In this document: positions 1 to 64,000 of the stretch, piece by piece
How positions within the stretch are numbered: the stretch's first letter is position 1
Layout of the letters: each line of letters begins with the position of its first letter
NCBI GenBank assembly: GCA_016793095.1
Contig: JAEUJQ010000050.1
Span: forward strand, 124,001 to 188,000
DNA: 64,000 nt
Direction: 5' to 3'
From: Myxococcaceae bacterium
GTDB lineage: Bacteria; Myxococcota; Myxococcia; Myxococcales; Myxococcaceae
Notes under the pieces: model-generated
Seen by the model: the letters and a program-made list of their open reading frames with translations, nothing else
Told to the model about the DNA's origin: nothing
The model's database searches: none
Program-made: the position numbers and the translations under genes

Positions 1-61
1 GTCGGCTCCGGCAGCGTTCGTCGAGCGCGGCGCATCCGTCATCATTGGCAGCGTCGCATGA
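1..61 (+). CDS. C-terminal end of an upstream gene (partial)
   Basis: The frame beginning at base 2 is open to a TGA at 59-61 and reads as a plausible C-terminus ending in VERGASVIIGSVA. The next gene starts 18 bases later behind a strong ribosome binding site, so the two may be co-transcribed. Only about 19 residues are visible. No family can be named, and chance openness in GC-rich DNA is possible. Confidence 0.3.
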   Translation, partial: SAPAAFVERGASVIIGSVA

Positions 62-79
62 TTCGCGAGGGAGGGACGC

Positions 80-934
80 TTGAATCTCACAGGCGCTGAG
101 GGCACTCCAAGGCGCATGGCGCCTGTTCATGACATCGCAGCGAAGGACTTCGAGACGGCCGTGCTGGCGAAGAGCCACGACGTGCCCGTGGTGGTGGACT
201 TCTGGGCCGGGTGGTGCGCGCCCTGCCGCATGCTGGGGCCGACGCTCGAGCGTGAGGTCGAGGCGCTCAACGGCCGCGTGCTGCTCGCGAAGGTGGACGT
301 CGACCAGGCGCAGGACCTCGCCGCCGCCTACCAGGTGCAGGGAATCCCCGCGGTGAAGGCCTTCCGGCAGGGCAAGGTCGTCGCGGAGTTCACCGGCGCG
401 CGCGACGCGGGCTTCGTGCGCAAGTGGCTCGCCGGCATCGCGCCGTCCGAGCGACAGCAGGCGCTCGAGCGCGCCTCGTCCGTCGAGCTGCTCACGCCGC
501 TCCTCGACGACGCGGAGGTGGGGCTCGCCGCGGCGCTCAAGCTCGCCGCGCTGCACCTCGCGAGCGGGAAGCCGCAGGCCGCCGGGCCGCTGCTCGAGCG
601 GGTGCCGATGCACCACGCGCTGCACGACCGCGCCGAGGCGCTGCGACAACAGGCCCGGCTCGCCGAGGCGGCCAGCGCGCTCGGCGACGAGGCCTCGTTG
701 AAGACCCGGCTCGAGCGGGACGCGATGGACGTCGAGGCCCGGTTCGCGCTGGCCTGCGTCTTCGCGTCGCGAGGGGACGACCTGCACGCCCTCGAGCAGT
801 TCCTCGAGGTCGTGACGGCGCGCAAGGCGAGGCGGGAGGACGCCCGCAAGGCGATGCTGGCCGTCTTCGACCGGCTCGGCGGTGGGAGTCCCCTCACCCA
901 GCAGTTCCGGCGGCGGCTGCAAGCGGTCTTGTGA
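80..934 (+). CDS. cnoX: CnoX/YbbN-like thioredoxin-TPR co-chaperone
   Basis: This 284-residue protein has a thioredoxin fold at about residues 15-120 with a WCAPC active site (Cys46, Cys49) and the cis-proline segment GIPAV. An alpha-helical TPR-like half at about 125-284 follows. That architecture and length match E. coli CnoX (YbbN), a cytoplasmic holdase that protects substrates from oxidation and passes them to GroEL or DnaK. E. coli CnoX lacks the CXXC cysteines, whereas this protein keeps both, so it may also work as a redox enzyme. The TTG start at 80 is chosen because GAGGGAGGG lies just upstream; an ATG at 116 with a poorer site is the alternative. There is no signal peptide. Confidence 0.85.
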   Translation: MNLTGAEGTPRRMAPVHDIAAKDFETAVLAKSHDVPVVVDFWAGWCAPCRMLGPTLEREVEALNGRVLLAKVDVDQAQDLAAAYQVQGIPAVKAFRQGKVVAEFTGARDAGFVRKWLAGIAPSERQQALERASSVELLTPLLDDAEVGLAAALKLAALHLASGKPQAAGPLLERVPMHHALHDRAEALRQQARLAEAASALGDEASLKTRLERDAMDVEARFALACVFASRGDDLHALEQFLEVVTARKARREDARKAMLAVFDRLGGGSPLTQQFRRRLQAVL

Positions 935-989
935 GGTTCTCGTTGCTGTGGTGTGACCGCGACGCCCTCACCGCGGTCAAGAGGTACAC

Positions 990-2849
990 ATGGGCAACGA
1001 AGTCTCAGCGTCTGGAGCGCTGAACCCCGAGGCGTTTCAGCGGCTCGCCGAGCTGGCGTCAGTCGCCTTGCTGGCGCACCGCGAGGGGCGTGTGGTGTGG
1101 GCGAACGCCGCGGCGGCGCACCTGGCCGGCTACCCGTGCCCGACGGCGCTCATCGGGCGTTCAGTGCTCGACTTCGTTCAGCCTGAGAACCGCGCCGAGG
1201 TGACGGCCGGCCTCGAGCGCGCCGCCCGGGGCGAAGGCCAGACGTACCGGCAGACGTTTCAGCGCGCCGACGGCTCCACGCTCGACGCCGAGCTGCAGCG
1301 GGTGCCACTCGGCGAGGGCCTCACGTTGGTCGTCGCCCGCTCCCTCGAGCCCGAGCGGCTTCAGCGCGCCGCCGAGCTTCGCGCCCGGGCCTTCTTCGAC
1401 GCCTCGACGGCCGCGCTGGGCATCTCGCGCCTGGGCGTGCACGTCGAGGTCAACCTCGCCTACGCACGGCTGTTCGGCTTCGACGACCCGCAGGAGCTGG
1501 TCGGGGTCCCCATTCTCGACCTCATCGACCCGTCGGAGCACGAGCGCATTCGCGACAACGTGCGACGGCGGGCGCAGGGAGAGCCGGTCGAGGAGTCCTA
1601 TGACGCCCTCGCGCGCCGCCGCGACGGCTCGTCCTTCATGATGGGCGTGAAGGTCTCGTCGTACCGCGACGGCTCCGACACCATCACCCTCGTGGTGGTG
1701 CGAGACGTCACCGCGGAGAAGGCCGCCGAGGCGCAGGTGCGGCATCGCGAGCGCCTCGAGGCCATCGGGCGGCTCGCGGGCGGCGTCGCCCACGACTTCA
1801 ACAACATCCTCGCGGCCATCCTCGCCAACGCCGAGCTGTCACTGCTGACGGTGCCGGCGGACACGTCGCTCCACCACAACCTCTCCGTCATCCGTGACGC
1901 GACCCAGCGCGCGCGCAACCTCGTCAGCCAGATCCTCACCTTCGGGCGGCGCGACCGGGGCAACGCCATCGCGCTCGACCCGGTGCAGGTCATCGGTGAG
2001 GCCCTCACGCTCGCGCGCGCCGGCATTCCCGCGAGCACGCACGTCGACGTCGTGCTGCAACCCATCAGTGGCTCGGTGGTGGCCGACCCGGTTCACCTGC
2101 ACCAGATCGTCTTGAACCTGCTGTCCAACGCGGCCGACGCGGTGGCTGGGCGGGGGCGCATCGAGGTGCGCCTCGAACCGGCCACGCTCCGCGACGCGGG
2201 GGCGACCGGCGCGAGGTGGCTCAAGCTTCAGGTGCGTGATGACGGCCCGGGCATCGACGCCGGGACGCGCGCCCACCTCTTCGAGCCCTACGTCACCACG
2301 AAGGCCGCGGCTGGCGGACACGGCCTGGGGCTCGCCGTCGTGCACGGCATCGTCACCAGCCTCGGGGGCGTCATTCGCGTCGAGAGCCAGAAGGGCCACG
2401 GCGCTGCGTTCGACGTGTACCTGCCGGTGTCCGACGAGCCGGTGCTGCGCCCGACGCCCGTGCCTGACCGGCCGCAGGCCCAGGGGCACGTGCTGGTGGT
2501 GGACGACGAGAAGCTCGTTCGCCGCGCCATCGCCAGGCTCACCGAGTCGCTCGGCTACCAGGTCACCGAAGCAGAGAGCGGCGCTGCTGCCCTGGCGCTC
2601 GTCCGCGCGAAGCCCGCGGCCTACGACATCGTGCTCTCCGACATCACGATGCCCGAGATGACGGGCCCCGAGCTGGCCCGCTCGCTCGCGCGGGAGTTCC
2701 CCGGACAGCGCGTCGTCCTCTGCACGGGCTACTCGAGCGTGCCGCTCGACGGGAACATCTCGGCGCTCGGCGTGCGGGCGCTGCTGTACAAGCCCGTCGC
2801 GCGCGAAGACCTCGCCGCCGCGCTCCACCAGGCGCTGACCGGCGAGTGA
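990..2849 (+). CDS. PAS-PAS hybrid sensor histidine kinase with receiver domain
   Basis: This 619-residue protein has no membrane segment and is predicted cytoplasmic. The order is PAS (about 14-125), PAS (about 130-245), HisKA with the phospho-acceptor in GGVAHDFNN (His268), and HATPase_c with N-box NLLSNAADA (about 377-385), DDGPGID and a GHGLGLA G-box. A C-terminal receiver (about 500-615) has Asp551 in SDITMP as acceptor and Lys601. The kinase should autophosphorylate His268 and pass phosphate to its own Asp551, so an external phosphotransfer protein or a phosphatase role is likely. No heme or flavin ligand residues were recognised in the PAS domains. Start is the ATG behind AGAGG. No partner regulator is adjacent. 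Confidence 0.92.
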   Translation: MGNEVSASGALNPEAFQRLAELASVALLAHREGRVVWANAAAAHLAGYPCPTALIGRSVLDFVQPENRAEVTAGLERAARGEGQTYRQTFQRADGSTLDAELQRVPLGEGLTLVVARSLEPERLQRAAELRARAFFDASTAALGISRLGVHVEVNLAYARLFGFDDPQELVGVPILDLIDPSEHERIRDNVRRRAQGEPVEESYDALARRRDGSSFMMGVKVSSYRDGSDTITLVVVRDVTAEKAAEAQVRHRERLEAIGRLAGGVAHDFNNILAAILANAELSLLTVPADTSLHHNLSVIRDATQRARNLVSQILTFGRRDRGNAIALDPVQVIGEALTLARAGIPASTHVDVVLQPISGSVVADPVHLHQIVLNLLSNAADAVAGRGRIEVRLEPATLRDAGATGARWLKLQVRDDGPGIDAGTRAHLFEPYVTTKAAAGGHGLGLAVVHGIVTSLGGVIRVESQKGHGAAFDVYLPVSDEPVLRPTPVPDRPQAQGHVLVVDDEKLVRRAIARLTESLGYQVTEAESGAAALALVRAKPAAYDIVLSDITMPEMTGPELARSLAREFPGQRVVLCTGYSSVPLDGNISALGVRALLYKPVAREDLAAALHQALTGE

Positions 2850-2871
2850 GGGTTGCCGCTGCCGAGGACCC

Positions 2872-3557
2872 TCAGCGGAGGAACTGCGGATCTGTCCAAT
2901 CCCAGCAGCGCGCGGGAGTGAGGTCGACATCCGTTGGCGTACCGCTCCAATCGAGCGTCTTCCATCGGAACGCACCAGGGAGGTTCGTGCAGAGCCCGGC
3001 CAGGGCGAGCGCGAGCACCGAAGCGGCGACGGCAGTGAAGGCTGGCCCATGTGTCCAGAGGGCGCGGGTCCACGTGGACAGCGCGGGGCGCCCCAGGGCC
3101 AGCGCCGCGGTCACCAGCAGGCTGGTGCGGCGGTCGACGAAGGCGAGGCAACTCTCGAAGAAGAAGATGAGGCCGAGCGCCACGCGCTCGCGAGCAGCAC
3201 CTCGAGCCAACGCTCGAAAGGCGCCCCGGCAGCACCGGGGAGCCCGGCCAGGGCCGAGGCCACGCGATCAGTGAGCCAGAGCACCGGCGCCGCCAGCACC
3301 GAAGGACCGATGGGGAACGTCGAGTAGATGCCCGACGCGCGAGTGTCGAGCCTCCACCGGGTGGCGGCTCCATACTCCGACAGGTCCGCGTCCCCCTCGC
3401 GCGCGAGCGAGAGCGCGGTGGGAATCGTCCAGATGGAGTCCGTCTGCATGCGAACCGGCGCCGCTGCGTAGAACGCCGTCAGCGTCCCCCACGCATTGGC
3501 CCACAGGCATGGCGACGTCTTCCGCCAGCCCGACCTCGAACACCAACGGAAGTTGAC
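2872..3557 (-). pseudogene. Remnant of a polytopic membrane glycosyltransferase-like gene (internally deleted)
   Basis: Two leftward frames carry the two ends of one family. The upstream part (about 3557-3195) contains QTDSIWTIPTALSLAREG, SEYG and FPIGPSVLA, as at the N-terminus of ArnT/PMT-like (GT39-type) multi-pass proteins. The downstream part (about 3195-2872) is in another frame and contains LIFFFESCLAFVDRRT, LCTNLPGA and DVDLTPARCWDWTDPQFLR, as at the C-terminus of that family. Such proteins are usually about 450-550 residues; only about 225 codons remain, so the central membrane region is missing and the joint near 3195 is out of frame. No good start codon is left upstream. The family call is from memory of sequence style and is moderately sure. 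Confidence 0.68.
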
Positions 3558-3601
3558 CCTGGCGGGAGGGTGGCTTCCGGCCGCGGGACGGTGGGTCTAC
3601 G

Positions 3602-5113
3602 GTGCGAGCCGTGCGCCCGACCTCCTCGCCCACCGTCATCCTTCGTCACTGCCCCACCTACGACGTGCAGCGCATCCGCGCGATGGTGCGCGAGGCCCTC
3701 GACACGTTCGGCCTCGAGCCCCGCGGCCGCACGCTGGTGAAGCCGAACCTCGTCAGCGCGGGCAACCTCTTCAAGCACGCGCACACGCGGCCCGAGGTGG
3801 TGGAGGGCGTGCTGCTGGCGCTCAAGGACCGCGACAAGGGCATGGTGGACCTCACCGTCGGCGAGCGCTGCGGCATCACCATTCCCACCCGCTACGTCTT
3901 CGCGCACTCGGGCGTGGACGCCGTGGTGGAGCGCACCGGCGTCAAGCGCTCCTTCTTCGAGGAGGAGCTGCAGGTCGAGGTGCCCCTCACCCATGCAGGC
4001 CGGCTGCGCGACTCCCTCTACGTGCCTGAGCCGGTCGCCCGCGCCGACTTCTTCGTCAACCTGCCCAAGTTCAAGTCGCACCCGTGGACGACGGTGACGT
4101 TCTCGATGAAGAACTACATCGGCATTCAGGACGACCGGCACCGGCTCATCGACCACGACCACCGGCTCGACGAGAAGGTCGCCGACCTGCAGTACGTGCT
4201 GCAGCCCCAGCTCGTCGTCATCGACGCCGTCATCGCCGGCGAGGGCCGCATGCTGACGCCCATTCCGCGCGACCTCGGGCTGCTGGTGCTGGGCAACAAC
4301 CAGCCGGCCATCGACGCAGTGTGCTGCGCCGTCATCGGCGTGGACCCGAAGACCGTCCCCCACATCGAGCTGCCGTCACGGCGCGGCTTCGGGCCCATCG
4401 ACCTCTCTGCCATCCGCCTCGAAGGCGACGTGACGCTCGACGAGGCGAAGGCCCGCGCGAAGGGCTTCCAGGTGGGCCTGGTGCGCGTCGAGAAGTACTT
4501 CGAGGGCACGAAGATCACCGCGTACGCCGGCCCGCCGCCGGAGCCCGAGCGCACCGACTACTGCTGGGGCGGGTGCCCGGGCGCCATCGAGGAGGCCGTC
4601 GAGATCCTGCGCCTCTTCGACGAGTCCTTCGACGCGAAGAGCCCCCGCCTGCACGTCGTCTTCGGCAACTACCAGGGCCCCATCGACGCGAAGGAGGGCG
4701 AGAAGGTCGTCTTCATCGGCGACTGTGCCCAGTGGCGGGGCAGGCTGGGCGACGCGCCCGTGGCCATCGAGAGCACCTACCAGCCCCGCGAGACGAAGGA
4801 CCCACGCACCGCGACGGCCGACGACATCTACGCGAAGATGGCGCAGGTGGGCGGCAAGCTGGCCCTGGCGGCGCGGCAGCCCTTCGTGCGGCTCCACGGG
4901 TGTCCGGTGAGCGTCGCCGAGCAGGTGCTGGCGCTCGCCTTCCTCTCGGGCTCGAAGAACCCCTACTTCGAGAAGACCGAGATCGTCGCCTTCAACAAGG
5001 CGTACGTGACGTGGCGCGCGAAGATGGCGGCGAAGCGCCTCACCGGGGCGCCGTACCAGGTCGCAGGCCCGGCGCGGCGAGGCGAGGCGAAGCCGGATCT
5101 GGGACCGGGATGA
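3602..5113 (+). CDS. DUF362 domain protein
   Basis: A cytoplasmic protein of 503 residues whose N-terminal half fits the DUF362 family: VKPNLVSAG near residue 47, FVNLPKFKSHPWTTVTFSMK near 145-165 and LIDHDHRLDEKVADL near 180. DUF362 proteins are often linked to iron-sulfur chemistry but have no settled activity. The C-terminal half carries two small cysteine clusters, CWGGCPG near residue 321 and LHGCPV near 432, but no ferredoxin-type CxxCxxC set. Start is a GTG at 602 bases past 3000; a second GTG nine bases later is possible. It converges on, and overlaps by 74 bases, the lipoprotein gene on the other strand. Confidence 0.82.
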   Translation: MRAVRPTSSPTVILRHCPTYDVQRIRAMVREALDTFGLEPRGRTLVKPNLVSAGNLFKHAHTRPEVVEGVLLALKDRDKGMVDLTVGERCGITIPTRYVFAHSGVDAVVERTGVKRSFFEEELQVEVPLTHAGRLRDSLYVPEPVARADFFVNLPKFKSHPWTTVTFSMKNYIGIQDDRHRLIDHDHRLDEKVADLQYVLQPQLVVIDAVIAGEGRMLTPIPRDLGLLVLGNNQPAIDAVCCAVIGVDPKTVPHIELPSRRGFGPIDLSAIRLEGDVTLDEAKARAKGFQVGLVRVEKYFEGTKITAYAGPPPEPERTDYCWGGCPGAIEEAVEILRLFDESFDAKSPRLHVVFGNYQGPIDAKEGEKVVFIGDCAQWRGRLGDAPVAIESTYQPRETKDPRTATADDIYAKMAQVGGKLALAARQPFVRLHGCPVSVAEQVLALAFLSGSKNPYFEKTEIVAFNKAYVTWRAKMAAKRLTGAPYQVAGPARRGEAKPDLGPG

Positions 5114-5453
5114 AGCCGGGCGCGCCGCCCAGCCCTGGCGCGACCAGCAGCTGCGCGAGGCCTGACGCCGGCCGTGGGTCGTACGCCATGCAGACCCGTC
5201 CGCTCCCCTGAAGGCCGCCCGGGCACCGCGCCTCGAGCCTGCCCGAGGCCCACTGCGCGCAGTCGGCGTCCGCCGCGCACGTCCGGGTGCACATCGACGG
5301 GCGGCTCCCTCCGAGGCCACCCAGGCTGCCAGGCAGGCAGTCGAGGCCCGCTCCGCAGTCGAACGACGTGCGGCACGTCAGCCCGAGGGAGGGTGGGCCG
5401 CACGAGAGCGCCACCACCGTGACGCAGCCAACGAGGAGCGGGAGCGCCTTCAT
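5040..5453 (-). CDS. Cys-rich lipoprotein, hypothetical
   Basis: The proposed start (ATG, MKALPLLVG) gives a short hydrophobic leader ending in a lipobox-like VALSCG, followed by about eight further cysteines spaced like the small disulfide-rich modules of myxobacterial surface lipoproteins (CRTSFDCGAGLDC, CTRTCAADADC). The length is about 137 residues. It lies just downstream of the 23-heme gene, 43 bases away and in the same direction, so it may be the last gene of that operon. Its 3' end overlaps the DUF362 gene tail-to-tail. The function is unknown. Confidence 0.6.
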   Translation of the reverse strand: MKALPLLVGCVTVVALSCGPPSLGLTCRTSFDCGAGLDCLPGSLGGLGGSRPSMCTRTCAADADCAQWASGRLEARCPGGLQGSGRVCMAYDPRPASGLAQLLVAPGLGGAPGFIPVPDPASPRLAAPGLRPGTAPR

Positions 5454-5496
5454 GCCCCGCTCGAACGCGCCAGCCTTCGGCACGGTTCCCGGCTCG

Positions 5497-7032
5497 TCAA
5501 CGGCCGGCGTCGCGGACCTGCCTGGCGTCGATGAAGAGGTGACAGCCGGTGCACCGCTGCGGCGGCGGGGTGTGGTCGGCCTGCGGCAACAGCTTGTGGC
5601 ACGAGCGGCAGTTGGCGGGGCCGAAGCCGGGCTCGGGCACGTGCGGCGCGTGGCACTTCTCGCACTCCTGGTGCTTCTCCTCGGCGTGGAGGCCGAGCAG
5701 CTTCTTCACCGCGTGGCAGTCGGTGCACGCCTTGAAGGCCACGCCCGAGTGGCTCTCGTGGCACTTCTTGCACTCCGTGTGGCCGGCCTGCGGGGGCTTC
5801 GACTTCTCGTGGCACGACAGGCAGGGCTTCTGGCTCGCCAGCCCGTGCGGCAGCTGGTCGTGGCAGCTCTTGCACTCGCGGTGGCCCTTCGGGTCCTTCT
5901 GGGGCTTCAGCCGCGCCACCTCGACGTACCGGGTGTCGTGGCAGCTCTTGCACTCGCGCAACGACGTTGGCTTCGCGTCGTGGGGCTCGTGACAGTCGTC
6001 GCACTGCACGCGCTCGCCGTGCACCACCGCGTTCGTGAAGGGCGCTTCGTCGTGGCACTCGAGGCAGCCGCGGGCCACCTTCCCGGCGGGCTGCTTCTCG
6101 TCGTGCATGTAGTGGCACCCGAGGCACAGCTTGCCGTCCTTCGACTTCGGGTGCTTCACCACCTCGTCCTTGTGGCAGGCCTTGCAGTCCTTCGGGGCGG
6201 CGCGGGCCAGGTGCGGCCGGTGGCACTCGCGGCAGGAGTCGTGCTCGCTCGCGCCCATCACCTTCATGGTGTCGTGGCAGCGCACGCACGGCTTCACCAC
6301 GTCCTTGTCGAAGGTGTGCGCGACGTGGCAGCTGCCGCAGCCGACGTGGCCCTTCTCGAACAGGGCCTTCGGCTCGACGCGCGCCTTCGCGGGCACCTTG
6401 TCGGTGGTGTGGCACGTCACGCACATGCCGCTCGCGGGCGCGGCCGCCGTGTGGTGCTCGTGGCAGTTCATGCACTTGTCGGCGAGCGTGTCGCCCTTCG
6501 CGCCGTGGCTCAGCTTCACCTCGTGGCAGGTGGTGCAGTCGGCGGACTGGGTGAAGGGCGCCTCGTGCGGCCGGTGGCACTGCTGGCACTCGGAGCGGTG
6601 CACGGTGATGGCGGGCACGCCTGCGTCGCCGTCGCCCTGGGGCTTCTGGTGGCAGTCGAAGCACATCCACTTCTCGAAGCGCTGGGGCAGCTGCTTCGCC
6701 ATGAAGGGGTGGCAGGTGAGGCAGGTCAGGTCGATGCCGGCGTCGAGCGGGTGGTGCTGCTTGCCCTGGTCCTTGTGGCACTCGAGGCAGAGGTCGCCGG
6801 GCGGGGCGCGAAAGCCCGCGTCGTCGATGGCGTGACAGTCGCGGCAGAGCACCTGCTTCTCGCCCTTGAGGCTGAGGTGCTGCTGGTGCCCCGGCGCGGC
6901 CTTGGCGCGCGGGTAGTGGTCGCCGACGGTGAAGAGGCCGCCGTCCTGCGGAGGAGGGATGAGCTCCTGCAGCTCACCGCAGCCGGCGGCGAGCGCGACC
7001 ATCACGACGGTGAGGAGGACACGCGGAGTCAC
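5497..7032 (-). CDS. 23-heme c-type cytochrome lipoprotein
   Basis: The 511-residue product has a signal peptide with lipobox LAAGC and then 23 CXXCH motifs, about one every 21 residues, so almost the whole chain is heme-binding. Many repeats have the form CxxCHxxH with extra histidines that could serve as distal ligands. No CXXCK catalytic heme of the NrfA type is present, so it looks like an electron wire and not a reductase. The GTG start overlaps the stop of the small membrane gene by four bases, so it is translationally coupled as the last cytochrome of the leftward operon. It is likely a membrane-anchored periplasmic or outer-membrane carrier linking the quinol dehydrogenase to the surface. 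Confidence 0.93.
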   Translation of the reverse strand: MTPRVLLTVVMVALAAGCGELQELIPPPQDGGLFTVGDHYPRAKAAPGHQQHLSLKGEKQVLCRDCHAIDDAGFRAPPGDLCLECHKDQGKQHHPLDAGIDLTCLTCHPFMAKQLPQRFEKWMCFDCHQKPQGDGDAGVPAITVHRSECQQCHRPHEAPFTQSADCTTCHEVKLSHGAKGDTLADKCMNCHEHHTAAAPASGMCVTCHTTDKVPAKARVEPKALFEKGHVGCGSCHVAHTFDKDVVKPCVRCHDTMKVMGASEHDSCRECHRPHLARAAPKDCKACHKDEVVKHPKSKDGKLCLGCHYMHDEKQPAGKVARGCLECHDEAPFTNAVVHGERVQCDDCHEPHDAKPTSLRECKSCHDTRYVEVARLKPQKDPKGHRECKSCHDQLPHGLASQKPCLSCHEKSKPPQAGHTECKKCHESHSGVAFKACTDCHAVKKLLGLHAEEKHQECEKCHAPHVPEPGFGPANCRSCHKLLPQADHTPPPQRCTGCHLFIDARQVRDAGR

Positions 7033-7256
7033 GGGCGGCGGGAGGCGACGTCGGCGGCGATGGACAACCCGAAGAGCAGACAGGCCAGCACCCCGAAACC
7101 CTGCGCGACCGACATCGCGCCCACCACGGGGAGCGGCGTGCCGAGCAGCACGCCCGTCACCATCAGCGCGAGGGCGAACAGCCCCAGCACGCAGGCGATG
7201 CGCAACATGCGCTCGGTGGGCCAGCGGGCGAGCAGTCGAAGGAGGCGCGTCATCAT
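7029..7256 (-). CDS. Small two-helix inner-membrane protein
   Basis: This 75-residue protein has two hydrophobic helices (about 18-40 and 47-68) and no cysteine cluster or heme motif. It sits between the NapC-like and 23-heme genes and overlaps both neighbours by four bases (ATGA upstream, GTGA downstream), which shows that it belongs to the operon. A role as assembly or anchoring subunit of the quinol dehydrogenase is inference from position only. No known family was recognised. Confidence 0.7.
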   Translation of the reverse strand: MMTRLLRLLARWPTERMLRIACVLGLFALALMVTGVLLGTPLPVVGAMSVAQGFGVLACLLFGLSIAADVASRRP

Positions 7257-7891
7257 CGGCTCAGCTCCTCCTTCGTCTTGCTGAACGGGTGCGCCACGCC
7301 GTGGCAGCCCGCCGAGGCGCACGACACCTTGTTCTGCGCGAGCTCGTCGGCGAGCGAGACGTGCTCCTTCACGTTGAGGAAGGACGCGAGCGTGCCCGAG
7401 TGGCACTGCTGGCAGTTCTGGTTGGGGTAGGGCTTCGCGGTGCGGATCTCCGCGTGGAACTTCTCGAGGGACCAGCTGCGGAAGCCGCCGAGGTAGTAGT
7501 GGTACACGTGCATCATGCCCGTCAGCTTGGTGAGCGGGTACCCGAGCATTCCGTAGTCGGCGTGGCAGGTGTAGCAGGCCGTCGGCCCGATGATGTGGCT
7601 GCGCGAGTGCCGCGAGGCGAGGCTGGTGCTCTTCGGGTCCTGCAGGTCCTGCAGGTGCGTCTCCATGACGTGGCACGAGCCGCAGAACGTCGGCTCCGTC
7701 GTGCGCACCATGCCCGAGCCCGTGCTGGCCACCGCCGCGACGAAGGGGAACACGGCCAGCCCCAGCAGCAGCCGCATGCGCACCCCGGGCGTCAGCTTCG
7801 GCCGGAAGAGCAGGTGGTGCAGCAGGATGGTGGCGGCGATGGCGGCCGTCACCAGCGTCAGGGCTCCGAATGGCGTGAAGGCGCTCCCCAT
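7253..7891 (-). CDS. NapC/NirT-family multiheme quinol dehydrogenase-like cytochrome
   Basis: This 212-residue protein has two N-terminal hydrophobic segments (about 8-30 and 40-60), then CGSCHVM (Met follows the first heme motif, as in NapC/NrfH/CymA), CYTCH, CQQCH and a fourth site of the CX4CH form (CASAGCH). Members of this family take electrons from menaquinol at the inner membrane and hand them to periplasmic cytochromes; CymA does this for Shewanella metal reduction. Two leading hydrophobic stretches in place of one are slightly unusual. It starts five bases after the decaheme stop, with a weak ribosome binding site, so coupling to the gene upstream is likely. It is the best candidate for electron entry into this cluster. 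Confidence 0.83.
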   Translation of the reverse strand: MGSAFTPFGALTLVTAAIAATILLHHLLFRPKLTPGVRMRLLLGLAVFPFVAAVASTGSGMVRTTEPTFCGSCHVMETHLQDLQDPKSTSLASRHSRSHIIGPTACYTCHADYGMLGYPLTKLTGMMHVYHYYLGGFRSWSLEKFHAEIRTAKPYPNQNCQQCHSGTLASFLNVKEHVSLADELAQNKVSCASAGCHGVAHPFSKTKEELSR

Positions 7892-7896
7892 GGCGG

Positions 7897-10098
7897 TCAG
7901 GGCGATACCGCGTGCGCGGTGTCGACTCCAGCACTCCTTCCAGCGGCGTGGCACACGGCGCAGGCCTCGACGCCGGTGGACGTGGTGTTGAGCGACGCGT
8001 GAGCCGAGGCGGCCGCGCTCTGGTGGCAGCCGGTGCAGGCCGCCGAGGTGGGCTGCTCGAAGACCGGCGTGACGGCGGTAGCGCCGGCGAGGCACGACTG
8101 GCCACCGTCGGCCGGGCCGCTCGGGCCGCCATCGGGCAGCGGCGACACGCAGGTGCGCACCTCACTGCGCGACGGCAGCAGGCCCGCCGGCAGCGGCAGC
8201 GAGACGCCGGTCGCCGTGTGGCACTTCCCGCAGGCGTTGAGCGGCGACGGGTAGCGCGCGTTGGCGTGCACCCGGTGCACGAGGTCCTTCAGGTTGGCGG
8301 CCGGGGCGGTGACGGCGCCACCGTCGAGCGGCGTCACGACGTTCTCCACCAGGTTGCCGCCGTGGCACACCACGCAGTGCTCGGTGTTGGTGCGGGTGCC
8401 GCCGTGCTCGGCGAGGCCCTGGTGGCAGGCGTCGCACTGGGCGAGGGTGACGGTCGAGCGGCGCCCCTTCGCGACGGCGTCGGTGACGGCGAAGGGCGCG
8501 ACCGGGTTGACGGCGCACCAGCGCACGCCGGCGTCGGTGGTGGCGCACACCTCCATGCCGACGGTGAAGCTGCCGGTGTCGGTGGGCAGCAGCGCCGTGA
8601 GCGCGCGGTAGCGGAAGACGCCCGCGTCGAGGCGCTCGAGGCACGCGCCGCCGTCGGTGAGGACCGCGCAGTCGGCGGCGGTCTCGGCCGTCTCGGACAC
8701 GTAGCGCGCGATGTCGGTGTTGGGCCCGGCGAAGACGAAGCGCAGGCGGCTCAGGCGCGCCGCCAGCACGTCGCGGGGCTGCCCGTTGACGTTGACGCCG
8801 AAGGTGACGGTGGGCCGCGCGCCGGGCGGCGTCGCGGGCACCGAGATGATGTTCGCCCTCACGTCGATGCGCGACGGGTCCCGGCCGGGGCTCCGGTGCC
8901 GCTCCTCGATGGGGGCGATGCCCATGGTGGCCGGGTGACAGATGCCGCACTGGTTGTCGTTGCGCGGCCCCACGGCGTGCAGCGTCCACCCCGGCGGCGG
9001 CGTGGCGCTGGTGAGCCAGGTGCGGTCGTGGCAGCCGGCGCAGTTGTCGGTGGTGGGGTTCGTCTTCCACCGGTCGTCGGTGGCTGCGTGGCACCCCTCG
9101 CAGGTCGCCAGGTTCCCCGGGTATGCGACGCTCGAGTAGTCGTGCAGCTGGTTGTTGAAGCCGATGAAGCGGTACGGCACCCCCGCGTCCACGCTGGGCA
9201 GCCGGAAGCCCATGTGAATCGAGTGCACCATCTTCTTGAAGTCGTACGAGGTGCCGGTGTCGGGGTCGATGTCAGCCGAGTTCGTGTGGCACAGGATGCA
9301 GAGCGCGACGTCGCGCCGCGCGCCCCCGTGCGCCTCGAGCCGGGTGTGACAGGCGTTGCACTGCTGGTCCGTCACCAGCTCGCGCTTCTTCGTCACCGCC
9401 TGGCCGTCGGGCCGGAAGTGGAACACCGTGTTGTCGACGTGCCGCACGCCCTGCACCGTGCGGGTGGCGTACAGCCCGACGGAGTGCGTCTTCGCCGCGT
9501 TCGCGCCCACCACCACGGGCGTCGCGAAGAGGTAGCGGTAGAGGCCCTGCGCCGCGTCCACCTCGACCCAGGCGCCGTTCTGGTCGCTCGCGTTCTGCAG
9601 AAAGCTGCCGCCGTCGAAGGCGACGGTGCGGCGCGTGTAGCTGACGTACTGCAGCGGCAGCCCGTCGCTGGCGCGCTCCTCGAGGTAGCCCAGGACGAAG
9701 GAGACGCTCACCGCGCCCTCCGTCAGCAGCCCTGCGCGGTCGAGCCGCCGCCCGGCCTCGTCAGCGAGCTGCACGTCCACCGACACGCCGCCGTCGGCGA
9801 TGGCAGCGCCCAGCACCGTCACCACGAGGCCTGGACCGCTGAAGCGCAGGTCGCGGCCGTTCTGGCCCGCGTCGCCGGCTGGCCCCTGCGGCCCCTGCAT
9901 TCCATTCTGACCCGGCTGGCCGTTCTGACCCGCCGGCCCCTGGGCGCCCATCGAACCGGGCTGGCCCTGGGTGCCCATGGAGCCGGACTCACCAGCCGGC
10001 CCCTGAGGACCGGCCGGGCCTGCGGGGCCCTGGCACGCGCTGACGAAGACGACGGCGGCCAGCGCGCACGCCCGCGTCATGAAGGTGAGGTCGTTCAT
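7897..10098 (-). CDS. OmcA/MtrC-family decaheme lipoprotein cytochrome with collagen-like stalk
   Basis: This 733-residue protein has a lipobox (VFVSAC, Cys22), then about 20 Gly-X-Y triplets (residues 23-83), a beta-rich domain and ten CXXCH motifs in two sets of five, separated by a second beta domain. That split pentaheme layout is typical of OmcA/MtrC outer-surface cytochromes, which deliver electrons to minerals or shuttles. The collagen-like stretch would hold the heme body away from the lipid anchor. AGGAG upstream of the ATG fixes the start. It is the first gene of the leftward operon, diverging from the beta-barrel gene. Confidence 0.92.
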   Translation of the reverse strand: MNDLTFMTRACALAAVVFVSACQGPAGPAGPQGPAGESGSMGTQGQPGSMGAQGPAGQNGQPGQNGMQGPQGPAGDAGQNGRDLRFSGPGLVVTVLGAAIADGGVSVDVQLADEAGRRLDRAGLLTEGAVSVSFVLGYLEERASDGLPLQYVSYTRRTVAFDGGSFLQNASDQNGAWVEVDAAQGLYRYLFATPVVVGANAAKTHSVGLYATRTVQGVRHVDNTVFHFRPDGQAVTKKRELVTDQQCNACHTRLEAHGGARRDVALCILCHTNSADIDPDTGTSYDFKKMVHSIHMGFRLPSVDAGVPYRFIGFNNQLHDYSSVAYPGNLATCEGCHAATDDRWKTNPTTDNCAGCHDRTWLTSATPPPGWTLHAVGPRNDNQCGICHPATMGIAPIEERHRSPGRDPSRIDVRANIISVPATPPGARPTVTFGVNVNGQPRDVLAARLSRLRFVFAGPNTDIARYVSETAETAADCAVLTDGGACLERLDAGVFRYRALTALLPTDTGSFTVGMEVCATTDAGVRWCAVNPVAPFAVTDAVAKGRRSTVTLAQCDACHQGLAEHGGTRTNTEHCVVCHGGNLVENVVTPLDGGAVTAPAANLKDLVHRVHANARYPSPLNACGKCHTATGVSLPLPAGLLPSRSEVRTCVSPLPDGGPSGPADGGQSCLAGATAVTPVFEQPTSAACTGCHQSAAASAHASLNTTSTGVEACAVCHAAGRSAGVDTAHAVSP

Positions 10099-10296
10099 CG
10101 AAGGTCTCCTGGGTACACCGACGCCCGCTACCTGTACCATCGGATCCACCGGCCTGACAGGACACTGACGGATTGATCACGGGGCGCCGACACACTGGCC
10201 TCACCCACTTTTCTCGAAGCCGCAAGCAAACTTCATGTCGATTCACTGCGAACCTTTCTTGTGTGCGGGGCAAAGTCGGGCTTGAGGGCCATTGTG
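10099..10296. promoter_or_regulatory. Divergent intergenic region between the two cytochrome operons
   Basis: These 198 bases separate the starts of the leftward decaheme operon and the rightward beta-barrel operon, so both promoters must lie here unless they are further inside genes. I found no convincing -35/-10 pair, -24/-12 element or paired FNR box by eye. A lone TTGAT half-site occurs at 10173. Calling it regulatory rests on gene orientation alone. Confidence 0.45.
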
Positions 10297-11718
10297 ATGC
10301 GTCGGCAGCGCAGGGAGCAGCGAGGGTGGTGGAGCACGGCGTCCGTCGGCGCGGCGGCAGCCTTTCTGATGGCCTCGCAGGCTCTCGCTGATGCGCCCGA
10401 GGCCCGCGCGCCCGCGGCGAAGGCATGGAAGGCGCCCAACCAGCCGACCTGGTTCGACGCACGCGCCACGCTGCAGGTGCAGGCCTTTCAGCAGGCGATG
10501 TTGCCCGGCGTTCCCGGCATGGTGGCGCCCATCGACCTGGCGCTGCCCATCACCGCGACGGGCTTCCTGCGCTTCGGTGGAATCGACTTCCTGGGCAACG
10601 ACGACTCGGTGAGCGGCGAGGTGGCCCTCTGGGGACGTCTGGGCCCGCGCGACGGGCTGGTGGGCGACGGCGACCTCACCACCGCCTGGGCCCAGTACCG
10701 CAGCGGGCCCTGGCGCGTGAAGCTGGGCCGGCAGGTGACGTGGCCCGGCTCGGCGCGCTACGTGCGCTTCGACGGCGTCTCGGGCGGCGCGACGTTCGGC
10801 TTCCTCGACGTCGATGCCTACGGGGGCTTCGTCGCCCTGCCGCGCTGGAGCCTGCCGCGCGGCGCCTGGGTGCTCGGCTCCATCGGCGACGCCCTCGAAG
10901 ACCCGCGGCTGCGCGAGGCGCAGAACCGGCTCGGCCAGTTCCTCCTCGGGGTGCGGGTCGGCGCGCGAGCGGGCTCGGTGGTGCGTGGCTCCCTCGCCTT
11001 CCACGAGCAGCACGACGCGGTGGGCGTCGCGTTCCGCGTCCTGTCCGCCGACGTCACCTCCCAGCCCGTCGACTGGCTGGGCCTCGGCGCGCGGGCGTCG
11101 TTCGACGTGAAGTCGCTCGGCTTCTCGGAGGCACGGCTGTGGGCCGACCTGACGGGCTGGCGCGTCGCCACCGCCTCCGTCGACTACCTCTACCAGAGCC
11201 CTTCGCTCCTGCTCCCGCAGACGTCCGTCCTCGCGGCCTTCGGAGGCGCGTCGTGGCACGAGCTCGGCACCGAGCTCAGCGTGCAGCTCCCCTGGCGCCT
11301 GTCCGTCACCGGGCGCGCCGCTGGCCAGCTCTACGACGGCGACCGCCCTGGTGGCCGCGGGCTCGCGCGGGTGAAGTGGGTCCCCGACCTCGACAGCCGG
11401 TGGCTGGTTCAAGCAGAGGTGGCGCGCGTGCTGATGGGCACGCAGGGCTACACCCAGGTGCGCACGAGCGGCCGCTGGCGCGCGACCCCGACCGTCGCCG
11501 CGACCGTCGACGGCGCGCTCTACCTGTATGACATCCCCATCGTCGGCACCCGCCACTCCCTCACCGGCATCGTGAGCGCCGAGTGGGCCGTGCGCCCGTG
11601 GCTTCGAACGCTGCTCTCCACCACCGTGATGCAGACGCCCTTCGCGGCGTTCGAGCTGCAGGGGCTCGCGCGTGTCGTCGTCGAGCTCGAGCCCAGCACC
11701 ACCGGAGGCCGCCCGTGA
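10297..11718 (+). CDS. Outer-membrane beta-barrel, candidate porin of a cytochrome conduit
   Basis: The 473-residue protein has a classic signal peptide (basic start, hydrophobic core, cleavage after SQALA). The mature part alternates polar and hydrophobic residues with aromatic ends and short turns throughout, as in a barrel of many strands. It has no heme motif. It is the first gene of an operon in which the next two genes, each overlapping by four bases, encode multiheme lipoproteins. This arrangement recalls the porin of Geobacter porin-cytochrome complexes and MtrB of Shewanella, although it is shorter than MtrB and I see no direct sequence match. The ATG at 10297 gives a normal leader; an upstream GTG at 10261 does not. 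Confidence 0.75.
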   Translation: MRRQRREQRGWWSTASVGAAAAFLMASQALADAPEARAPAAKAWKAPNQPTWFDARATLQVQAFQQAMLPGVPGMVAPIDLALPITATGFLRFGGIDFLGNDDSVSGEVALWGRLGPRDGLVGDGDLTTAWAQYRSGPWRVKLGRQVTWPGSARYVRFDGVSGGATFGFLDVDAYGGFVALPRWSLPRGAWVLGSIGDALEDPRLREAQNRLGQFLLGVRVGARAGSVVRGSLAFHEQHDAVGVAFRVLSADVTSQPVDWLGLGARASFDVKSLGFSEARLWADLTGWRVATASVDYLYQSPSLLLPQTSVLAAFGGASWHELGTELSVQLPWRLSVTGRAAGQLYDGDRPGGRGLARVKWVPDLDSRWLVQAEVARVLMGTQGYTQVRTSGRWRATPTVAATVDGALYLYDIPIVGTRHSLTGIVSAEWAVRPWLRTLLSTTVMQTPFAAFELQGLARVVVELEPSTTGGRP

Positions 11719-12788
11719 CGCGTCGCCTCTCGTTGCTGGGCCTCGTCGTCGCCCTGACGCTGCTCGCGGCAGCCTGTCCCCGTGGGCTCCTGACGCGCTT
11801 CCCACACCGGCAGCACCTCGCCGAGCTCGAGTGCGGAGGGCCCGGCCAGGCCGAGTGCCTCTCGTGCGCCAGCTGCCACCTCGGCGACGGCACCAGGGCC
11901 GGGGCCTGGCACCGGCCGCGGAAGGACAACTGCGGCGGCTCGACGTGCCACCAGAGCGCCGAGCTCGACGACGTGTACGCCCGCTCGCTGCGCCCCTCCA
12001 TCGCGCCGCAGCCTGCCGGCAAGGCCATCGTCTTCGAGCACGACCCGCACCTCGACAAGCCCACCATCAAGGGCCAGTGCGTCGGGTGCCACTCGGGCGC
12101 CGTCGGCACCGAGGGCGGCGACCCGCTCTTCCCGCCGATGGACACCTGCCTCACGTGCCACGAGCACCGCACGCAGTTCGACAACGGCATCTGCACCAAC
12201 TGCCACAAGGACGCCGACCTGCGGCAGCTCGTGCCAGCCTCGGTCTTCCGCCACGACGGCGCCTGGGTGAAGCGCCACGGCCTCGAGGCGCGCCAGCGAC
12301 CGGCGGCGTGCGAGACGTGCCACGCGCAGACGAGCTGCGACAGCTGTCACGACACCACGCGCCCCTCGTCGCCGGCCATGCGCAACCCCGAGGCCATCGA
12401 GCGCGAGCTGGTGCACCGCTTCGACTTCCTCACCCGCCATGCGCTCGAGGCGGAGTCGCAGCCGGGCACCTGCGTCACCTGCCACGTGAAGACCGAGTGT
12501 GACGCCTGCCACGTGGCCCGCGGCGTCTCGGCCTCGCGCGCTGGCGCAGAGGGGCCCCACCCGGCGCTCTGGTCCAGCGGCCTCGGGGCCGCGCGCAACA
12601 CCCACGGCAAGGCGGCTCGCCGTGACATCGCCTCGTGCGCGGCCTGTCACGACCAGGGCCCGGCCAGCAACTGCGTGCGCTGCCACCGCGTGGGCGGCAC
12701 GGGAGGGACTCCGCACCCGGCGGGCTGGCGCAGCACCGCGCCCCGCTCCAACGCCGAGTGCTCGGCCTGTCACGGAGGCTCGCTGTGA
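11715..12788 (+). CDS. 12-heme c-type cytochrome lipoprotein
   Basis: This 357-residue protein has a lipobox LAAAC and eleven CXXCH motifs plus one CX4CH site (CGGSTCH). The GTG start overlaps the stop of the beta-barrel gene by four bases, and its own stop overlaps the next gene the same way. By analogy with porin-cytochrome conduits, it could fill the periplasmic side of the barrel. Histidine-rich stretches such as FEHDPHLDKP could give distal ligands. No catalytic domain is recognisable. Confidence 0.92.
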   Translation: MTRRLSLLGLVVALTLLAAACPRGLLTRFPHRQHLAELECGGPGQAECLSCASCHLGDGTRAGAWHRPRKDNCGGSTCHQSAELDDVYARSLRPSIAPQPAGKAIVFEHDPHLDKPTIKGQCVGCHSGAVGTEGGDPLFPPMDTCLTCHEHRTQFDNGICTNCHKDADLRQLVPASVFRHDGAWVKRHGLEARQRPAACETCHAQTSCDSCHDTTRPSSPAMRNPEAIERELVHRFDFLTRHALEAESQPGTCVTCHVKTECDACHVARGVSASRAGAEGPHPALWSSGLGAARNTHGKAARRDIASCAACHDQGPASNCVRCHRVGGTGGTPHPAGWRSTAPRSNAECSACHGGSL

Positions 12789-14344
12789 GTCGGCGCCTGT
12801 GGACCCTGAGCTTCCTCGTCGCCTCGGCCTGCTTCGTGCCGAGGGACAACACCGCGCGCCCCGACAACCAGTGCACGCGCTGCCATGGGGACTCCACCCG
12901 CGAGGCGGACGCGGTGACGAGGGCCGCGCCCCCCACCGACACCTTCGGGAACACCGCCGCATCGTTCCCCGGCGTCGGGGCGCACGCCCAGCACCTCGTC
13001 GCCTCGAAGACGCACGCGGCCGTCTCCTGCCGCGAGTGCCACGTGGTGCCCGAGGACACCGAGGCGCGCGGCCACAACGACGGCACCACGCAGCTCGTCT
13101 TCGGCCCCCTCGCCACGAAGGACGGCGGCGTTTCTCCGGCGTACGACCCGGCTACGCGGCAGTGCAGCAACTCCGGCTGCCACGGCGCGGTGTCGAACCG
13201 GTGGACGCGACCGCGCACGTCGGACGAGGCGTGCGGCTCGTGTCATGGCCTGCCGCCGCCGCGCCCGCACCCGCAGTACACGGCGTGCCACGCCTGCCAC
13301 GAAGAGGTGGTGGGCCCGCAGGGCTTCCTCGCGCCCGCGAAGCACGTCGACGGCGTGGTGCAGAAGAACGAGGCCTCGTGCGTCGCCTGCCACGGCGCCA
13401 CCGACGGCGGCGCTCCGCCCCGCTCCCTCGACGGCGGCACCGACGTCACCAACGTGGGCGTCGGCGCGCACCAGGCCCACCTCTCGGGCGGCAGCTGGAG
13501 CCGGCCGGTGGCCTGCGAGGCGTGCCACGTGGTGCCGGCGACGAGCGTCACCCCGTCTCACCCGAACGGAGGCCCCGCCGAGGTGGTGGCCGACGCGGGC
13601 TACGACACCGTGACGCGCACCTGCGCGGTGGCCTGCCACGGCGTGCGCTCGCCAGTGTGGAACACGGCCGACGCGGGGCTCACCTGCTCGTCGTGTCACG
13701 CCGCGCCGCCTCCCACCCCGCACCCGCAGTCGCCCAGCTGCGGCCTCTGCCACCCGTACGAGAACAACCAGGTGGCGCGGGCCACGCACGGCAACGGCAC
13801 GAAGGACGCGGTGCTGCCGGCGGCCTGCAACGCCTGTCATGGCAGCGCCGCCAACGCGGCCCCGCCCCAGGACCTCTCAGGCTCGATGGACACCACGCGC
13901 CAGGGTGTGGGCGCCCACCAGGCGCACCTGCGCGACGGCGGCACGGCGCGGCCGGTGGCCTGTGACGAGTGCCACGTGGTGCCGGCGATGACGGTCGCGC
14001 CGGGGCACCTCAACGGCGCCACCGAGGTGCGCTTCCAGGGCGTGGCGCGGAGCAACCAGGCCAACCCGACGTACTCGGCGGCGAACGCGACGTGCAGCGG
14101 CGCCGCGTGCCACGACGTCTCGAACCTGCTCGGCGCGCCGGGCGGCGGGCAGCACACGGCGCCCCGGTGGACGCTGGTGGACGGCTCCCAGCGCCAGTGC
14201 ACGTCCTGCCACGGCATGCCTCCTCCGGCGCCGCACCCGCAGCAGACCGACTGTGCCACCTGTCACCGCAACGCGGCGCCCGACGGCGGCTTCGTGCGGC
14301 CAGACCTGCACATCGACGGGCGCGTCACCTTCGCGGTGCCCTGA
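12785..14344 (+). CDS. 15-heme cytochrome of the CxxxxCH/CXXCH repeat type
   Basis: The 519-residue lipoprotein (LVASAC) has twelve CXXCH motifs, two CX4CH (CSNSGCH, CSGAACH) and one CX3CH (CAVACH). Repeats of GVGAHQAHL followed by a CxxCHVVPA segment recur about every 130 residues. This is the layout of the Geobacter CxxxxCH...CXXCH domain family, secreted multiheme proteins of unclear function. It ends the rightward operon. The related 17-heme gene at 51-53 kb shares the GAHxxHL and CHxVPA pattern, so the two probably arose from a common ancestor. Confidence 0.92.
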   Translation: MSRRLWTLSFLVASACFVPRDNTARPDNQCTRCHGDSTREADAVTRAAPPTDTFGNTAASFPGVGAHAQHLVASKTHAAVSCRECHVVPEDTEARGHNDGTTQLVFGPLATKDGGVSPAYDPATRQCSNSGCHGAVSNRWTRPRTSDEACGSCHGLPPPRPHPQYTACHACHEEVVGPQGFLAPAKHVDGVVQKNEASCVACHGATDGGAPPRSLDGGTDVTNVGVGAHQAHLSGGSWSRPVACEACHVVPATSVTPSHPNGGPAEVVADAGYDTVTRTCAVACHGVRSPVWNTADAGLTCSSCHAAPPPTPHPQSPSCGLCHPYENNQVARATHGNGTKDAVLPAACNACHGSAANAAPPQDLSGSMDTTRQGVGAHQAHLRDGGTARPVACDECHVVPAMTVAPGHLNGATEVRFQGVARSNQANPTYSAANATCSGAACHDVSNLLGAPGGGQHTAPRWTLVDGSQRQCTSCHGMPPPAPHPQQTDCATCHRNAAPDGGFVRPDLHIDGRVTFAVP

Positions 14345-14461
14345 GGCCGGACTCCCGGCGAGGAGGCTGCGCGCCGCCCGTCGGCACCCCACCCTCTTCG
14401 ACCAACCGCCACGACCTCGACGAGGTGTCCAGACGGAGCGTCCTTCCCCGGAGCGCGAAGC

Positions 14462-14911
14462 TCACTCCGGCTTCTTCGACGGAGCTGCCACGACTTCGAA
14501 CGCGTTGCTCGGGCCCGCGGCGCCGAGCCGAATCCGGTACAGCCCCGGCTGCGCGAGCGTGTCGAAGCGGTTGTAGCCGAGCGTGCGCCAGCGGTACTCC
14601 ACGCGCTCACCGGGCTTCAGCGGGCGCCGGGTGAACACGTTCGCGACGGCGATGAGGTCGATGGCGCGCCACTGGCCGCCGGCCGTTCGCAGCTCGATGG
14701 TGGCGAAGCTGCCGTCGAGCTCGGGCCGTTCGACGACGTCGACGGGCGCCGACGAGGTGTTCGTCACGACGAGCTTCACGACGTCGCGCTGGACGTACGA
14801 CGAGCGGTCGGTGGCGAGCGTGAGCGGAGCGGCCGGCTCCGCACCGACGCTGACGGCGCTCAGCAGCACGGTCGAGAGCCCGACGAGCCGCACGGTGACG
14901 ACGGTGTCCAT
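14462..14911 (-). CDS. Secreted Ig-like protein, hypothetical
   Basis: This 149-residue protein has a signal peptide (hydrophobic core VGLSTVLLSAVSVGA) and a single beta-rich domain. Features such as VKLVVTNTSSAPVDV, LKPGERVEYRW and GLYRIRLG resemble the intracellular-proteinase-inhibitor (BsuPI) or other Ig-like folds. A GTG twelve bases upstream is an alternative start. It is 37 bases downstream of the Zn-ribbon gene in the same direction. No function can be assigned. Confidence 0.6.
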   Translation of the reverse strand: MDTVVTVRLVGLSTVLLSAVSVGAEPAAPLTLATDRSSYVQRDVVKLVVTNTSSAPVDVVERPELDGSFATIELRTAGGQWRAIDLIAVANVFTRRPLKPGERVEYRWRTLGYNRFDTLAQPGLYRIRLGAAGPSNAFEVVAAPSKKPE

Positions 14912-14948
14912 CGGAACGCTCACTTTCCAGGAGTCGAGCCACAGCTCA

Positions 14949-15530
14949 TCAGCTGCCCCGCTTCTTCGCGAGCCCAGCGCGGCACTGCTCGAGCAGGTAC
15001 TCGACGCGCTTCGACGGCAGCGGCGACGGGGCGGCCTCGAGCAGCTCCACCAGCCGCTCGTCCATGCCCGGCCGCCAGCGGGTGTCGAAGAGCACCGCGG
15101 CGGCGTCTTCCTCGGCCTGGCCACCGAGGAACAACCGTTCGACGAAGCTCGGCGCCACGCGCAGCCGCGCCTCGTCCCCCATGTTGCGCGCCACCTCGCG
15201 CAGCAGGTCGGCGGGCAGGTGCGTGAAGGCCTCGCGCATCACCCCGGCCGCGTCCGGCTCGAGGTCGCCGTGCAGCAACCGCTCGAGCGTGCGCCAGGCG
15301 CGCGGGGCGAGGCGGGTGAGCTGCTCCTCGTCGAGGTTGCCGGAGCCGTAGTACTGCGGGTGGTCGCGCCAGACGAACCAGGCGCCACACCCGGGGCACA
15401 GCCGCACGTCGACTCCCGAGGCGTGGGGCCACGGCGACTTCAGCTTGCGCGAGGCGTCAGGCAGGTGCTGGTCGCGCCCGGTGTTGGCCCAGACGTCATC
15501 GGGCAGCTCGCCACACGTCGCGCACGTCAC
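14949..15530 (-). CDS. Zinc-ribbon-like protein, hypothetical
   Basis: The 193-residue protein starts with a GTG overlapping the stop of the hydroxylase gene by four bases. Residues 3-6 (CATC) and about 43-46 (CPGC) form a pair of CxxC knuckles that would bind one zinc. The rest is helical, with no membrane segment. The close coupling suggests joint expression with the sterol-desaturase-family gene, but no functional link is known. Confidence 0.65.
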   Translation of the reverse strand: MTCATCGELPDDVWANTGRDQHLPDASRKLKSPWPHASGVDVRLCPGCGAWFVWRDHPQYYGSGNLDEEQLTRLAPRAWRTLERLLHGDLEPDAAGVMREAFTHLPADLLREVARNMGDEARLRVAPSFVERLFLGGQAEEDAAAVLFDTRWRPGMDERLVELLEAAPSPLPSKRVEYLLEQCRAGLAKKRGS

Positions 15531-16321
15531 CTCACCGCTCCGGGCTCGACGAGCGGGGCTGGCTGCTCGCCGAGGAAGGGCGCCTTCAGCTGCGCGAGGT
15601 ACCCCTCGGGGACGTCTGTGTCGGTGCCGTAGAGCAACGGGCGGCCCTCGGGCACGAGGTACGTGCCGAAGAGCCGGTCCCACACTGGGAAGAGGCCGGC
15701 GAAGTTCCAGCCCGGCCCGATGTCGACGCGCGCGTGGTGCCAGTGGTGGAAGTCCGGCGTCGCCAGCACCCGGCGCAGCGGCGCGAAGCGGAACCGCACG
15801 TTCGCGTGCAGCAGCACCGCCCACAGTCCCAGGAGGACGACGCCGCCGCCGAGGATGTCCTTCGGGACGCCCAGCAGCGTCAGCACGACGAAGGTGACGA
15901 CCTTGCCCGCGCTCGCGGCCACCGGGTGCCGACGCAGCCCCGCGAGCCAGTCGAGGCGCTCGCTGGAGTGGTGAATCGCGTGGAAGCGCCAGAGGAACGG
16001 CACCACGTGCTCGAGGCGGTGCCACCAGTAGCCGAGCAGGTCGGCGAGGACGAGCGCGGCCACGGCGACCAGCAGACGCGGCTGCGACGCGACCCACGCC
16101 GAGAGCCGCTCCGACTTCACCGCCTGCACTGGGAACCAGACGAGCACGACGAGGGCGAGGGTGGAGAGCTGCTCGAGCGTGTGCGTCACCACGAGGTGCA
16201 GCGCGTCGGTCCTCCAGCCGGGCCGCAGCGCGCGCCAGGGCCGGTACGGGAAGCGACGCTCGAGCGCGATGAAGAGCGCGGCGAGCACCACCAGGCCGAC
16301 GGGGTTGGGCAGCAGGTCCAT
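15527..16321 (-). CDS. Sterol desaturase / fatty acid hydroxylase family protein
   Basis: This 264-residue membrane protein has about four hydrophobic helices and the three-part histidine signature of the family: HRLEH near 107, HAIHH near 119 and HHWHH near 196. These histidines bind a di-iron centre that hydroxylates or desaturates a lipid chain or sterol using oxygen. The substrate cannot be read from the sequence. It is the first gene of a three-gene leftward set. Confidence 0.9.
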   Translation of the reverse strand: MDLLPNPVGLVVLAALFIALERRFPYRPWRALRPGWRTDALHLVVTHTLEQLSTLALVVLVWFPVQAVKSERLSAWVASQPRLLVAVAALVLADLLGYWWHRLEHVVPFLWRFHAIHHSSERLDWLAGLRRHPVAASAGKVVTFVVLTLLGVPKDILGGGVVLLGLWAVLLHANVRFRFAPLRRVLATPDFHHWHHARVDIGPGWNFAGLFPVWDRLFGTYLVPEGRPLLYGTDTDVPEGYLAQLKAPFLGEQPAPLVEPGAVR

Positions 16322-16420
16322 CGCGGCTCGAGCATCGCCGAGGTGACGCCGCAGACGCCACCGGCAGGCCCTGACCCGATGCCCTCGAGCGTCAGTGAAG
16401 GAAACGGAGCCGGGGACCGC

Positions 16421-17272
16421 TCACCTGGCCGGCTGCTCTCGTGCAGCGCGCAGCGTGATGATGGTGAGCTCGGGCTCGGAGTTGATGCGCGGCAGCCGCG
16501 TGCCGCGGCCGAAGCCGATGCCGCGGTTGACGTAGAGCTGGTTGCCGCGCACGCGGTAGTGGCCGCGGAACCAGGGCTGCCCACCCGCGCGGTACACGCC
16601 CTGCGTCAGCTTCGGCACGTTCCATTGCCCGCCGTGGGTGTGGCCCGACAGGCACAGCACGTCTTCCCACGCCGGCAGCTTCCCTGCGCAGCTCGGGGTG
16701 TGCGTCAGGACGAGCCGCGAGGTGTTGGGGCGCGTGCCCTTGAAGGCCTCGGCCACGTCGTCGTTCTTCGTGGTGCTGTCGTCGATGCCGATGATGGACA
16801 GGTCGACGCCGCGCACGTTCACCTTCGTGTGCTGGTTCCGCAGCACGCCGATGTCGGCCTTTCTCAGGCCCAGCGCGACCGCCTTCGCGTCGCTCCAGTG
16901 GTCGTGGTTGCCCAGCACGGCCCAGGCTTGCGGCTCGATGCGCTCGAGCAACTGGGGCACACGCTCGTACGGGTCCCACCGGGTGGTGACGAAGTCGCCC
17001 GTCAACACCGCGAGGTCGGGCTTCTCGGCGTTGAGGGCGTTGACCGCCGCGATGATGCGGCCGTCGGGCACGCCCGAGCCGATGTGCAGGTCTGACAGCT
17101 GCGCGATGGTGACGCCGTCGTGCGCAGGGTCGAGGCTCTCGAGGAAGAACTCGACGCGCGTGACGTCGAAGGACTCGCGGAGCTCCTGGCGCCGCTCGGC
17201 GCGGACCGCTGACGGCGCGAGCACAGCGGCGGACATCGCGGACAGCATCGAGCGTCGGGTCATTCGCGTCAT
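16421..17272 (-). CDS. YkuE-like metallophosphoesterase
   Basis: The 283-residue protein has a Tat-like leader (TRRSMLSAM followed by a weak hydrophobic core) and the calcineurin-type metal motifs in order: SDLHIG, LTGDFV, GNHDHW, THTP and GHTHGGQ. YkuE-type enzymes are exported phosphatases with two metals. The physiological substrate is unknown. Two ATGs nine bases apart (17272 and 17263) are both possible starts; an upstream frame to 17350 has no leader and was rejected. Confidence 0.9.
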   Translation of the reverse strand: MTRMTRRSMLSAMSAAVLAPSAVRAERRQELRESFDVTRVEFFLESLDPAHDGVTIAQLSDLHIGSGVPDGRIIAAVNALNAEKPDLAVLTGDFVTTRWDPYERVPQLLERIEPQAWAVLGNHDHWSDAKAVALGLRKADIGVLRNQHTKVNVRGVDLSIIGIDDSTTKNDDVAEAFKGTRPNTSRLVLTHTPSCAGKLPAWEDVLCLSGHTHGGQWNVPKLTQGVYRAGGQPWFRGHYRVRGNQLYVNRGIGFGRGTRLPRINSEPELTIITLRAAREQPAR

Positions 17273-17401
17273 GGAGGTGCGCAGCGTACCGAGCGGATCA
17301 ACGCGCGCGCTACCCCGGCATTTCCATCCAGGCAGGCTGCGCAGGTTCATGCGCAGCGGCGCCAGTCGTCACGCGACCTGACAGGCCAGCTCCTCCGCGC
17401 G

Positions 17402-18538
17402 TCACGAAGCGCGGGGCGCACCTGAGCCCCGCCGCGCGAGCGCGCACGTCAGCGCGAGCACCGCCCAGTCAGCCGGCCGGTGCAGCGGGAAGTCCACGAG
17501 GGCGCGGGTGGTGAGCACGACGAGGGCCGCTCCGGCGAAGGGCGAGGCGGAGCGCCACGACTCCCGCAGCCGCGTCGCGAGGAAGGTGAGCAGCGCGAGG
17601 ACCGCGAGCGGGCCGGCCTCCAGCCACAGCTCGAGCCAGTCGTCGTGCGCATGGGCCTCGAGGCCGGTGAACTCGAGCTCGGGCTGACGCGCGACGCAGT
17701 CGGCGTCCTCTCCGCATCGACGGGTCCACCACTCCAGCTCCCAGCGCGGCCAGTGGAGCTCGACGGCGCCGGGCCCGAGCCCGACGAGCGGCGAGTCGAG
17801 GAGGTGCGGCGCGATGACGCTGGTGAGGTACCACCGCCCGCGCAGGCTGGTGCTGACGTCACGCCGCGCGAGCCCGACGGCCAGCACGACGCCGACGACC
17901 ACCGCGCCCACGACGAGCCATCGCCGCACGCCACGGGTCGAAGGGTGCGCGAGGAGGAACGACGCCCCCGCCGCGAGCGAGGCGACGGTCGCGAGGGACT
18001 GCGTGAAGGCGAGCGCCAGCACCACCAGCGCGCCGGCTGCGAGGCGGACCTTCCACGACGTCGTCCGCGCCCGCCCGAGCCACAGCACGGCGAGCGGCGC
18101 CGCCACCGACGCCACGAAGTCCGGGTTCCCCAGGGTCGCGGAGCGCGCCATGCGGCCGGTCGCTCCGAACGTCGCCACGCCGCCGGCCTGCAGGACGACG
18201 ACCGCGCAGACGACGAGGAGCGCCGCGCCCACCATCCACCACGTCCGCTCCGCGACCCCGACGACGTGCCACGCTGCCACCGTCAGCGCGCCGAGGACCA
18301 GCGTCGGCGTCGTGGGCGCACCCCACGCGTCGTTCCAGCTCGCGCTCGCGCTGACGGCGGCGATGAACACGAGCGGCAGGAGCGGCACCTGTCTCCACCG
18401 CGAGGCCACGAGCGGCGACAGCGCGGCGAGGCCGGCGGCGAGCACCAGCTGCTTCGGCGTGTGGAAGGCGGAGGTGAGCGGTGGCGCGAAGACGAGCAGC
18501 GTCAGCGCGGTGATGACGGCCGGAGCGAGGGCCGTCAC
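17402..18538 (-). CDS. O-antigen ligase-like membrane protein
   Basis: This 378-residue, strongly hydrophobic protein has about ten membrane helices. A long loop near residues 230-295 holds GRWYLTSV, GLGPGAVE and HAHDDWLELWLEAG, the pattern of the O-antigen ligase/polymerase (Wzy_C) superfamily, which joins glycans at the outer face of the inner membrane. The GTG start overlaps the stop of the preceding membrane gene. No other glycan genes are adjacent, so the substrate is unknown. Confidence 0.8.
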   Translation of the reverse strand: MTALAPAVITALTLLVFAPPLTSAFHTPKQLVLAAGLAALSPLVASRWRQVPLLPLVFIAAVSASASWNDAWGAPTTPTLVLGALTVAAWHVVGVAERTWWMVGAALLVVCAVVVLQAGGVATFGATGRMARSATLGNPDFVASVAAPLAVLWLGRARTTSWKVRLAAGALVVLALAFTQSLATVASLAAGASFLLAHPSTRGVRRWLVVGAVVVGVVLAVGLARRDVSTSLRGRWYLTSVIAPHLLDSPLVGLGPGAVELHWPRWELEWWTRRCGEDADCVARQPELEFTGLEAHAHDDWLELWLEAGPLAVLALLTFLATRLRESWRSASPFAGAALVVLTTRALVDFPLHRPADWAVLALTCALARRGSGAPRAS

Positions 18539-19137
18539 GGCGCTGGTTCGAAGCGGTACATCAACGCGCCGGGAGCTCCACTCACCACCCAGCGGTAGTC
18601 ACCATCAGCGAGCCCGCTCGTCTCTTCGGCGGACAGGTGGTGGCGCACGTAGTCGTCAGCAGCGCGGCCCTCGAGCCCGTTGAAGGTCTCGGGTCGGTCG
18701 AGGTCCACGCCGACCGGCGCGCTCGTCTCTCCCGGCGCGAGGGCGCCGATTCGGGTGTTCCGCCGAAAGTCGCTGCCCAGGGAGACTGCCTCGAACGGCG
18801 TCGCGGTGTCGTTGTGAACGCTCACCTTCGCGGGCCGCGCCACCTTCGACCAGGTGATGGCGAGGGTCAGCGTGGCGAGCAGGACGAGCCAGCCCGGGGC
18901 GGCGATGGCGAGCAGCGGGCCCGTGCGGGTGGCGAACCAGGCGAGCGTCGCGCCGACGGTGACGGCTCCCACGAAGGCGATGGCCGGAACGATGAGGACC
19001 ACCAGGTAGGCCTGGGTCTCTGGTGACGGGGTGAGGAGCGCGGCGATGGCATACGAGGCGCCAGCGCCGACGAGGAGTCCTCCACCGCCTCCCAGCACGA
19101 AGCCCAGGCACCCGAGCGCGATGCGCGTCTTGTTCAT
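18535..19137 (-). CDS. Membrane protein, hypothetical
   Basis: The 200-residue protein has four hydrophobic helices (about residues 6-125) and then a soluble C-terminal tail with VHNDTATPFEAVSLG and YRWVVSGAPG. It overlaps the O-antigen-ligase-like gene by four bases. No family was recognised. The longer open frame leading into it from 20763 comes from a frameshift in the upstream lipoprotein and is not a fusion. Confidence 0.7.
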   Translation of the reverse strand: MNKTRIALGCLGFVLGGGGGLLVGAGASYAIAALLTPSPETQAYLVVLIVPAIAFVGAVTVGATLAWFATRTGPLLAIAAPGWLVLLATLTLAITWSKVARPAKVSVHNDTATPFEAVSLGSDFRRNTRIGALAPGETSAPVGVDLDRPETFNGLEGRAADDYVRHHLSAEETSGLADGDYRWVVSGAPGALMYRFEPAP

Positions 19138-19211
19138 GTAGCCAGAGAGTAGCGGACCACGGCGGTGGAGACGACTCGCTGCTGGGGCGCTGAGGCGAGC
19201 GTGGCTGCGGG

Positions 19212-20148
19212 CTAAATCTCCTGAAACGCACAACAGAAGGCCGTCGTCCCACCGTCCAACGGGCAGCAGACGCTTTGCGTGCAGTTCAGATTTTTTGGGC
19301 AGGACGCACATCCTCGCGCCGCAGAACTGGGCGAGACAGACCGCTGAGCAACAGTCCGAGGGGGCGGTGCAGGTGTCGCTGGGTTCCCCGCAGAGCGGGA
19401 CGCTGGCGTCGAGCTGACCAGAAGAGCCGCCACCAGATCCGCCGCCCGCCGCAGTGCCGCCGCCCGCCGCTCCGGCTGCAGTCCCACCGCCCGCCGCAGT
19501 CCCGCCGCCCGCCGCTCCGGCCGCAGTCCCGCCGCCCGCCGCTCCGGCTGCAGTCCCGCCGCCCGCCGCAGTCCCGCCGCCCGCTGCTCCGGCCGCAGTC
19601 CCGCCGCCCGCCCCAGTCCCGCCGCCCGCCGCTCCGGCTGCAGTCCCGCCGCCCGCCGCAGTCCCGCCGCCCGCAGTCCCGCCGCCCGCCGCTCCGGCTG
19701 CAGACCCGCCGCCAGGCACCCCGCCTGTTGTCCCGCCGCCGGGCCCGCCGCCGGGAATCCCGCCAGCGTTCGCCCCGCCACCTGCCGTCGGCGCTCCGCC
19801 CGCCATCACCGCGCCACCTGCCATCGCCACGCCGCCAGCGTTCGCCCCGCCACCGGCCGTCGCCACACCGCCCGCCGTCGCCACACCGCCTGCCGTCGCC
19901 ACGCCCCCCGCCGTCGCCACACCGCCGGCCGTCGCCAACCCGCCCGCCGCTCCGCCGCCGCCACCTGTCGTCGATCCGCCTGCCGAACCGCCGGCCGCGC
20001 CGCCACCCCGACTCACGCCGCCATCAGCGAGCTCGCACAGGGCGTCGCACAACCTGTCGAACTCCACGTCGTAGCGGCCGCAGTTGCAGCCGGGCGCGCT
20101 GAGCATCACCAGCGCGAGGAGGCCAACCACGGGGACGAGGCGGTTCAT
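19212..20148 (-). pseudogene. Gly/Ala-rich Cys-containing lipoprotein, frameshifted by one base
   Basis: The start (MNRLVPVVG, lipobox SAPGC) opens a lipoprotein with a cysteine patch, a linker of about 190 residues made almost only of Gly, Ala and Thr, and a C-terminal disulfide module (CGEPSDTC, CTAPSDCC). After CVLPKK the frame runs into unrelated sequence, while the next frame continues the Cys-rich module (NLNCTQSVCCPLDGG, FCCAFQEI, stop). The span is 937 bases, one more than a multiple of three. A run of six A (mRNA sense) lies at the break; five would restore the frame, though the exact site could be a few codons earlier. Confidence 0.7.
19429..20010 (-). repeat. Degenerate GGTAAGG-coding tandem repeat
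   Basis: Short 9- to 24-base repeats rich in GCC, GCG and CCG (plus-strand view) encode a Gly/Ala/Thr linker inside the frameshifted lipoprotein. The units include repeated GGVATA and GGGTAAGA blocks. Such tracts can expand or contract by slippage. Confidence 0.75.
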
Positions 20149-20341
20149 GCTGGAGTGGATGATCGACCCACCGCACCCGGATTGACAAGCCGTGGGGGAG
20201 CACTGGACCGGGGAAGGCTGAGTCAAACCGGAAATGTCCCTGGTTTCATCGTTCCTGCGACTCACCGTTCCATGCCCGGCGTCCTCGCCTGCTTGTTCGC
20301 GCTCACCGGGGCGGTCTACGAGTGCGTCCTCTGGAGTCTCC

Positions 20342-23300
20342 ATGACACGGCCCGTCCTGCACCTCGCTGTCCTCCTCTCGCTGGTCTTCGGGTGCTCGCA
20401 GCCGCCTCCGCTGACTCCGTGTAGCAGCGCGACCTGCACGGGCTGTTGCTCCGGGAACGAGTGCCAGCCGGGCACGACGAGTTCGACGTGCGGTCGGGGC
20501 GGCTTCAGCTGCTTCGACTGTGGACCGGCCGGCGTGTGCGCAGCGGGCGAGTGCGTGAACGCGTCCGGGGGAGGGACTGCGGGCGGCGCGAGCACAGGAG
20601 GCGGCGTGGCAGGCGGAGCCGCGGCTGGCGGCGACGCGGGCGGCGAGGCGGGGGGCGCCGCTGGAGGCGGGAGCGCGGGTGGCTCGACCGGCGGTGGGAG
20701 CACGGGCTGCCTGTCGTGCGCGGGCTGCTGCGAAGCGGGCTCGTGCGTGACGGGCACCACCAACGCGGCGTGCGGAGCGAACGGAGCCGTCTGTCAGACG
20801 TGCATGGGCAGCACGTGCATGGCTGGCGTGTGCACCGTCGCGCTCCCGGGTGGCGACGACTGCACCACGGCCTCCACCCTCACCTTCAATGCCCAGAACG
20901 TGGCCCAGGTGACCGTCGATCCGGCCGGGTTCGCGGATCACACGACGGCGAGCTGCGGTTCGAATGGCATCGACGCGGTGGTGGCCTTCGACGTCGCGAG
21001 CGCCAACACGTTCGTCACCGTCGATGTCACCGGCAGCGTCGGCCCGCCACCCACCGTCTCGCTCCGCACCACCTGCAGCAGCGGCTCGAGCGAGGTGACC
21101 TGCTCTGGCTCGGGCAGCCTCTCGCGACGGCTCGCCGCGGGTCGCGCCTTCGTCTGGATGGAGGCGGCGCCGGGCTCGGGTCCGCTGACGCTCACGGTGC
21201 GACGGACGCCGGTTCAGCCGGGAGACTCGTGCAGCAACCCGCAGGACCTCACCTTCACCAACGGCGTCGCCTCGGTCACTGGAACGCTGCTCGACTTCGG
21301 GCCCGATGGAGTGAGCTGCGCTCCGAACAGCCGTGACGCGGTCTACCGCTTCACGCTGCCGACCGCCGGCCCGGTGACGGTGCGGCTCGAGCCGCTCTCG
21401 TCTCAGTTCGACCCGAGCCTCACCCTCAACGGCGCCTGCGGCTCGTCGGTCAACTGCGGCGGCCCGGGGCCTGGCGTCATCGAACAGGTCAGCCAGACCC
21501 TCGGCGCGGGAGCACACCTGGTCCAGGTCGAGAGCTCGAACGGCACGGCGGGCCCGTACACCTTGAGCGTGCTCACCTCGGTCGCGACCGACGGGGGCGC
21601 ACCATCTGCCTGCCTCTCTCCGCTGCCCCTGACGTTCAACGCGATGGGCGCGGCGACCGCCTTCGTCACCACGGCGGGGCGACCCGACACCCTGCAGACC
21701 TGCCTGTCCGGCGTCTCGAGCGGCCCCGACACCGTCTACCAGTTCCGCGTCAACAGCCTGGCCGACCTGCAGGCGTCCTTCTCGGGCGCGGTCTCGGCGG
21801 TGGCGCTGCGCTCGGCGTGCAACGGGCCGGATCTGGCGTGCGGCTCGGCCATCAACGTCGCGGACCTCGCTCCAGGCGACTACTTCCTCATCGCCGACTC
21901 GTACCGCACCGAGACCTCGACCCAGACGCTCCGCGCGAGCCTGACGCCGCCGAAGCCCATCGGAGAGACCTGCGCGCGCCCCCTGCCCCTCGCCCTCTCC
22001 GCCGGCGCCGACGGTGGCACCGTCACCGTTCCAGTCGATCTCGCGGCCGCGACCGACGACATTCCGAACGGCTTCGCGTCTGGTGGCTGCAACGCCATCA
22101 GCAACGCGCCAGATCGCTTCTACGCGGTCACCATCGGCAGACCGCTCATCGTCACGGTCTCGGCGACGCGCACCTCGACCAGCGGAGCCGTCGAGGTGGG
22201 CCTGACGTCGGCGGCGGGCTGCGCCGCGGGCCAGGCGTCACCCTGCGCCTCGGGCACCGCGCCGGGGTTCGCCGAGCTCCTCACGGCGGGCACCCACGTC
22301 ATCCGCGTGCAGGGAACGGCGGGCAGCCAGGCCACGCTGACCATCACGGCGAGCGAGCCTCCACCCGGAGAGTTCTGCGGCAACCCCGTTCCCATCACGC
22401 TCCCGGCCGGCGGCGGCCTGCAGACGCACACCGCCACCACGCGTGGCAGCACGCAGGAGAACTTCAACAACGCCTGCGCGGGCTACGACCTGCCCGACCG
22501 CGTCTACGCGGTGACGCTGCCGGACCCGGTGTCGAACCTCACCATCACCACCACGGCCATCGGCTCGACGAACGCACCCGCCTTCATCGTGGTGCCGACG
22601 TGCAACCAGATCGTCCCGTCGTGGGAGCGGTGCGGCACGGGCGCCTCGGCCACGAAGACGCTCGAGGTCTCGGGCATCACGGCGGGCACCTGGTTCGTGT
22701 GGGTGAAGGGCCCGGCGCTCGCGGGCACCGACTACCGCATCGACTTCTCCAGCCGGCCCTCACCGCCCGGCGAGACCTGCCGCTCGGCCATCCCCATCAT
22801 GCTCTCCGACGGCCTCGATGGCGGCTCGGCCACCCTCACGGGCTCGACCGTCGGCGCGAACGATGACTACACCGCGTGCAGCCAGATCAGCCCCGCCTTC
22901 CCGGACCTCGTGTACTCGCTCTCGCTGGGGCGACCGCTCGACGCGCGGATCACCATGACGCCCACCGGGACCGGCGCCGGCACGCTCACCCGGCTCGACC
23001 CCTCGACGTGCTCGACGGACACGCTGACCTGCGCGCGCGGCGCGGTCGGACAGCCAGTCACCTTCAAGGCCACGCTCGACGCCGGCGTCTCGTTCATCTC
23101 GGTCGATCATTCCTCGGGCGGGCCCGGGCCGTTCACCCTCAACGTCTCGGTCGCGCCGCCCATCGCCGGTGACTCGTGCGCGCAGCCCCTGGCGCTCACC
23201 TTCCCGCCGACGGGCGGCACGCAGCGCGTCAACGTGGACTCGAGGAGCTTCATCAGCTCGGCCGAGGGCTGCGGCCGCTCGGGTGACGTCTTCTACGCGC

Positions 23301-25111
23301 TCTCGCTGAGCCAGCCGATGGACGTGCGCGTCACGCCGGTCGGGGGCTCGGGCTCGCCGCGCGTGGGCCTGGGCGCCACCTGCTCGTCCATCACCTGCCA
23401 GTTCGGCGGCTCCCTGGCCGCGGGCAGCGTCCCCGCGGGGACCTCGGTGCTCGTCTTCGACGCCGACGACTTCACCGAGCAGGCGTACGCCTTCGACGTG
23501 ACCGTGAGCCCGCCGACGCCGGGAGACACCTGCGCCAACCCCATCGCGCTCTCGATTCCTCCCACGGGAGGCACTCAGTCCATCGCGGGCACGCTGGCCG
23601 GCGCGTTCGACGAGTTCCGCTCGACCAGCTGCTCGACCTTCTACCCGGACCGCGTGTACCAGTTCACCACCAGCCAGCCGCTCGCCTTCGTGGCGCAGGC
23701 GGCTCCGAGCCCGGCGGACGGCGGAGCTCCGGTGCTGTCGCTGCGCAGCACCACCTGCGACCCTGCGGTGCAGCCGGTCGCGTGTGGCGCGTCGACGCCC
23801 ACCTCGAGCAGCGTGCGGGTGGCAGCGCTTCCGGCAGGCACGCACTTCCTCACGGTCGATCGCGCGGGGTTCTCGACCGCCGAGGCGTACTCGCTCGACG
23901 TGTCGCTCGGCGGCCGGCCCACGGGTGACACCTGCGCGACCGCCACCGCGCTCGCCCTGCCGACGTCGGCGCCGGGCGAGGTGACGGTTCGCGGCGACAC
24001 GAGGCCTGCCTTCCACGACGTCACGCCGAGCTGCGGCAGCTCCGCGGGTACCCGCGACGCTCCCGACGTCGTGTATGCCCTCACGCTCGCCACGCCGATG
24101 AACGTCCGGCTCTTCACGCGCGCGCTGACGCCGGGCTTCCGGCCGACCGTCGCGCTCAAGCCCGGCTGCGCGACGACGGACGCTGACCGCGCCTGCGGCT
24201 GGACGCCGACCTTCTCGACCGACACCTGGACGACCGCTCGTCCGTTGCCCGCGGGCACCTGGTACGTCGTGGTGGACGGCTACGACGCCCTCCAGGCCGG
24301 CGCGTTCGACCTCACGGTGCGCACCTCACTGCCCAACCCACCTGGAGAGTCGTGCAGCACTGCGGCCCCCATCGCGCTGTCGAGCGGCACCTTCGGGCGC
24401 GCCCTGGTGTCAGGCACGTTCGCCGACTTCTTCGAGGACCTCACCGACTGCTGGAACTCGAGCGGCTCCGACGCCGTGTATTCCATCACCACCAACCAGC
24501 CGCGGCGCCTTCACGTGCTGGCGACGCCGAGCGTGCCGACCAGCCAGCCGACGCTGTCGCTGCGCTCGACCTGCGCCTCGTCGTCGTCTCAGCTCGCGTG
24601 TGAGCGCTCGTCCTTTGACGGGACCGGCCGGCTGGCAGCGACCCTGCCCGCAGGCACCACCTCGCTCATCGTCAAGTCCGGCCTCGCCGTTCCCTCGGGG
24701 ACGTTCACGCTCGACGTGCGGGTCGATGACTTCGCCGCGGGCGACGTCTGCGCCAACGCCGTCCCGCTCACCATGGGAGGGACCACCAGCGGCGACTCCT
24801 ACAGCTTCGGGGCAGACGCCACGCTGAGCTGCGACTCGAGCCGCGCGCCCGACACCTTCTTCACCTTCACCACCGCCGCCCCCCAGACGTTCACCGCAAC
24901 GCTGACGCGGCAGAACACCTCGGAGCCCTTCTCGATGGCCCTCTTCCCCGGGTGCGCAGGCGCCGAGCGGGTGTGTCGCTCGACGGGCTTCTCGTCAGCG
25001 CCTCTCGTGCTGACGCAGACGGCGCTCCCGGCTGGCGCCTGGGTGCTCGTGGTGCGCGGTGGAACCACCAGCCCGTCAGGCTTCTCCGTCAACGCGACGC
25101 TGACGCCGTGA
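20342..25111 (+). CDS. Giant surface lipoprotein with about eleven PPC-like repeats
   Basis: This 1589-residue lipoprotein (lipobox LVFGC) has a Cys-rich module (CTGCCSGNEC), a Gly/Ala/Ser linker, a second Cys-rich module (CAGCCEAGSC) and then about eleven repeats of 110-135 residues to the C-terminus. Each repeat opens with a GD/GE-x-C-x-x-x-x-P/A-I/L motif and has a central D-x-V-Y-x-F/L segment, a cysteine pair and an LPAGT-like turn. They resemble bacterial pre-peptidase C-terminal (PPC-like) beta domains. No catalytic domain is present. TGGAG precedes the ATG; upstream ATGs give no leader. A role in adhesion or as a surface scaffold is inference. The lipoprotein at 59.6-62.1 kb has three related repeats. 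Confidence 0.85.
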   Translation: MTRPVLHLAVLLSLVFGCSQPPPLTPCSSATCTGCCSGNECQPGTTSSTCGRGGFSCFDCGPAGVCAAGECVNASGGGTAGGASTGGGVAGGAAAGGDAGGEAGGAAGGGSAGGSTGGGSTGCLSCAGCCEAGSCVTGTTNAACGANGAVCQTCMGSTCMAGVCTVALPGGDDCTTASTLTFNAQNVAQVTVDPAGFADHTTASCGSNGIDAVVAFDVASANTFVTVDVTGSVGPPPTVSLRTTCSSGSSEVTCSGSGSLSRRLAAGRAFVWMEAAPGSGPLTLTVRRTPVQPGDSCSNPQDLTFTNGVASVTGTLLDFGPDGVSCAPNSRDAVYRFTLPTAGPVTVRLEPLSSQFDPSLTLNGACGSSVNCGGPGPGVIEQVSQTLGAGAHLVQVESSNGTAGPYTLSVLTSVATDGGAPSACLSPLPLTFNAMGAATAFVTTAGRPDTLQTCLSGVSSGPDTVYQFRVNSLADLQASFSGAVSAVALRSACNGPDLACGSAINVADLAPGDYFLIADSYRTETSTQTLRASLTPPKPIGETCARPLPLALSAGADGGTVTVPVDLAAATDDIPNGFASGGCNAISNAPDRFYAVTIGRPLIVTVSATRTSTSGAVEVGLTSAAGCAAGQASPCASGTAPGFAELLTAGTHVIRVQGTAGSQATLTITASEPPPGEFCGNPVPITLPAGGGLQTHTATTRGSTQENFNNACAGYDLPDRVYAVTLPDPVSNLTITTTAIGSTNAPAFIVVPTCNQIVPSWERCGTGASATKTLEVSGITAGTWFVWVKGPALAGTDYRIDFSSRPSPPGETCRSAIPIMLSDGLDGGSATLTGSTVGANDDYTACSQISPAFPDLVYSLSLGRPLDARITMTPTGTGAGTLTRLDPSTCSTDTLTCARGAVGQPVTFKATLDAGVSFISVDHSSGGPGPFTLNVSVAPPIAGDSCAQPLALTFPPTGGTQRVNVDSRSFISSAEGCGRSGDVFYALSLSQPMDVRVTPVGGSGSPRVGLGATCSSITCQFGGSLAAGSVPAGTSVLVFDADDFTEQAYAFDVTVSPPTPGDTCANPIALSIPPTGGTQSIAGTLAGAFDEFRSTSCSTFYPDRVYQFTTSQPLAFVAQAAPSPADGGAPVLSLRSTTCDPAVQPVACGASTPTSSSVRVAALPAGTHFLTVDRAGFSTAEAYSLDVSLGGRPTGDTCATATALALPTSAPGEVTVRGDTRPAFHDVTPSCGSSAGTRDAPDVVYALTLATPMNVRLFTRALTPGFRPTVALKPGCATTDADRACGWTPTFSTDTWTTARPLPAGTWYVVVDGYDALQAGAFDLTVRTSLPNPPGESCSTAAPIALSSGTFGRALVSGTFADFFEDLTDCWNSSGSDAVYSITTNQPRRLHVLATPSVPTSQPTLSLRSTCASSSSQLACERSSFDGTGRLAATLPAGTTSLIVKSGLAVPSGTFTLDVRVDDFAAGDVCANAVPLTMGGTTSGDSYSFGADATLSCDSSRAPDTFFTFTTAAPQTFTATLTRQNTSEPFSMALFPGCAGAERVCRSTGFSSAPLVLTQTALPAGAWVLVVRGGTTSPSGFSVNATLTP

Positions 25112-25135
25112 GCGCTCGACGCCGCGATGATGAGA

Positions 25136-25470
25136 GCAACCTGGCCGTTCGACTCGACCCGACGCGCCACCGGCTTCAGGGGCCGTCGCTCGGGGGCCGC
25201 GTCAGCCTGCCACGATGAACTGAACAACCTGGCCGCTCGACTCGACCCGACGCGCCACCGGCTTCAGGGGCCACGTCAGCCTGCCACGATGAACTGAACA
25301 ACCTGGCCGCTCGACTCGACCCGACGCGTCGCTTCATGGCCGTGGCTCGGGGGCCGCGTCAGCCGGGCCGCGATGAAGTGAACAACCTGGCCGCTCGACT
25401 CGACCCGACGCGCCACGGGCGTCAGGGGCCGTCGCTCGGGGGCCGCGTCAGCCAGGCCGCGATGAAGAGG
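25136..25470. repeat. Tandem array of about 75-88 bp copies of the Clp-fusion gene 3' end
   Basis: Four copies start near 25136, 25223, 25297 and 25381. Each has AACCTGGCCGCTCGACTCGA, then CCCGACGCG, a variable GGCTTCAGGGGCC stretch, and GGCCGCGTCAGCC followed by a CGATGAAG/CGATGAAC end. The last copy includes the final codons and stop of the leftward Clp-fusion gene (GGCCGCGTCAGCCAGGCCGCGATGAAG), so the array looks like repeated duplication of that gene's 3' end into the space between two convergent genes. Copy 2 lacks about ten bases and copy 3 has a diverged middle. Confidence 0.85.
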
Positions 25471-28247
25471 TCGATCTCGCCGCGCAGCACGTCCTTCATG
25501 CGCGGCGTCGCCTCGCCGGTGCGAGGGTCCTCGACCCGCGCGCCGCGGCCGACGAAGTAGCGCCGCACCTCCGCGCCGCCTTCGGCCTGCCCGTCGAGCA
25601 CCGCGAGGGTGAGGGCCTTGAGCTCCTCCACCGCGCAGGCGCCCGCGAGCGCCACCTCCCGTCCCGTGCGCTCGTCCCGCACCGTCGACTCCGTCGCCAC
25701 CTTCTCCACGTACCGACCGGCGCGACGTTTCACCTCCCGCGCGACGAGGGTCATGGAGTCCGCGACCTCCGCGGGAGCCTGGGACGGCGTGTAGAGCCGC
25801 ACGTAGGCCGCCACGCGCGCGTCATCGTCGATGCGCCGGTGCAGGCCACGCTCGCCCGAGAGGAAGCCGAACACACCCGGCCCGTGAAGGTGCAGCACCG
25901 CTCGCCGCGGCTCGTCACCTTCGGCCAGCACCTTCACCTCGTAGCTGCGGCGTTGCGCCCAGCCGACGTACATCGCGACCAGCTCACGCACCCAGCCCTC
26001 TCCAGCCTCGCCCTCGACGGCCGCGGCGAGCTCGACCCACGCGTCATCGACGTTCCCGGCCGAGCCCGACGCCACGCGCGCCTCGGCGAGCTGCACCTCG
26101 CGACCCGCCTCCTCGACGGCGCGCACCGCGGCCGCCAGCTGCATCTCGCCCTTCGCGTCCCGCGCCCGCCGCCGCGCGACCTGGCACTGCTCCCTCAAGC
26201 GGTCGAGCTCGGCGAGCTGCGCGTCGATGGCGCGGTAGGTGCGCAACACCGCCGCGGCGCGCTCTCCGTCGTCCCAGAAGCCGGGCGCCTGCGAGAGGCC
26301 AAGCAGCTCGCGGCGCCGGTTCTCGAGGTGCGGGCGCTTCGCCGCCGACGCGACGCCAGCCGCGCGCCCAACCAGCGCCTCGGCTTCCTGCGTGAGGGCC
26401 TTCTGGTCGAGGCGCTTCTTCGCGAGCGCGGCGCCGGTGCCGGGCAGCGTCGCCTGGGCGGTCGCTTCCCGCTCGCGCGTCACCTTCGGCTCGGCGATGG
26501 CGTGCACGCGCCCCTTGTGGCTCACCACCTTCACCGGCGTCGTGGGGGGCAGCGACTGGCGGGCGATCTCCACCGCCAGCGCCGCGGTGAGGGACTTCTC
26601 GATCTCGCGCTGCAGGTAGCGCGCGCCGTGGATGGGGGAGTACCCGCGCTCCACCAGCAGCTCCACCACCTCGGGAGCCACCTCGACGTCGAGCTGCCGC
26701 GCGCGAATGCCCTCGCGCTCGAGCACGCGCCCCACCTCGCGCTGCGCGATGCGGCGGATCTCCACCTTCCCCAGCGGGCGGAAGTGGCAGATGGCGTCGA
26801 AGCGGTTCAAGAACTCGGGGCGGAAGGCGGCGGCGATGCGGCGGTCGATCTCGTCGAGCAGCTCCTCGTCGCTGCGGGACGACGCGAAGCCGATGGGCCC
26901 CTCGCGGTACACCTCGGCCCCGACGTTCGAGGTGCAGACGATGAGCGCGTTGTTGCACGGCACGGTCTCGCCCGCGGCGTTGATGAACTGGCCCTCGTCG
27001 AAGAGCTGCAGGAAGCGGTCGTGGCACTTGGCGTGCGCCTTCTCGAACTCGTCGAGCAAGAGCACGGTGAAGACGCGGCCGTCGAGCAGCCGGGTCAGCT
27101 CGCCGCGCTTCGAGTCGAGCGTCTGGGCCCAGGGGTTGCCGAACAGCACGTTCTCGTCGCCGTGGTCCGGGTAGTCGGCCATGTTGAGCCGCACGAGGCG
27201 CTCGTGGCTGCCGAAGAGGTACTCGGCGAGCAGCTTCGCGAGGTGCGTCTTGCCGACGCCGGTGGGGCCCGCGAAGAGGAAGACGCCGAGCGGCCGGCGC
27301 GGGTCGTTGAGGCCGGCCTTCAGCAGGGCGACGCTGCGCAGCACCGCCTGGAGCGCGTCGGTCTGCCCCAGCAGGCGCGTGCCGAAGAAGCGACCCACCT
27401 CGTCGAGGTCGAGCGGCACCTGGTCGTCGGCCATGAAGCGGGGCAGGCGGGTGGAGCTGCAGAAGCGGGCGAGCACGTCTTCGCCGGTGACGCGCTCCCT
27501 CGCGGCGCCGGCGGCCTCGGTGACGGTCTCCTTCAAGAGCTCGATGGCCTTGCGGGGCAGGCGCTGCGCGAGGAGGAACTTCACCGACAGGCGCAGGGCG
27601 ACGTCGCAGGCCGACGGGTCGATGGGCACGCCGGCTTCGAGCTCGAGCTCCTCGGCGACGCGCCCCAGAATCCACCGAGCGCGCTCGTGCGTCGGCTCGT
27701 TCACTACCACCAGGTGCAGGCGCTCGCTCAGCGTCTCGTCGCTGCGCAACAGCTCGTGGGCGCGGCGCAGGTCGGACTCGAAGATGAACTTGAGGCGGCC
27801 GGCGCGCAGCGAGCGGATGAGCACCGGCACCAGCGAGCTGCCCTGCACGAGGCCGACGTCGCGCAGGAAGACGATGGTGGGCTGCGCGGCCACCTTGTCG
27901 AGGAAGTCCTCGAGCAGCTCGGCGGCGGCCTTGGGCGTGTTGGTGCGGGCGAAGACACCGGCCGAGGGCACCTCGAGCACCCGGCAGCCCTTGAGGCTCT
28001 CGGGCGCGGTGCCCTGCACGATGCGCCGCGCGAGCTCCTGCACGATGGCCGACTTGCCGACGCCGCCCTCGCCGGCGAGCAGCGGAGACTTGTCGCCGCG
28101 GGTGAGCAGCGTCGCGAGGTCGTTCGCGGCCTGGTCGAGGCCGTGGCCGGTGGGCAGCTTGCCGTCCTTCGCGAGCGCCGTGAGGTCGCGCTCCACCAGC
28201 GCCAGCCAGCCGTCGGGGCCGTCGGTGCGTGCCTTCTTCTTCGCCAT
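25422..28247 (-). CDS. Two-domain Clp/Hsp100 AAA+ ATPase fused to an RF2-like domain
   Basis: The 941-residue protein has no Clp N-domain. AAA-1 (about 40-270) has Walker A GEGGVGKS (59-66), but its Walker B reads IVFLRDV, without the catalytic Glu. AAA-2 (about 285-580) is complete: GPTGVGKT (327-334), LLLDEFEKAH (396-405), RPEFLNR (476-482) and sensor-2 GARYLQR (541-547). Residues 640-930 follow peptide release factor 2: GFWDDGERA, MYVGWAQRRSYEVKVL (759-774), GVFGFLSGERGLHR (791-804) and EDPRTGEATPRMKDVLRGEI near the end. The GGQ hydrolysis motif and SPF stop-codon motif are absent. A sound GGAAGGTG site precedes the ATG. A ribosome-targeted unfoldase is the obvious guess, with no proof. 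Confidence 0.9.
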   Translation of the reverse strand: MAKKKARTDGPDGWLALVERDLTALAKDGKLPTGHGLDQAANDLATLLTRGDKSPLLAGEGGVGKSAIVQELARRIVQGTAPESLKGCRVLEVPSAGVFARTNTPKAAAELLEDFLDKVAAQPTIVFLRDVGLVQGSSLVPVLIRSLRAGRLKFIFESDLRRAHELLRSDETLSERLHLVVVNEPTHERARWILGRVAEELELEAGVPIDPSACDVALRLSVKFLLAQRLPRKAIELLKETVTEAAGAARERVTGEDVLARFCSSTRLPRFMADDQVPLDLDEVGRFFGTRLLGQTDALQAVLRSVALLKAGLNDPRRPLGVFLFAGPTGVGKTHLAKLLAEYLFGSHERLVRLNMADYPDHGDENVLFGNPWAQTLDSKRGELTRLLDGRVFTVLLLDEFEKAHAKCHDRFLQLFDEGQFINAAGETVPCNNALIVCTSNVGAEVYREGPIGFASSRSDEELLDEIDRRIAAAFRPEFLNRFDAICHFRPLGKVEIRRIAQREVGRVLEREGIRARQLDVEVAPEVVELLVERGYSPIHGARYLQREIEKSLTAALAVEIARQSLPPTTPVKVVSHKGRVHAIAEPKVTREREATAQATLPGTGAALAKKRLDQKALTQEAEALVGRAAGVASAAKRPHLENRRRELLGLSQAPGFWDDGERAAAVLRTYRAIDAQLAELDRLREQCQVARRRARDAKGEMQLAAAVRAVEEAGREVQLAEARVASGSAGNVDDAWVELAAAVEGEAGEGWVRELVAMYVGWAQRRSYEVKVLAEGDEPRRAVLHLHGPGVFGFLSGERGLHRRIDDDARVAAYVRLYTPSQAPAEVADSMTLVAREVKRRAGRYVEKVATESTVRDERTGREVALAGACAVEELKALTLAVLDGQAEGGAEVRRYFVGRGARVEDPRTGEATPRMKDVLRGEIDLFIAAWLTRPPSDGP

Positions 28248-28387
28248 GGTGGTGTCACCTTCCTGACGGCCACGCGCCGCGCGACTGACGATGGAGTGGA
28301 CCCTGCCACAGCGGCCCGCCGACTCCAGCCTCGTCTCACGAGCCGGCGGCGGCAGCGCGCCGGCCACCAACCCCTCACCTGAGCTGG

Positions 28388-29404
28388 TCAGGGCGCTTGC
28401 GACGCGAAGAAGCGCCACGCCTCCTCGGCCATCTCGACGTCGCCGTTCTGCCGGCCGACCGCCAACAGGTAGAGCGGCGCGTAGCGCTCGGTCGGCGAGG
28501 GCTCGGTGTGGCCACCCTCCTCGACGCGCAGCAGAGCGACGGTGGGCCAGCTCGCCCGGCTCGTCACCTCGACGACGGTGGAGCGGTCGCCAGGAAAGGT
28601 ATCGGGGCGAGCCGTCTCCACTTCGGGCGCGGTGACGTTGTTGACGGCGCGCCAGAGGTCCATCGACGCGCGGGTGGACAGCACGGTGCCGCGGCCGGCG
28701 TTGGGGCCGACGACCGCGCCGCCGTCGAAGGGCACCAGCGGGTCTCGCGTGCCGTTGATGAAGAGCACCGAGACGGGGCGGGTCGGCGCGGGGCACTCGG
28801 AGGCGGCCGGCATGGCGGCGATGACGGGCGCGACCGCGCGGAAGACGTCGGGCCGCTCGATGGCGAGGCGCAGCGACATCATGCCGCCGTTCGAGGCGCC
28901 GTTCGCGAAGACGCGCGCGCGGTCGACTCCCTGCGCGCCGACGTGGTTGACGAGGCCGACGAGGAAGGCCACGTCGTCGGTGGTGGGGTTGGTGCCGTTG
29001 TCGCCGCGGCAGTCGTTCCACCCGGGCTCGCCGCCGTCGGGCGCGACGCCGAAGGGGAAGACGACGAAGACGCGCTCCCGCTGCCCGATGTCGAGCCACC
29101 GCTTCGTGGGCGCGGCGTTGTTCTCGAGGCCGAGCAGCTGGTCGGCGTTGCCGCCGTTGCCGTGGAGCACGAGCACCAGCGGGCGCAGCTCGCCCGGCTC
29201 GCGGGGCGGTGCGTAGACATGGTAACGGCGCGCACCTCCGTCGGTCGTGGACGGCTGGTCGCGCCGCAGGCCGACGAAGAGCGCGACGCCCGAGTCGGGC
29301 ACCGAGGCGTCGAGCAGCTCGACCCCCGCGTCGATGGCCGGCGAGGGTGCCGTCACGCGCTGGGAGCACGAGAGCGCGAGCAGGGTGAGCAGCGCCGGCC
29401 GCAT
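28388..29404 (-). CDS. LpqC/PHB-depolymerase-like esterase lipoprotein
   Basis: This alpha/beta hydrolase of about 338 residues has a very short lipoprotein leader (LLALSC). It contains an HGNGG oxyanion-type segment, GASNGG as nucleophile elbow (serine in ANGASNGGMM), NGTRDPLVPF carrying the acid Asp, and GGHTEP with the catalytic His. The family includes polyhydroxybutyrate depolymerase-like and feruloyl-esterase-like secreted enzymes; the substrate is not evident. The start is uncertain: the ATG at 29404 has GGAG close by, while 29413 or 29416 would lengthen the leader to a more usual size. Confidence 0.8.
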   Translation of the reverse strand: MRPALLTLLALSCSQRVTAPSPAIDAGVELLDASVPDSGVALFVGLRRDQPSTTDGGARRYHVYAPPREPGELRPLVLVLHGNGGNADQLLGLENNAAPTKRWLDIGQRERVFVVFPFGVAPDGGEPGWNDCRGDNGTNPTTDDVAFLVGLVNHVGAQGVDRARVFANGASNGGMMSLRLAIERPDVFRAVAPVIAAMPAASECPAPTRPVSVLFINGTRDPLVPFDGGAVVGPNAGRGTVLSTRASMDLWRAVNNVTAPEVETARPDTFPGDRSTVVEVTSRASWPTVALLRVEEGGHTEPSPTERYAPLYLLAVGRQNGDVEMAEEAWRFFASQAP

Positions 29405-29440
29405 GGGCTCCATCATCCGGTAGTTCTCGACGGCGTGCAG

Positions 29441-29506
29441 CAACGTGATGACACAACGTGATGACGGCGGTGTGTGACGGCGGTGTGTGTGACGGCGGTG
29501 TTTCCA
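29441..29506. repeat. Short direct repeats upstream of the EF-hand gene
   Basis: CAACGTGATGACA occurs twice in a row, followed by three copies of GACGGCGGTGTGT-like sequence. They lie between the divergent esterase and EF-hand genes, so they could be protein-binding sites or simple slippage repeats. Confidence 0.6.
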
Positions 29507-29553
29507 TTCGGGCGCTCGGTCTCTACAGTGCCGCGCATCTCGCGGGAGGACCC

Positions 29554-30309
29554 ATGCCGAAGCTGACCAGGGTGAACATCTCTGAGCTCGTCGTCGCGTC
29601 GAAGAAGTACGTCAACGACCAGCTGAAGAAGGCGGACCTCGACAAGAACAAGGTGCTCACGAAGACCGAGGCGAAGAAGCTCGCGAAGGACCTCCAGGAC
29701 AACTTCGACGCCTCGCAGTTCAAGCTGCCGAACGGCTCGGTCAAGGCCGCCGACGTCGCGAAGGAGTTCGTCGTGATGATGGAGGCCTGGGCGAAGGCCT
29801 CGGACAAGAACGGCGACGGCTACCTCAGCACCACCGAGGCGAAGGCGCTGCCGAAGACGCTGCGCGACAACTACGTGAACTGGGTGGGGGCGCAGGAGTC
29901 CACGCTCACGGGCGACCAGTACGTCTCGCGCGACCGCACGCCGAAGTCGCGCATCGCCGAGCACGAGCGCGCGTTCGGCAAGCACGCCGTGGGCTACGAG
30001 AAGGCGCTCGAGCTCGCGCTCAAGGCGGTCGCCACGGACACCGACTCCGGCCTGCCCGCGTTCGTCTCCGAGTTCGGAGGACCGGACGGCATGGGCCTCA
30101 CCGACAAGAAGAAGATCGACGCCGAGGTGCGCGCGCTGCTGAAGGCGGGCTCCATCGAGCTGATCAAGCCGACCGACGACATTCCCTCCGGCGAGAAGCC
30201 GAAGGACGCGTGGATCTTCAGCGTGTCGACCAGCGGGCAGGGCGACCACGGCTTGTGGGCCATCATCGACCGCAAGACGGGCGACGTGTCGGTCACCAAC
30301 TTCAACTGA
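29554..30309 (+). CDS. EF-hand calcium-binding protein
   Basis: This 251-residue protein has two EF-hand loops, DLDKNKVLTKTE (about 28-39) and DKNGDGYLSTTE (about 84-95); the second fits the calcium loop well. The C-terminal half (about 140-251) is an alpha/beta domain without a known family. There is no signal peptide, so it is predicted cytoplasmic, and it is Lys-rich compared with its neighbours. GGAGG six bases before the ATG fixes the start. Calcium sensing is inferred from the loops. Confidence 0.8.
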   Translation: MPKLTRVNISELVVASKKYVNDQLKKADLDKNKVLTKTEAKKLAKDLQDNFDASQFKLPNGSVKAADVAKEFVVMMEAWAKASDKNGDGYLSTTEAKALPKTLRDNYVNWVGAQESTLTGDQYVSRDRTPKSRIAEHERAFGKHAVGYEKALELALKAVATDTDSGLPAFVSEFGGPDGMGLTDKKKIDAEVRALLKAGSIELIKPTDDIPSGEKPKDAWIFSVSTSGQGDHGLWAIIDRKTGDVSVTNFN

Positions 30310-30339
30310 CCGCTGGTGCCCGCTCCGAACCGGCGGCTC

Positions 30340-30640
30340 CTTGACGCGCGAGCCCGCGCCGGTTGCCCCACCCGTCACGCCAGCGATGGTTCCGGTCGCG
30401 ATGACGCGCGCGCCAGAGGGCGTTGCCTGGCCCGTCTTGCCAGAAAGGTCCTTCGGCCGGTCGACACGCGCGCAGCCTCCGCTCGAGCTCGATGACGCCC
30501 GCGCCGGTTGCCCCACCGTCACGCCAGCGATGGTTCCGCAGCTCGACAGGCCGAAGGGCCTCCGGTCGCGATGACGCGCGCGCCGGAGTGCGTTGCGCGA
30601 CCCGTCACGCCAGAGATGGTTCTTCGGCCACCTGTCGACA
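30340..30640. repeat. Degenerate intergenic tandem repeat
   Basis: The 383 bases between the EF-hand and FadL genes hold about four diverged copies of a unit with GATGACGCGCGCGCCGG, a GTTGCxxxxCCCGTCACGCCAG core and GATGGTTCC. Copies begin near 30348, 30402, 30493 and 30571, and parts of GTCGACACGCGC and GGCCGAAGGGCCTCCGG are shared between them. No protein is supported here. It resembles the array at 25.1-25.5 kb in style but not in sequence. Confidence 0.65.
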
Positions 30641-30692
30641 CGTGCGGGGCCTCCGCATATGCCGCGCCCCTCGTCACTTCCCGGGGAGCCTC

Positions 30693-32264
30693 ATGAAGCG
30701 TCTGCTCTTGCCGTGCCTGCTCATCCTCACGGCATCCACGTCCCGCGCGTCGGGCTTCTACTTCGGCGACAACGGCGCGAAGGCGATGCTGCAGGGCGGC
30801 GCCTTCACCGCGCAGGCTGACGACATCTCGGCGATGCAGACGAACCCGGCCGGGCTCACGCAGCTCCGCGGCCTGTCCTTCCTCGTGGACGGCAACATCA
30901 TGAACAACGAGGTGACGTTCTGGCGCCAGGACCCGGGCTGGAACACCGCGATGCCGTCGAACCTGATGGAGAAGGTGACGCGCACGGGCAGCAACTTCGG
31001 CGCTGGCGGCCTGTTCCTCTCGCCGATGTTCGGCGCCTCGTACGGCTTCGAGCTGTTCGGCCGCGGCTTCACCGTCGCGGCAGGAGCGTTCGCGCCTCCG
31101 GCCGTCGGCATCAACGAGTACACGAAGCCCGACTACACCCTCGACGCCAGCTCGACGCCGTCGAACCCGCGCTACGTGCGCAGCCCGCGGCGCTTCTCGC
31201 CGAACCGCTACATGCTGGTGAAGCAGGACATCCTCATCGCGTTCCCGACGCTGTCGCTGGCGTACGACATTCACCCGAAGGTGCAGGCGGGCGTGTCGCT
31301 GCAGCTGGTGGCCTCCCACTTCCTCTTCAGCCAGTCGGCCTACAGCGGGCTGACGGACCCGATGCGCTCGACGGAAGAGGACCCGGCGTTCGACTCCTTC
31401 ATCTCGGCGGACCTGCCGGGCGTGCTGGGCTTCACCGGAATCCTCGGGGTGATGGTGCGGCCCATCGACTCGCTCTCGTTCGGCGCCTCGGTGCGCCCGC
31501 CCATTCCCATTCGGGCGCGGGGCAAGCTGACGTTCGAGCTCGGAGAGGCCGCGCGCCTGTTGAACGCGCAGGTGACGGGCGAGACCGGCGAGCTCACCTT
31601 CACCATGCCGCTCGAGGTCCGCGTCGGCGCGCGCTTCTCGCCGTCGCCGAAGTGGGGCGTGAACGCCGACTTCGTCTACCAGGGGTGGAACTCGCTCGAC
31701 GCGCTGCGCCTGACGCCGATGGACGTGACGCTGAAGCTGGGCACCGCCGACCCGCAGCCCATCGCGCCCTTCAAGGTGCCGAAGAACTGGGTGCCCACGT
31801 TCTCGGGCCGCGTGGGCGGCAGCTTCCGCCCCTGGAAGTGGACGACGGTGTCGGCGGGCTTCTGGTACGAGTCCGGCGCCCAGCCGCTCGAGTACATCGC
31901 CCTCGACTTCCCCCACCCCAGCCGCGTCTTCCTCACGGGCGGCGTCACCGGGCATCTCGGCCCCATCGACGTCATCGCCGGCTTCGTGTGGACGCCGACG
32001 CAGACCCTCAACGTCACCAACTCCCAGCAGCGCCAGGGGCAGACGACCGAAGGGCTCATGGGCGGCATCATCGGCAACGGGCAGTACGTGGTGGGCGGGT
32101 GGATTCTGTCGCTGGGTGTGCGCGGCAACTTCCAGTTCGGCGGGAGCGAGACCCCGAAGGCGGCGCCTGCGCCCGTCTCGCCTCCTGCGCCTGCGCCCGC
32201 GACCGAGCCCGCACCGGCCCCAGCGACACCCGCGGCGTCTCCGTCCCCGGCTCCCGCGAGCTGA
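30693..32264 (+). CDS. FadL/OMPP1-type outer-membrane transport protein
   Basis: The 523-residue protein has a signal peptide (cleavage after TSRA) and begins with SGFYFGDNGAKAMLQGGAFTA and NPAGLTQLRG, the N-terminal hatch pattern of the FadL/TodX family, which lets hydrophobic molecules such as long-chain fatty acids cross the outer membrane. A beta-barrel follows to about residue 480. The last 40 residues are a Pro/Ala tail, uncommon in the family. A GGGGAG site precedes the ATG. Confidence 0.88.
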   Translation: MKRLLLPCLLILTASTSRASGFYFGDNGAKAMLQGGAFTAQADDISAMQTNPAGLTQLRGLSFLVDGNIMNNEVTFWRQDPGWNTAMPSNLMEKVTRTGSNFGAGGLFLSPMFGASYGFELFGRGFTVAAGAFAPPAVGINEYTKPDYTLDASSTPSNPRYVRSPRRFSPNRYMLVKQDILIAFPTLSLAYDIHPKVQAGVSLQLVASHFLFSQSAYSGLTDPMRSTEEDPAFDSFISADLPGVLGFTGILGVMVRPIDSLSFGASVRPPIPIRARGKLTFELGEAARLLNAQVTGETGELTFTMPLEVRVGARFSPSPKWGVNADFVYQGWNSLDALRLTPMDVTLKLGTADPQPIAPFKVPKNWVPTFSGRVGGSFRPWKWTTVSAGFWYESGAQPLEYIALDFPHPSRVFLTGGVTGHLGPIDVIAGFVWTPTQTLNVTNSQQRQGQTTEGLMGGIIGNGQYVVGGWILSLGVRGNFQFGGSETPKAAPAPVSPPAPAPATEPAPAPATPAASPSPAPAS

Positions 32265-32424
32265 CCGCCGGGCAGCGGCGTTCCGGAGAGATGTGACTCC
32301 GCAGGTGGTGGCTCCACAGGTATGGCTCGGCAGCGGGGACCGGCTCGAGGCCGTTGAGCCAGACGACGTCCGGCCGCAACTGCGCAGCCCGTTCCCTCCC
32401 TGCCCGGTGTAGACCGTCGGAGCG

Positions 32425-33924
32425 ATGTCCGACGGCCTCACCTTCGGTCGCTACCAACTGCTCGAGCGGGTCGCCGCTGGCGGCATGGGCGAGGTGTGGG
32501 TTGGCCTGCAGACCGGCATCGGCCGGTTTCAGCGACCGGTCGCGGTGAAGCTGCTGCTGCCGCACCTCATCGACGACGAGCGCCTGGTGAAGATGTTCCT
32601 CCAGGAGGCCCGCATCGGCGCGCAGATGACGCACGCGAACGTCGTGCAGGTGTACGACGTCGGCTTCGAGCACGACCGCTACTTCATCGTGATGGAGCTC
32701 GTGCGGGGCGTCTCGCTCTCGAAGCTCATCGCCGGGCTGCAGGGCGTCGAGGAGAAGCTCTCGACAGACCTGCTGGCCTTCGTCGGCCGCGGGCTGTGCG
32801 AGGGGTTGCACGTCGCGCACGAGGCGCGCGCGCCCGACGGCCGGCCGCTCTCCTTCGTGCACCGCGACGTGACGCCGCACAACGTGCTCGTGTCCGTCGA
32901 TGGCGCGGTGAAGCTGACGGACTTCGGCATCGCGCGCGTGGCCGAGGGAGACCGGCTGTCGAAGCCGGGCGTGGTGCTGGGCAAGCTGGGTTACCTGCCG
33001 CCTGAGCAGATTCTCGGCCAGCCCATCGACGCCCGCGCTGACGTGTTCGCGGCCGGAGCGACGCTGTTCCACCTCGCGGCGCTCACCAAGCCCTTCGACT
33101 CCAACACCGGCGTCACGCTGGACCCGATGCGGCTGCCGCTGGTGCCGCTGCGCGTGCTGCGGCCCGACCTGCCCAGGGACTTCTGCGAGGCCATCGAGCA
33201 GGCGATGCGGCCGTCGGTGGACGAGCGCTTCGCCAGCGCGCGTGACTTCCGCAACGCGATGCCCGTGCCGACGCCCGAGGCGCCCGAGCAGCTCGGCGTG
33301 CTCATTCGACGCGTCTGCGCAGCGGCGCTGTTCGACCTCGAGGCGAAGACGGAGCGCGCCGGCCGGGGGCTGCCCGAGACGCAGCCCGACCGTCCCTCGG
33401 TGCAGCGCAAGGCGCCTCCACCAGCCGAGCCTTCCCGGCTCGCGCCGCCCCCCGCGACCTCGCTGTCGGCCAGCTCGCTCCCTCCCTTGCCGAAGAGCCG
33501 CCGGGGTCCCATCGCGCTCGTCCTCCTGGCGTTCGCCCTCGGCGCCGGCGGGTTCCTGCTGCTGCGGGAGGAACGGCGGCCTGCGCCCGTCACCGACACC
33601 ACGCCCGAGGTGAACGTGCTTCCGCCGCTGGAGCCCCTCCCGGCAGTGGACGCCTCGACGCCCCCGCCCCCGCTGGCGCTGGCCGTCGCGGACGCCGGCG
33701 CGACTGAAGACCGGAGCCCGGGCGCGCTGGTGCTCGACGCGACGCCGTGGGCCGAGGTGACGGTGGACGGCCGCCGCGTGGGCGAGACGCCCCTGGCCAA
33801 CGTGTCGGTCCCGCCTGGCCTGCACACGCTCGTCTTCAGGAACCCCGAGACGGGCAAGTCGGTGCGGCGGGTGGTGACGGTGTACCCGGGCCAGCGGGTC
33901 TCGGCGAAGGTGGACCTGCGATGA
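32425..33924 (+). CDS. PknB-type Ser/Thr protein kinase with PEGA domain
   Basis: This 499-residue kinase has a complete catalytic core: glycine loop GGMGEV, Lys42 in VAVK, HRDVTPHN (Asp148) and DFG (166-168). A Pro-rich linker leads to one membrane helix (about 356-374). The outer part is Pro/Ala-rich and ends in a PEGA domain (about 430-499), which may bind the cell surface. The stop overlaps the start of the FHA/sigma-54 activator, so the kinase probably phosphorylates that neighbour or an FHA partner. Myxobacteria carry many such kinases. Confidence 0.93.
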   Translation: MSDGLTFGRYQLLERVAAGGMGEVWVGLQTGIGRFQRPVAVKLLLPHLIDDERLVKMFLQEARIGAQMTHANVVQVYDVGFEHDRYFIVMELVRGVSLSKLIAGLQGVEEKLSTDLLAFVGRGLCEGLHVAHEARAPDGRPLSFVHRDVTPHNVLVSVDGAVKLTDFGIARVAEGDRLSKPGVVLGKLGYLPPEQILGQPIDARADVFAAGATLFHLAALTKPFDSNTGVTLDPMRLPLVPLRVLRPDLPRDFCEAIEQAMRPSVDERFASARDFRNAMPVPTPEAPEQLGVLIRRVCAAALFDLEAKTERAGRGLPETQPDRPSVQRKAPPPAEPSRLAPPPATSLSASSLPPLPKSRRGPIALVLLAFALGAGGFLLLREERRPAPVTDTTPEVNVLPPLEPLPAVDASTPPPPLALAVADAGATEDRSPGALVLDATPWAEVTVDGRRVGETPLANVSVPPGLHTLVFRNPETGKSVRRVVTVYPGQRVSAKVDLR

Positions 33925-35180
33925 GCCGAACGAACTTCACCGGCCCGACGCAGAGCCTCTCTGCCGACGCGCTGCCGCTCGAGCCGGTGGTGCTGGAGGC
34001 CGGGGCGCGCACGTTCCGCCTCGAGCAGGGCATGGCGCTGGTGGGCTCGAGCTCGCGCTGCGACCTGACGCTCGACGACCGCACCGTGTCGGGGCGCCAT
34101 GCGTCCTTCGAGCTGCTGCCCGGCGCCGTGCGCGTGCGCGACCTCGGCAGCAAGAACGGCGTGCGCTTCCTCGGCGCGCAGGTCGAGTCCGTCGTCGTGC
34201 CCATTGGCGCGAGCGTCACGCTGGGCAAGACGCTGGTCCAGCTCCGGCGCCCCTCGGACGGCGCGGCGGCCGACGCCACGGAGGACTGGCACGGGCTGGT
34301 GGCGCGCAGCTTCGCGATGCGACAGCTCGTGTGGCGGCTCGAGCGAACCGCGAAGAGTGACGTCGCGGTGGTGCTGCGGGGACCGACGGGCGCAGGCAAA
34401 GAAGCGGCCGCGCGCGCGCTCCACGCCGCCTCGCCACGCGCCGCCGGGCCCTTCGTGGTGTTCGACTGCGCCGGCGCGCGCGGCGACCTGCTCGAGAGCG
34501 AGCTGTTCGGCCACGTGAAGGGCGCCTTCACCGGCGCGGTGCAGGCGAAGGCCGGCGTGCTCGAGGTCGCGCACGGCGGCACGGTGCTGCTCGACAACGT
34601 GGACCAGATGCCCATGGAGCTGCAGCCGAAGCTCCTGCGCTTCCTTGAGGAGCACACGCTGCGGCGCATCGGCGACACGAAGACGAAGCAGGTGGACGTG
34701 CGCGTCGTGTCCACCACCCAGCAGGGGCTCGAGCGCGCCGTGGAGCAGCGGCAGCTGCGCGAGGACCTCTTCTATCGGCTCGCCGCGGTGGTGCTGGACG
34801 TCCCCGCGCTGAACCAGCGACGGGAAGACATCGCGCCCCTCGCGCGGCGCTTCGCGGGTGAGCAGGTGACGCTGTCGGCCTCGACGGTGGCCGCGCTCGA
34901 GGCGCACCCGTGGCCGGGCAACGCGCGCGAGCTGAGGCACGCGGTGGAGCGGAACCTCACCCTCGGGAGCTGGGAGGCGCCGGCCGCGGGTCCCGCCGTG
35001 TCAGCCGGCACAGACCTCAAGGCCGCTCGTGAGCGGGTCTCGGGCGCGTTCGAGGCCGATGCGCTCAAGGCGCTGCTCGAGAAGCACCGGTGGAACGTCG
35101 CTGCGGTGGCGCGCGAGGCGAAGATGGCGCGCAGCCACCTCTACACGCTCATCCAGAAGCACGGCCTGAAGCGGAAGTGA
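33921..35180 (+). CDS. FHA-domain sigma-54-dependent transcriptional activator
   Basis: This 419-residue protein has an N-terminal FHA domain (about 25-108, SGRHASF and DLGSKNG), a sigma-54-interaction AAA+ domain (about 125-345) and a Fis-type helix-turn-helix (about 390-412). It keeps Walker A GPTGAGKE (154-161), GAFTGA (201-206), REDLFYRL and WPGNARELR. Walker B reads VLLDNVDQ where most activators have a DE pair, so the catalytic Glu is replaced by Asn. FHA domains bind phosphothreonine, so the coupled upstream kinase (4-base overlap) is the likely input. The nearest candidate target is the -24/-12 promoter at 36144. Confidence 0.92.
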   Translation: MSRTNFTGPTQSLSADALPLEPVVLEAGARTFRLEQGMALVGSSSRCDLTLDDRTVSGRHASFELLPGAVRVRDLGSKNGVRFLGAQVESVVVPIGASVTLGKTLVQLRRPSDGAAADATEDWHGLVARSFAMRQLVWRLERTAKSDVAVVLRGPTGAGKEAAARALHAASPRAAGPFVVFDCAGARGDLLESELFGHVKGAFTGAVQAKAGVLEVAHGGTVLLDNVDQMPMELQPKLLRFLEEHTLRRIGDTKTKQVDVRVVSTTQQGLERAVEQRQLREDLFYRLAAVVLDVPALNQRREDIAPLARRFAGEQVTLSASTVAALEAHPWPGNARELRHAVERNLTLGSWEAPAAGPAVSAGTDLKAARERVSGAFEADALKALLEKHRWNVAAVAREAKMARSHLYTLIQKHGLKRK

Positions 35181-35337
35181 CGAGGCGTCGCTCGGCTCGA
35201 GTCGCAGCCTCTCGGCTCGTGTGGCGTGACGAACCCACGGGGCCTCGACTCCCTCGAGCTCACCTGTGCCACGGGCGCCAGTGCCTGGTGCTGAACTCCG
35301 TCGTTGTGACACCCGAGACGGCGCGAATGCGACCGGC

Positions 35338-36024
35338 TCAGCGGGCGTCCTTCTTCGCTGGCGCTGGCCACGTGAAGCCACAGCGGGTCGCGTTGGTGCG
35401 CGTGGCCTTCGCGAGCCGCGTGTGCAGCTCTTCGTACGAGGGCTCGAAGCCCACCGGCTCGTTGGGCGGCGCGTCGCGGTAATCGGCGAGGCCTTCGAGG
35501 GTAGCGAGGCAGGACTTGTCGTCGCCGGCGTGGTGCTGCGCGATGGCCAGGTCGTTGCGAATCCACGCGCGGTCGAAGCGGTCGATGACGGCCTCGCACC
35601 GCTGCACCAGGGGCGTCAGCGTCGCCACCGCGTCGGCGAACCGCTTCGCGTCGTACAGCTTCTTGAAGTCGGCGCGCGTCTTCTTCACCTCGGGACCCGA
35701 GCAGCCCTTCGGCGGCAGCAGGTACGTGCCGTCGAAGTACGCCCGCGCGCCACAGTACGAGCGGCACGCCTCGCCTTCGCCCGACACCTTCACCTGGTCG
35801 CCGGCGGCCGCGAACGTCACCTCGCAGCGCTCGCCGTCGTCGTTGACGACGCCCCTCTCTCCCTTCCACTCTCCCGAGAGCTGGCAGAGGTGCGCGTTGG
35901 CGCCGACGACCTCGATGGTGAACCTCCCCTTGCCGAGCACGAGGGACCCGCTGCCACCTTCGAAGGTGTAGCTGCCCTCCTTCGGCGCGGCGGCCAGCAG
36001 CACCAGCACCAGCGACGTCATCAT
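35338..36024 (-). CDS. Secreted hypothetical protein
   Basis: The 228-residue protein has a short hydrophobic leader (MMTSLVLVLLAAA), a beta-rich first half with two cysteine pairs and a helical second half with a TPR-like segment (RFADAVATLTPLVQRCE). Tandem ATGs lie behind AGAGGGACC. No family was recognised. It converges with the activator gene and diverges from the sigma-54-type promoter region. Confidence 0.65.
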   Translation of the reverse strand: MMTSLVLVLLAAAPKEGSYTFEGGSGSLVLGKGRFTIEVVGANAHLCQLSGEWKGERGVVNDDGERCEVTFAAAGDQVKVSGEGEACRSYCGARAYFDGTYLLPPKGCSGPEVKKTRADFKKLYDAKRFADAVATLTPLVQRCEAVIDRFDRAWIRNDLAIAQHHAGDDKSCLATLEGLADYRDAPPNEPVGFEPSYEELHTRLAKATRTNATRCGFTWPAPAKKDAR

Positions 36025-36143
36025 CTCGAGGTCCCTCTCTCTGTCCGGTGCACAGGACAGCGACGCGATCGACTCCACTCCATCACACGCTCGAACGCCT
36101 GCACGCGCCTTCGTAATCCATTGCCATCGTTGGCCTTCAGGGC

Positions 36144-36158
36144 TGGCAACCCGTTTGC
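36144..36158 (+). promoter_or_regulatory. Candidate sigma-54 promoter (-24/-12)
   Basis: CTGGCAACCCGTTTGC has the -24 TGGCA and -12 TTGC elements with exactly ten bases between the invariant GG and GC. It lies 48 bases before the ATG of a lipoprotein pair, in the only gap where that operon could start. A sigma-54 activator gene is located about 1 kb upstream. This is a match by eye, not a scored search. Confidence 0.5.
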
Positions 36159-36205
36159 CCTGTGTGTTGGCGGAAGCACTCACCCAACACTCTGGAGGAC
36201 ACACC

Positions 36206-36814
36206 ATGAAGAAGCTGATGCTGACGATGAGCGCGGTCGCGACGCTGGGCCTGCTGACGGGCTGCGGGGCGCCGGTGAAGCTGGGCGGCGGGAAGACGGG
36301 CGCGGCCCAGGCGCTGCAGGCGGCCTCGGCGCCGACGAAGGCCGGCGTCAACAAGGCGAGCGGCGGCCTCGACATCACCGGCTCGGTCTCGTACTCGTGC
36401 CCGCACGGCGGCTCGGCGTCGCTCGACAAGTTCGCGCTCAGCGTGAACGGCAACGCGGGCGGTGGGGTCGTCGCGCAGACCTTCACCCTCACCTACGCGA
36501 ACTGCGGGCTGGCGAGGAGCGAAGCAGGCGTCGCGGTCTACAACGGCGCCTTCGACGTCTCGCAGCGCATCGAGGGCAGCGCGAGCGGCGCCACCGTCGA
36601 GCAGACGTTCAAGGGCCGGGTGACGCTGTCGGGCGCCTTCGACGACTTCCTCGAGGCGGACGTCAAGCAGCGCGTCGCGGCGTCGGGCCTCGGCGCGGGC
36701 TCCGTGTCGGTGAAGCTCGAGGGCAGCCTCAAGACGTCCGGCGGCGCCTACACGTACGCCGAGGAGCTGAACCTCTCGGGCGACCTGCCGGTGGAAGTCG
36801 CGGTGTCGAAGTGA
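36206..36814 (+). CDS. Lipoprotein, hypothetical
   Basis: The 202-residue protein has a clear lipobox (GLLTGC) and a single beta-rich domain with two cysteines (SCPHGG, ANCG). The mature start is rich in Ala/Gly/Lys. GGAGG before the ATG fixes the start. It overlaps the next lipoprotein gene by four bases, and a -24/-12 promoter candidate lies upstream. It may be a structural surface protein made under sigma-54 control; no homology was recognised. Confidence 0.75.
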   Translation: MKKLMLTMSAVATLGLLTGCGAPVKLGGGKTGAAQALQAASAPTKAGVNKASGGLDITGSVSYSCPHGGSASLDKFALSVNGNAGGGVVAQTFTLTYANCGLARSEAGVAVYNGAFDVSQRIEGSASGATVEQTFKGRVTLSGAFDDFLEADVKQRVAASGLGAGSVSVKLEGSLKTSGGAYTYAEELNLSGDLPVEVAVSK

Positions 36815-37185
36815 GCCGCGCGCTGCTCGTCCTGCTGGTGGCGGCGGCGGCGCTGCTCTCGGCATGCGGGCCCACCTGCGTCGGCACGTCGTGCGCGTGC
36901 GCCCAGGGCCAGACGTGCTCCTTCACGGCCTGCGACTCGTCCACCGCGAGCTGTCAGTTCGACTGCGCCGCGGACTCGAGCTGCAGCGGCACCTGCGGAG
37001 CGAACTGCCAGGTGACGTGTGGTGGGAAGTCGTGCACGGCGACGGTCGGTGCGGGGTCGCAGGTCACCTGCACGAGCGGCACCTGCGCCATCACCTGCGC
37101 CGGCACCTGCCTCGTCGGGACGTCCGGCGGCTCGCTGTCGTTGACCTGCAAGGGCGGCGCCCAGACGGCCGGCGGCTGCGGCTGA
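36811..37185 (+). CDS. Small Cys-rich lipoprotein
   Basis: This 124-residue protein has a GTG start overlapping the upstream stop and a lipobox LLSAC. It has about eighteen cysteines in short repeats (CVGTSCAC, CSFTAC, CSGTCGANC, CTSGTCAITC), probably paired as disulfides outside the cell. The Thr/Ser/Gly spacing resembles a small beta-solenoid, but no family was recognised. It is co-expressed with the preceding lipoprotein. Confidence 0.67.
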   Translation: MSRALLVLLVAAAALLSACGPTCVGTSCACAQGQTCSFTACDSSTASCQFDCAADSSCSGTCGANCQVTCGGKSCTATVGAGSQVTCTSGTCAITCAGTCLVGTSGGSLSLTCKGGAQTAGGCG

Positions 37186-37327
37186 GCTCGAGCCTGACTG
37201 CACGCGGGCGAGGCCGGTCGTCCGCGTCCTTTCGAGCTCCCTGCTGAGCGACCGTGGCCGTCATGGACGGCGGACTCGTCGCAGAGCTCCGGCGCGGACG
37301 ACCGCGCCTCAGCACCGGCTGTCGGCA

Positions 37328-38542
37328 TCATGGACTGCAGGACCAGCCCTCGTAGCGGAGCTTGCGCTCCTGGCGCACCGTGAAGTCCGGGCCGATGGTG
37401 AACTCGAGCTTCGTCTTGCACGGACCGGCCGGGCACTCGTTGCCGACACAGGCGTCACCAACGAGGTCGAGCACCAGCGCCGTCCCCTCCCGCGACTTGC
37501 CCAGGAGACAGACGCCCTCGCTGCCGAAGAAGCGCTTCATGCGACGGCGGAGCTCACCTTCGAGCGTCGCCAGGGCCTTCGCGGCGGCCTCATCCTTCGT
37601 GGTCGCGGCCAGCGTGCCGCACATCGGGTCCGTGGAGGTGAAACGCACGCCTGGCAGGTCGTCGGGGCTCTTCAGGTTGCTCACGCCCGGTGACACAGGG
37701 CCATCGCTCATCCGCGAAGAAGAAGCGCCGCGAGTGTCACTCAAGCGAATGGCGAAGAAGCGGTGGGTCTCTTCGTTCCACTGCACACGCACGAAGGCGA
37801 CCCTGGCGCCCGACCGGCTCGCGAGCAGCACCACCTCGGCGCGCGCACCGGGCACGTCGGCGTCGGGGGGCTCGAGCGGAGCTTCGGCGCGAAGCACCCC
37901 GCGCGGGTCTCTGAGCCGGGCCACACACGCGCCGCGTCGGCAGCGCGCGAGCTCGGCCTTCAAGGGCTCAGTGGCCGTCGTGCTCGTCCACTCCGGCCGC
38001 ACCTCGTGTCTGGAGAGCACAGCCTCGAGCTCGGCGCGGCGCGAGAGGAAGAGATCGGCCGCCGGGCAACCGTCGGAGAGCGAGTCGAGCTGCGCGCCCG
38101 TCACGACGTCGATGACCCGGAGCGTCGCCGGCCGGCCCCACCCACAAGCGAACGAGTCCGTCGCCTTCTCGATGAAAGCCACCTTCGTTCCGTCAGCCGA
38201 CCAGCCGAGAACGGTGAGCCAGCGTTCCTTCGGTGGGAAGGCCTGCCGACACATCACGCCCCCGAAGACCCAACCGCGGGCGGCGCCAGCGTCGGCAGGC
38301 AGCGCCACCTCGAGCCACCAGTCCTCGAGCTTCACCCGGAACGGGGCCGGCACGTTGCGGTCGATGGTGAGGGTCAAGGTGTCGCGCGCGTCCGACGTGC
38401 GGAGCAGCTCGACCTCGACACCACGCGACAGCGCGCCGAGGCGCTTCGCCGTGACGGTCGGGGCGTCGCGCACCGTCACCTCATCGATGCAGGGAGAGAC
38501 AGTCGTCGCGGTGCTCAACAGGAGCAGGGCTGTTGCCAGCAT
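37328..38542 (-). CDS. Secreted SH3b-like protein, hypothetical
   Basis: The 404-residue protein has a signal peptide (MLATALLLLSTATTVSP). The first domain (VRDAPTVTAKRLGALSRGVEVELL) reads like a bacterial SH3 repeat. A beta-propeller-like stretch (LGWSADGTKVAFIEKA, LRVIDVVTGAQL) follows. The last third has four cysteines near CVGNECPAGPC. Its function is unknown. It converges with the Cys-rich lipoprotein gene. Confidence 0.65.
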   Translation of the reverse strand: MLATALLLLSTATTVSPCIDEVTVRDAPTVTAKRLGALSRGVEVELLRTSDARDTLTLTIDRNVPAPFRVKLEDWWLEVALPADAGAARGWVFGGVMCRQAFPPKERWLTVLGWSADGTKVAFIEKATDSFACGWGRPATLRVIDVVTGAQLDSLSDGCPAADLFLSRRAELEAVLSRHEVRPEWTSTTATEPLKAELARCRRGACVARLRDPRGVLRAEAPLEPPDADVPGARAEVVLLASRSGARVAFVRVQWNEETHRFFAIRLSDTRGASSSRMSDGPVSPGVSNLKSPDDLPGVRFTSTDPMCGTLAATTKDEAAAKALATLEGELRRRMKRFFGSEGVCLLGKSREGTALVLDLVGDACVGNECPAGPCKTKLEFTIGPDFTVRQERKLRYEGWSCSP

Positions 38543-38619
38543 GGAGGTGCGAGCGTCTCAGGTTGTGACCCGGAAGGCGCGAACGTCTTCCGACCCGGCG
38601 GGCTGCCTCACCACGAGGC

Positions 38620-38928
38620 TCAGCGGCACGTGGGGCAGGGCGGCAGCGGGAGTCCGGGCGGGCCCTTCAGGTCCACCGGGTAGAAGAAGCGCTCCTCGAC
38701 GGGGTTCCGCACCATCTGGAACCTGAGGCCGTCCTTCGTCCAGACGGCCTCCCACCTGGAGACGCTCGCCGGAATCGGCTTCGGCGACGACATCTCAGGC
38801 GGCATGGGCGGGGTCGAGTTCTCCAGGGGCGGGGCCTCAGTCGTCGCGGCCTCGGCGGGGAGCGACTCGTCCACCCCGCCACAGCCACAGAGAACCAGCG
38901 ATGCCAACAGAGCGGGAAGGGTCTTCAT
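38620..38928 (-). CDS. Small lipoprotein, hypothetical
   Basis: This 102-residue protein has lipobox LVLCGC and a near-perfect AAGGAGGT ribosome binding site seven bases before the ATG. The mature chain is Pro/Glu/Thr-rich, then has RWEAVWTKDGLRFQMVRNP and a terminal CPTC pair. No family was recognised. The strong site suggests high translation. Confidence 0.7.
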   Translation of the reverse strand: MKTLPALLASLVLCGCGGVDESLPAEAATTEAPPLENSTPPMPPEMSSPKPIPASVSRWEAVWTKDGLRFQMVRNPVEERFFYPVDLKGPPGLPLPPCPTCR

Positions 38929-39103
38929 GACTGACCTCCTTGCCCTTGAACGCGGCAGCATCGCGTGTGCCCGGCGGAACTCCCCGGAAACGGAAGGACC
39001 CGATCCGACTGTCTCGGCGAATTCTGCGCGTCGCACGCGAGGGCGCGCGACGATTTCCGTGCGGTCCGATCGATCGCGATTAGATCAGCCGACCATGAAC
39101 AAA

Positions 39104-39121
39104 CCCTGAACAACTTCAGGG
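39104..39121 (+). other. Hairpin in the fasciclin gene leader
   Basis: CCCTGAA-CAAC-TTCAGGG is a perfect seven-base-pair inverted repeat with a four-base loop, followed by TCTCGTTTT, 36 bases before the ATG of the fasciclin lipoprotein. It could be a weak attenuator, an operator or an mRNA-stabilising stem. Confidence 0.35.
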
Positions 39122-39157
39122 TCTCGTTTTCCAACGGCGGTCACAGGGAGCGACACG

Positions 39158-41233
39158 ATGAGAAACGGCGCACTGAGCGTCTCTGGAGTGGTGTGTGTCT
39201 GCGCGGCAGCGATGGCGTTGTCAGGCTGCGGTCCAATGACGTCAACGCCCGACGGCGGCTCGGCGGCGGGCGGGTCTGCGGGTGGCTCGGCGGCGGGCGG
39301 CTCGGCGGCGGGTGGCTCGGCGGCGGGTGGCTCGGCGGCGGGCGGCTCGGCGGCGGGCGGCTCTGTAGCGGGTGGCTCGGCGGCGGGCGGCTCGGCGGCG
39401 GGCGGCTCTGCAGCGGGCGGTATGGGCGGCGGAATGGCTCCCGGAGACATCGTCGCGGTCGCGGCCGCGAACACGAACTTCTCGACGCTGGTCGCGGCGG
39501 TGCAGCGCGCCGGCCTCGTCTCGGCGCTCCAGGCGCCTTCGCCGCGGAAGACGGTCTTCGCCCCTGATAACGCCGCGTTCGCCCGGCTGTTCGCGGCCCT
39601 CGGCGTGACGGGCGTGAACGACCTCAGCGTCGATCAACTGACGGTGGTGCTGAAGTACCACGTGCTCGCGACCGAGGTGAACGCGGCCGCCGCAACGGCA
39701 GCCGCGAGCGCCAACATGAAGGTGGACGCGCTGGGCGGGAAGATTCAGCTCTCGACGATGAACGGCATGATTCGCCTCGACGGCGCGTCAACGGTGGTCG
39801 CGGCAGACGTGGCCGCAAGCAACGGCATCATCCACGGCATCTCCGAAGTCATCCTCCCGTCGATGCTCGATGTCGCCACGACCGATGAGCGCTTCACGAA
39901 CCTCGCGACCGCGGTGGTTGCCTCGAACGACCCGGCGCTGGTCGCGCAGCTCGACGACAACGCCCTGAATCCGAAGCTGACGCTGTTTGCGCCGACCAAC
40001 GCCGGCTTCGAGGGGCTCGTGGGCGCCCTGCGCGGCGCGGATGACGGTGGCACGACGGGCATCAACGGCCTTGGCAGCTTCACGCCTGCGCAGCTCCGCC
40101 CGGTGCTGGCGTACCACGTGCTGTCGGGAGCGGTCCTCGCGGCCCAGGTGCCGGCCTCTGGCCCGGTGACCACGCTCGGCGGCAAGGTGCAGGTCACGCG
40201 CTCAGGCTCGACGGTGACGGTGGACGGCGTGCAGGTGGCCATCGCTGACATCCGCACGGCGAACGGGGTCATCCACGCCATCCCGCAGGTCCTCCTCCCC
40301 TCAATCGCAGACATCGCGAGCGGCGCGGTCAGCACCGCGAACTTCTCGAACCTGACGGCGGCGCTCTCCCTCGCCGACTCGTTGCCCGACGGTGGGACCA
40401 ACCCGAGCGGCCTCATCGCGGCGCTCGACGGCACGCGGCCTGATGGTGGTGGGTACACCGTCTTCGCACCCACCAACGCCGCGTTCGGAGCGCTCGTGAC
40501 CGCGCTTCGCGGCAACGACGATGGCGGGACGACCGGCATCAACGCCCTCACGAGCTTCTCCGTTCCTCAGGTGACGCCGGTGCTGAAGTACCACGTCGTG
40601 CCGGCGCAGATCCTCGCCTCGCAGGTGCCGACGACGGCGACCGCTGTCGACACACTGGGTGGCAGGGTCTCGGCGCTGAGGACCGGCGCGAACGTCACCG
40701 TGGACGGCAAGGCCGTGACGACCGCGAACATCTTCGCGAAGAACGGGGTCATCCACGTCGTCGGCGACGTGCTCCTGCCGAGCATCGCTGACGTCGTCAC
40801 CACTGAGCCGAGCCTGACTGGGCTCGCCTCGCTCGTCGGCGGCGCGCCTGCGGTCGGCGGGGCCCTCGACGGCACGACGAACTTCACGCTCTTCGCGCCG
40901 AACAACGCAGCGGTCGGCATGGTGACGTCCCCTCCCACGGGCCAGGCGCTCGCAGACCTGCTGCTCTTCCACGCGGGCACCTCGGTCGGCTCGGCGGTGC
41001 AGTCGCCCATCTACGCCTCCACCGTGCTGGGGCTCGCGTCGCCGGTGGACCTCTCGACCGCGCTGATGAACCGGACCCTGCGCGTCGGACCGTTGACCGG
41101 CACGGTGCGCGTAGCGCCGAACCCGATGGGCTCGACCGCGACGTTGAGCAACACGTCCATTCAGGTCGTGCAGCCGAACCTGTTCACCTCGAACGGAGTC
41201 ATCCACGTCATCAACGGCGTGCTCGTTCCCTGA
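39158..41233 (+). CDS. Four-domain fasciclin (FAS1) lipoprotein
   Basis: The 691-residue protein has lipobox ALSGC, an Ala-Gly-Gly-Ser linker of about 60 residues and four FAS1 domains of about 135-150 residues. Each has the H1 segment (TVFAPDNAAFARL, TLFAPTNAGFEGL, TVFAPTNAAFGAL, TLFAPNNAAVGM), a YHV-like core and an NGVIH...LLPS end. The fourth domain is shorter in its middle. FAS1 repeats mediate adhesion on cell surfaces; the linker would hold them out from the membrane. A strong terminator follows. Confidence 0.93.
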   Translation: MRNGALSVSGVVCVCAAAMALSGCGPMTSTPDGGSAAGGSAGGSAAGGSAAGGSAAGGSAAGGSAAGGSVAGGSAAGGSAAGGSAAGGMGGGMAPGDIVAVAAANTNFSTLVAAVQRAGLVSALQAPSPRKTVFAPDNAAFARLFAALGVTGVNDLSVDQLTVVLKYHVLATEVNAAAATAAASANMKVDALGGKIQLSTMNGMIRLDGASTVVAADVAASNGIIHGISEVILPSMLDVATTDERFTNLATAVVASNDPALVAQLDDNALNPKLTLFAPTNAGFEGLVGALRGADDGGTTGINGLGSFTPAQLRPVLAYHVLSGAVLAAQVPASGPVTTLGGKVQVTRSGSTVTVDGVQVAIADIRTANGVIHAIPQVLLPSIADIASGAVSTANFSNLTAALSLADSLPDGGTNPSGLIAALDGTRPDGGGYTVFAPTNAAFGALVTALRGNDDGGTTGINALTSFSVPQVTPVLKYHVVPAQILASQVPTTATAVDTLGGRVSALRTGANVTVDGKAVTTANIFAKNGVIHVVGDVLLPSIADVVTTEPSLTGLASLVGGAPAVGGALDGTTNFTLFAPNNAAVGMVTSPPTGQALADLLLFHAGTSVGSAVQSPIYASTVLGLASPVDLSTALMNRTLRVGPLTGTVRVAPNPMGSTATLSNTSIQVVQPNLFTSNGVIHVINGVLVP
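39254..39432 (+). repeat. AAGGS-coding tandem repeat
   Basis: About ten near-identical units of 15-18 bases (GGCTCGGCGGCGGGC type) encode the linker of the fasciclin lipoprotein. Similar tracts occur in at least three other secreted genes in this window. Confidence 0.8.
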
Positions 41234-41257
41234 CGACTGAGGCGCTGCGCTGACATG

Positions 41258-41299
41258 CGGGGCGGTGGAGCGCTCGACTCCGCCGCCCCGTCTCTTTTT
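41258..41299 (+). terminator. Rho-independent terminator after the fasciclin gene
   Basis: Thirteen bases (CGGGGCGGTGGAG) pair with CTCCGCCGCCCCG across a seven-base loop, with a single G-U wobble, and TCTCTTTTT follows. It starts 25 bases after the fasciclin stop. It also covers an in-frame ATG at 41255 of the next gene, arguing against that start. Confidence 0.85.
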
Positions 41300-41359
41300 G
41301 GGAGCGCGGCTGCCGGTTCTCGTGGCGCGCCGGCGCCAACGGCGGTTTCCTCGCCCACG

Positions 41360-43012
41360 ATGGTCCGCATCGACGGAGCGCGCTTCGTGGACGAGCAGGG
41401 CCGCACGCGGCTGCTCCGCGGCGTGAACCTGGGCGGCAGCTCGAAGGTGCCCCTTCGTGGAGAGAGCTTCGTCGGCCGCCCCTTCCCCCTCGACGAGGCC
41501 GAGGAGCACCTCTCGCGGCTCGAGGCGTGGGGCCTCACCACGCTGCGGCTGCTGACGACCTGGGAGGCCGTCGAGCACGCCGGTCCACGGCAGTACGACC
41601 TCGAGTACCTCGACTTCTTCGAGGCGCTCGCCCGGCGCGCGCACGAGCGCGGCTTCGACGTCTTCGTCGACTTCCACCAGGACGTGTGGAGCCGCTTCTC
41701 GGGCGGTGACGGCGCCCCGAGGTGGACGCTCGAGGCAGCCGGCTTCGTGGTCGAGCACCTGCACGAGGTGGGCGCCGCGTTCCTCGAGGGTGAGCACCGG
41801 GGGCCGCTGCCGCGCATGATCTGGCCGACCAACGCGGGGAAGCTCGCGTCCGCCACGATGTTCACGCTCTTCTTCGGCGGCGACACCTTCGCGCCGAAGA
41901 CGAAGCTGCAGCGATTCCTCCAGGACCACTTCTTCGGCGCGGTCGAGCAGGTGCTGCGCCGGGTGAAGCCGTACGTCTTCGCGGTGGACCTCTTGAACGA
42001 GCCCTCGCCGGGCTTCATCGGCTGGAAGGACCTCACGAAGCCTGGCGCGCCGGTGGAGGTCGGCGCGATGCCGTCTCCGCTCGAGGGCATGGCGCTGGGC
42101 ATGGGCCGCTCGCTCGAGGTGCCGGTCTTCGAGCGCGGCTGGTTGGGGCCACGCGTGGTGCGCCGTGAGCGGCTCAACGGGGCCCACAAGAAGGCGTGGC
42201 GCGAGCGCTGCGTGTGGCTCGAGCACGGCGTGTGGGCCGACGACGAGACGCCGCGCCTGCTGCGCCCGCGGCACTTCGACGGCGACTTCGCCGAGCGGTT
42301 CTACAAGCCCTTCCTCGAGGAGGGCGCCCGCCGCCTCGGTGACGTCCCGCTGATGCTCGAGACCGAGCCGTTCAAGGCAGGCCCCTCATGGAGCGCACCC
42401 GGCATCTGGGCGCCGCACTGGTACGACGGCTTCGCGCTCTTCTTCGTCGACTACCGCGCCTGGCTGGCCGCGGACGCGTTCACGCAGCGCCCGGTGTTCG
42501 GCCGTAGCCGCATTCGCAAGAGCTTCGCGGCGCAGCTCGGCCGGCTCGCGCAGGACGCGCACGCCCGTGGCCTCCCGCTGCTCGTCGGAGAGCTCGGCGT
42601 GCCCGGGGTCCTCCCGCCCGAGGCGATGGACCGCACGCTCACGGCCGTGGAGGACGCCCGGGTGTCGGCGACCCTCTGGAACTACACGGCCGACCACACC
42701 CGCGCGCGCGGCGACGGCTGGAACGGCGAAGACTTCTCCATCTTCTCGCGTGAAGGCCGTGACGTGAGCGCGGTGGTGCGCCCCTATCCACGCGCCATCG
42801 CCGGCACGCTGGTGCGGTACGGCTTCGAGCTGCGCACGCGGCGCTTCGAGCTCGAGCTGGGCGAAGCGGGCACCTCCGAGGTCTTCCTCCCTTCGCTCCA
42901 CTATCCACACGGCGCACGCGTCGACGCGGCCGGCGAGACGCGCGTCGAAGGCCAGCGGCTCTTCTGGACCGTGCACGGACGGCAGACCCTGGTCGTCACG
43001 CCGACGCGCTGA
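41360..43012 (+). CDS. GH5 (subfamily 12-like) steryl-glucosidase / glucosylceramidase-type hydrolase
   Basis: This 550-residue protein follows the fungal EGCrP2 pattern: RLLRGVNLGGSSKVP, SFVGRPFPLDEAEEHL, TTWEAVEHAGPRQYD and FHQDVWSRFSGGDGAP. The acid/base Glu is in LLNEPS (about 214) and the nucleophile in VGELGVPG (about 411). Such enzymes cut glucose from ceramide or sterol glucosides. There is no signal peptide with the ATG at 41360, which fits the family. The longer frame from 41255 would begin inside a terminator stem. A C-terminal beta domain (about 475-550) completes the chain. Confidence 0.88.
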   Translation: MVRIDGARFVDEQGRTRLLRGVNLGGSSKVPLRGESFVGRPFPLDEAEEHLSRLEAWGLTTLRLLTTWEAVEHAGPRQYDLEYLDFFEALARRAHERGFDVFVDFHQDVWSRFSGGDGAPRWTLEAAGFVVEHLHEVGAAFLEGEHRGPLPRMIWPTNAGKLASATMFTLFFGGDTFAPKTKLQRFLQDHFFGAVEQVLRRVKPYVFAVDLLNEPSPGFIGWKDLTKPGAPVEVGAMPSPLEGMALGMGRSLEVPVFERGWLGPRVVRRERLNGAHKKAWRERCVWLEHGVWADDETPRLLRPRHFDGDFAERFYKPFLEEGARRLGDVPLMLETEPFKAGPSWSAPGIWAPHWYDGFALFFVDYRAWLAADAFTQRPVFGRSRIRKSFAAQLGRLAQDAHARGLPLLVGELGVPGVLPPEAMDRTLTAVEDARVSATLWNYTADHTRARGDGWNGEDFSIFSREGRDVSAVVRPYPRAIAGTLVRYGFELRTRRFELELGEAGTSEVFLPSLHYPHGARVDAAGETRVEGQRLFWTVHGRQTLVVTPTR

Positions 43013-43116
43013 CGACTCGCCGCGGACCCGCATCGAAGTGAACCGGACGACAGGCGCAGTCCGGGTCGTGACGTCGAAGCGATGAGCGCCTCGCGCTGGC
43101 GCGCTGGCTGGTGAGG

Positions 43117-43635
43117 CTACTCGGCCCAACTGACGCGCGCGTCATCGACCTCGAGTTCGTACGCGAGGCTCCCGTCTCCGGAGTCCGAGAGATGGACGTG
43201 CGCGACCATCAGCGCGTGCTCGTGGGGCGCGTACTCCTGGAGCGACTGCATGAAGTCGGTGAAGCGCCGCCAATCACCGTTGCCTGAGATGCCGAGCGTC
43301 GAGTGCCTGACGGGTCTTCCGATGAACTCGCCCCTCGGCCCGGCCCGCATGCTCGTCTTCGAGACCGTGAGGTCTGCATCGCGAGCGAGGGTGGCGAGCC
43401 GATCGAGCACCTCCGCCGCGTCGGGCGAAATGCACAGACAGGTGTACGCGTCGTTCAGCGCCTGCAGTTGCCGCTCGACCTGTTCGGCCTCGATCACGAG
43501 TTGCTCGAGCTCGGCCAGCCGTCGGTCGAGTCGGTTCTGCTTCTCGGAGGCCAGGCTCCCTTCGTACACCTCGCCGAAGACGAGCCCCACGCCGATCAGA
43601 GCTCCAAGCACGACAGCGACTCCGCGGGTGGCCAC
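43117..43635 (-). CDS. PilO/GspM-like membrane-anchored protein
   Basis: The 172-residue protein has one N-terminal membrane helix (about 6-24), a coiled coil (about 28-62, LDRRLAELEQLVIEAEQVERQ begins it) and an alpha/beta domain (ISGNGDWRRFTDFMQSLQEY). That is the layout of PilO of type IV pili or GspM of type II secretion. No pilus genes are adjacent, so it may serve elsewhere or be an orphan. The family call rests on architecture. The start is a GTG. Confidence 0.55.
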   Translation of the reverse strand: MATRGVAVVLGALIGVGLVFGEVYEGSLASEKQNRLDRRLAELEQLVIEAEQVERQLQALNDAYTCLCISPDAAEVLDRLATLARDADLTVSKTSMRAGPRGEFIGRPVRHSTLGISGNGDWRRFTDFMQSLQEYAPHEHALMVAHVHLSDSGDGSLAYELEVDDARVSWAE

Positions 43636-43706
43636 GACCCAGATGCTACCTGAGGAGGGCGCGGCCGGCTGCGGCGCATTCCGGCTCGAGGCGATACACT
43701 TCGGCC

Positions 43707-45230
43707 GTGAGCACCCGACTCGGCATCGACTTCGGTACGACCCGCACGGTGGTGGCCTCGAGCGACCGGGGCAACTACCCGGTCGTCGGCTTCCACGACA
43801 CCGCGGGCACCGTCTGTGAGTGGTTTCCCTCAGTCATCGCCGCGCGCGACGGCGAGCTGCGCTACGGCTTCGAGGCGCTGGCGCTCGCAGCAGACCCCGC
43901 GTGGACCGTCGTCCGCTCGTTCAAGCGGCTGCTCTCGGAGCCCACCCTCACCCCGGACCAGCGCGTCGTCGTCGGGGCTCGCGAGTACGAGGTGGGCGAG
44001 CTGGTGACCGGCTTCCTGCTCGCGCTCCGGCGCGCCCTCGTCGCGTCCTCACCGCGACCCGACACCTTCTCGGGCACGCTCGAAGCCGTCGTCGCCACGC
44101 CGGCCCACGCGCTCGGCCCGCAGCGCTTCCTCACCATCGACGCCTTTCGACGCGCGGGCTTCGACCTGGTGGCGCTGCTCAACGAGCCGTCCGCGGCGGG
44201 CTTCGAGTACTCCCACCGGTTCCGCCGCACGCTCACCTCACAGCGGGAGCACGTGCTCGTCTACGACCTCGGCGGCGGCACCTTCGACGCGTCCCTGGTG
44301 AAGATGCACGGCCTGCACCACGACGTGGTCGCGACCGGCGGTGACGCGCAGCTCGGCGGAGACGACTTCGACGCGGTGCTGGTGCGGCTCGCGCTCGAGC
44401 AGTTGAAGCTGCAGCCGGCGCGGCTCTCACCGCGGCAACGCGCGGGGCTGCTGGAGCGCGCTCGCGACGCCAAGGAGCGGCTCAACCCGAACAGCCGCCG
44501 CGTCCCGCTCGAGCTCGAAGAGCTCGGGCTCGACGACGTCACCGTCTCGGCCGCCGACTACTTCGACGCCTGCCTGCCACTGGTGGAGAAGACGCTCGCC
44601 GCGATGCAGCCGGTGCTCGACCGCGCGGGCGCAGACGAGTCCCAGCTCGCAGGCGTCTATGTGGTGGGCGGCGCGTCGGCGTTGCCGGTCGTGAGCCGTC
44701 GCCTCAAGGAAGCGTACGGACGACGTGTGCACCGTTCGCCCTACCCCTCCGCGGCGGTCGCCATCGGCCTGGCCATCGCTGGCGACGAGACGGCGGGCTT
44801 CGAGCTCACCGACCGGCTCTCACGCGTGTTCGGTGTCTTCCGGGAGCGGGACGGCGGGCATGACGTCTCGTTCGACACGATCTTCGAGCGCGACGAGGCG
44901 GTGCCGCTCCAGGGCGCGAGGCGTCCCCTCATCCAGCGGGAGTACCGGGCCGCGCACAACGTCGGCCGCTATCGCTTCGTGGAGACCAACGAGCTCGACG
45001 CCCGCGGCCTGCCCCACTTCCGGCTCCGGGCCGTCGGAGAGCTGATGTTCCCCTTCGACCAGCGCCTCAGGAACACCGACATCGACCTGCGGCAGGTGCC
45101 CGTCGAGCGGCTGGGTCGCCCGGGGCCCCTCGTGCGCGAGACGTACACGGTGACGGCGTTGGGCCTGGTGGAGGTCGCCTTGATGGACGTGGAGACCGGG
45201 TTCGAGCGTCGCTACACCCTGGGCAGGTGA
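43707..45230 (+). CDS. Hsp70-family protein with short C-terminus
   Basis: The 507-residue protein has a full nucleotide-binding domain: GIDFGTTRTVVA at the start, a peptide-phosphate segment LLNEPSAAGFEY, DLGGGTFDAS, GGDAQLGGDDFD and VGGASALPVV. The region after about residue 360 is only about 140 residues and does not carry the usual DnaK lid. It is therefore a divergent Hsp70-like protein and not the housekeeping DnaK. It has no DnaJ or GrpE neighbour. The start is a GTG. Its 3' end overlaps the convergent beta-helix gene by 19 bases. Confidence 0.9.
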   Translation: MSTRLGIDFGTTRTVVASSDRGNYPVVGFHDTAGTVCEWFPSVIAARDGELRYGFEALALAADPAWTVVRSFKRLLSEPTLTPDQRVVVGAREYEVGELVTGFLLALRRALVASSPRPDTFSGTLEAVVATPAHALGPQRFLTIDAFRRAGFDLVALLNEPSAAGFEYSHRFRRTLTSQREHVLVYDLGGGTFDASLVKMHGLHHDVVATGGDAQLGGDDFDAVLVRLALEQLKLQPARLSPRQRAGLLERARDAKERLNPNSRRVPLELEELGLDDVTVSAADYFDACLPLVEKTLAAMQPVLDRAGADESQLAGVYVVGGASALPVVSRRLKEAYGRRVHRSPYPSAAVAIGLAIAGDETAGFELTDRLSRVFGVFRERDGGHDVSFDTIFERDEAVPLQGARRPLIQREYRAAHNVGRYRFVETNELDARGLPHFRLRAVGELMFPFDQRLRNTDIDLRQVPVERLGRPGPLVRETYTVTALGLVEVALMDVETGFERRYTLGR

Positions 45231-47029
45231 GCGGTCGATGAGGCGCTCCCGGCGGGGTGGGCGAGCGACGCGCCGCGACGCCGGGTGAATCGCTGACGCA
45301 GCACCAGAAGCGCGAGCCCGACCAGTGGCATCGGTCCCGCCGAGCACCCGCACCCTGCCGGACCCGTTGTCCCGCCCGCGTTTCCACCGGCGGCGCTTCC
45401 ACCGGCGGCGCTTCCACCGGCGGCGCTCCCACCAGCGGCGCTCCCACCGGCTGCGCTCCCACCGGCTGCGCTCCCACCGGCTGCGCCTCCACCGGCTGCG
45501 CTTCCACCGGCTGCTCTTCCACCAGCTGCGCTCCCACCGGCGGTGCTCCCACCGGCCGCGCTTCCACCGGCTGCGCTTCCACCGGCGCTTCCACCGGCTG
45601 CGCTTCCACCGCCGCTTCCACCAGCCGCGCTTCCACCGGCGCTTCCACCAGCCGCGCTTCCACCGGCGCTTCCACCAGCCGCGCTTCCACCAGCCGCGCT
45701 TCCACCGGCCGCGCTTCCACCGGCGCTCCCACCGCCGGCGCCACCGCCCATCGCCATGCCGAACTCGTACGCGCCGATGTCGAGCACTCCAACCACGGGC
45801 CGGACTTCAGCGGAGCCGGGCATCAGCTGCCGCAGCGGTGGATGTCCTCCTGGCGCTGCGAGCGGACTGGGGAACGTCACCCCGGGCGAGGGGAACGCGG
45901 TGGTGCCCTGGTTCACGAGCGGGCTGCCCATCAGCGGCCGGTAGTCGAAGCCTGCAGGCATGGTGAAGCCGGGGTCGGATCCGGTGCGCGTGTTGGTCCA
46001 CTCCATCGGCACGTTGGACGCGCCCATCTGCACCCAGTTGTTCGAGCCGCTCACCCGGCGCGTGCCGCCGACCCAGGACATCTCGCCGGCCACCGCGCGC
46101 ATGACGTTCGCAGTGCCCGCGCCGGCGACCGCGATGACGTTGTTGTGCATCTCGACGCTCTCGAGCTCATCGAAGAGCCGGAACACCGCGCTCCCGCCCG
46201 GCTGCACGATGATGGTGTTGTTGACGAAGCGGTAGCGACCCTTCGACCAGCCCGTCGCGTCCCCGCCGATGCGCGCGACGAAGGTGGTGGCCGTCTTCCG
46301 CAGCACGTTGCCGACGACCTCGGAGTCCTCCCGCGCGGTGTCGATGGTCCAGCCGGCCGCGGCGCCGTTCGGGTCGGGGCCGATGAGCTCGAGCTCGTGG
46401 TACATCGCGCCTTCAATCCAGTTGTAGTGGAGCTCGTTGCGCTCGGCGCGCGACTTCACGTTGTTCCCACCGAGCGCGTCGTGCAGGTAGCAGTACCGCA
46501 TGCGGAACACGCTGCCGGGGTGCGCGACCTCGTCGGTGGCCAAGTACACCTGGTGCTGCGAGGTGCCGTTGCCGCAGCGGTACACCTCGACGAACTCCAT
46601 CAGGAGGCTGCCGGAGCCCTGATCAGCCCCCAGCACGCCGTGCGCCGCGCAGTCGTGCACCACGCTGTCGCGCAGCGTCAGGTCGTCGCCGTGATGGTAG
46701 AAGCAGCGAAAGCTGCCGCCGGTGAGCTCGAAGCCCTCGACCACCACGTGGTCCGCCTCGACCTCGAGCGTGTTGGTGCCACCCATGAGCCGCGGCCGCT
46801 GACCGTTCACCCGAAGTCCGACGATGCGGATCGGCATCGCCGCCGTGCCCGAGCGCGTCCACCTCACCGGCTGGTAGGTCGCGTTCCCGTCCACCTCGAT
46901 GACATCGCCCGGGTTGACGGTGTTCTGGGTCACTGCCGAGAGCTGGGTGAGCGCCCGACCCGGGCCGACCCGAATGGTCGCCGCGGAGGCCGGAGCTGCG
47001 AGGAGTACCAGGACGAGAAGGACGCGCAT
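45212..47029 (-). CDS. Secreted beta-helix protein with MYXO-CTERM-like tail
   Basis: This 605-residue protein has a signal peptide (cleavage after APASA) and a right-handed parallel beta-helix (about 30-420) with pectate-lyase-like turns (VEGFELTGG, LRDSVVHDCAAHGV, VNNTIIV, MHNNVIAV). An Ala-Gly-Ser linker of about 120 residues precedes a tail: GCGCSAG, a hydrophobic stretch (MPLVGLALLVL) and basic RQRFTRRR. That Cys-Gly, helix, Arg series is the MYXO-CTERM surface-sorting signal. About twenty extra residues after the arginines are unusual. Its role may be binding or cutting acidic polysaccharide; no catalytic residues could be assigned. Confidence 0.88.
   Translation of the reverse strand: MRVLLVLVLLAAPASAATIRVGPGRALTQLSAVTQNTVNPGDVIEVDGNATYQPVRWTRSGTAAMPIRIVGLRVNGQRPRLMGGTNTLEVEADHVVVEGFELTGGSFRCFYHHGDDLTLRDSVVHDCAAHGVLGADQGSGSLLMEFVEVYRCGNGTSQHQVYLATDEVAHPGSVFRMRYCYLHDALGGNNVKSRAERNELHYNWIEGAMYHELELIGPDPNGAAAGWTIDTAREDSEVVGNVLRKTATTFVARIGGDATGWSKGRYRFVNNTIIVQPGGSAVFRLFDELESVEMHNNVIAVAGAGTANVMRAVAGEMSWVGGTRRVSGSNNWVQMGASNVPMEWTNTRTGSDPGFTMPAGFDYRPLMGSPLVNQGTTAFPSPGVTFPSPLAAPGGHPPLRQLMPGSAEVRPVVGVLDIGAYEFGMAMGGGAGGGSAGGSAAGGSAAGGSAAGGSAGGSAAGGSAGGSAAGGSGGGSAAGGSAGGSAAGGSAAGGSTAGGSAAGGRAAGGSAAGGGAAGGSAAGGSAAGGSAAGGSAAGGSAAGGSAAGGNAGGTTGPAGCGCSAGPMPLVGLALLVLRQRFTRRRGASLAHPAGSASSTAHLPRV
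45360..45760 (-). repeat. SAAGGSAGG-coding tandem repeat
   Basis: Units of 12-15 bases repeat about 25 times to give the linker between beta-helix and sorting tail. Irregular unit length suggests slippage. Confidence 0.8.
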
Positions 47030-47066
47030 GGGCGTCGCAGTCTAGGGCCATCAGGCTTGAACGGGC

Positions 47067-47867
47067 TCAGGCGCGGACGAGCGCGGCGAGCTTCGGCAGG
47101 ACCACCTCGGCGCCCTGGTTCAGCTCGAGCACCGGCACGCCCATGCGTGGCGCGGGCTCGAGGTTCACGTTGACGACCTCGGCGCCCGAGACCTGCGCGG
47201 AGCGGATGGCGGAGCTCGTGATGCCCACCGAGAAGGACGTGCCGACGAAGACGAGCACCTCGGCGTCGTCCAACGCCCGCCGGGCCCGGTGCGCCTGGTA
47301 CTGCTCGTGACCGTCGTAGTACTCGTCGAACAGCAGCACGAGCGGCCGCATCGGACCGCCGCAGTGCGCGCAGACCGGCGCTCGCCCCGCGTCGAGCCCC
47401 GAGAGGTCCACCTGACCTACCGGCGCGGCGATGCCCGGGCAGTCCCCGTCCGACGCGCAGATGAACCGGTCGTGCCGGCCGTGAATCTCGATGAGCTTCG
47501 ACTCCGGGTGGCCAGCCACGCGGTGGAGCCCGTCGATGTTCTGGGTGATGACCAGGTCGTCCGCCGCCCGCTCGACCAGGCGCACGAGCGCGCGATGGCC
47601 GTCGTTCGGGACGATGTCGCGCCGCAGCACCTCCGCGTGCGCCCCCAGCCAGAACGTCTTCCACCAGGCAGCCGGGTCAGCCAGGAACTTCGCGCGCGTG
47701 CCCCACTCGAGCACGTACTCGCCCCACACCGCCTCCGGTCCCGTCCGGTACGCGCGAATGCCGCTGGGCACCGACAGCCCGGCCCCGCACAGGTACACCA
47801 CCCGGCGCGCCTCGCCGATCCACCGCGCCACCTTCTCCACCTGCGGCGTTTCGCTCACACTGAACAT
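47067..47867 (-). CDS. Sir2-family NAD-dependent protein deacylase
   Basis: The 266-residue protein has the sirtuin signatures: GAGLSVPSGIRAYR (28-41) for NAD, TQNIDGLH (108-115) and catalytic His129 in EIHGRH. A zinc ribbon is formed by Cys137, Cys143, Cys166 and Cys169. A later GTSFSVG segment and a VNVN motif near residue 235 complete the fold. It would remove acetyl or related groups from lysines in the cytoplasm. The neighbour genes give no substrate hint. Confidence 0.92.
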   Translation of the reverse strand: MFSVSETPQVEKVARWIGEARRVVYLCGAGLSVPSGIRAYRTGPEAVWGEYVLEWGTRAKFLADPAAWWKTFWLGAHAEVLRRDIVPNDGHRALVRLVERAADDLVITQNIDGLHRVAGHPESKLIEIHGRHDRFICASDGDCPGIAAPVGQVDLSGLDAGRAPVCAHCGGPMRPLVLLFDEYYDGHEQYQAHRARRALDDAEVLVFVGTSFSVGITSSAIRSAQVSGAEVVNVNLEPAPRMGVPVLELNQGAEVVLPKLAALVRA

Positions 47868-48070
47868 CCTCGCACCTCTGGAGCGTCACGGTTTTGACAC
47901 CTCGGCCGATGAAGGCAACGTGCCGTGTCGGGGGTCAAGGTCCTGGGGCGAAATGGGTGCAGGTGAAGGTGAGTGATTGGCAACCCTTGCGGCTGACCAG
48001 GAGCTGTCTTCCTGTGATCAACGCTGGCCCTTTCATTGCTGGGGCTTCTGGCATCCCCCGAGGAGTGCCA

Positions 48071-48463
48071 ATGAAGCCTGACGTTCTCATGGTCGAGTCT
48101 GACGTCGCCGCGTTCGCCATCGCCGACCGCAGGCTGCGCGACCGGTTTCACCTGGTCTGGGCGCCCACCTTCGAAGCGGCGAGGACGGCGCTGGGCCGGT
48201 TCGCCTTCGACGCGATGCTGACCCGCGCAGACGACGACAGCTGCTTCGGCTTCATCACCCAGGTGTCGATGGCCCACCCCGAGCTGCCGGTCATCGCGGT
48301 CGCGCCGTGGGAGGTCCAGGGCGATCGCGCCTGCGCGTGTGGCGCGAAGGAGTGGGTCTCCTCGCCAGTCAACTACACCCGGCTGCGCGCAGTGCTGGAC
48401 CACTCGATCGAGCGAGAGCGCCCTGTGCCCATGAGCGCGCGGCTGGCGGTCGCGCCGGCCTGA
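48071..48463 (+). CDS. Pseudo-receiver (response-regulator-like) protein
   Basis: This 130-residue single domain resembles a receiver (VLMVESDVAAFAIADRRL, FDAMLTRADDDS, LPVIAVAPW), with GAKEWVSSPV at the end where receivers have KP. The phospho-acceptor position, aligned with FDAMLTR, holds Arg. It should therefore not be phosphorylated in the usual way. GAGGAG before the ATG fixes the start. There is no output domain, so it may act by protein contact. Confidence 0.65.
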   Translation: MKPDVLMVESDVAAFAIADRRLRDRFHLVWAPTFEAARTALGRFAFDAMLTRADDDSCFGFITQVSMAHPELPVIAVAPWEVQGDRACACGAKEWVSSPVNYTRLRAVLDHSIERERPVPMSARLAVAPA

Positions 48464-48467
48464 GGCC

Positions 48468-49211
48468 TCACCAGAGGAAGGGAACGAGCGCCTTCCTCGA
48501 GCGCGGGTAGTCGGGGAACTTCTCGTGGTACCAGCGGTGGTGCGCCCGGGCGCGAGGCGCGAGGTTGGCGACCGTGTACGCGAAGAAGGCGAGGCCCGCG
48601 AGCGACCACGCTGCGAGCGCGAAGCCGGCCCACTCGAGCAGCTCCCCGAGGTAGTTGGGACACGACACGTACTCGTACAGCCCACCGCTCGGCACGCGGT
48701 AGCCGGTCTCGCCGGGCGCACGCAGGCGCCGCAGCACTCCATCGGCCCACAGGTTGAGGCCGAAGCCCGCGAGGAAGAGGGCGGTGCCCCCGAGGAAGCG
48801 TGCATCCATCAGCCACGACGCCGGGTACCGTCCCTCGGCCGAGAGCCAGCGGCCGTTGAGGTACGCGTTGAAGAGGTTGAAGCCGATGGCCAGCGCCGCG
48901 ATGAAGACGGGCATCGTCTTGCCGTCGGCGCGCATGCGGAACGGGAACACGAAGGTGCGGTGCAGGTAGTGGAGCAGCCACACGCCCAGCAGCGCGAGCG
49001 CGGCCGGCTGCATGGGCGCAGGGCCAGTAAAGAAGAAGAAGAGGAGCGCGAAGACGGCAGGGCTCTCCATCAGCACCCAGCCCCACCGCGCCGGCATCGT
49101 CGGTCCGAAGCCCTCGCGCGCGTGGCGCCCGTACGGCGCGACGACGAAGGACACGCCGAGGAACGTCACCGCCGCCAACCCGAACATCACCCACACTGCC
49201 TCGTCGCTCAT
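48468..49211 (-). CDS. Steroid 5-alpha-reductase-family membrane enzyme
   Basis: The 247-residue protein has about seven membrane helices. The C-terminal third has GLYEYVSCPNYLGELLEW and RAHHRWYHEKFPDYPRSRKALVPFLW-like sequence (quoted in parts: HHRWYHEKFPDYPRSRKAL), the NADPH-binding pattern of the SRD5A family. Such enzymes reduce the double bond of 3-oxo-4-ene steroids or enoyl lipids. The match to the animal family is close over this motif. The substrate in bacteria is unknown. It converges with the pseudo-receiver gene. Confidence 0.87.
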   Translation of the reverse strand: MSDEAVWVMFGLAAVTFLGVSFVVAPYGRHAREGFGPTMPARWGWVLMESPAVFALLFFFFTGPAPMQPAALALLGVWLLHYLHRTFVFPFRMRADGKTMPVFIAALAIGFNLFNAYLNGRWLSAEGRYPASWLMDARFLGGTALFLAGFGLNLWADGVLRRLRAPGETGYRVPSGGLYEYVSCPNYLGELLEWAGFALAAWSLAGLAFFAYTVANLAPRARAHHRWYHEKFPDYPRSRKALVPFLW

Positions 49212-49661
49212 CGCGCCGGCACTGTGGCACGCAGACGCACGCCCCGCGACGCGCGCGCGCAACAGGGCGTCTCGACGTTGTCATCTGCGACGTGGCAGCG
49301 CGCGCCCTCTCGAAGAGGCCGAGCCCAGCGAGCGTGCAGAGTCCTTGCGCCGTCCGCTGGGGTCCAGCGCTCGGGGTTCTCCCCCGGTCAGCACGTCTCG
49401 AGGCATCGGCGAGACCCGGGCTGCGCCGAGTCACGCTCACAACGTCCCGGGCGTGTCCGCGCCAGGGCGCAACGAGCGTCAGCACTCCGGGTTGGCCCGG
49501 TGCTGCCACGGATCATCGGCGCACCGGCCGCGCCGGTCAGGACGTCGTGGGACGTGACCGCGCCTGCGGGGCCTGCCACGGATCAGTCCAGCTCGCTTCC
49601 GCGGGCTCATCCAGCTTCGGGGCTCGTTCGCGCGAGGTGTGCACACCGCAACGGCTGACCG
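49212..49661. other. Non-coding gap
   Basis: These 450 bases between two leftward genes show no frame with plausible codon use or a recognisable domain. TGCCACGGATCA occurs twice, near 49505 and 49573. No promoter or stem was convincing. Confidence 0.5.
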
Positions 49662-51176
49662 TCAGTACGTCTCGGGGTTGTGGTCTGCGCCGTGGCAGCG
49701 CAGCGAGCACGAGCCCGGCGTCCACGTGGGCTGCCCCGTGCCGCCCTGGCCCTGGACGTTTGGCGAGAAGGCCACGCCCTTCGCGTACGTGCGGTTCTGC
49801 GAGAACGGCGCCGCGCGTGTGCCGTGGCTGTTGAAGTGGCACTCGCGGCAGATGGCGTTGCCCCGGCCCGCGCCCGGGGTGTTGATGTCTCCCGCGCCGT
49901 TGCCCTTGTCGAAGAGCCGGTTGAGGTGCATGCCGTGGAGGCGGAACGAGGTGTCGGTGCGCGCGTTCTCGCTCGTCGTGCGGAACGGCCCTGACGCGTG
50001 GCAGATGAAGCAGAGCGCGTACTCCTCGTTCTGGAAGTCGTTGGCGGTCGCGCGCGGTTTGAGCGTCGCCCGGTACGGGGCGCGCAACAGGGCGCCGGAG
50101 GAGGCCGTGTTTGCCGCCGACGCGTTCGAGCCGTGGGGGCCGGTCGGGGCCGCGCCCGTGTACGCCGAGGCCACCGAGACGGTGCGCGGCAGGGCTTCGG
50201 TGTTGTGACAGTCGGCGCAGGTGATGACGCTGCTCGTCGACAGCCGCGGCAGGCCGGTGCCGCCGTCGAGGCTGTTCGACATCGTCGTGGTCGTGTTGCG
50301 CCCGGGGCCCTCGACCGGGTGGAACGACTCGTTCGCCGGGTTCAGCACCAGGGCGAGGTCCGTCTGGCCCGCGGGCCTCGTCGTCCACGATGAGTGGCAT
50401 TTGAAGCACAGCTCGTACTCGCGCACCGGGCCGGTGTTCGACGCCGGTACGGCGAGAAAAGCGGGCGCCGTGCCGGCGGCGCCGTTCGTCACCTGCACCC
50501 GGCTCGTCCCCGAGAGCACCGACGCCCCGCGCGCGGCGTGCGGGTTGTGGCAGTCGCTGCACTCGGCGTGGCGGGCGCCCGTGCCGAAGGAAGCCGGGGT
50601 GACGCCCTCGGCGGTGCTGTGAACGCCCGCCACGGTCGCGACCGGGTGCGCGCGGGCCTTCGTCAACTCGGCCGCGATGTTCGTCGCGGCGGGTCCGGAG
50701 CCGTCGTGGCAGGCGAGGCAGAGGGCCTCCTCGCGGAAGAACTCGAGGTTGGGCACCAGCCCCAGGCCGTCCCGCGCGCCGTGCGGCGTGTGGCAGTTGA
50801 CGCACTTGCCCGAGTCCTGAGCAGGCCTCGCGGCTGGTGAGGGGCCCGGCCAGCGCATGGCCATCGACGTCTGGTGGCTCGCGCCTGCGTACGCCGTCTG
50901 CCCTGCGTACACCTGGTACCGGCCCGCCGCCTGGTGACAGGTGAAGCACAGCGCGTTGTCGTTGGGGGTGAACAGCACCGGGCTCGGCGGTACCGGCGTC
51001 TGGCGCGTCGGGTGGCACTGCTGACAGTGCCCCACCGGCGCCGAGGTGAGCCGCGCGACACCGGTCGTGGAGTTCCCGTGCGCAGTGAGGTGGTACACGC
51101 GGTCGCCGCCGCCGGCCAGCGCAGCAGGCGTCGTGAGGGCCACCATCGCCGTCAGTATTGATGGCAGACGTTGCAT
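49662..51176 (-). CDS. Decaheme secreted cytochrome with doubled CXXCH motifs
   Basis: This 504-residue protein has a cleavable signal peptide (MQRLPSILTAMVALTTPAALA). It has nine CXXCH sites and a tenth of the CX3CH form (CSLRCH) near the end, several followed by the NPHA or TPHG turn of cytochrome c3-like doubled-CXXCH proteins. It is not a lipoprotein. The ATG lies 25 bases inside the end of the 17-heme gene, so the pair is co-expressed. It probably moves electrons in the periplasm; no catalytic CXXCK site is present. Confidence 0.9.
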   Translation of the reverse strand: MQRLPSILTAMVALTTPAALAGGGDRVYHLTAHGNSTTGVARLTSAPVGHCQQCHPTRQTPVPPSPVLFTPNDNALCFTCHQAAGRYQVYAGQTAYAGASHQTSMAMRWPGPSPAARPAQDSGKCVNCHTPHGARDGLGLVPNLEFFREEALCLACHDGSGPAATNIAAELTKARAHPVATVAGVHSTAEGVTPASFGTGARHAECSDCHNPHAARGASVLSGTSRVQVTNGAAGTAPAFLAVPASNTGPVREYELCFKCHSSWTTRPAGQTDLALVLNPANESFHPVEGPGRNTTTTMSNSLDGGTGLPRLSTSSVITCADCHNTEALPRTVSVASAYTGAAPTGPHGSNASAANTASSGALLRAPYRATLKPRATANDFQNEEYALCFICHASGPFRTTSENARTDTSFRLHGMHLNRLFDKGNGAGDINTPGAGRGNAICRECHFNSHGTRAAPFSQNRTYAKGVAFSPNVQGQGGTGQPTWTPGSCSLRCHGADHNPETY

Positions 51177-53431
51177 TCGACGTTCACCTGGTCGGGGCGG
51201 AAGGGATGGCCGTTGGGCACGGCCGACTGCGACTTGTGGCACGCGACGCTCGAGCACGTGTGCTGCGACTGTGAGTAGGTGGCCCCGGCCAGGGTGAAGC
51301 TGCGCCCGGCAGAGGTGACGGGGTTCGCCGTGTCGAAGGCGACATCGGGCAGCCCGTTGACGTGCGCGAAGTAGCCCGTGATGGGCACAGGGCCGTAGGC
51401 CGAGAGGCCCGCGACGCGGGTGGTGCTGTTCGCCGCGGTCACCGTGTCGCGATGGCAGACGCGGCACGAGAGCGGCGCGTCGTTGTGGTTGAAGGCATGC
51501 CCGCTCTCGAGCCCGGTGGGGCCGAGGAACGAGTGGCTCTGCCCGACACCGGCGTGGGTGGTGGGCTCGGCGGTGCGCACCGGGTAGTCGTGGCAAGCGC
51601 CGCAGCCAGTCCCGGCGCTGCCCCAGACGACGGGCCGCAGCGTGCGCGCGACGTCGACGGCGTAGGCGGGGTAGCTGACGGGGTAGCCCGCGAACGTGAA
51701 GTCGAGCCCCGGGCGCGGCACCGGGTTGGGCGTGGTGATGGCGGCGCCCGAGTGACAGTACGTCGTGCAGGTGCCGAGCGTGTACGGCAGGCCCGCGTCG
51801 TCGCTGAAGACGCTCGGGCCGGGCGTGTAGGCGGCAAGCGGTGAGCGCGCCTTGAGGGAGCCGGGCGGCGCGGTCGGCGAGTAGAGCTCGACCTCGGCCC
51901 GACCGCCGTTCAGGTGCCGCGCCGGGTCCATCGGGTGACACTGGCCGCAGCCGAACGCGTAGCCCGTCGTGCTGCCCGTCGACGCAGCGGTGGAGAGGTT
52001 GCCGTAGAGGCGGGAGCCGAGCAGGCCCGTGTGGACGAGGTGCGTGCCGGTGGCGGGGGGCAGCCCGTGGCAACTGCCGCAGGCGACCTGGGCCTCGACG
52101 AGGCCGTTGATGTGGAGCGACGGGTCGAGGAAGCCGCCGTCGGGCGCGATGACGGCGCCGTGGCAGGTGCTGCACTGCGGGTTGTTCGGGTGCGTGCCGC
52201 CTGGCGGGCGTCCATGGCAGGTGCCGCACGCCGCCTGCGAGCCGTTCACGACGTTCCACATGGGCGTCGTGTTGGTGCCCGCGCCAGCGTCGAGCGTCTG
52301 CCCGTGGCAGTAGGTGGAGCAGCGGGCCCCGTCCCACGTCGGCTGGGCTCCGCGCGCCTGCGCCGAGGCGCCGAAGTTCACCTCGGCTGGGAGCAGGCCC
52401 AGGTGTCCCGGGTCATCGGCGCGGGTCGGAACGGTGTGGCAATCGTCGCAGGTGACCTCGGCGTGCCAGGCAGACGGGCCGAGGTGCGAGCGGTGCGCCC
52501 CGACGCCGCGCGCGCTCGTCGAGGTGTTGCCGGTGGTGTCGCGGGGCGGAGCGGGTGAGGTGGTGTCGCCGTGGCACGTCTTGCAGTCGACGGTGAGGTC
52601 GAGCTGGCCATCGATGTGGCGGTCGCCCTGGGTGAAGAAGATGTCGATGTGGCAGGTGTTGCAGAGGTACGGCGTCGCGCTCGGGTGCGGCGGCGGCGGC
52701 GGGTTCCCGTGGCAGCGCCCGCAGGTGATGGTGGGCCCGGTGGCCCAGTCGGGGTCGAGCAGCGTGCCGCCGGTCAAGGTGACGCCGTGGCAGTACGTGT
52801 TGCACGTGTTGCCGTTGAACTGCGAGGTGACGTTGCCTGCATTCGGCACCGCGCCGAAGGTGAGCTCTGCCGGCGGCGCGTCGAGATGTCCCGGTTCCTC
52901 GATGGTGGCGGGCACGCGATGGCAGTCGGTGCACTGAACGTTGCGGTGCCAGCTCTTGACGGCGAGGTGCTCCTGGTGCGCGCCGACCGTGCGAGACGCG
53001 CGCGCTGTGCCTCCCTGGGTGTCTCGCGGAGGGGCCGCGTTCGCCAGGCTGCCGTGGCAGCTCGTGCAGGTGAGCGTGACGACGCCTCCGTCTTCGAGGC
53101 CCCCATCCACCTCCCCAGCGTCGAGGGGGCTGCCACCGTCATCGCCGAGGCCGCCGTCCGAGAGGCCCGCGTCGAAGCCGGCGTCAGCGCCCGCGCCCGC
53201 GTCGAGGACGCCGCCGTCATCAGGGCCAGCATCAGGGACGCCAGCATCGACGTTCAGTCCCCCGTCGAAGAAGCCTGCGTCACCGTGTGGAGACACTCCC
53301 CCATCGACCTCGGCGGCGTCAGGCGCGCCCGCGTCGTGGCCTCCCACCATCACCCCCGCGCAGTCGCAGCCGGCCAGCGCCAGGCACACCAGCGCGACCT
53401 TCACTGCAGTTGCGCGACTCACTCCGCTCAT
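51152..53431 (-). CDS. 17-heme lipoprotein cytochrome of the CxxxxCH/CXXCH type
   Basis: The 759-residue lipoprotein (LALAGC) starts with an Asp/Ala/Gly-rich linker of about 95 residues (DAGAPDAAEVDGG), then thirteen CXXCH, three CX3CH (CNTYCH, CSTYCH, CTTYCH) and one CX4CH (CSSVACH) sites. The GAHxxHL and CHxVPA blocks match the 15-heme protein at 12.8-14.3 kb. The acidic linker may bind calcium or hold the heme domain away from the membrane. AGAGGG precedes the ATG. No inner-membrane electron donor is encoded beside it. Confidence 0.92.
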   Translation of the reverse strand: MSGVSRATAVKVALVCLALAGCDCAGVMVGGHDAGAPDAAEVDGGVSPHGDAGFFDGGLNVDAGVPDAGPDDGGVLDAGAGADAGFDAGLSDGGLGDDGGSPLDAGEVDGGLEDGGVVTLTCTSCHGSLANAAPPRDTQGGTARASRTVGAHQEHLAVKSWHRNVQCTDCHRVPATIEEPGHLDAPPAELTFGAVPNAGNVTSQFNGNTCNTYCHGVTLTGGTLLDPDWATGPTITCGRCHGNPPPPPHPSATPYLCNTCHIDIFFTQGDRHIDGQLDLTVDCKTCHGDTTSPAPPRDTTGNTSTSARGVGAHRSHLGPSAWHAEVTCDDCHTVPTRADDPGHLGLLPAEVNFGASAQARGAQPTWDGARCSTYCHGQTLDAGAGTNTTPMWNVVNGSQAACGTCHGRPPGGTHPNNPQCSTCHGAVIAPDGGFLDPSLHINGLVEAQVACGSCHGLPPATGTHLVHTGLLGSRLYGNLSTAASTGSTTGYAFGCGQCHPMDPARHLNGGRAEVELYSPTAPPGSLKARSPLAAYTPGPSVFSDDAGLPYTLGTCTTYCHSGAAITTPNPVPRPGLDFTFAGYPVSYPAYAVDVARTLRPVVWGSAGTGCGACHDYPVRTAEPTTHAGVGQSHSFLGPTGLESGHAFNHNDAPLSCRVCHRDTVTAANSTTRVAGLSAYGPVPITGYFAHVNGLPDVAFDTANPVTSAGRSFTLAGATYSQSQHTCSSVACHKSQSAVPNGHPFRPDQVNVECNVCHQY

Positions 53432-53544
53432 GGAGCCCTCTTGGCGTATCAGACCCGCTGACAGCCCTGGCGGCCACCTGAGAGACGCGCGATTTGTGGC
53501 GGGCGTGGGCGGATGCGGGCGTATGTGGTTTCCGGGAGGAATCG

Positions 53545-54351
53545 ATGAGCGCACTCGTACTCGCGCTGGCGCTCGTGGCGGCGCCGAAGCTGGCGCTGCC
53601 AGGATTCTCTGGAGTGCTGGCGCCCAACGAGGCGCAGCTCTACGAGAACGTGGTCGCCAACGAGCTCTCGCGCGGCGGCCTCGAGGTGTTGACGAGCCGC
53701 GACGTCGTGACGCTCATCGGCCTCGAGCGGCAGAGGCAGCTCATGGGTTGCACCGGGTCGACCTGCCTCACCGGGCTCATCGGCGCGTTGGGGGCTGACG
53801 GCGTGGTGCTGGGGGACGTCGGTCGCCTCGACGGCGGCTACGTCGTGCAGTTCGAGGTGCGCGCCTCGCAGCACGCGCAGGTGCTGGCGCTCTTCAGCGG
53901 GCGCGCGAAGGACGCTTCGGAGCTCCTCACGGTCCTCGAAGGCGCCGCCATCGACCTGCAGAACCAGCTCGCCCTGAAGTGGAGCCGCCGGGACCTGAAG
54001 CGCGCTGCGCCGGTGCAGGGGGCGCCCGACCGCCGGTGGGTGTCGGCTGTCGTCGGCGGGGTCGGCCTCGCGTCGCTGGCGGCGGGCATCGCCCTCAACC
54101 TGCAGGCGGACGCGACGCTGAAGCAGCTCCAGGGAACGGGGCCATCGGAGTCGCTCGCGACGCTGGTGAAGCTGCGCGACTCGGGGAAGACCTCGGAGGC
54201 GATGGGCTACACCTTCCTCGCCATCGGTGGCGCGGCGCTGGCCACGTCAGTGGTGCTCTTCTTCGCCCTCGCGCCCGACGCGCCTGCGACGGTGACCGTG
54301 ACACCGCTGCCGGGTGGCGCCGCGCTCTCGTTCGCAGGCGTGTGGCCATGA
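53545..54351 (+). CDS. Secreted or membrane-tailed hypothetical protein
   Basis: This 268-residue protein has a short leader (MSALVLALALVAA), an alpha/beta domain (NELSRGGLEVLTSRDVVTLI, then a CTGSTC pair and GADGVVLGDVGRLDGGYVV) and two membrane helices near 163-182 and 218-243. The first domain recalls outer-membrane-lipoprotein folds that pair with CsgG/TolB-like proteins, but the match is not firm. GGGAGG before the ATG fixes the start. It diverges from the 17-heme gene. Confidence 0.65.
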   Translation: MSALVLALALVAAPKLALPGFSGVLAPNEAQLYENVVANELSRGGLEVLTSRDVVTLIGLERQRQLMGCTGSTCLTGLIGALGADGVVLGDVGRLDGGYVVQFEVRASQHAQVLALFSGRAKDASELLTVLEGAAIDLQNQLALKWSRRDLKRAAPVQGAPDRRWVSAVVGGVGLASLAAGIALNLQADATLKQLQGTGPSESLATLVKLRDSGKTSEAMGYTFLAIGGAALATSVVLFFALAPDAPATVTVTPLPGGAALSFAGVWP

Positions 54352-54724
54352 AGCGCCTCGGTTGTCTCGTCCTTCGCCGCGTCGAACGTCGTCGCCCTCG
54401 ACGGCGCTGCCGGCGACGATGAGCGTCGCCGCTCCTGCGTGCCGCCCGAGCGCCCCTCGACGCCGGGCAACCGCGCGTCTCTTTGCGGAGGGAGCTTCGG
54501 GGTGCCGGGGCGGTGGACTGACACAGGTGTGTCGACACACCTGCGGTGTGTCACCGCAGCCAGGCTGCGCAACTCATCGACATCTCACTGGCCGACCTGT
54601 TGGCCGTCGACGTGGCACATGGCGTGCCTGACGCGTGGTCCGCTCGACGCTGAACGGGCCATCGCGAGCACGCCACTTCACTCTGCCCGCTGACGACGCG
54701 CCCGATGAGCGCGCAGGGGGACGT
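54352..54724. other. Intergenic stretch with possible gene remnant
   Basis: An ATG at 54348 opens a 24-codon lipoprotein-like start (MKRLGCLVL) that turns into an Arg-rich string. The next frame reads SNVVALDGAAGDDERR, CVPPERPSTPGN and LCGGSFGVPG, which resembles the Cys-rich lipoproteins of the region. A decayed or frameshifted small gene is possible but weakly supported. A -24/-12 promoter candidate lies at 54613. Confidence 0.3.
54613..54627 (+). promoter_or_regulatory. Candidate sigma-54 promoter (-24/-12)
   Basis: TGGCACATGGCGTGC has a complete TGGCAC -24 element and a GTGC -12 element (consensus TTGC) with ten bases between GG and GC. It lies 98 bases before the GTG of the MauG-like lipoprotein gene. 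The mismatch at -12 makes it weaker than the site at 36144. Confidence 0.35.
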
Positions 54725-56159
54725 GTGTTCTCGAGAGGTCTCGCAGTGGTGGTTGTCGCGCTCGCAGCGTGTGGGGCGCCCTCGCAGCCCGATGGTGGAG
54801 CCGGTGGCGGCGTGGCGGGCGGTGGCAGCGCAGGAGGCAGCCCGGCAGGCGGAGCTGGCGGTGGCTCCGCGGGCGGGAGCGTGGAGCGTGGGGGGCGGCT
54901 CTGCCGACGCGGGCAGCGGCGAGCTCACGCCTGCCGAGCTGGTGATGGCGCGAGCGTTCTCTCCGCTGCCGGCCGTCCCCGCCGACCCGACGAACGCGTA
55001 TGCCGACAACGCAGCGGCGGCGGTGCTCGGGCAGCGGCTGTACTTCGACAAGTCGTACAGCGGGCCGCTCTCGGTCGGCGACGACGGCATGAACGGTGGC
55101 CTGGGCGCCGTCGGTGAGCGCGGGAAGGTGTCGTGCTTCTCCTGCCACTCCTCGCCCTCCGGCGACGACAACCGCTCGCGGCCCAACAACGTGTCCCTGG
55201 GCACGGGCTTCGGCACGCGCAACGCGCTGCCGGTGGTGAACGCGAGCTTCTACACGTGGACGAACTGGGGCGGTCGCTTCGACACCCAGTGGTCGCTGCC
55301 CCTCGCGGTGGCCGAGAACCCGGTGACGATGAACGGCACCCGGCTCGCCGTCGCGCACCTGCTGTGGAACAAGTACCGCGCTGACTACGACGCCATCTTC
55401 CCCACGCCGCTCGACCCGGCGCTCGACCCCGCTGCACCGGACGCCGCGCGCTTCCCGCTCACCGGCAAACCAGCCGCCGCCGGCGCCGACGCGGGCGTGT
55501 GGGAGGCGATGACGGCGAGCGACCGCACCGTCATCAACCGCATCTACGCCAACTACGGCAAGGCCATTGGCGCCTACATGCGCAAGCTGGTGAGCCGGAA
55601 CGCACCCTTCGACCGCTTCGTCGCAGGCGACGCGGCCGCCATCAGCGTGAGCGCACAACGAGGTTTCCGGGTGTTCCTCGAGAAGGGCCGCTGCGCGACC
55701 TGCCACGCGGGACCCTTCTTCTCGGACAACCAGTTCCACGCGCTGGGCGTTCCCCAGACCGGCCCGCGGGTGCCGGCGACGGACAACGGCCGCTTCGCCG
55801 ACGTGCCGGGCCTGCTCTCGAGCCCCTTCAACAGCGCAGGCGCCTTCAGTGACGACGCGGGCGTCGGCAAGCTCAGCGGGCTCGCGCAGACTCCGGCGAT
55901 GACGGCGCAGTTCCGCACGCCGACGCTGCGCGGGCTGTCGAACAGCGCGCCGTACATGCACTCGGGGCAGCTCGCGACGCTCGAGGCGGTGGTGGACTTC
56001 TATGACGTCGGCGGCGGCGCGCTCGACGCCGGCGTGAAGGACCCGCTGATCCAGGTGCTCAACCTCACCCCAGCCGAGAAGGCCGACCTCGTCGCCTTCC
56101 TGCGCACGCTCGACGGCGCGCCGGTGGACCCGGCGCTCAACCTCGACACGTCTCGCTGA
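54725..56159 (+). pseudogene. MauG/CcpA-type diheme cytochrome c peroxidase lipoprotein, frameshifted by one base
   Basis: The leader (GTG start, lipobox ALAACG, AGGGGGA site upstream) and a Gly/Ser linker lie in one frame; the mature enzyme lies in the next. That part has CFSCH, then NVSLGTGFGTRNALP, CATCHAGPFFSDNQFH and TPTLRGLSNSAPYMHSG, the two heme sites and end motif of the bacterial cytochrome c peroxidase/MauG family, which reduces peroxide or oxidises protein side chains. The span of 1435 bases is one over a multiple of three. The break lies at a run of six G (54890-54895); five would join the frames. An ATG at 54705 in the enzyme frame gives no leader. Confidence 0.77.
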
Positions 56160-56173
56160 CTGGGGGAGCGCAC

Positions 56174-57355
56174 ATGCTCAGAGGCACTCTCCTTCTCCTC
56201 CTCGCGTTGCTCCCGGCAGCGTCCTGTGGCGGCGGGGCCGAGTCGAACCCGGGCGCTGGTGGTGGCTCTGCGACGTCAGCGGCGGGGGCTGGCAGCAGCG
56301 CGTGGAAAGTGGCGCTCGTCGGCACCTACGAGCGCGGCCTCCGCGTCGAGAACAACGTCGCCATCTCCAGCGAAGGCGCAGGCGTCGAGTTCAAGGCCGA
56401 CGGCACCTACCGGGTGAAGACCGGCACTTCCTGGAGCTCGGCCGCGGGCTCCTGGAGCGTCGGCAGCACGTCCATCACCTTCACGGGAGGCGCCGCCTCC
56501 GGGGCGAGCGTCGCCCTGTCGGACGTCGGCGAGGGCTGCCGGGTACTCACCTTCAAGGGGGTCACGCTCTTCCGGGACGACGTCGTCACGAGCTGCTCGA
56601 AGAAGCCGGCGAGCCTGTCGTCCGCTGAGTGTCGCCTCGTCGGCACCTGGTCACGCTCGACCGATGACGGCGCCATCTCGACCGACGAATCCGTCACGCT
56701 CGAGAAGGACCGGTTCTTCCTCCACGAGAGCGGTCGCACGTGGTGCACGAGCAACGGCACCACGACGAAGTGCCTGCGCAACTCGAGCCGGCCGGCGGTC
56801 GGCACGTGGAAGGTGTCCTCCGGGAAGGTGACCGGCGCACCTGACATCACGGGTTGGAGCTTCGAGCCCGGCGATGGCAGCTGTGGCAGTGATGGTGGCA
56901 GGGCTGGCGGCGCGGCAGGCGCCGGGGGCGGCGCGAGCTCGACGCTGTGTGCCGCGTGCTCTGGCGCGAACTCCTGTGGCGCGGGAGAGCGCTGCGGCAA
57001 GCGCCGGTGCGACGCGGTGGCGGGGTGCTTCGCCACCTCGGGCGGTTCGTGCGCCGAGATCGACGGGCTGAGCTGTCCTGACGTTGCCATCTACGGAGCC
57101 TGCACCGCCGCGAGTCAGTGCGCGGCGAGCGCGGACTGCGTCGGCTTCGACTCCCGGCCGGCGCGGTGCTTTCAGACCTGCGCGACCTCGGCCGACTGCG
57201 TGCAGCCAGCCTCGGCAGGGTCGGCCACGATGTCGTGCAACGCCTCACGCAGCGGCGAGCGGTTCTGCTTCGTCACCTGCTCGGGCCCCGGGACGTGCCC
57301 TTCGTCGATGACGTGCCGCGCGTGGAGCAGCGGGAACTTCGGCTACTGCGACTGA
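56174..57355 (+). CDS. Cys-rich lipoprotein, hypothetical
   Basis: The 393-residue protein has lipobox LLPAASC, a Gly/Ser linker, two related beta domains of about 110 residues (VGTYERGLRV, VGTWSRSTDDGA, each with a WSV/WKVSSG turn), a second linker and a C-terminal module with about sixteen cysteines (CAACSGANSC, CGKRRCDAVAGC). It starts 15 bases after the peroxidase-like gene, so the two form an operon. The beta domains resemble lipocalin-like lipoprotein folds. The function is unknown. Confidence 0.8.
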   Translation: MLRGTLLLLLALLPAASCGGGAESNPGAGGGSATSAAGAGSSAWKVALVGTYERGLRVENNVAISSEGAGVEFKADGTYRVKTGTSWSSAAGSWSVGSTSITFTGGAASGASVALSDVGEGCRVLTFKGVTLFRDDVVTSCSKKPASLSSAECRLVGTWSRSTDDGAISTDESVTLEKDRFFLHESGRTWCTSNGTTTKCLRNSSRPAVGTWKVSSGKVTGAPDITGWSFEPGDGSCGSDGGRAGGAAGAGGGASSTLCAACSGANSCGAGERCGKRRCDAVAGCFATSGGSCAEIDGLSCPDVAIYGACTAASQCAASADCVGFDSRPARCFQTCATSADCVQPASAGSATMSCNASRSGERFCFVTCSGPGTCPSSMTCRAWSSGNFGYCD

Positions 57356-57381
57356 CGAGGACGTGGACGAGCGCTCGCGCG

Positions 57382-58872
57382 TCACAGCGGGTAGCGCAGG
57401 GTCGCGCCCAGCACCGTCACCAGCACGAGCACCAGCGGCGCCAGCACGAGGAAGACGAGGAACGTGTAGCCCATCACGTCGCGGGCCTTGAGGCCGAAGA
57501 GGCCCAGCACGGGTAGCATCCAGAACGGCTGCAGCAGGTTCGCGAGCGCCTCCCCGAGGTCGTAGACGGCCACCATCCACCCGAGGTGCACCTTGAGGTC
57601 GTGCGCGGCCTGCATGACGTATGGCGCCTCGATGACCCACTTCGAGCCGCCGCTCGGCACGAAGATGCCCAGCACCGCCGAGTACACGGCGATGACGGCG
57701 GGGAAGGACTGCGGCGTCGAGATGCTGACGAACCACGCCGCGATGTGCTCGTTGAGCTGTGTCTTGACGATGAGCGCGGCGATGCCGGCGTAGAGGGGGA
57801 ACTGCAGCAGCACGCCCCACACGCCCGGCGTGGCCTCCCTCACCGCGCGCATGAGGCGAGCGGGCGTCCCGTGCAGCGCCACGCCGGCGGTGAGGAAGAG
57901 CAGGTTCAGCGTGTTGAGGTTGAGCGCCGTGAGGGGCTCGGCCGCCTTCGCGAAGGTGGAGACGAGGAACGCGCCGGCGAGCGCCACGAAGGCGACGCTC
58001 AGGTACGGCCGGTGCTCGAGCCACTCCCCGGGAGTGTTTCGCGAGGCCGGCGGCTCCACGTCGAGCGGCGAGGCGCCGAGGTCGACGCCGAGGTCCTTCG
58101 CGCTCTTCGCCTTCGCCGCCGACGGGGCCGCGAAGAACATGAGGGTGGTGATGACGACGACCTCCACCACCACCGACACGAGGCTCTGCCAGAGGAAGAT
58201 GGTGTGCGTCAGCGGGATGAGGCCGTCGGCCACCTGTCCGTTGCCCGCGACGATGGCGCGAATCGCCGGCTGGAGCGCGGAGGGCGTCGCCATCTGCAGC
58301 GCCGCCGAGCCCGACAGGCCCTGCGCCCAGATGCTGCCGAGACCGAGGAACGCGCTCGCGCAGAGGGCGCGGTAGTCCACCCGCTCCATGCGGCGGGCCA
58401 CCTCGCGCGCCAGCATCGCCGAGAAGATGAGCGAGAAGCCCCAGTTGAGCCACGAGGAGGCCATCGCGAAGAACGTCACCCACGCCACGGCCGCGCGCGG
58501 CGTCTTCGGCACCGAGGCCAGCGCCGCGATGAGGCGGTACACCGGGCGCGTCGTCGCCAGCACGTAGCCGGTGATGATGACGAGGGCCATCTGCAGCGTG
58601 AACGGCAACAACTCCCAGAAGCCGCCGCCCCACAGTTGCACCACCTCGAGGGCCGCGTCGCCCGCGCTCTTCTTCCCCGTCAGCGCGAAGAAGGCGGCCA
58701 CCACGACGAGCACCGTCGCCACGAGGGCGAAGACGAAGGCGTCGGGAATCCACCGCTCGGCCCACGCGGTGAAGCGCGCGGCGAGGCGGGCGAGGCGCCC
58801 GTCGTCTTCAGGGAGCGACGGCGTGGGAGCTGACGCGCTCCTCAGGGAGCCCGGGAGGTCGGCCGACGACAT
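57382..58872 (-). CDS. atoE: AtoE-type short-chain fatty acid transporter
   Basis: This 496-residue membrane protein has about twelve helices and matches the AtoE family along its length: FTAWAERWIPDAFVFA at the start, FTLQMALVIITGYVLA, SWLNWGFSLIFSA and FVPSGGSKWVIEAPY. AtoE imports short-chain fatty acids such as butyrate. No acetoacetate pathway genes are adjacent. The gene converges with the Cys-rich lipoprotein. Confidence 0.92.
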   Translation of the reverse strand: MSSADLPGSLRSASAPTPSLPEDDGRLARLAARFTAWAERWIPDAFVFALVATVLVVVAAFFALTGKKSAGDAALEVVQLWGGGFWELLPFTLQMALVIITGYVLATTRPVYRLIAALASVPKTPRAAVAWVTFFAMASSWLNWGFSLIFSAMLAREVARRMERVDYRALCASAFLGLGSIWAQGLSGSAALQMATPSALQPAIRAIVAGNGQVADGLIPLTHTIFLWQSLVSVVVEVVVITTLMFFAAPSAAKAKSAKDLGVDLGASPLDVEPPASRNTPGEWLEHRPYLSVAFVALAGAFLVSTFAKAAEPLTALNLNTLNLLFLTAGVALHGTPARLMRAVREATPGVWGVLLQFPLYAGIAALIVKTQLNEHIAAWFVSISTPQSFPAVIAVYSAVLGIFVPSGGSKWVIEAPYVMQAAHDLKVHLGWMVAVYDLGEALANLLQPFWMLPVLGLFGLKARDVMGYTFLVFLVLAPLVLVLVTVLGATLRYPL

Positions 58873-58918
58873 GCCGCCCTTCTCGCAGCATCGTCAGCGC
58901 GTGGCGAGCAGCATGCCG

Positions 58919-59473
58919 TCAGGGGTTGAGCCACTGGGTGAGCCAGGTGGCGCCCACCAGTCGGAAGGAGGCGCGGCGGGCCGGCGGCCCATCGACGAAC
59001 CAGTCAACCTCGGTGACGTGGAGCGAGACGACGGCGAACGTGGGGGGCGGCTCCTCGGGCGAGACCCGCGGCTCGACCTCGACGAGCGGGTGGCCGGGCG
59101 CGGGCATGACGAAGGCCGCGCGCTCCGCCTCGGGCATGGTGGCCCAGGCTGACGCGCGCACGGTGCTCCACGGAGGGTCGGCGAAGACGGCGTGCACGCG
59201 CCCGCGGCCGGTGAGGCGGAACTGCTGGCCGGTGGCGTCGAAGGGGACGAGGAGCGCGAGGTGCGGCAGCCCGACGTCGAGGTGCTCGGCGGTGCGAGCG
59301 CGGGTGTCGGCGCAGAACCACGGCGTGCCGTCACCCAGCACCCCGCGGAAGGTGACGGTGTGGAGCCACGGCACGCCGTCGCCCGAGACAGTGGCGGCGT
59401 GGGCGCGCAGCTGTGGCCGGTCCTGCGCCATCGCGCGCTCGAACGGCCCGAGCCAGGGTGGAGCCGGCGTCAC
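58919..59473 (-). CDS. Pyridoxamine 5'-phosphate oxidase-family flavoprotein
   Basis: The 184-residue protein begins with PPWLGPFERAMAQDRPQLR and has HTVTFRGV and WFCADTRARTAEHL in FMN-binding positions, with a C-terminal WLTQWLNP end, as in the Alr4036-type PNPOx-like group. Such proteins bind FMN and often act on unknown substrates. The GTG at 59473 matches the family start; the longer frame to 59557 adds an unrelated lead. Confidence 0.85.
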   Translation of the reverse strand: MTPAPPWLGPFERAMAQDRPQLRAHAATVSGDGVPWLHTVTFRGVLGDGTPWFCADTRARTAEHLDVGLPHLALLVPFDATGQQFRLTGRGRVHAVFADPPWSTVRASAWATMPEAERAAFVMPAPGHPLVEVEPRVSPEEPPPTFAVVSLHVTEVDWFVDGPPARRASFRLVGATWLTQWLNP

Positions 59474-59602
59474 GCTCGACAGTGTACGCGCGCCATCGGC
59501 CTGCCGAGGAGTCGAAGAGCCGACGCACGGACTCGAGTGCGTCGGCCCCTGGGACACCCTGACGAGCGCGCGAGGAACCTGCGCACCCGCGTCGCAGTCA
59601 CC

Positions 59603-62059
59603 TCACGGCGTGAAGCGCAGACCGACGCCCGTGCCGACCGACATGGCGGTGTTGAAGGAGTGCTCCACGCCGATGGTGCCGGTGGAGTCCTCGAGGCCGA
59701 CCGTCGCGCTGTCTCCGGTGACGCGGGTGGCGCTCCCGGTGTTCGGGTTCATCGCGCAGTAGTGGTACTCGATGACGTTGGTCCCCTCGAGCACGTGCAC
59801 CTGGAAGGTGAGCCGTTCAGGGCTGGAGCTCGGGAACGGGGCGAAGTCGGTGAACTCCAGCACCCAACGCTGGCTGCCCGGCATGCCGAACGTCTCGTGG
59901 CGTACCTGAGACACTCCCGTCACGGCGATGAGGTCGTCCCAGAACGGCGCGGCGATGCCGTTGGGCGCGCTGGCGCCAGGAATGTTCACGTTCGTGTAGG
60001 ACCCCGAGCCGATGGGGCCGATGTTGCCCGTCGTCAGGTTGCTGAAGCCGACGTAGCCGTTCGATGCGACCGAGAAGGTCGCCACTGACGCGCCGAAGAA
60101 CGAGAACGAGAACGGCAGCGGAGCCCACGAGGCGAACACGTCATCGCCCAGGGCGGCCGGCAGCGCCGTCGCGGCCATGGTGAGCGTCTGGCACGCGGCC
60201 ATGACGGTCGTCTTCACGTAGGGCGGCGGCGGGATGAGCTGCAGGTCGATGCCGAGGTCGAAGGTGTCGGTCATCGGCGTGGGGGTCTGCCGATCGACGA
60301 TGACGAAGATCGTCTGCGCCATTCCCGTGCCGTTGTCCCAGCTCGAGGTCAGCGCACCACCCATGAAGGAGCTGCGACGGTCGAGGCAGGTGACGGGGTT
60401 GGCCTGGCAGTTCGACGCGGGCCCCGCCACGAGGTCGAGGTTGTAGGGGAACGACGCGTTGCCGAGGGCGCGGAGCCGGAAGCCCGCTGGCACCGTGACG
60501 GCGTAGACCCTGTCTGGACCGTCATCGAAGCTGCAGGTCGTGCCTTCGACGGCGATGCCGTAGTGGTTGAGGTACCCCATGAAGGGCTGCGCCGTGAGCA
60601 TCGTGCTGGTGATGATGGGCATCGCGGTGTTCGCGCACACGTCGCCCTGCGGAAGCATCGTCGGCGCGAAGCTCGCAGTGATGTCGAACGTTCCCTGCAC
60701 GACGGGGTTGTTGGTGTCCACGACCAGGAAGGCGGACTGAGGCGTCGTCCCGACGTTGTCGTAGAGCAGCGTGGCCACCCCTGGCCCGGCAGCCTGCGAG
60801 GCCGCGACACAGGCCGAGGTCGGGGTGCAGGTCATGGTGGTGATGAGGTTGAGCGCGGGCGTGAACCCGACTCCACCGTCGGGGAGCGCAGACGTGACCG
60901 TCGCCGTCAGGCGATTCCCGGCAGGGATGCTGACGGAGTAGACGCGGTCGGGACCCGAGGCCGGAGCACACCCGGCTCCGTTGTTGTAGTCGCCCAGGAA
61001 GCTGGCGAGGTCCTGACCCGTGGCCGACCCGGAGAGCGCGATCGCACTCGAGCAGTCGTCACCCATCGGGACGGTCAGGAACTCGATGTTGAGGTCGAAG
61101 CTGACGGGGTTCGGGTCCGCGGTGTCCACGACGAGCGACACGGTGCGCGGCGTGGCCGACGCGTTGAGATAGACCAGCACCTCAGGAGCGCCAACCGGCT
61201 GTGCGTTGACGCCCGCGATGCACATCTGGCCCATGGGGTTGGGCCCAGCGACACAGACGTCGGTGATCTGCACGCTCGGGTCCCATCCGGGCGAGGGAAT
61301 GACCGTTGCGCGGAGGCGCTGATTGGCTGGGATGGTGACCTGGTAGACGCGGTCCCTGCCGACGGTCCCGAAGGGCGTGCAGTTCGGCTGGCCGAACCAC
61401 TGGTAGTCATCGATGTAGGCCGTGAGGTCCTGGCCGGTCAGGAGGCCCGGGCCGATGGGAATGGCCGTCGCGCACGTCTCGCCCGGGTTCCCCATGCCGC
61501 CCGCGGAGCCGCCCGCCATTCCACCAGCGGAGCCGCCCGCGACTGCGCCACCGGCCGAGCCGCCCGCGACTGCGCCACCGGCCGAGCCACCCGCGACTGC
61601 GCCACCGGCCGAGCCACCCGCCTCACCACCGGCGGAGCCGCCCGCGACTGCGCCACCGGCCGAGCCACCTGCCTCACCACCGGCGGAGCCGCCCGCGACT
61701 GCGCCACCGGCCGAGCCACCCGCGACTGCCCCACCGGCCGAGCCACCCGCGACTGCGCCACCGGCCGAGCCACCCGCGACTGCGCCACCGGCCGAGCCAC
61801 CCGCGACTGCGCCACCGGCCGAGCCGCCTGCCGTGGAGCCACCTGCCGTGGAGCCGCCTGCCGTGGAGCCGCCTGCCGTGGAGCCACCTGCCGTGGAGCC
61901 GCCTGCCGTCGAGCCACCGCCCGTCGCGAAGCCGCCGCCAGTGCCGAATCCACCAGCCGCGCCGCCACCCGTGCTGCCGGCGTCAGGCCTCGAGGGCCCC
62001 GGACCACATGCAAGAACTCCCACCGCTGCCACGGCAGCAACCACTCGACTCAGCCTCAT
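59603..62059 (-). CDS. Surface lipoprotein with Gly-Ala-Ser linker and three PPC-like repeats
   Basis: This 818-residue lipoprotein (VGVLAC) has a linker of about 160 residues made of GGSTA and GGAVAGGSA units, then three repeats of about 130 residues starting GETCATAIPI, GDDCSSAIAL and GDVCANTAMPI, related to those of the 1589-residue lipoprotein. The C-terminal 180 residues form a different beta domain (SFSFFGASVATFSVASNGYVG, NGIAAPFWDDLI). GGGGAGA precedes the ATG. A surface or adhesive role is inferred. Confidence 0.85.
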   Translation of the reverse strand: MRLSRVVAAVAAVGVLACGPGPSRPDAGSTGGGAAGGFGTGGGFATGGGSTAGGSTAGGSTAGGSTAGGSTAGGSTAGGSAGGAVAGGSAGGAVAGGSAGGAVAGGSAGGAVAGGSAGGAVAGGSAGGEAGGSAGGAVAGGSAGGEAGGSAGGAVAGGSAGGAVAGGSAGGAVAGGSAGGMAGGSAGGMGNPGETCATAIPIGPGLLTGQDLTAYIDDYQWFGQPNCTPFGTVGRDRVYQVTIPANQRLRATVIPSPGWDPSVQITDVCVAGPNPMGQMCIAGVNAQPVGAPEVLVYLNASATPRTVSLVVDTADPNPVSFDLNIEFLTVPMGDDCSSAIALSGSATGQDLASFLGDYNNGAGCAPASGPDRVYSVSIPAGNRLTATVTSALPDGGVGFTPALNLITTMTCTPTSACVAASQAAGPGVATLLYDNVGTTPQSAFLVVDTNNPVVQGTFDITASFAPTMLPQGDVCANTAMPIITSTMLTAQPFMGYLNHYGIAVEGTTCSFDDGPDRVYAVTVPAGFRLRALGNASFPYNLDLVAGPASNCQANPVTCLDRRSSFMGGALTSSWDNGTGMAQTIFVIVDRQTPTPMTDTFDLGIDLQLIPPPPYVKTTVMAACQTLTMAATALPAALGDDVFASWAPLPFSFSFFGASVATFSVASNGYVGFSNLTTGNIGPIGSGSYTNVNIPGASAPNGIAAPFWDDLIAVTGVSQVRHETFGMPGSQRWVLEFTDFAPFPSSSPERLTFQVHVLEGTNVIEYHYCAMNPNTGSATRVTGDSATVGLEDSTGTIGVEHSFNTAMSVGTGVGLRFTP
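61490..61977 (-). repeat. GGAVAGGSA / GGSTA-coding tandem repeat
   Basis: A 27-base unit (plus-strand GCGACTGCGCCACCGGCCGA type) repeats more than ten times, followed by a 15-base unit repeated about six times. Both encode the lipoprotein linker and are regular enough to vary by slippage. Confidence 0.85.
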
Positions 62060-62164
62060 GCGTGTCTCCCCTTGGACGGACCCTGGCCCGAAGGCGCGAA
62101 TCGTGGCGAGCCTTCCACACGGGGTCAATGGGAGACCGCCGATTCCGATGGGCTGCAGCCGGGC

Positions 62165-62635
62165 TCAGCTTCCCAGGTGCGGCGAGAGCGTTCGCCCGAC
62201 GCGGGGAATCGCCTCCTCGACGTGCTTCTTCGCCTGCGGCCGGAGCTTCTCGTACGCGCTCTTCAAGGTCGCGTTCTTCGCCTTCTTCGCGCGGTCATCG
62301 GTGATGCCCAGCAGCGCGTCCGCGACCTCAGGCGCCCGACGGCTGATCGAATCGCCGAACTGCGACGGGCTGGCAGCAGCCTTGCGATGGTCGGCGTAGA
62401 ACGGCTCGAGGCGCGACACGAAGTCGTCGAGCAGCGCGTCCATGGACTCGAGGATGATGCCCGGCTTCACCGCGCAGACGACCTTGTACGCCGCCTTGAT
62501 GGCGAGGCCCGACAGGCCACCCTTGCTCGCGACCTCGTCGTCGATGAGCCGCACACAGTCCGCGAGGATGCGGGGGCGCTTCGACTTGTCACTGAGCAGG
62601 CGGGCAACGAGCGTGTCGGCGGTCGCGTCGGTCAT
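62165..62635 (-). CDS. DUF6918-like conserved helical protein
   Basis: The 156-residue, mostly helical protein has RPRILADCVRLIDDEVASK, GLSGLAIKAAYKVVCAVKPG and DALLDDFVSRLEPFY, which I recognise as the DUF6918 pattern. There is no signal peptide or membrane helix. The function is unknown. The ATG follows the last base of an unsupported longer frame. Confidence 0.66.
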   Translation of the reverse strand: MTDATADTLVARLLSDKSKRPRILADCVRLIDDEVASKGGLSGLAIKAAYKVVCAVKPGIILESMDALLDDFVSRLEPFYADHRKAAASPSQFGDSISRRAPEVADALLGITDDRAKKAKNATLKSAYEKLRPQAKKHVEEAIPRVGRTLSPHLGS

Positions 62636-62707
62636 GGCGGCGCGTTTGTCATTGTCTTCGCGAGAGGTCCACAGCCTCGTCGCGGCCGAGCGGCGCGCTC
62701 TCACACC

Positions 62708-63592
62708 TCAGCGCAGCTGCACCGCGCCGTAGTCCGACACCAGCTGCGCGAGGAGCCGGGCCGCCGGGCCCATCGTGCCCCGGGTCGCCAGGAAGGGCGT
62801 GAACGAATGACTCGCCCCCTCCTTCAGCGCCAGGGGCACCAGCGTGCCCTTCGCCAGCTCCTCTGCCATCACCCAGTCCGGCAACCACCCGAAGCCGAGC
62901 CCGGTGAGAATGGCCGCCTTCTTCGAGTGGAAGTCAGGCAACGCCACCGTGGACTGCTGGTCGAGCGACCGGGTGGCCAGCTGCAGGCGCGGGTCGCTCC
63001 CCCGGACGTTCAGCAGGAGCTGGCCCGCGAGGTCGGCCGTGGTCACCTTCTCGCGCCGGGCGAGCGTGTGGGACTTGTGCGCGACCAGCCGCGCCTTGAG
63101 CCGTGGCAGCGCGCGGATCTCGAGCTCGGGCAGGCTGGGCGGCAGCACCGACACCATCACGGTCGCCTGTTCGGCCTCGAAGCGCGCCTCGACCGCGCCG
63201 AGGGAATCGACGCTGATCATCACCTGGGTCGGCGCTCCCTGAGCCTTCACCTGCCGTACCGCCTCGAGCATCGGGCTGATGGGGTAGATCGCGTCGACGA
63301 CAACCTTCAGCACGGGCTCCCAGCCGCTCTTCAGCTCGGCGCAGGTCGCCACCAGCTCGCGCTCCGCCTCGAGCATGCGGCGGGCCTTCGCCAACACCTG
63401 CTCGCCGCTGGCCGTCAGCTTCGTTCGGTACCCCGACCGGTCGAACAGCGCGAGCCCCGTCTGCGCCTCGAGCTGCTTGAGCGCGTAGAGGACAGCCGTG
63501 TGCACCTTGTGGAGCTCCTTCGCGGCCGCCTGGAACGTGCCTGTGCGGGCGAACGCATCGAGCGCGCGAGCCTGGTCGAGGGTGACGTGCAT
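62708..63592 (-). CDS. LysR-family transcriptional regulator
   Basis: This 294-residue protein has the N-terminal winged helix (about 1-62: FARTGTFQAAAKELHKVHTA, YALKQLEAQTGLALFDR) and a periplasmic-binding-like effector domain (about 90-294). The inducer cannot be read. It diverges from the zinc-ribbon gene at 63725, which LysR proteins often regulate, so that gene is a possible target. Confidence 0.93.
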   Translation of the reverse strand: MHVTLDQARALDAFARTGTFQAAAKELHKVHTAVLYALKQLEAQTGLALFDRSGYRTKLTASGEQVLAKARRMLEAERELVATCAELKSGWEPVLKVVVDAIYPISPMLEAVRQVKAQGAPTQVMISVDSLGAVEARFEAEQATVMVSVLPPSLPELEIRALPRLKARLVAHKSHTLARREKVTTADLAGQLLLNVRGSDPRLQLATRSLDQQSTVALPDFHSKKAAILTGLGFGWLPDWVMAEELAKGTLVPLALKEGASHSFTPFLATRGTMGPAARLLAQLVSDYGAVQLR

Positions 63593-63724
63593 GAGTGGGC
63601 AGTGTGTAACCCGTGCACCATCAGACGCCACACCTCGTCGGCGCTGGTGGCATTGTGGTGGCGGGCCGCTGCGGCGAGTTGACCGATGACGCAGGCTGCC
63701 GGGTGTGGTCGGCTCTGACGGTTC

Positions 63725-64000
63725 ATGCGTGTGAAGGACACATGCCCGTCGTGTGGCGCGACGGTGTCGCCAGACGACCTCATCTGCGCGAACTGCGAGC
63801 TCATCCTCGACCCGAGCCGGATTCCCGACCGCCCCTCGGGGAGCGACTTCAGCGTGGTGCGCCGGATGCTCGAGCTGCCGCAGCCGGGCATGCCCAGCGA
63901 GCGACCGTCTCAACCGGTCGCGCCGCAGCCAGCGCCGATTGGCGGTGATGGGCCCACGCGTGTGTTCGCCCTCGCGCAACCCACGGGCGTGCCGATGGTG
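63725..64000 (+). CDS. Zinc-ribbon protein, N-terminal part
   Basis: An open frame of 92 codons runs off the window end. Cys-x-x-Cys pairs (CPSCGA, CANCEL) in the first 25 residues form a zinc ribbon. LILDPSRIPDRPSG and a Pro-rich stretch lead to TRVFALAQPTGVPMV. The rest of the protein is outside the window, so no function is assigned. It diverges from the LysR gene. Confidence 0.75.
   Translation, partial: MRVKDTCPSCGATVSPDDLICANCELILDPSRIPDRPSGSDFSVVRRMLELPQPGMPSERPSQPVAPQPAPIGGDGPTRVFALAQPTGVPMV

Follow-up and report, generated by a model that had tools for sequence, protein, structure and literature searches.

The outer-membrane part of the locus described here has its nearest characterised relative in the metal reducer Anaeromyxobacter dehalogenans, whose porin-cytochrome (Pcc) cluster consists of two genes, with a cytochrome of 12 hemes and 338-344 residues that is more abundant on Mn(IV) (PMC4245776). 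In Shewanella, the CymA-MtrCAB system combines a NapC-type quinol dehydrogenase, a barrel with an internal cytochrome and a surface decaheme of the OmcA/MtrC family, whereas the OmbB-OmaB-OmcB system of Geobacter has a porin, a periplasmic and an outer cytochrome in one cluster. The Myxococcaceae, a family of soil predators, are mostly known for an aerobic life. In the genome of a member of this family, a stretch of 64,000 nucleotides (the window) was found to hold seven genes that we read, with a probability of roughly 0.7, as a complete quinol-driven chain for outward electron transfer.

Layout and conservation of the cluster

The seven genes, A to G, form two divergent operons that span positions 5497-14344 of the window, and all of them were located at the coordinates given below. 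Within each operon, the genes overlap by GTGA or ATGA or sit 5 bases apart, as in translational coupling. When counted with the pattern CX2-4CH, the heme-binding motifs total 64 (23 in A, 4 in C, 10 in D, 12 in F and 15 in G); C has three CXXCH and one CX4CH, F has 11 and one CX4CH, and G has 12 CXXCH, one CX3CH and two CX4CH. Lipobox cysteines are present in A, D, F and G. An earlier note on this DNA had described two coupled operons of seven genes with lipoproteins of 10, 12, 15 and 23 hemes and 64 hemes in all, and the motif counts, lipoboxes and overlaps confirm that description. A DUF362 protein (145 bits) is encoded beside the cluster (3602-5113 of the window), and was not found adjoining the cluster in related loci.

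A search of the order with E revealed close copies in 12 other genomes. In the regions fetched from them, A, B, C, E, F and G were together in 10 genomes of the family, the contigs of the other two (L043 and L045) stopping inside the cluster, so the synteny that had been proposed as a check is conserved. D was at the same place in seven of these 10 clusters, was missing in two (L040 and L047), and in another (L046) a weaker D-like gene lay beyond the far side of A. The flanking genes vary among the loci, and in alignments of 8-15 orthologues the cysteines and histidines of the motifs are invariant columns. Therefore, with these residues invariant and the gene order kept while the flanks vary, the cluster is far from chance. 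From genome to genome, the divergences of A, C, D, E and G are also correlated with one another (r 0.86-0.96).

A scan of named genomes gave 14 loci, assigned to Myxococcaceae, Archangiaceae/Archangium, Myxococcales and Polyangia. All of them are metagenome-assembled and, therefore, no culture among these 14 named relatives shows the trait. In the Polyangia locus (L069), C, A (with 27 motifs), E, F and G are arranged differently. Distant barrels were detected in 55 of 195 genomes of the phylum, the own genome counted, and a 12- or 13-heme F-type gene lay directly behind the barrel in 17 of 18 distant-barrel loci, the contig ending in the remaining one (L182). F directly follows E in the loci inspected, an adjacency that extends beyond the Myxococcaceae to further classes of the phylum. 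In other families, too, E-F has G- and D-type genes beside it, with the gene order changed, and C- and A-type genes accompany the pair in only part of the distant-barrel and decaheme loci.

The outer-membrane pair and the predicted surface cytochromes

Gene E (10294-11718, forward strand; start at GTG 10294 or ATG 10297) encodes an outer-membrane beta-barrel that models with about 22 strands and no plug domain (AlphaFold2; pLDDT 74.7 on average and over 85 for most strands). Neither Pfam nor NCBIfam gave a match at an E-value of 0.1, the MtrB/PioB barrel family included, and no PDB sequence match was found. In fold searches with Foldseek and VIA-align, ushers, OprD porins and TonB receptors came ahead of or level with MtrB, the structure of which (6r2q_B) aligned to the model with Z 15.4 amid many unrelated barrels. 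Since ordinary barrels score like or above MtrB, the fold alone is not diagnostic of a conduit.

Gene F (11715-12788, forward strand) encodes a 12-heme lipoprotein that matches, by profile, the Anaeromyxobacter type of 12/13-heme partner. When the close and distant sets were compared as profiles, the barrels aligned at an E-value of 2e-42 with 23% profile identity, and the F-type cytochromes at 5e-84 over 331 columns with 37% profile identity. Both proteins are near-full-length homologues of an adjacent barrel and 12-heme pair in Anaeromyxobacter-like genomes. One genome, G013, is presumably that of A. dehalogenans 2CP-1, and we take the pair to be of Anaeromyxobacter on that assumption. Its two-gene pair, with a 12-heme protein of 344-345 residues, fits the published description for A. 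dehalogenans (PMC4245776). A barrel and a multiheme cytochrome are thus encoded side by side in the window, and because both are homologous to the two-gene pair described as Pcc, E-F is, as judged from sequence, an outer-membrane core of this known kind. F is predicted to sit inside the barrel in an MtrA-like position, although its AlphaFold2 model is of low confidence (pLDDT 47, pTM 0.21).

The absence of any family or PDB sequence match for E, together with the unspecific fold search, would suit an unrelated porin, with the cytochromes serving a periplasmic reductase encoded elsewhere in the genome. As E-F adjacency is kept across classes of the phylum at the profile identities given above, and the cluster has no reductase gene, this explanation is highly improbable. 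The homology of E to Pcc porins upholds the outer-membrane barrel of the earlier note, whereas a barrel of fewer than 500 residues, which had been taken to set the cluster apart, proved normal for a group whose homologues have about 425-470 residues.

Two side observations concern these genes. The second heme motif of F (11931-11951) reads CGGSTCH (CX4CH), with a two-residue insertion, where 14 of 14 aligned relatives have CXXCH; one of the 64 motifs may therefore be degenerate in this genome. A 29-residue fragment elsewhere in the own genome (G000:C18:77239-77337, L032) is 76% identical to part of E, and is maybe a remnant or a chance match.

Gene D (7897-10098, reverse strand) encodes a lipoprotein with ten CXXCH motifs and a VSAC lipobox, which scores 317 bits against the OmcA/MtrC model TIGR03507 (cut-off 209) and matches, by profile, solved OmcA (PDB 4lmh, E-value 6e-30), MtrF and UndA. 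Its product is a decaheme of the OmcA/MtrC family and a predicted cell-surface terminal cytochrome. The earlier note had spoken of three large lipoprotein wires; D, however, is a surface cytochrome of the terminal-reductase type. Gene G (12785-14344, forward strand) encodes a 15-motif lipoprotein of the CxxxxCH/CxxCH domain type typical of Geobacter cytochromes (TIGR01904, 108.6 bits, cut-off 27); no match was found in the PDB, and the protein is a candidate second surface cytochrome.

Among 145 genomes of the order, 45 had both barrel and OmcA/MtrC genes, five had only one and five only the other, and 90 had neither, counts that ignore phylogeny, so that shared ancestry inflates their significance. 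In 20 of the 50 genomes with a barrel, an OmcA/MtrC gene lay within about 4 kb of it. From this co-occurrence, and from an adjacency that recurs in several families with altered gene order and often with a G-type gene, we consider a joint action of D, and likely of G, with E-F to be well supported.

Further multiheme genes were seen in the own genome. Two are OmcA/MtrC-like (L077, G000:C34:5608-8469, and L078, G000:C51), the former with asparagine-rich GTN repeats in place of GPA. Two large multiheme clusters encode, respectively, proteins with 20, 10 and 29 motifs (L079, G000:C82) and several proteins of 4-12 motifs (L081, G000:C63).

The N-terminal part of D is collagen-like, a feature that had escaped the earlier note. 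Residues 24-83 (9850-10029, reverse strand; Pfam Collagen, 37.6 bits) are 20 uninterrupted Gly-X-Y triplets that start two residues past the lipobox cysteine (residue 22), and the stretch is retained in D orthologues with a complete N terminus. At least seven such triplets were present in about 19 of 30 decaheme loci sampled from the order (L119-L148), several others of the sample having poly-glycine at the same place, and the profile alignment revealed a short run of about four triplets in Shewanella OmcA. The stretch may serve as a flexible spacer or form a trimeric post, and its presence in surface decahemes offers a simple structural test. No description of a collagen-like stretch in decaheme or multiheme cytochromes was found in the open-access literature searched.

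Upstream of D (10131-10171, reverse strand), a putative control-region footprint was detected by alignment with loci of the same genus, in which TGGTACAGG and a pair of TGTCA repeats, separated by 11 bases, are common to loci with diverged surroundings. The same-genus loci also have a TGGTAC...ACGC-like spacing upstream of D, from which the copy in the window deviates through a degenerate -12 part. The region may hold a regulator site and a sigma-54-like site.

Predicted quinol-side and periplasmic components

Gene C (7253-7891, reverse strand), the start ATG of which is 5 bases past the stop of D, encodes a four-heme membrane cytochrome of the NapC/NirT/NrfH type. It scores 45 bits against the NapC/NirT family (Pfam PF03264, cut-off 24) and aligns by profile with NrfH of solved structure (PDB 2j7a, E-value 1.8e-10), including the CXXCHxM first heme site; two N-terminal hydrophobic helices precede the first heme motif, CGSCHVM. 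Among NCBIfam models, it remained below the cut-offs of NrfH, TorC and NapC/NirT. The protein thus unites the family domain, four hemes and an N-terminal membrane anchor; it is a predicted quinol dehydrogenase that would oxidise menaquinol, and the match to the family bears out the NapC-type electron entry proposed earlier. The possibility that the cluster serves a nitrite or sulfoxide reductase was rejected, as the NrfH, TorC and DmsE models scored well below their cut-offs and a catalytic subunit is absent from the cluster.

Gene B (7029-7256, reverse strand) encodes a protein of 75 residues with two predicted transmembrane helices. It is 58-84% identical among orthologous loci, invariably between A and C, and is a candidate small membrane partner of C.

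Gene A (5497-7032, reverse strand) encodes a lipoprotein of 511 residues in which 23 CXXCH motifs follow one another at distances of 15-28 residues, and is kept as a 23-heme protein in 10 genomes of the family. By profile it matches HmcA (E-value 3e-13), 3ov0 (E-value 5e-10) and MtrA chains; 3ov0, listed in the structure table only as 'Cytochrome c family protein', we take to be the Geobacter 12-heme protein. From its length, its lipobox and these linear multiheme relatives, we infer that A is a wire that crosses the periplasm. A bolder combined proposal is that the 23 hemes of A form a rigid, tethered wire over the full width of the periplasm and that D trimerises through its collagen-like stretches into lipid-anchored 30-heme surface posts, which we regard as doubtful. 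If true, the wire itself would link quinol oxidation to the cell surface, with no need of diffusing shuttles. The route of electrons across the periplasm, which measures about 200 angstrom (PMC7096707), is a matter of debate for systems of this sort, and a 23-heme protein encoded in the cluster makes a fixed-wire answer testable.

Proposed electron path and comparison with known systems

In the proposed path, C, with B as its membrane partner, would oxidise menaquinol at the inner membrane, and A would carry the electrons from C/B across the periplasm. F within the 22-strand barrel E would pass them through the outer membrane to D, on its collagen-like stalk, and G, both of which would face outside and donate to an extracellular acceptor, with Fe(III) or Mn(IV) minerals, humics or another cell as candidates. 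The localisation of each protein, the order and direction of transfer and the acceptor are, like the span of A, inferred. The outward direction is proposed because a NapC-type entry is combined with an OmcA/MtrC exit, and the steps through E-F because the pair is homologous to Pcc. The idea of a candidate extracellular electron transfer system is supported by the NapC-type C, the conserved synteny and the Pcc-type barrel. Against export count the D-less clusters L040 and L047, the unspecific fold search of E and the oxidases of the host: its genome has three heme-copper oxidase genes, so that the host probably lives aerobically for at least some of the time and is unlikely to be strictly anaerobic. 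The chain may be of use when oxygen runs low.

The same conduit could instead run inward, with Fe(II), a cathode or a partner cell as electron source and D/G, F/E, A and C as the route to the quinone pool. Such conduits can in principle work in both directions, the oxidases of the host could act as sink, and iron-oxidising bacteria have porin-cytochrome pairs without an MtrC homologue (PMC7096707). However, whereas these iron-oxidiser conduits have no MtrC-type protein, D is present in most of the clusters, and metal reduction is what the nearest characterised relative performs, which makes inward transfer quite unlikely.

Only a slim chance is given to a non-respiratory role, in which the cluster would store electrons or discharge their excess for redox balance or for biofilm or predation contact, with little contribution to growth. 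The 64 hemes have a large capacity, and the family of the carriers is generally known for aerobic predators. A capacitor role has been proposed for high-heme proteins (PMC11495043). In contrast, dedicated NapC-type and OmcA/MtrC proteins are the usual parts of anaerobic respiration, and the operon coupling is tight.

If outward transfer is correct, a single locus holds a full dedicated path from quinol to the surface, and extracellular respiration extends to the Myxococcaceae; the recurrence of the cluster in uncultured relatives suggests that soil predators supposed to breathe oxygen may also use minerals or other substances outside the cell for respiration. The unusual additions are the co-encoded four-heme NapC/NrfH-type C, the 23-heme A, the second surface-type G and the collagen-like stretch of D. 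The complete linked set with a 23-heme lipoprotein, spread in uncultured Myxococcaceae, looks new; no description of it was found in the open-access literature searched, although its absence is not thereby proven.

The order and sizes of the genes had been held to differ from known systems, but the cluster is less divergent than claimed, as E and F are homologous to the Anaeromyxobacter Pcc and D is of the OmcA/MtrC family. Like E-F, the Anaeromyxobacter cluster (Adeh_3392 type, group IV of Shi et al. 2014, PMC4245776) has a barrel gene followed by a 12-heme gene, but it ends there, whereas in the window G follows the pair, and the opposite operon contributes the OmcA/MtrC, NapC-type, small membrane protein and 23-heme genes. 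The logic of CymA-MtrCAB is the same, but E has no match to the MtrB/PioB family and 22 modelled strands, F is a lipid-anchored 12-heme protein, the 23-heme A replaces soluble shuttles, and G is an extra surface-type cytochrome. The Geobacter OmbB-OmaB-OmcB cluster, likened here by description, and the CxxxxCH/CxxCH domain type that G has in common with Geobacter cytochromes provide a further parallel, but its cytochromes have 8 and 12 hemes, and the present cluster adds an OmcA/MtrC protein and a NapC-type gene. Finally, A resembles by profile the linear periplasmic multiheme cytochromes, HmcA and the presumed Geobacter protein 3ov0, from which it differs in its 23 hemes, its lipobox and its fixed position in the cluster.

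Follow-up and report, generated by a model that had tools for sequence, protein, structure and literature searches.

A conserved Clp ATPase of Myxococcaceae fused to a release-factor-2-like domain without the GGQ and SPF motifs

The fusion gene and its surroundings

The window, which is the whole stretch of 64,000 nucleotides analysed here, carries on its minus strand an apparently monocistronic gene (25422..28247) whose single frame runs from an ATG at 28247 to a stop codon at 25422-25424 and encodes a protein of 941 amino acids. A purine-rich AGGAAGG, read by eye, lies upstream of the ATG. Two AAA+ modules, together spanning residues about 15-585, are followed by a linker and a C-terminal domain resembling release factor 2 (RF2). 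AAA-1 (27468..28190, minus strand, residues about 20-260) was delimited by alignment with the Clp proteins of the same genome and by PDB alignment, and AAA-2 (26493..27395, minus strand, residues about 285-585) by Pfam, the Clp alignment, and the fold match to ClpA 6w20. The linker (26328..26492, minus strand, residues about 586-640) is the least conserved part of the protein. The RF2-like domain (25425..26327, minus strand) comprises residues 641-941 by sequence and starts at about residue 615 as a fold.

Pfam placed AAA_2 at residues 318-486 (1.6e-32), ClpB_D2-small at 492-574, and PCRF at 642-804 (2.1e-14) of the 941-residue protein. The NCBIfam ClpA model aligned continuously over residues 19-562, with 275 bits against a cut-off of 993 bits, and the NCBIfam prfB model matched at 5.8e-21, far under its curated cut-off. 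Among PDB sequences, residues 1-593 matched ClpB, ClpC, and ClpA, and the C-terminal third found RF2 first (E. coli RF2, 8e-13), with a second RF2 block, individually weak, at the extreme C-terminus. The preliminary description of this locus had proposed two AAA+ modules followed by an RF2-like C-terminus; the single frame, the Pfam and NCBIfam domains, and 43 orthologs of like architecture all agree with that layout.

Upstream of the fusion gene, positions 28388-29443 hold a gene whose product resembles extracellular PHA depolymerases/esterases (NF050058, 8.9e-35, below cut-off); it is not conserved beside the fusion elsewhere. Positions 25121-25453 form an imperfect tandem array with units of 74-88 bases. 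The final copy overlaps the 3' end of the fusion gene, which makes the units look like duplications of that end. Facing the fusion gene is a frame of 1625 residues (20234-25111) that begins rich in Cys and Gly/Ala and continues in many similar repeats; it looks like a secreted repeat protein. At the fetched fusion loci, no neighbour gene common to all clades was found, and none ties the fusion to translation. About ten loci, all of them from Myxococcus, Corallococcus, Archangium, Pyxidicoccus, and Hyalangium, have a conserved gene for an HNH endonuclease upstream of the fusion (for example, L022 8031-8657 and L019 8456-9280).

Distribution and integrity of the fusion

A genome-contig scan recovered the same architecture from Myxococcus, Corallococcus, Archangium, Hyalangium, Pyxidicoccus, and many metagenome bins. 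The fusion, evidently an old one, is present in 84 of 195 Myxococcota genomes, namely 83 of the 96 Myxococcaceae and one genome of another family in the same order, nearly always as one copy per genome carrying it. Myxococcus xanthus carries the gene. Myxococcaceae genomes that do not are mostly smaller (2-7 Mb). The fusion was not found beyond Myxococcota in the single genome-contig scan, the reach of which was close relatives only, and no plasmid record covered 80% of it.

We collected 43 distinct orthologs, full-length or near-full-length, each encoded by one open frame. Since these come from independent assemblies, several of them single-contig genomes, a sequencing or assembly error that joined two genes, which the preliminary description had named as a possible undoing of its reading, was ruled out. 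A decaying pseudogene was likewise ruled out by dN/dS values that stayed well under 1 for all segments and pairs tested, and chance resemblance to RF2 by the PCRF match, the PDB sequence match, and the fold match presented below.

A few loci deviate from this pattern. In one near-complete genome, G128, the AAA part and the RF2-like part are in different frames (locus L124, G128:C1:3001500-3006000, about 2600-2660); the frame break sits at a GC-rich run in the linker and reflects either a sequencing error or a natural split. A Myxococcaceae bin with a small genome, G105, holds the RF2-like part without the AAA modules (locus L123, G105:C77:63000-76000, 7100-8281), between a xerC-like recombinase gene and hslV-hslU. 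It was rejected as an ancestral stand-alone RF2-like gene, because pieces of the N-terminus and linker of the fusion survive there in other frames, which indicates that the AAA modules were lost by internal deletion. Proximity to hslVU was seen at no other fetched fusion locus. The record BNCN01000002.1 (L031) is labelled Comamonas sp. KCTC 72670; its contig of 969 kb contains the myxococcal fusion together with the neighbouring genes, and the label is probably wrong.

One intact and one degenerate ATPase module

The genome also encodes ClpA, ClpB, and a third Clp, and the fusion was aligned with all three, of which ClpA and ClpB score over the NCBIfam cut-off. For M. xanthus, eight copies of clpA/B/C are reported (PMC11423568). 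The model of the whole fusion protein superposed on the ClpAP chain 6w20_A with a Z of 32.0 and an rmsd of 4.5 over 536 residues, covering 14-585. No N-domain is present, as AAA-1 starts at about residue 20, and there is no M-domain.

The Walker A motif of AAA-1 (GVGKS) is intact. Its Walker B motif is degenerate, with DE replaced by RD in 42 of the 43 orthologs and by PD in the other one, and its sensor is not kept in the alignment with the genome's own Clps. With Walker B changed in this way, AAA-1 is probably ATPase-dead. The AAA-2 motifs (GPTGVGKT, LLLDE, TSN, FRPEFLNR, and GAR) are intact, and the Walker A and B motifs, sensors, and arginine finger are invariant throughout the 43 orthologs, so that one ATPase of the ring appears to be live. 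Both a degenerate first and an intact second module had been noted in the preliminary description, and both hold across the 43 orthologs.

The pore loops differ from those of ordinary Clp proteins. The K[YF]RG motif of AAA-1 is lost, and the GYVG motif of AAA-2 is replaced, with an invariant tryptophan, W373, two residues before the position of the tyrosine. Tryptophan serves in the D2 pore of p97/Cdc48. Because both canonical motifs are lost, ordinary threading of nascent chains is not to be assumed. Between sensor 1 and the arginine finger, the fusion has an [ILMV]GF tripeptide (26886..26894, minus strand, residues 452-454) where ClpA/ClpC have their ClpP-docking loop; G453 and F454 are invariant in the 43 orthologs. 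The tripeptide lines up with VGF in the ClpA of the same genome and has no counterpart in its ClpB. Such a tripeptide is a criterion that separates ClpP partners from ClpB (PMC10149685). In the model, residues 362-370, just before W373, and 450-456, which form the GF loop, have low confidence, as expected of mobile loops.

One reading of these features is a classical ClpP-partner unfoldase to which a C-terminal domain for substrate recognition has simply been added and which threads stalled nascent chains for degradation. The [ILMV]GF loop at the ClpA position, the fold match to ClpAP chains, and the two full-length ClpPs of the genome (a third match is weaker) would suit such an enzyme. We nevertheless regard it as very improbable, since the fusion has lost both of the pore-loop motifs that ClpA, ClpB, and the third Clp of the same genome all retain.

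An RF2 fold from which the GGQ and SPF motifs are missing

The structure of residues 596-941 was predicted with AlphaFold from 21 orthologs, without templates and without release-factor sequences. The model had a mean pLDDT of 77.7, with low values in the last 45 residues. Its best fold match was E. coli RF2 (1gqe, Foldseek E 2.6e-11), and the matches ranking after it were all release factors. VIA-align superposed the model on 1gqe with a Z of 14.8 and an rmsd of 6.2 over 289 residues (model 20-334 against 4-357). Pfam, AlphaFold, and the fold search thus agree on a four-domain release-factor fold with a PCRF domain, comprising D1 with FWDD, D2 with GxHR, a shortened D3, and the C-terminal EDPRTG...FIAAW. 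The match is closest in D1/D2 (642-804) and in the final 45 residues. A tree of 29 rows put the fusions into a single group, apart from all RF2 rows with support of 100/100, and we therefore take the domain, on the evidence of its sequence, to be a divergent relative of RF2. Similarity to RF2 over about 290 residues, as first described, is upheld in kinship and in a fold match over 289 residues; its start has to be corrected, in that detectable similarity begins at about residue 640.

The two motifs by which RF2 reads stop codons and releases peptides were reported absent in the preliminary description, and they are missing from their sites in all 43 orthologs. The alignment was made to an RF2 profile that contained some wrongly framed rows, so that its probability is rough, and the fold comparison is independent of that profile. 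The SPF position falls in a gap, and no ortholog has SPF in the domain. The GGQ loop (lost site at 25713..25721, minus strand, residues 843-845, located by the profile alignment and column counts) aligns with a short x-G-x loop, in which residue 844 is glycine in 43 of 43 orthologs and residue 845 is never glutamine, being R, E, T, A, S, L, or N instead. The loop that replaces GGQ keeps a basic stretch rich in K/R/H. Three orthologs contain chance GGQ strings away from the GGQ site.

The persistence of basic residues around the former GGQ loop would also suit a domain that binds mRNA or another RNA, with the ATPase remodelling a ribonucleoprotein. There is a precedent in chloroplast PrfB3, which has lost the same two motifs, binds the 3' UTR of petB, and protects petB mRNA (PMC5897788). 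PrfB3, however, is a stand-alone protein of plant plastids, and we consider an RNA-binding role distinctly improbable for the fusion.

The company that the fusion keeps in its genome bears on another explanation. Canonical RF1, RF2, and RF3 are encoded elsewhere in the genome; the fusion is therefore a third PCRF protein and not the housekeeping factor. It may instead offer its RF2-like domain as bait for partners of RF2, such as RF3, the GGQ methyltransferase PrmC, or an ArfA-like rescue factor, which the Clp part would disassemble or degrade, or it may control the availability of RF2. RF2 meets RF3 and bL11 through D1, which the fusion retains, RF3 is at hand in the genome, and appended domains for the choice of partners are common among Clp proteins. 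PrmC, however, binds the GGQ loop, which the fusion has lost, and D1 beyond FWDD is conserved only moderately, so that we rate the bait explanation as improbable.

Selection on the RF2-like domain

Segment by segment, dN/dS was 0.00-0.41 across the pairs tested, and the RF2-like domain is under purifying selection. AAA-2 has 53% invariant columns. In the linker (residues 590-640), only 6% of the columns are invariant, and this segment had the highest dN/dS in several pairs. Within the RF2-like domain, the most conserved stretch is the C-terminal block EDPRTG...PR.K.V..G...FIA.W, and GxHR and the last 45 residues rank among the best-kept parts, with moderate conservation only in D1 outside FWDD. 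Since the release-factor fold is kept, the release motifs are gone, and dN/dS is well below 1, the domain serves something that needs the shape of RF2 and not release.

This pattern of conservation was weighed against a purely structural or regulatory role, in which the RF2-like part would oligomerise through its D1 helices or control the ring with no tie to translation. The model does show long D1 helices, the elements that read stop codons are gone, and AAA-1 has already been reduced, probably to a structural role. Conservation peaks in the C-terminal block, not in the D1 helices, and D2-D4, which should erode if D1 alone mattered, are under purifying selection. We therefore judge a role of this kind unlikely.

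A possible address on the ribosome

Bacterial Clp machines are usually aimed at their clients by N-domains, adaptors, or tags. To our knowledge, the only natural address of RF2 is the ribosomal A site. Because the shape of RF2 fits this site, an address is the simplest reading of the domain. We tentatively propose, at somewhat less than an even chance, that the protein is a ring derived from ClpA in which an inert RF2 provides an address at the A site and brings the AAA-2 motor to its clients. The ring would be an ATPase, presumably a hexamer, without the substrate-binding N-domain. The inert RF2 would dock in or near the A site of free, stalled, or resting ribosomes, where it would trigger no peptide release, and docking would bring the AAA-2 motor within reach of clients on the ribosome or of a ribosomal component. 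ClpP might be brought along through the [ILMV]GF loop. The client might either be gripped in an unusual manner, with Trp373 replacing the tyrosine, or be remodelled without threading.

Counted for this docking model are the release-factor fold kept without release motifs and with low dN/dS, the good conservation of GxHR and of the last 45 residues, the retention of G844 and the basic stretch, the complete set of AAA-2 motifs, the [ILMV]GF tripeptide alongside two full-length ClpPs, the normal RF1, RF2, and RF3 of the genome, and the precedents of Balon and PrfB3. Counted against it is the loss of the RF2 residues that contact the stop codon, on which binding of RF2 to the A site normally depends in part. 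The loss of K[YF]RG and GYVG argues against an ordinary threading unfoldase, no conserved neighbour gene is linked to translation, and six RF2-sized domains behind AAA-2 might leave little room at the ring's ClpP face. Docking on ribosomes with action on nascent chains or ribosomal proteins, the role supposed in the preliminary description, has become more plausible because of the four-domain fold under purifying selection, the tripeptide resembling a ClpP-docking loop, and the precedents of silenced release factors with retained binding to ribosomes or mRNA (Balon, PMC10901736; PrfB3, PMC5897788). It has become less simple because both canonical Clp pore-loop motifs are lost, which is the chief point of tension in this reading.

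In a bolder and rather doubtful form, the docking model would make the fusion a dedicated ATP-driven ribosome remodeller of myxobacteria. The release-silent RF2 would steer the Clp ring into the A site, where the ring would extract nascent chains or ribosomal components or deliver them to ClpP, as a bacterial counterpart of the system in which eukaryotes use Cdc48 for the quality control of stalled ribosomes.

The conserved Clp-RF2 protein of Myxococcaceae suggests a Clp machine aimed at ribosomes, in which a Clp ATPase was apparently welded to an A-site-addressed protein after its release activity had been removed. If ribosome binding is true, the fusion would represent a bacterial AAA+ factor that works directly on the ribosome, be it translating or resting. 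It would also exemplify a bacterial RF2 retained for its shape after the loss of both functional motifs. The lineage, with Myxococcus xanthus among the carriers of the gene, is genetically tractable.

Comparison with known systems

The open-access literature searched, outside which most subscription papers lie, yielded no account of a Clp/Hsp100-RF2 fusion, and the terms ClpA and myxococc are absent from a review covering the evolution and domain architectures of release factors (PMC6514570). The closest relative of the ATPase part is ClpA (ClpAP, Hsp100 class I). Like ClpA, the fusion has two AAA+ modules per chain, no M-domain, and a tripeptide resembling the ClpP-docking loop at the same position; the ClpA model covers most of the Clp part (19-562), and ClpAP 6w20 is its best fold match. 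Unlike ClpA, it has no N-domain, a degenerate Walker B motif in AAA-1, neither pore-loop motif, and an RF2-like C-terminus. ClpI of Actinomycetota is likewise a two-ring Clp outside the ClpA/B/C classes, set apart by sequence only, but its ATPase modules and unfolding motifs are intact and the paper on it mentions no release-factor domain (PMC10149685).

With bacterial RF2 (prfB), the C-terminal part shares the four-domain fold, PCRF, FWDD, GxHR, and the C-terminal D.RTG...F block; it differs in the absence of SPF and GGQ, in a shortened D3, and in the attached Clp ATPase. PrfB3 of land-plant chloroplasts is, in the same way, an RF2 paralog without SPF and GGQ, retained for another task; in the myxococcal genome, a canonical RF2 is present besides the fusion. 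PrfB3 stands alone without an ATPase, whereas the RF2-like domain of the fusion is joined to AAA+ modules. Balon is a hibernation factor of the aeRF1 family that has no GGQ, binds the ribosomal A site, and works with EF-Tu (PMC10901736). It resembles the fusion in being release-factor-like without a release motif, with binding to the A site demonstrated for Balon and proposed for the fusion. Unlike Balon, which has no ATPase, the fusion domain is kin to bacterial RF2 by sequence and fold and not to the aeRF1 family; aeRF1 and the bacterial release factors are evolutionarily unrelated (PMC6514570). Eukaryotic Vms1, which takes part in the quality control of stalled ribosomes, has a binding motif that links a release-factor domain to Cdc48, an AAA+ ATPase (PMC6514570). 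Both halves of the myxococcal protein belong to known families, and the joined protein fails the defining features of both, having lost the pore loops and the AAA-1 Walker B motif of the one and the SPF and GGQ motifs of the other.
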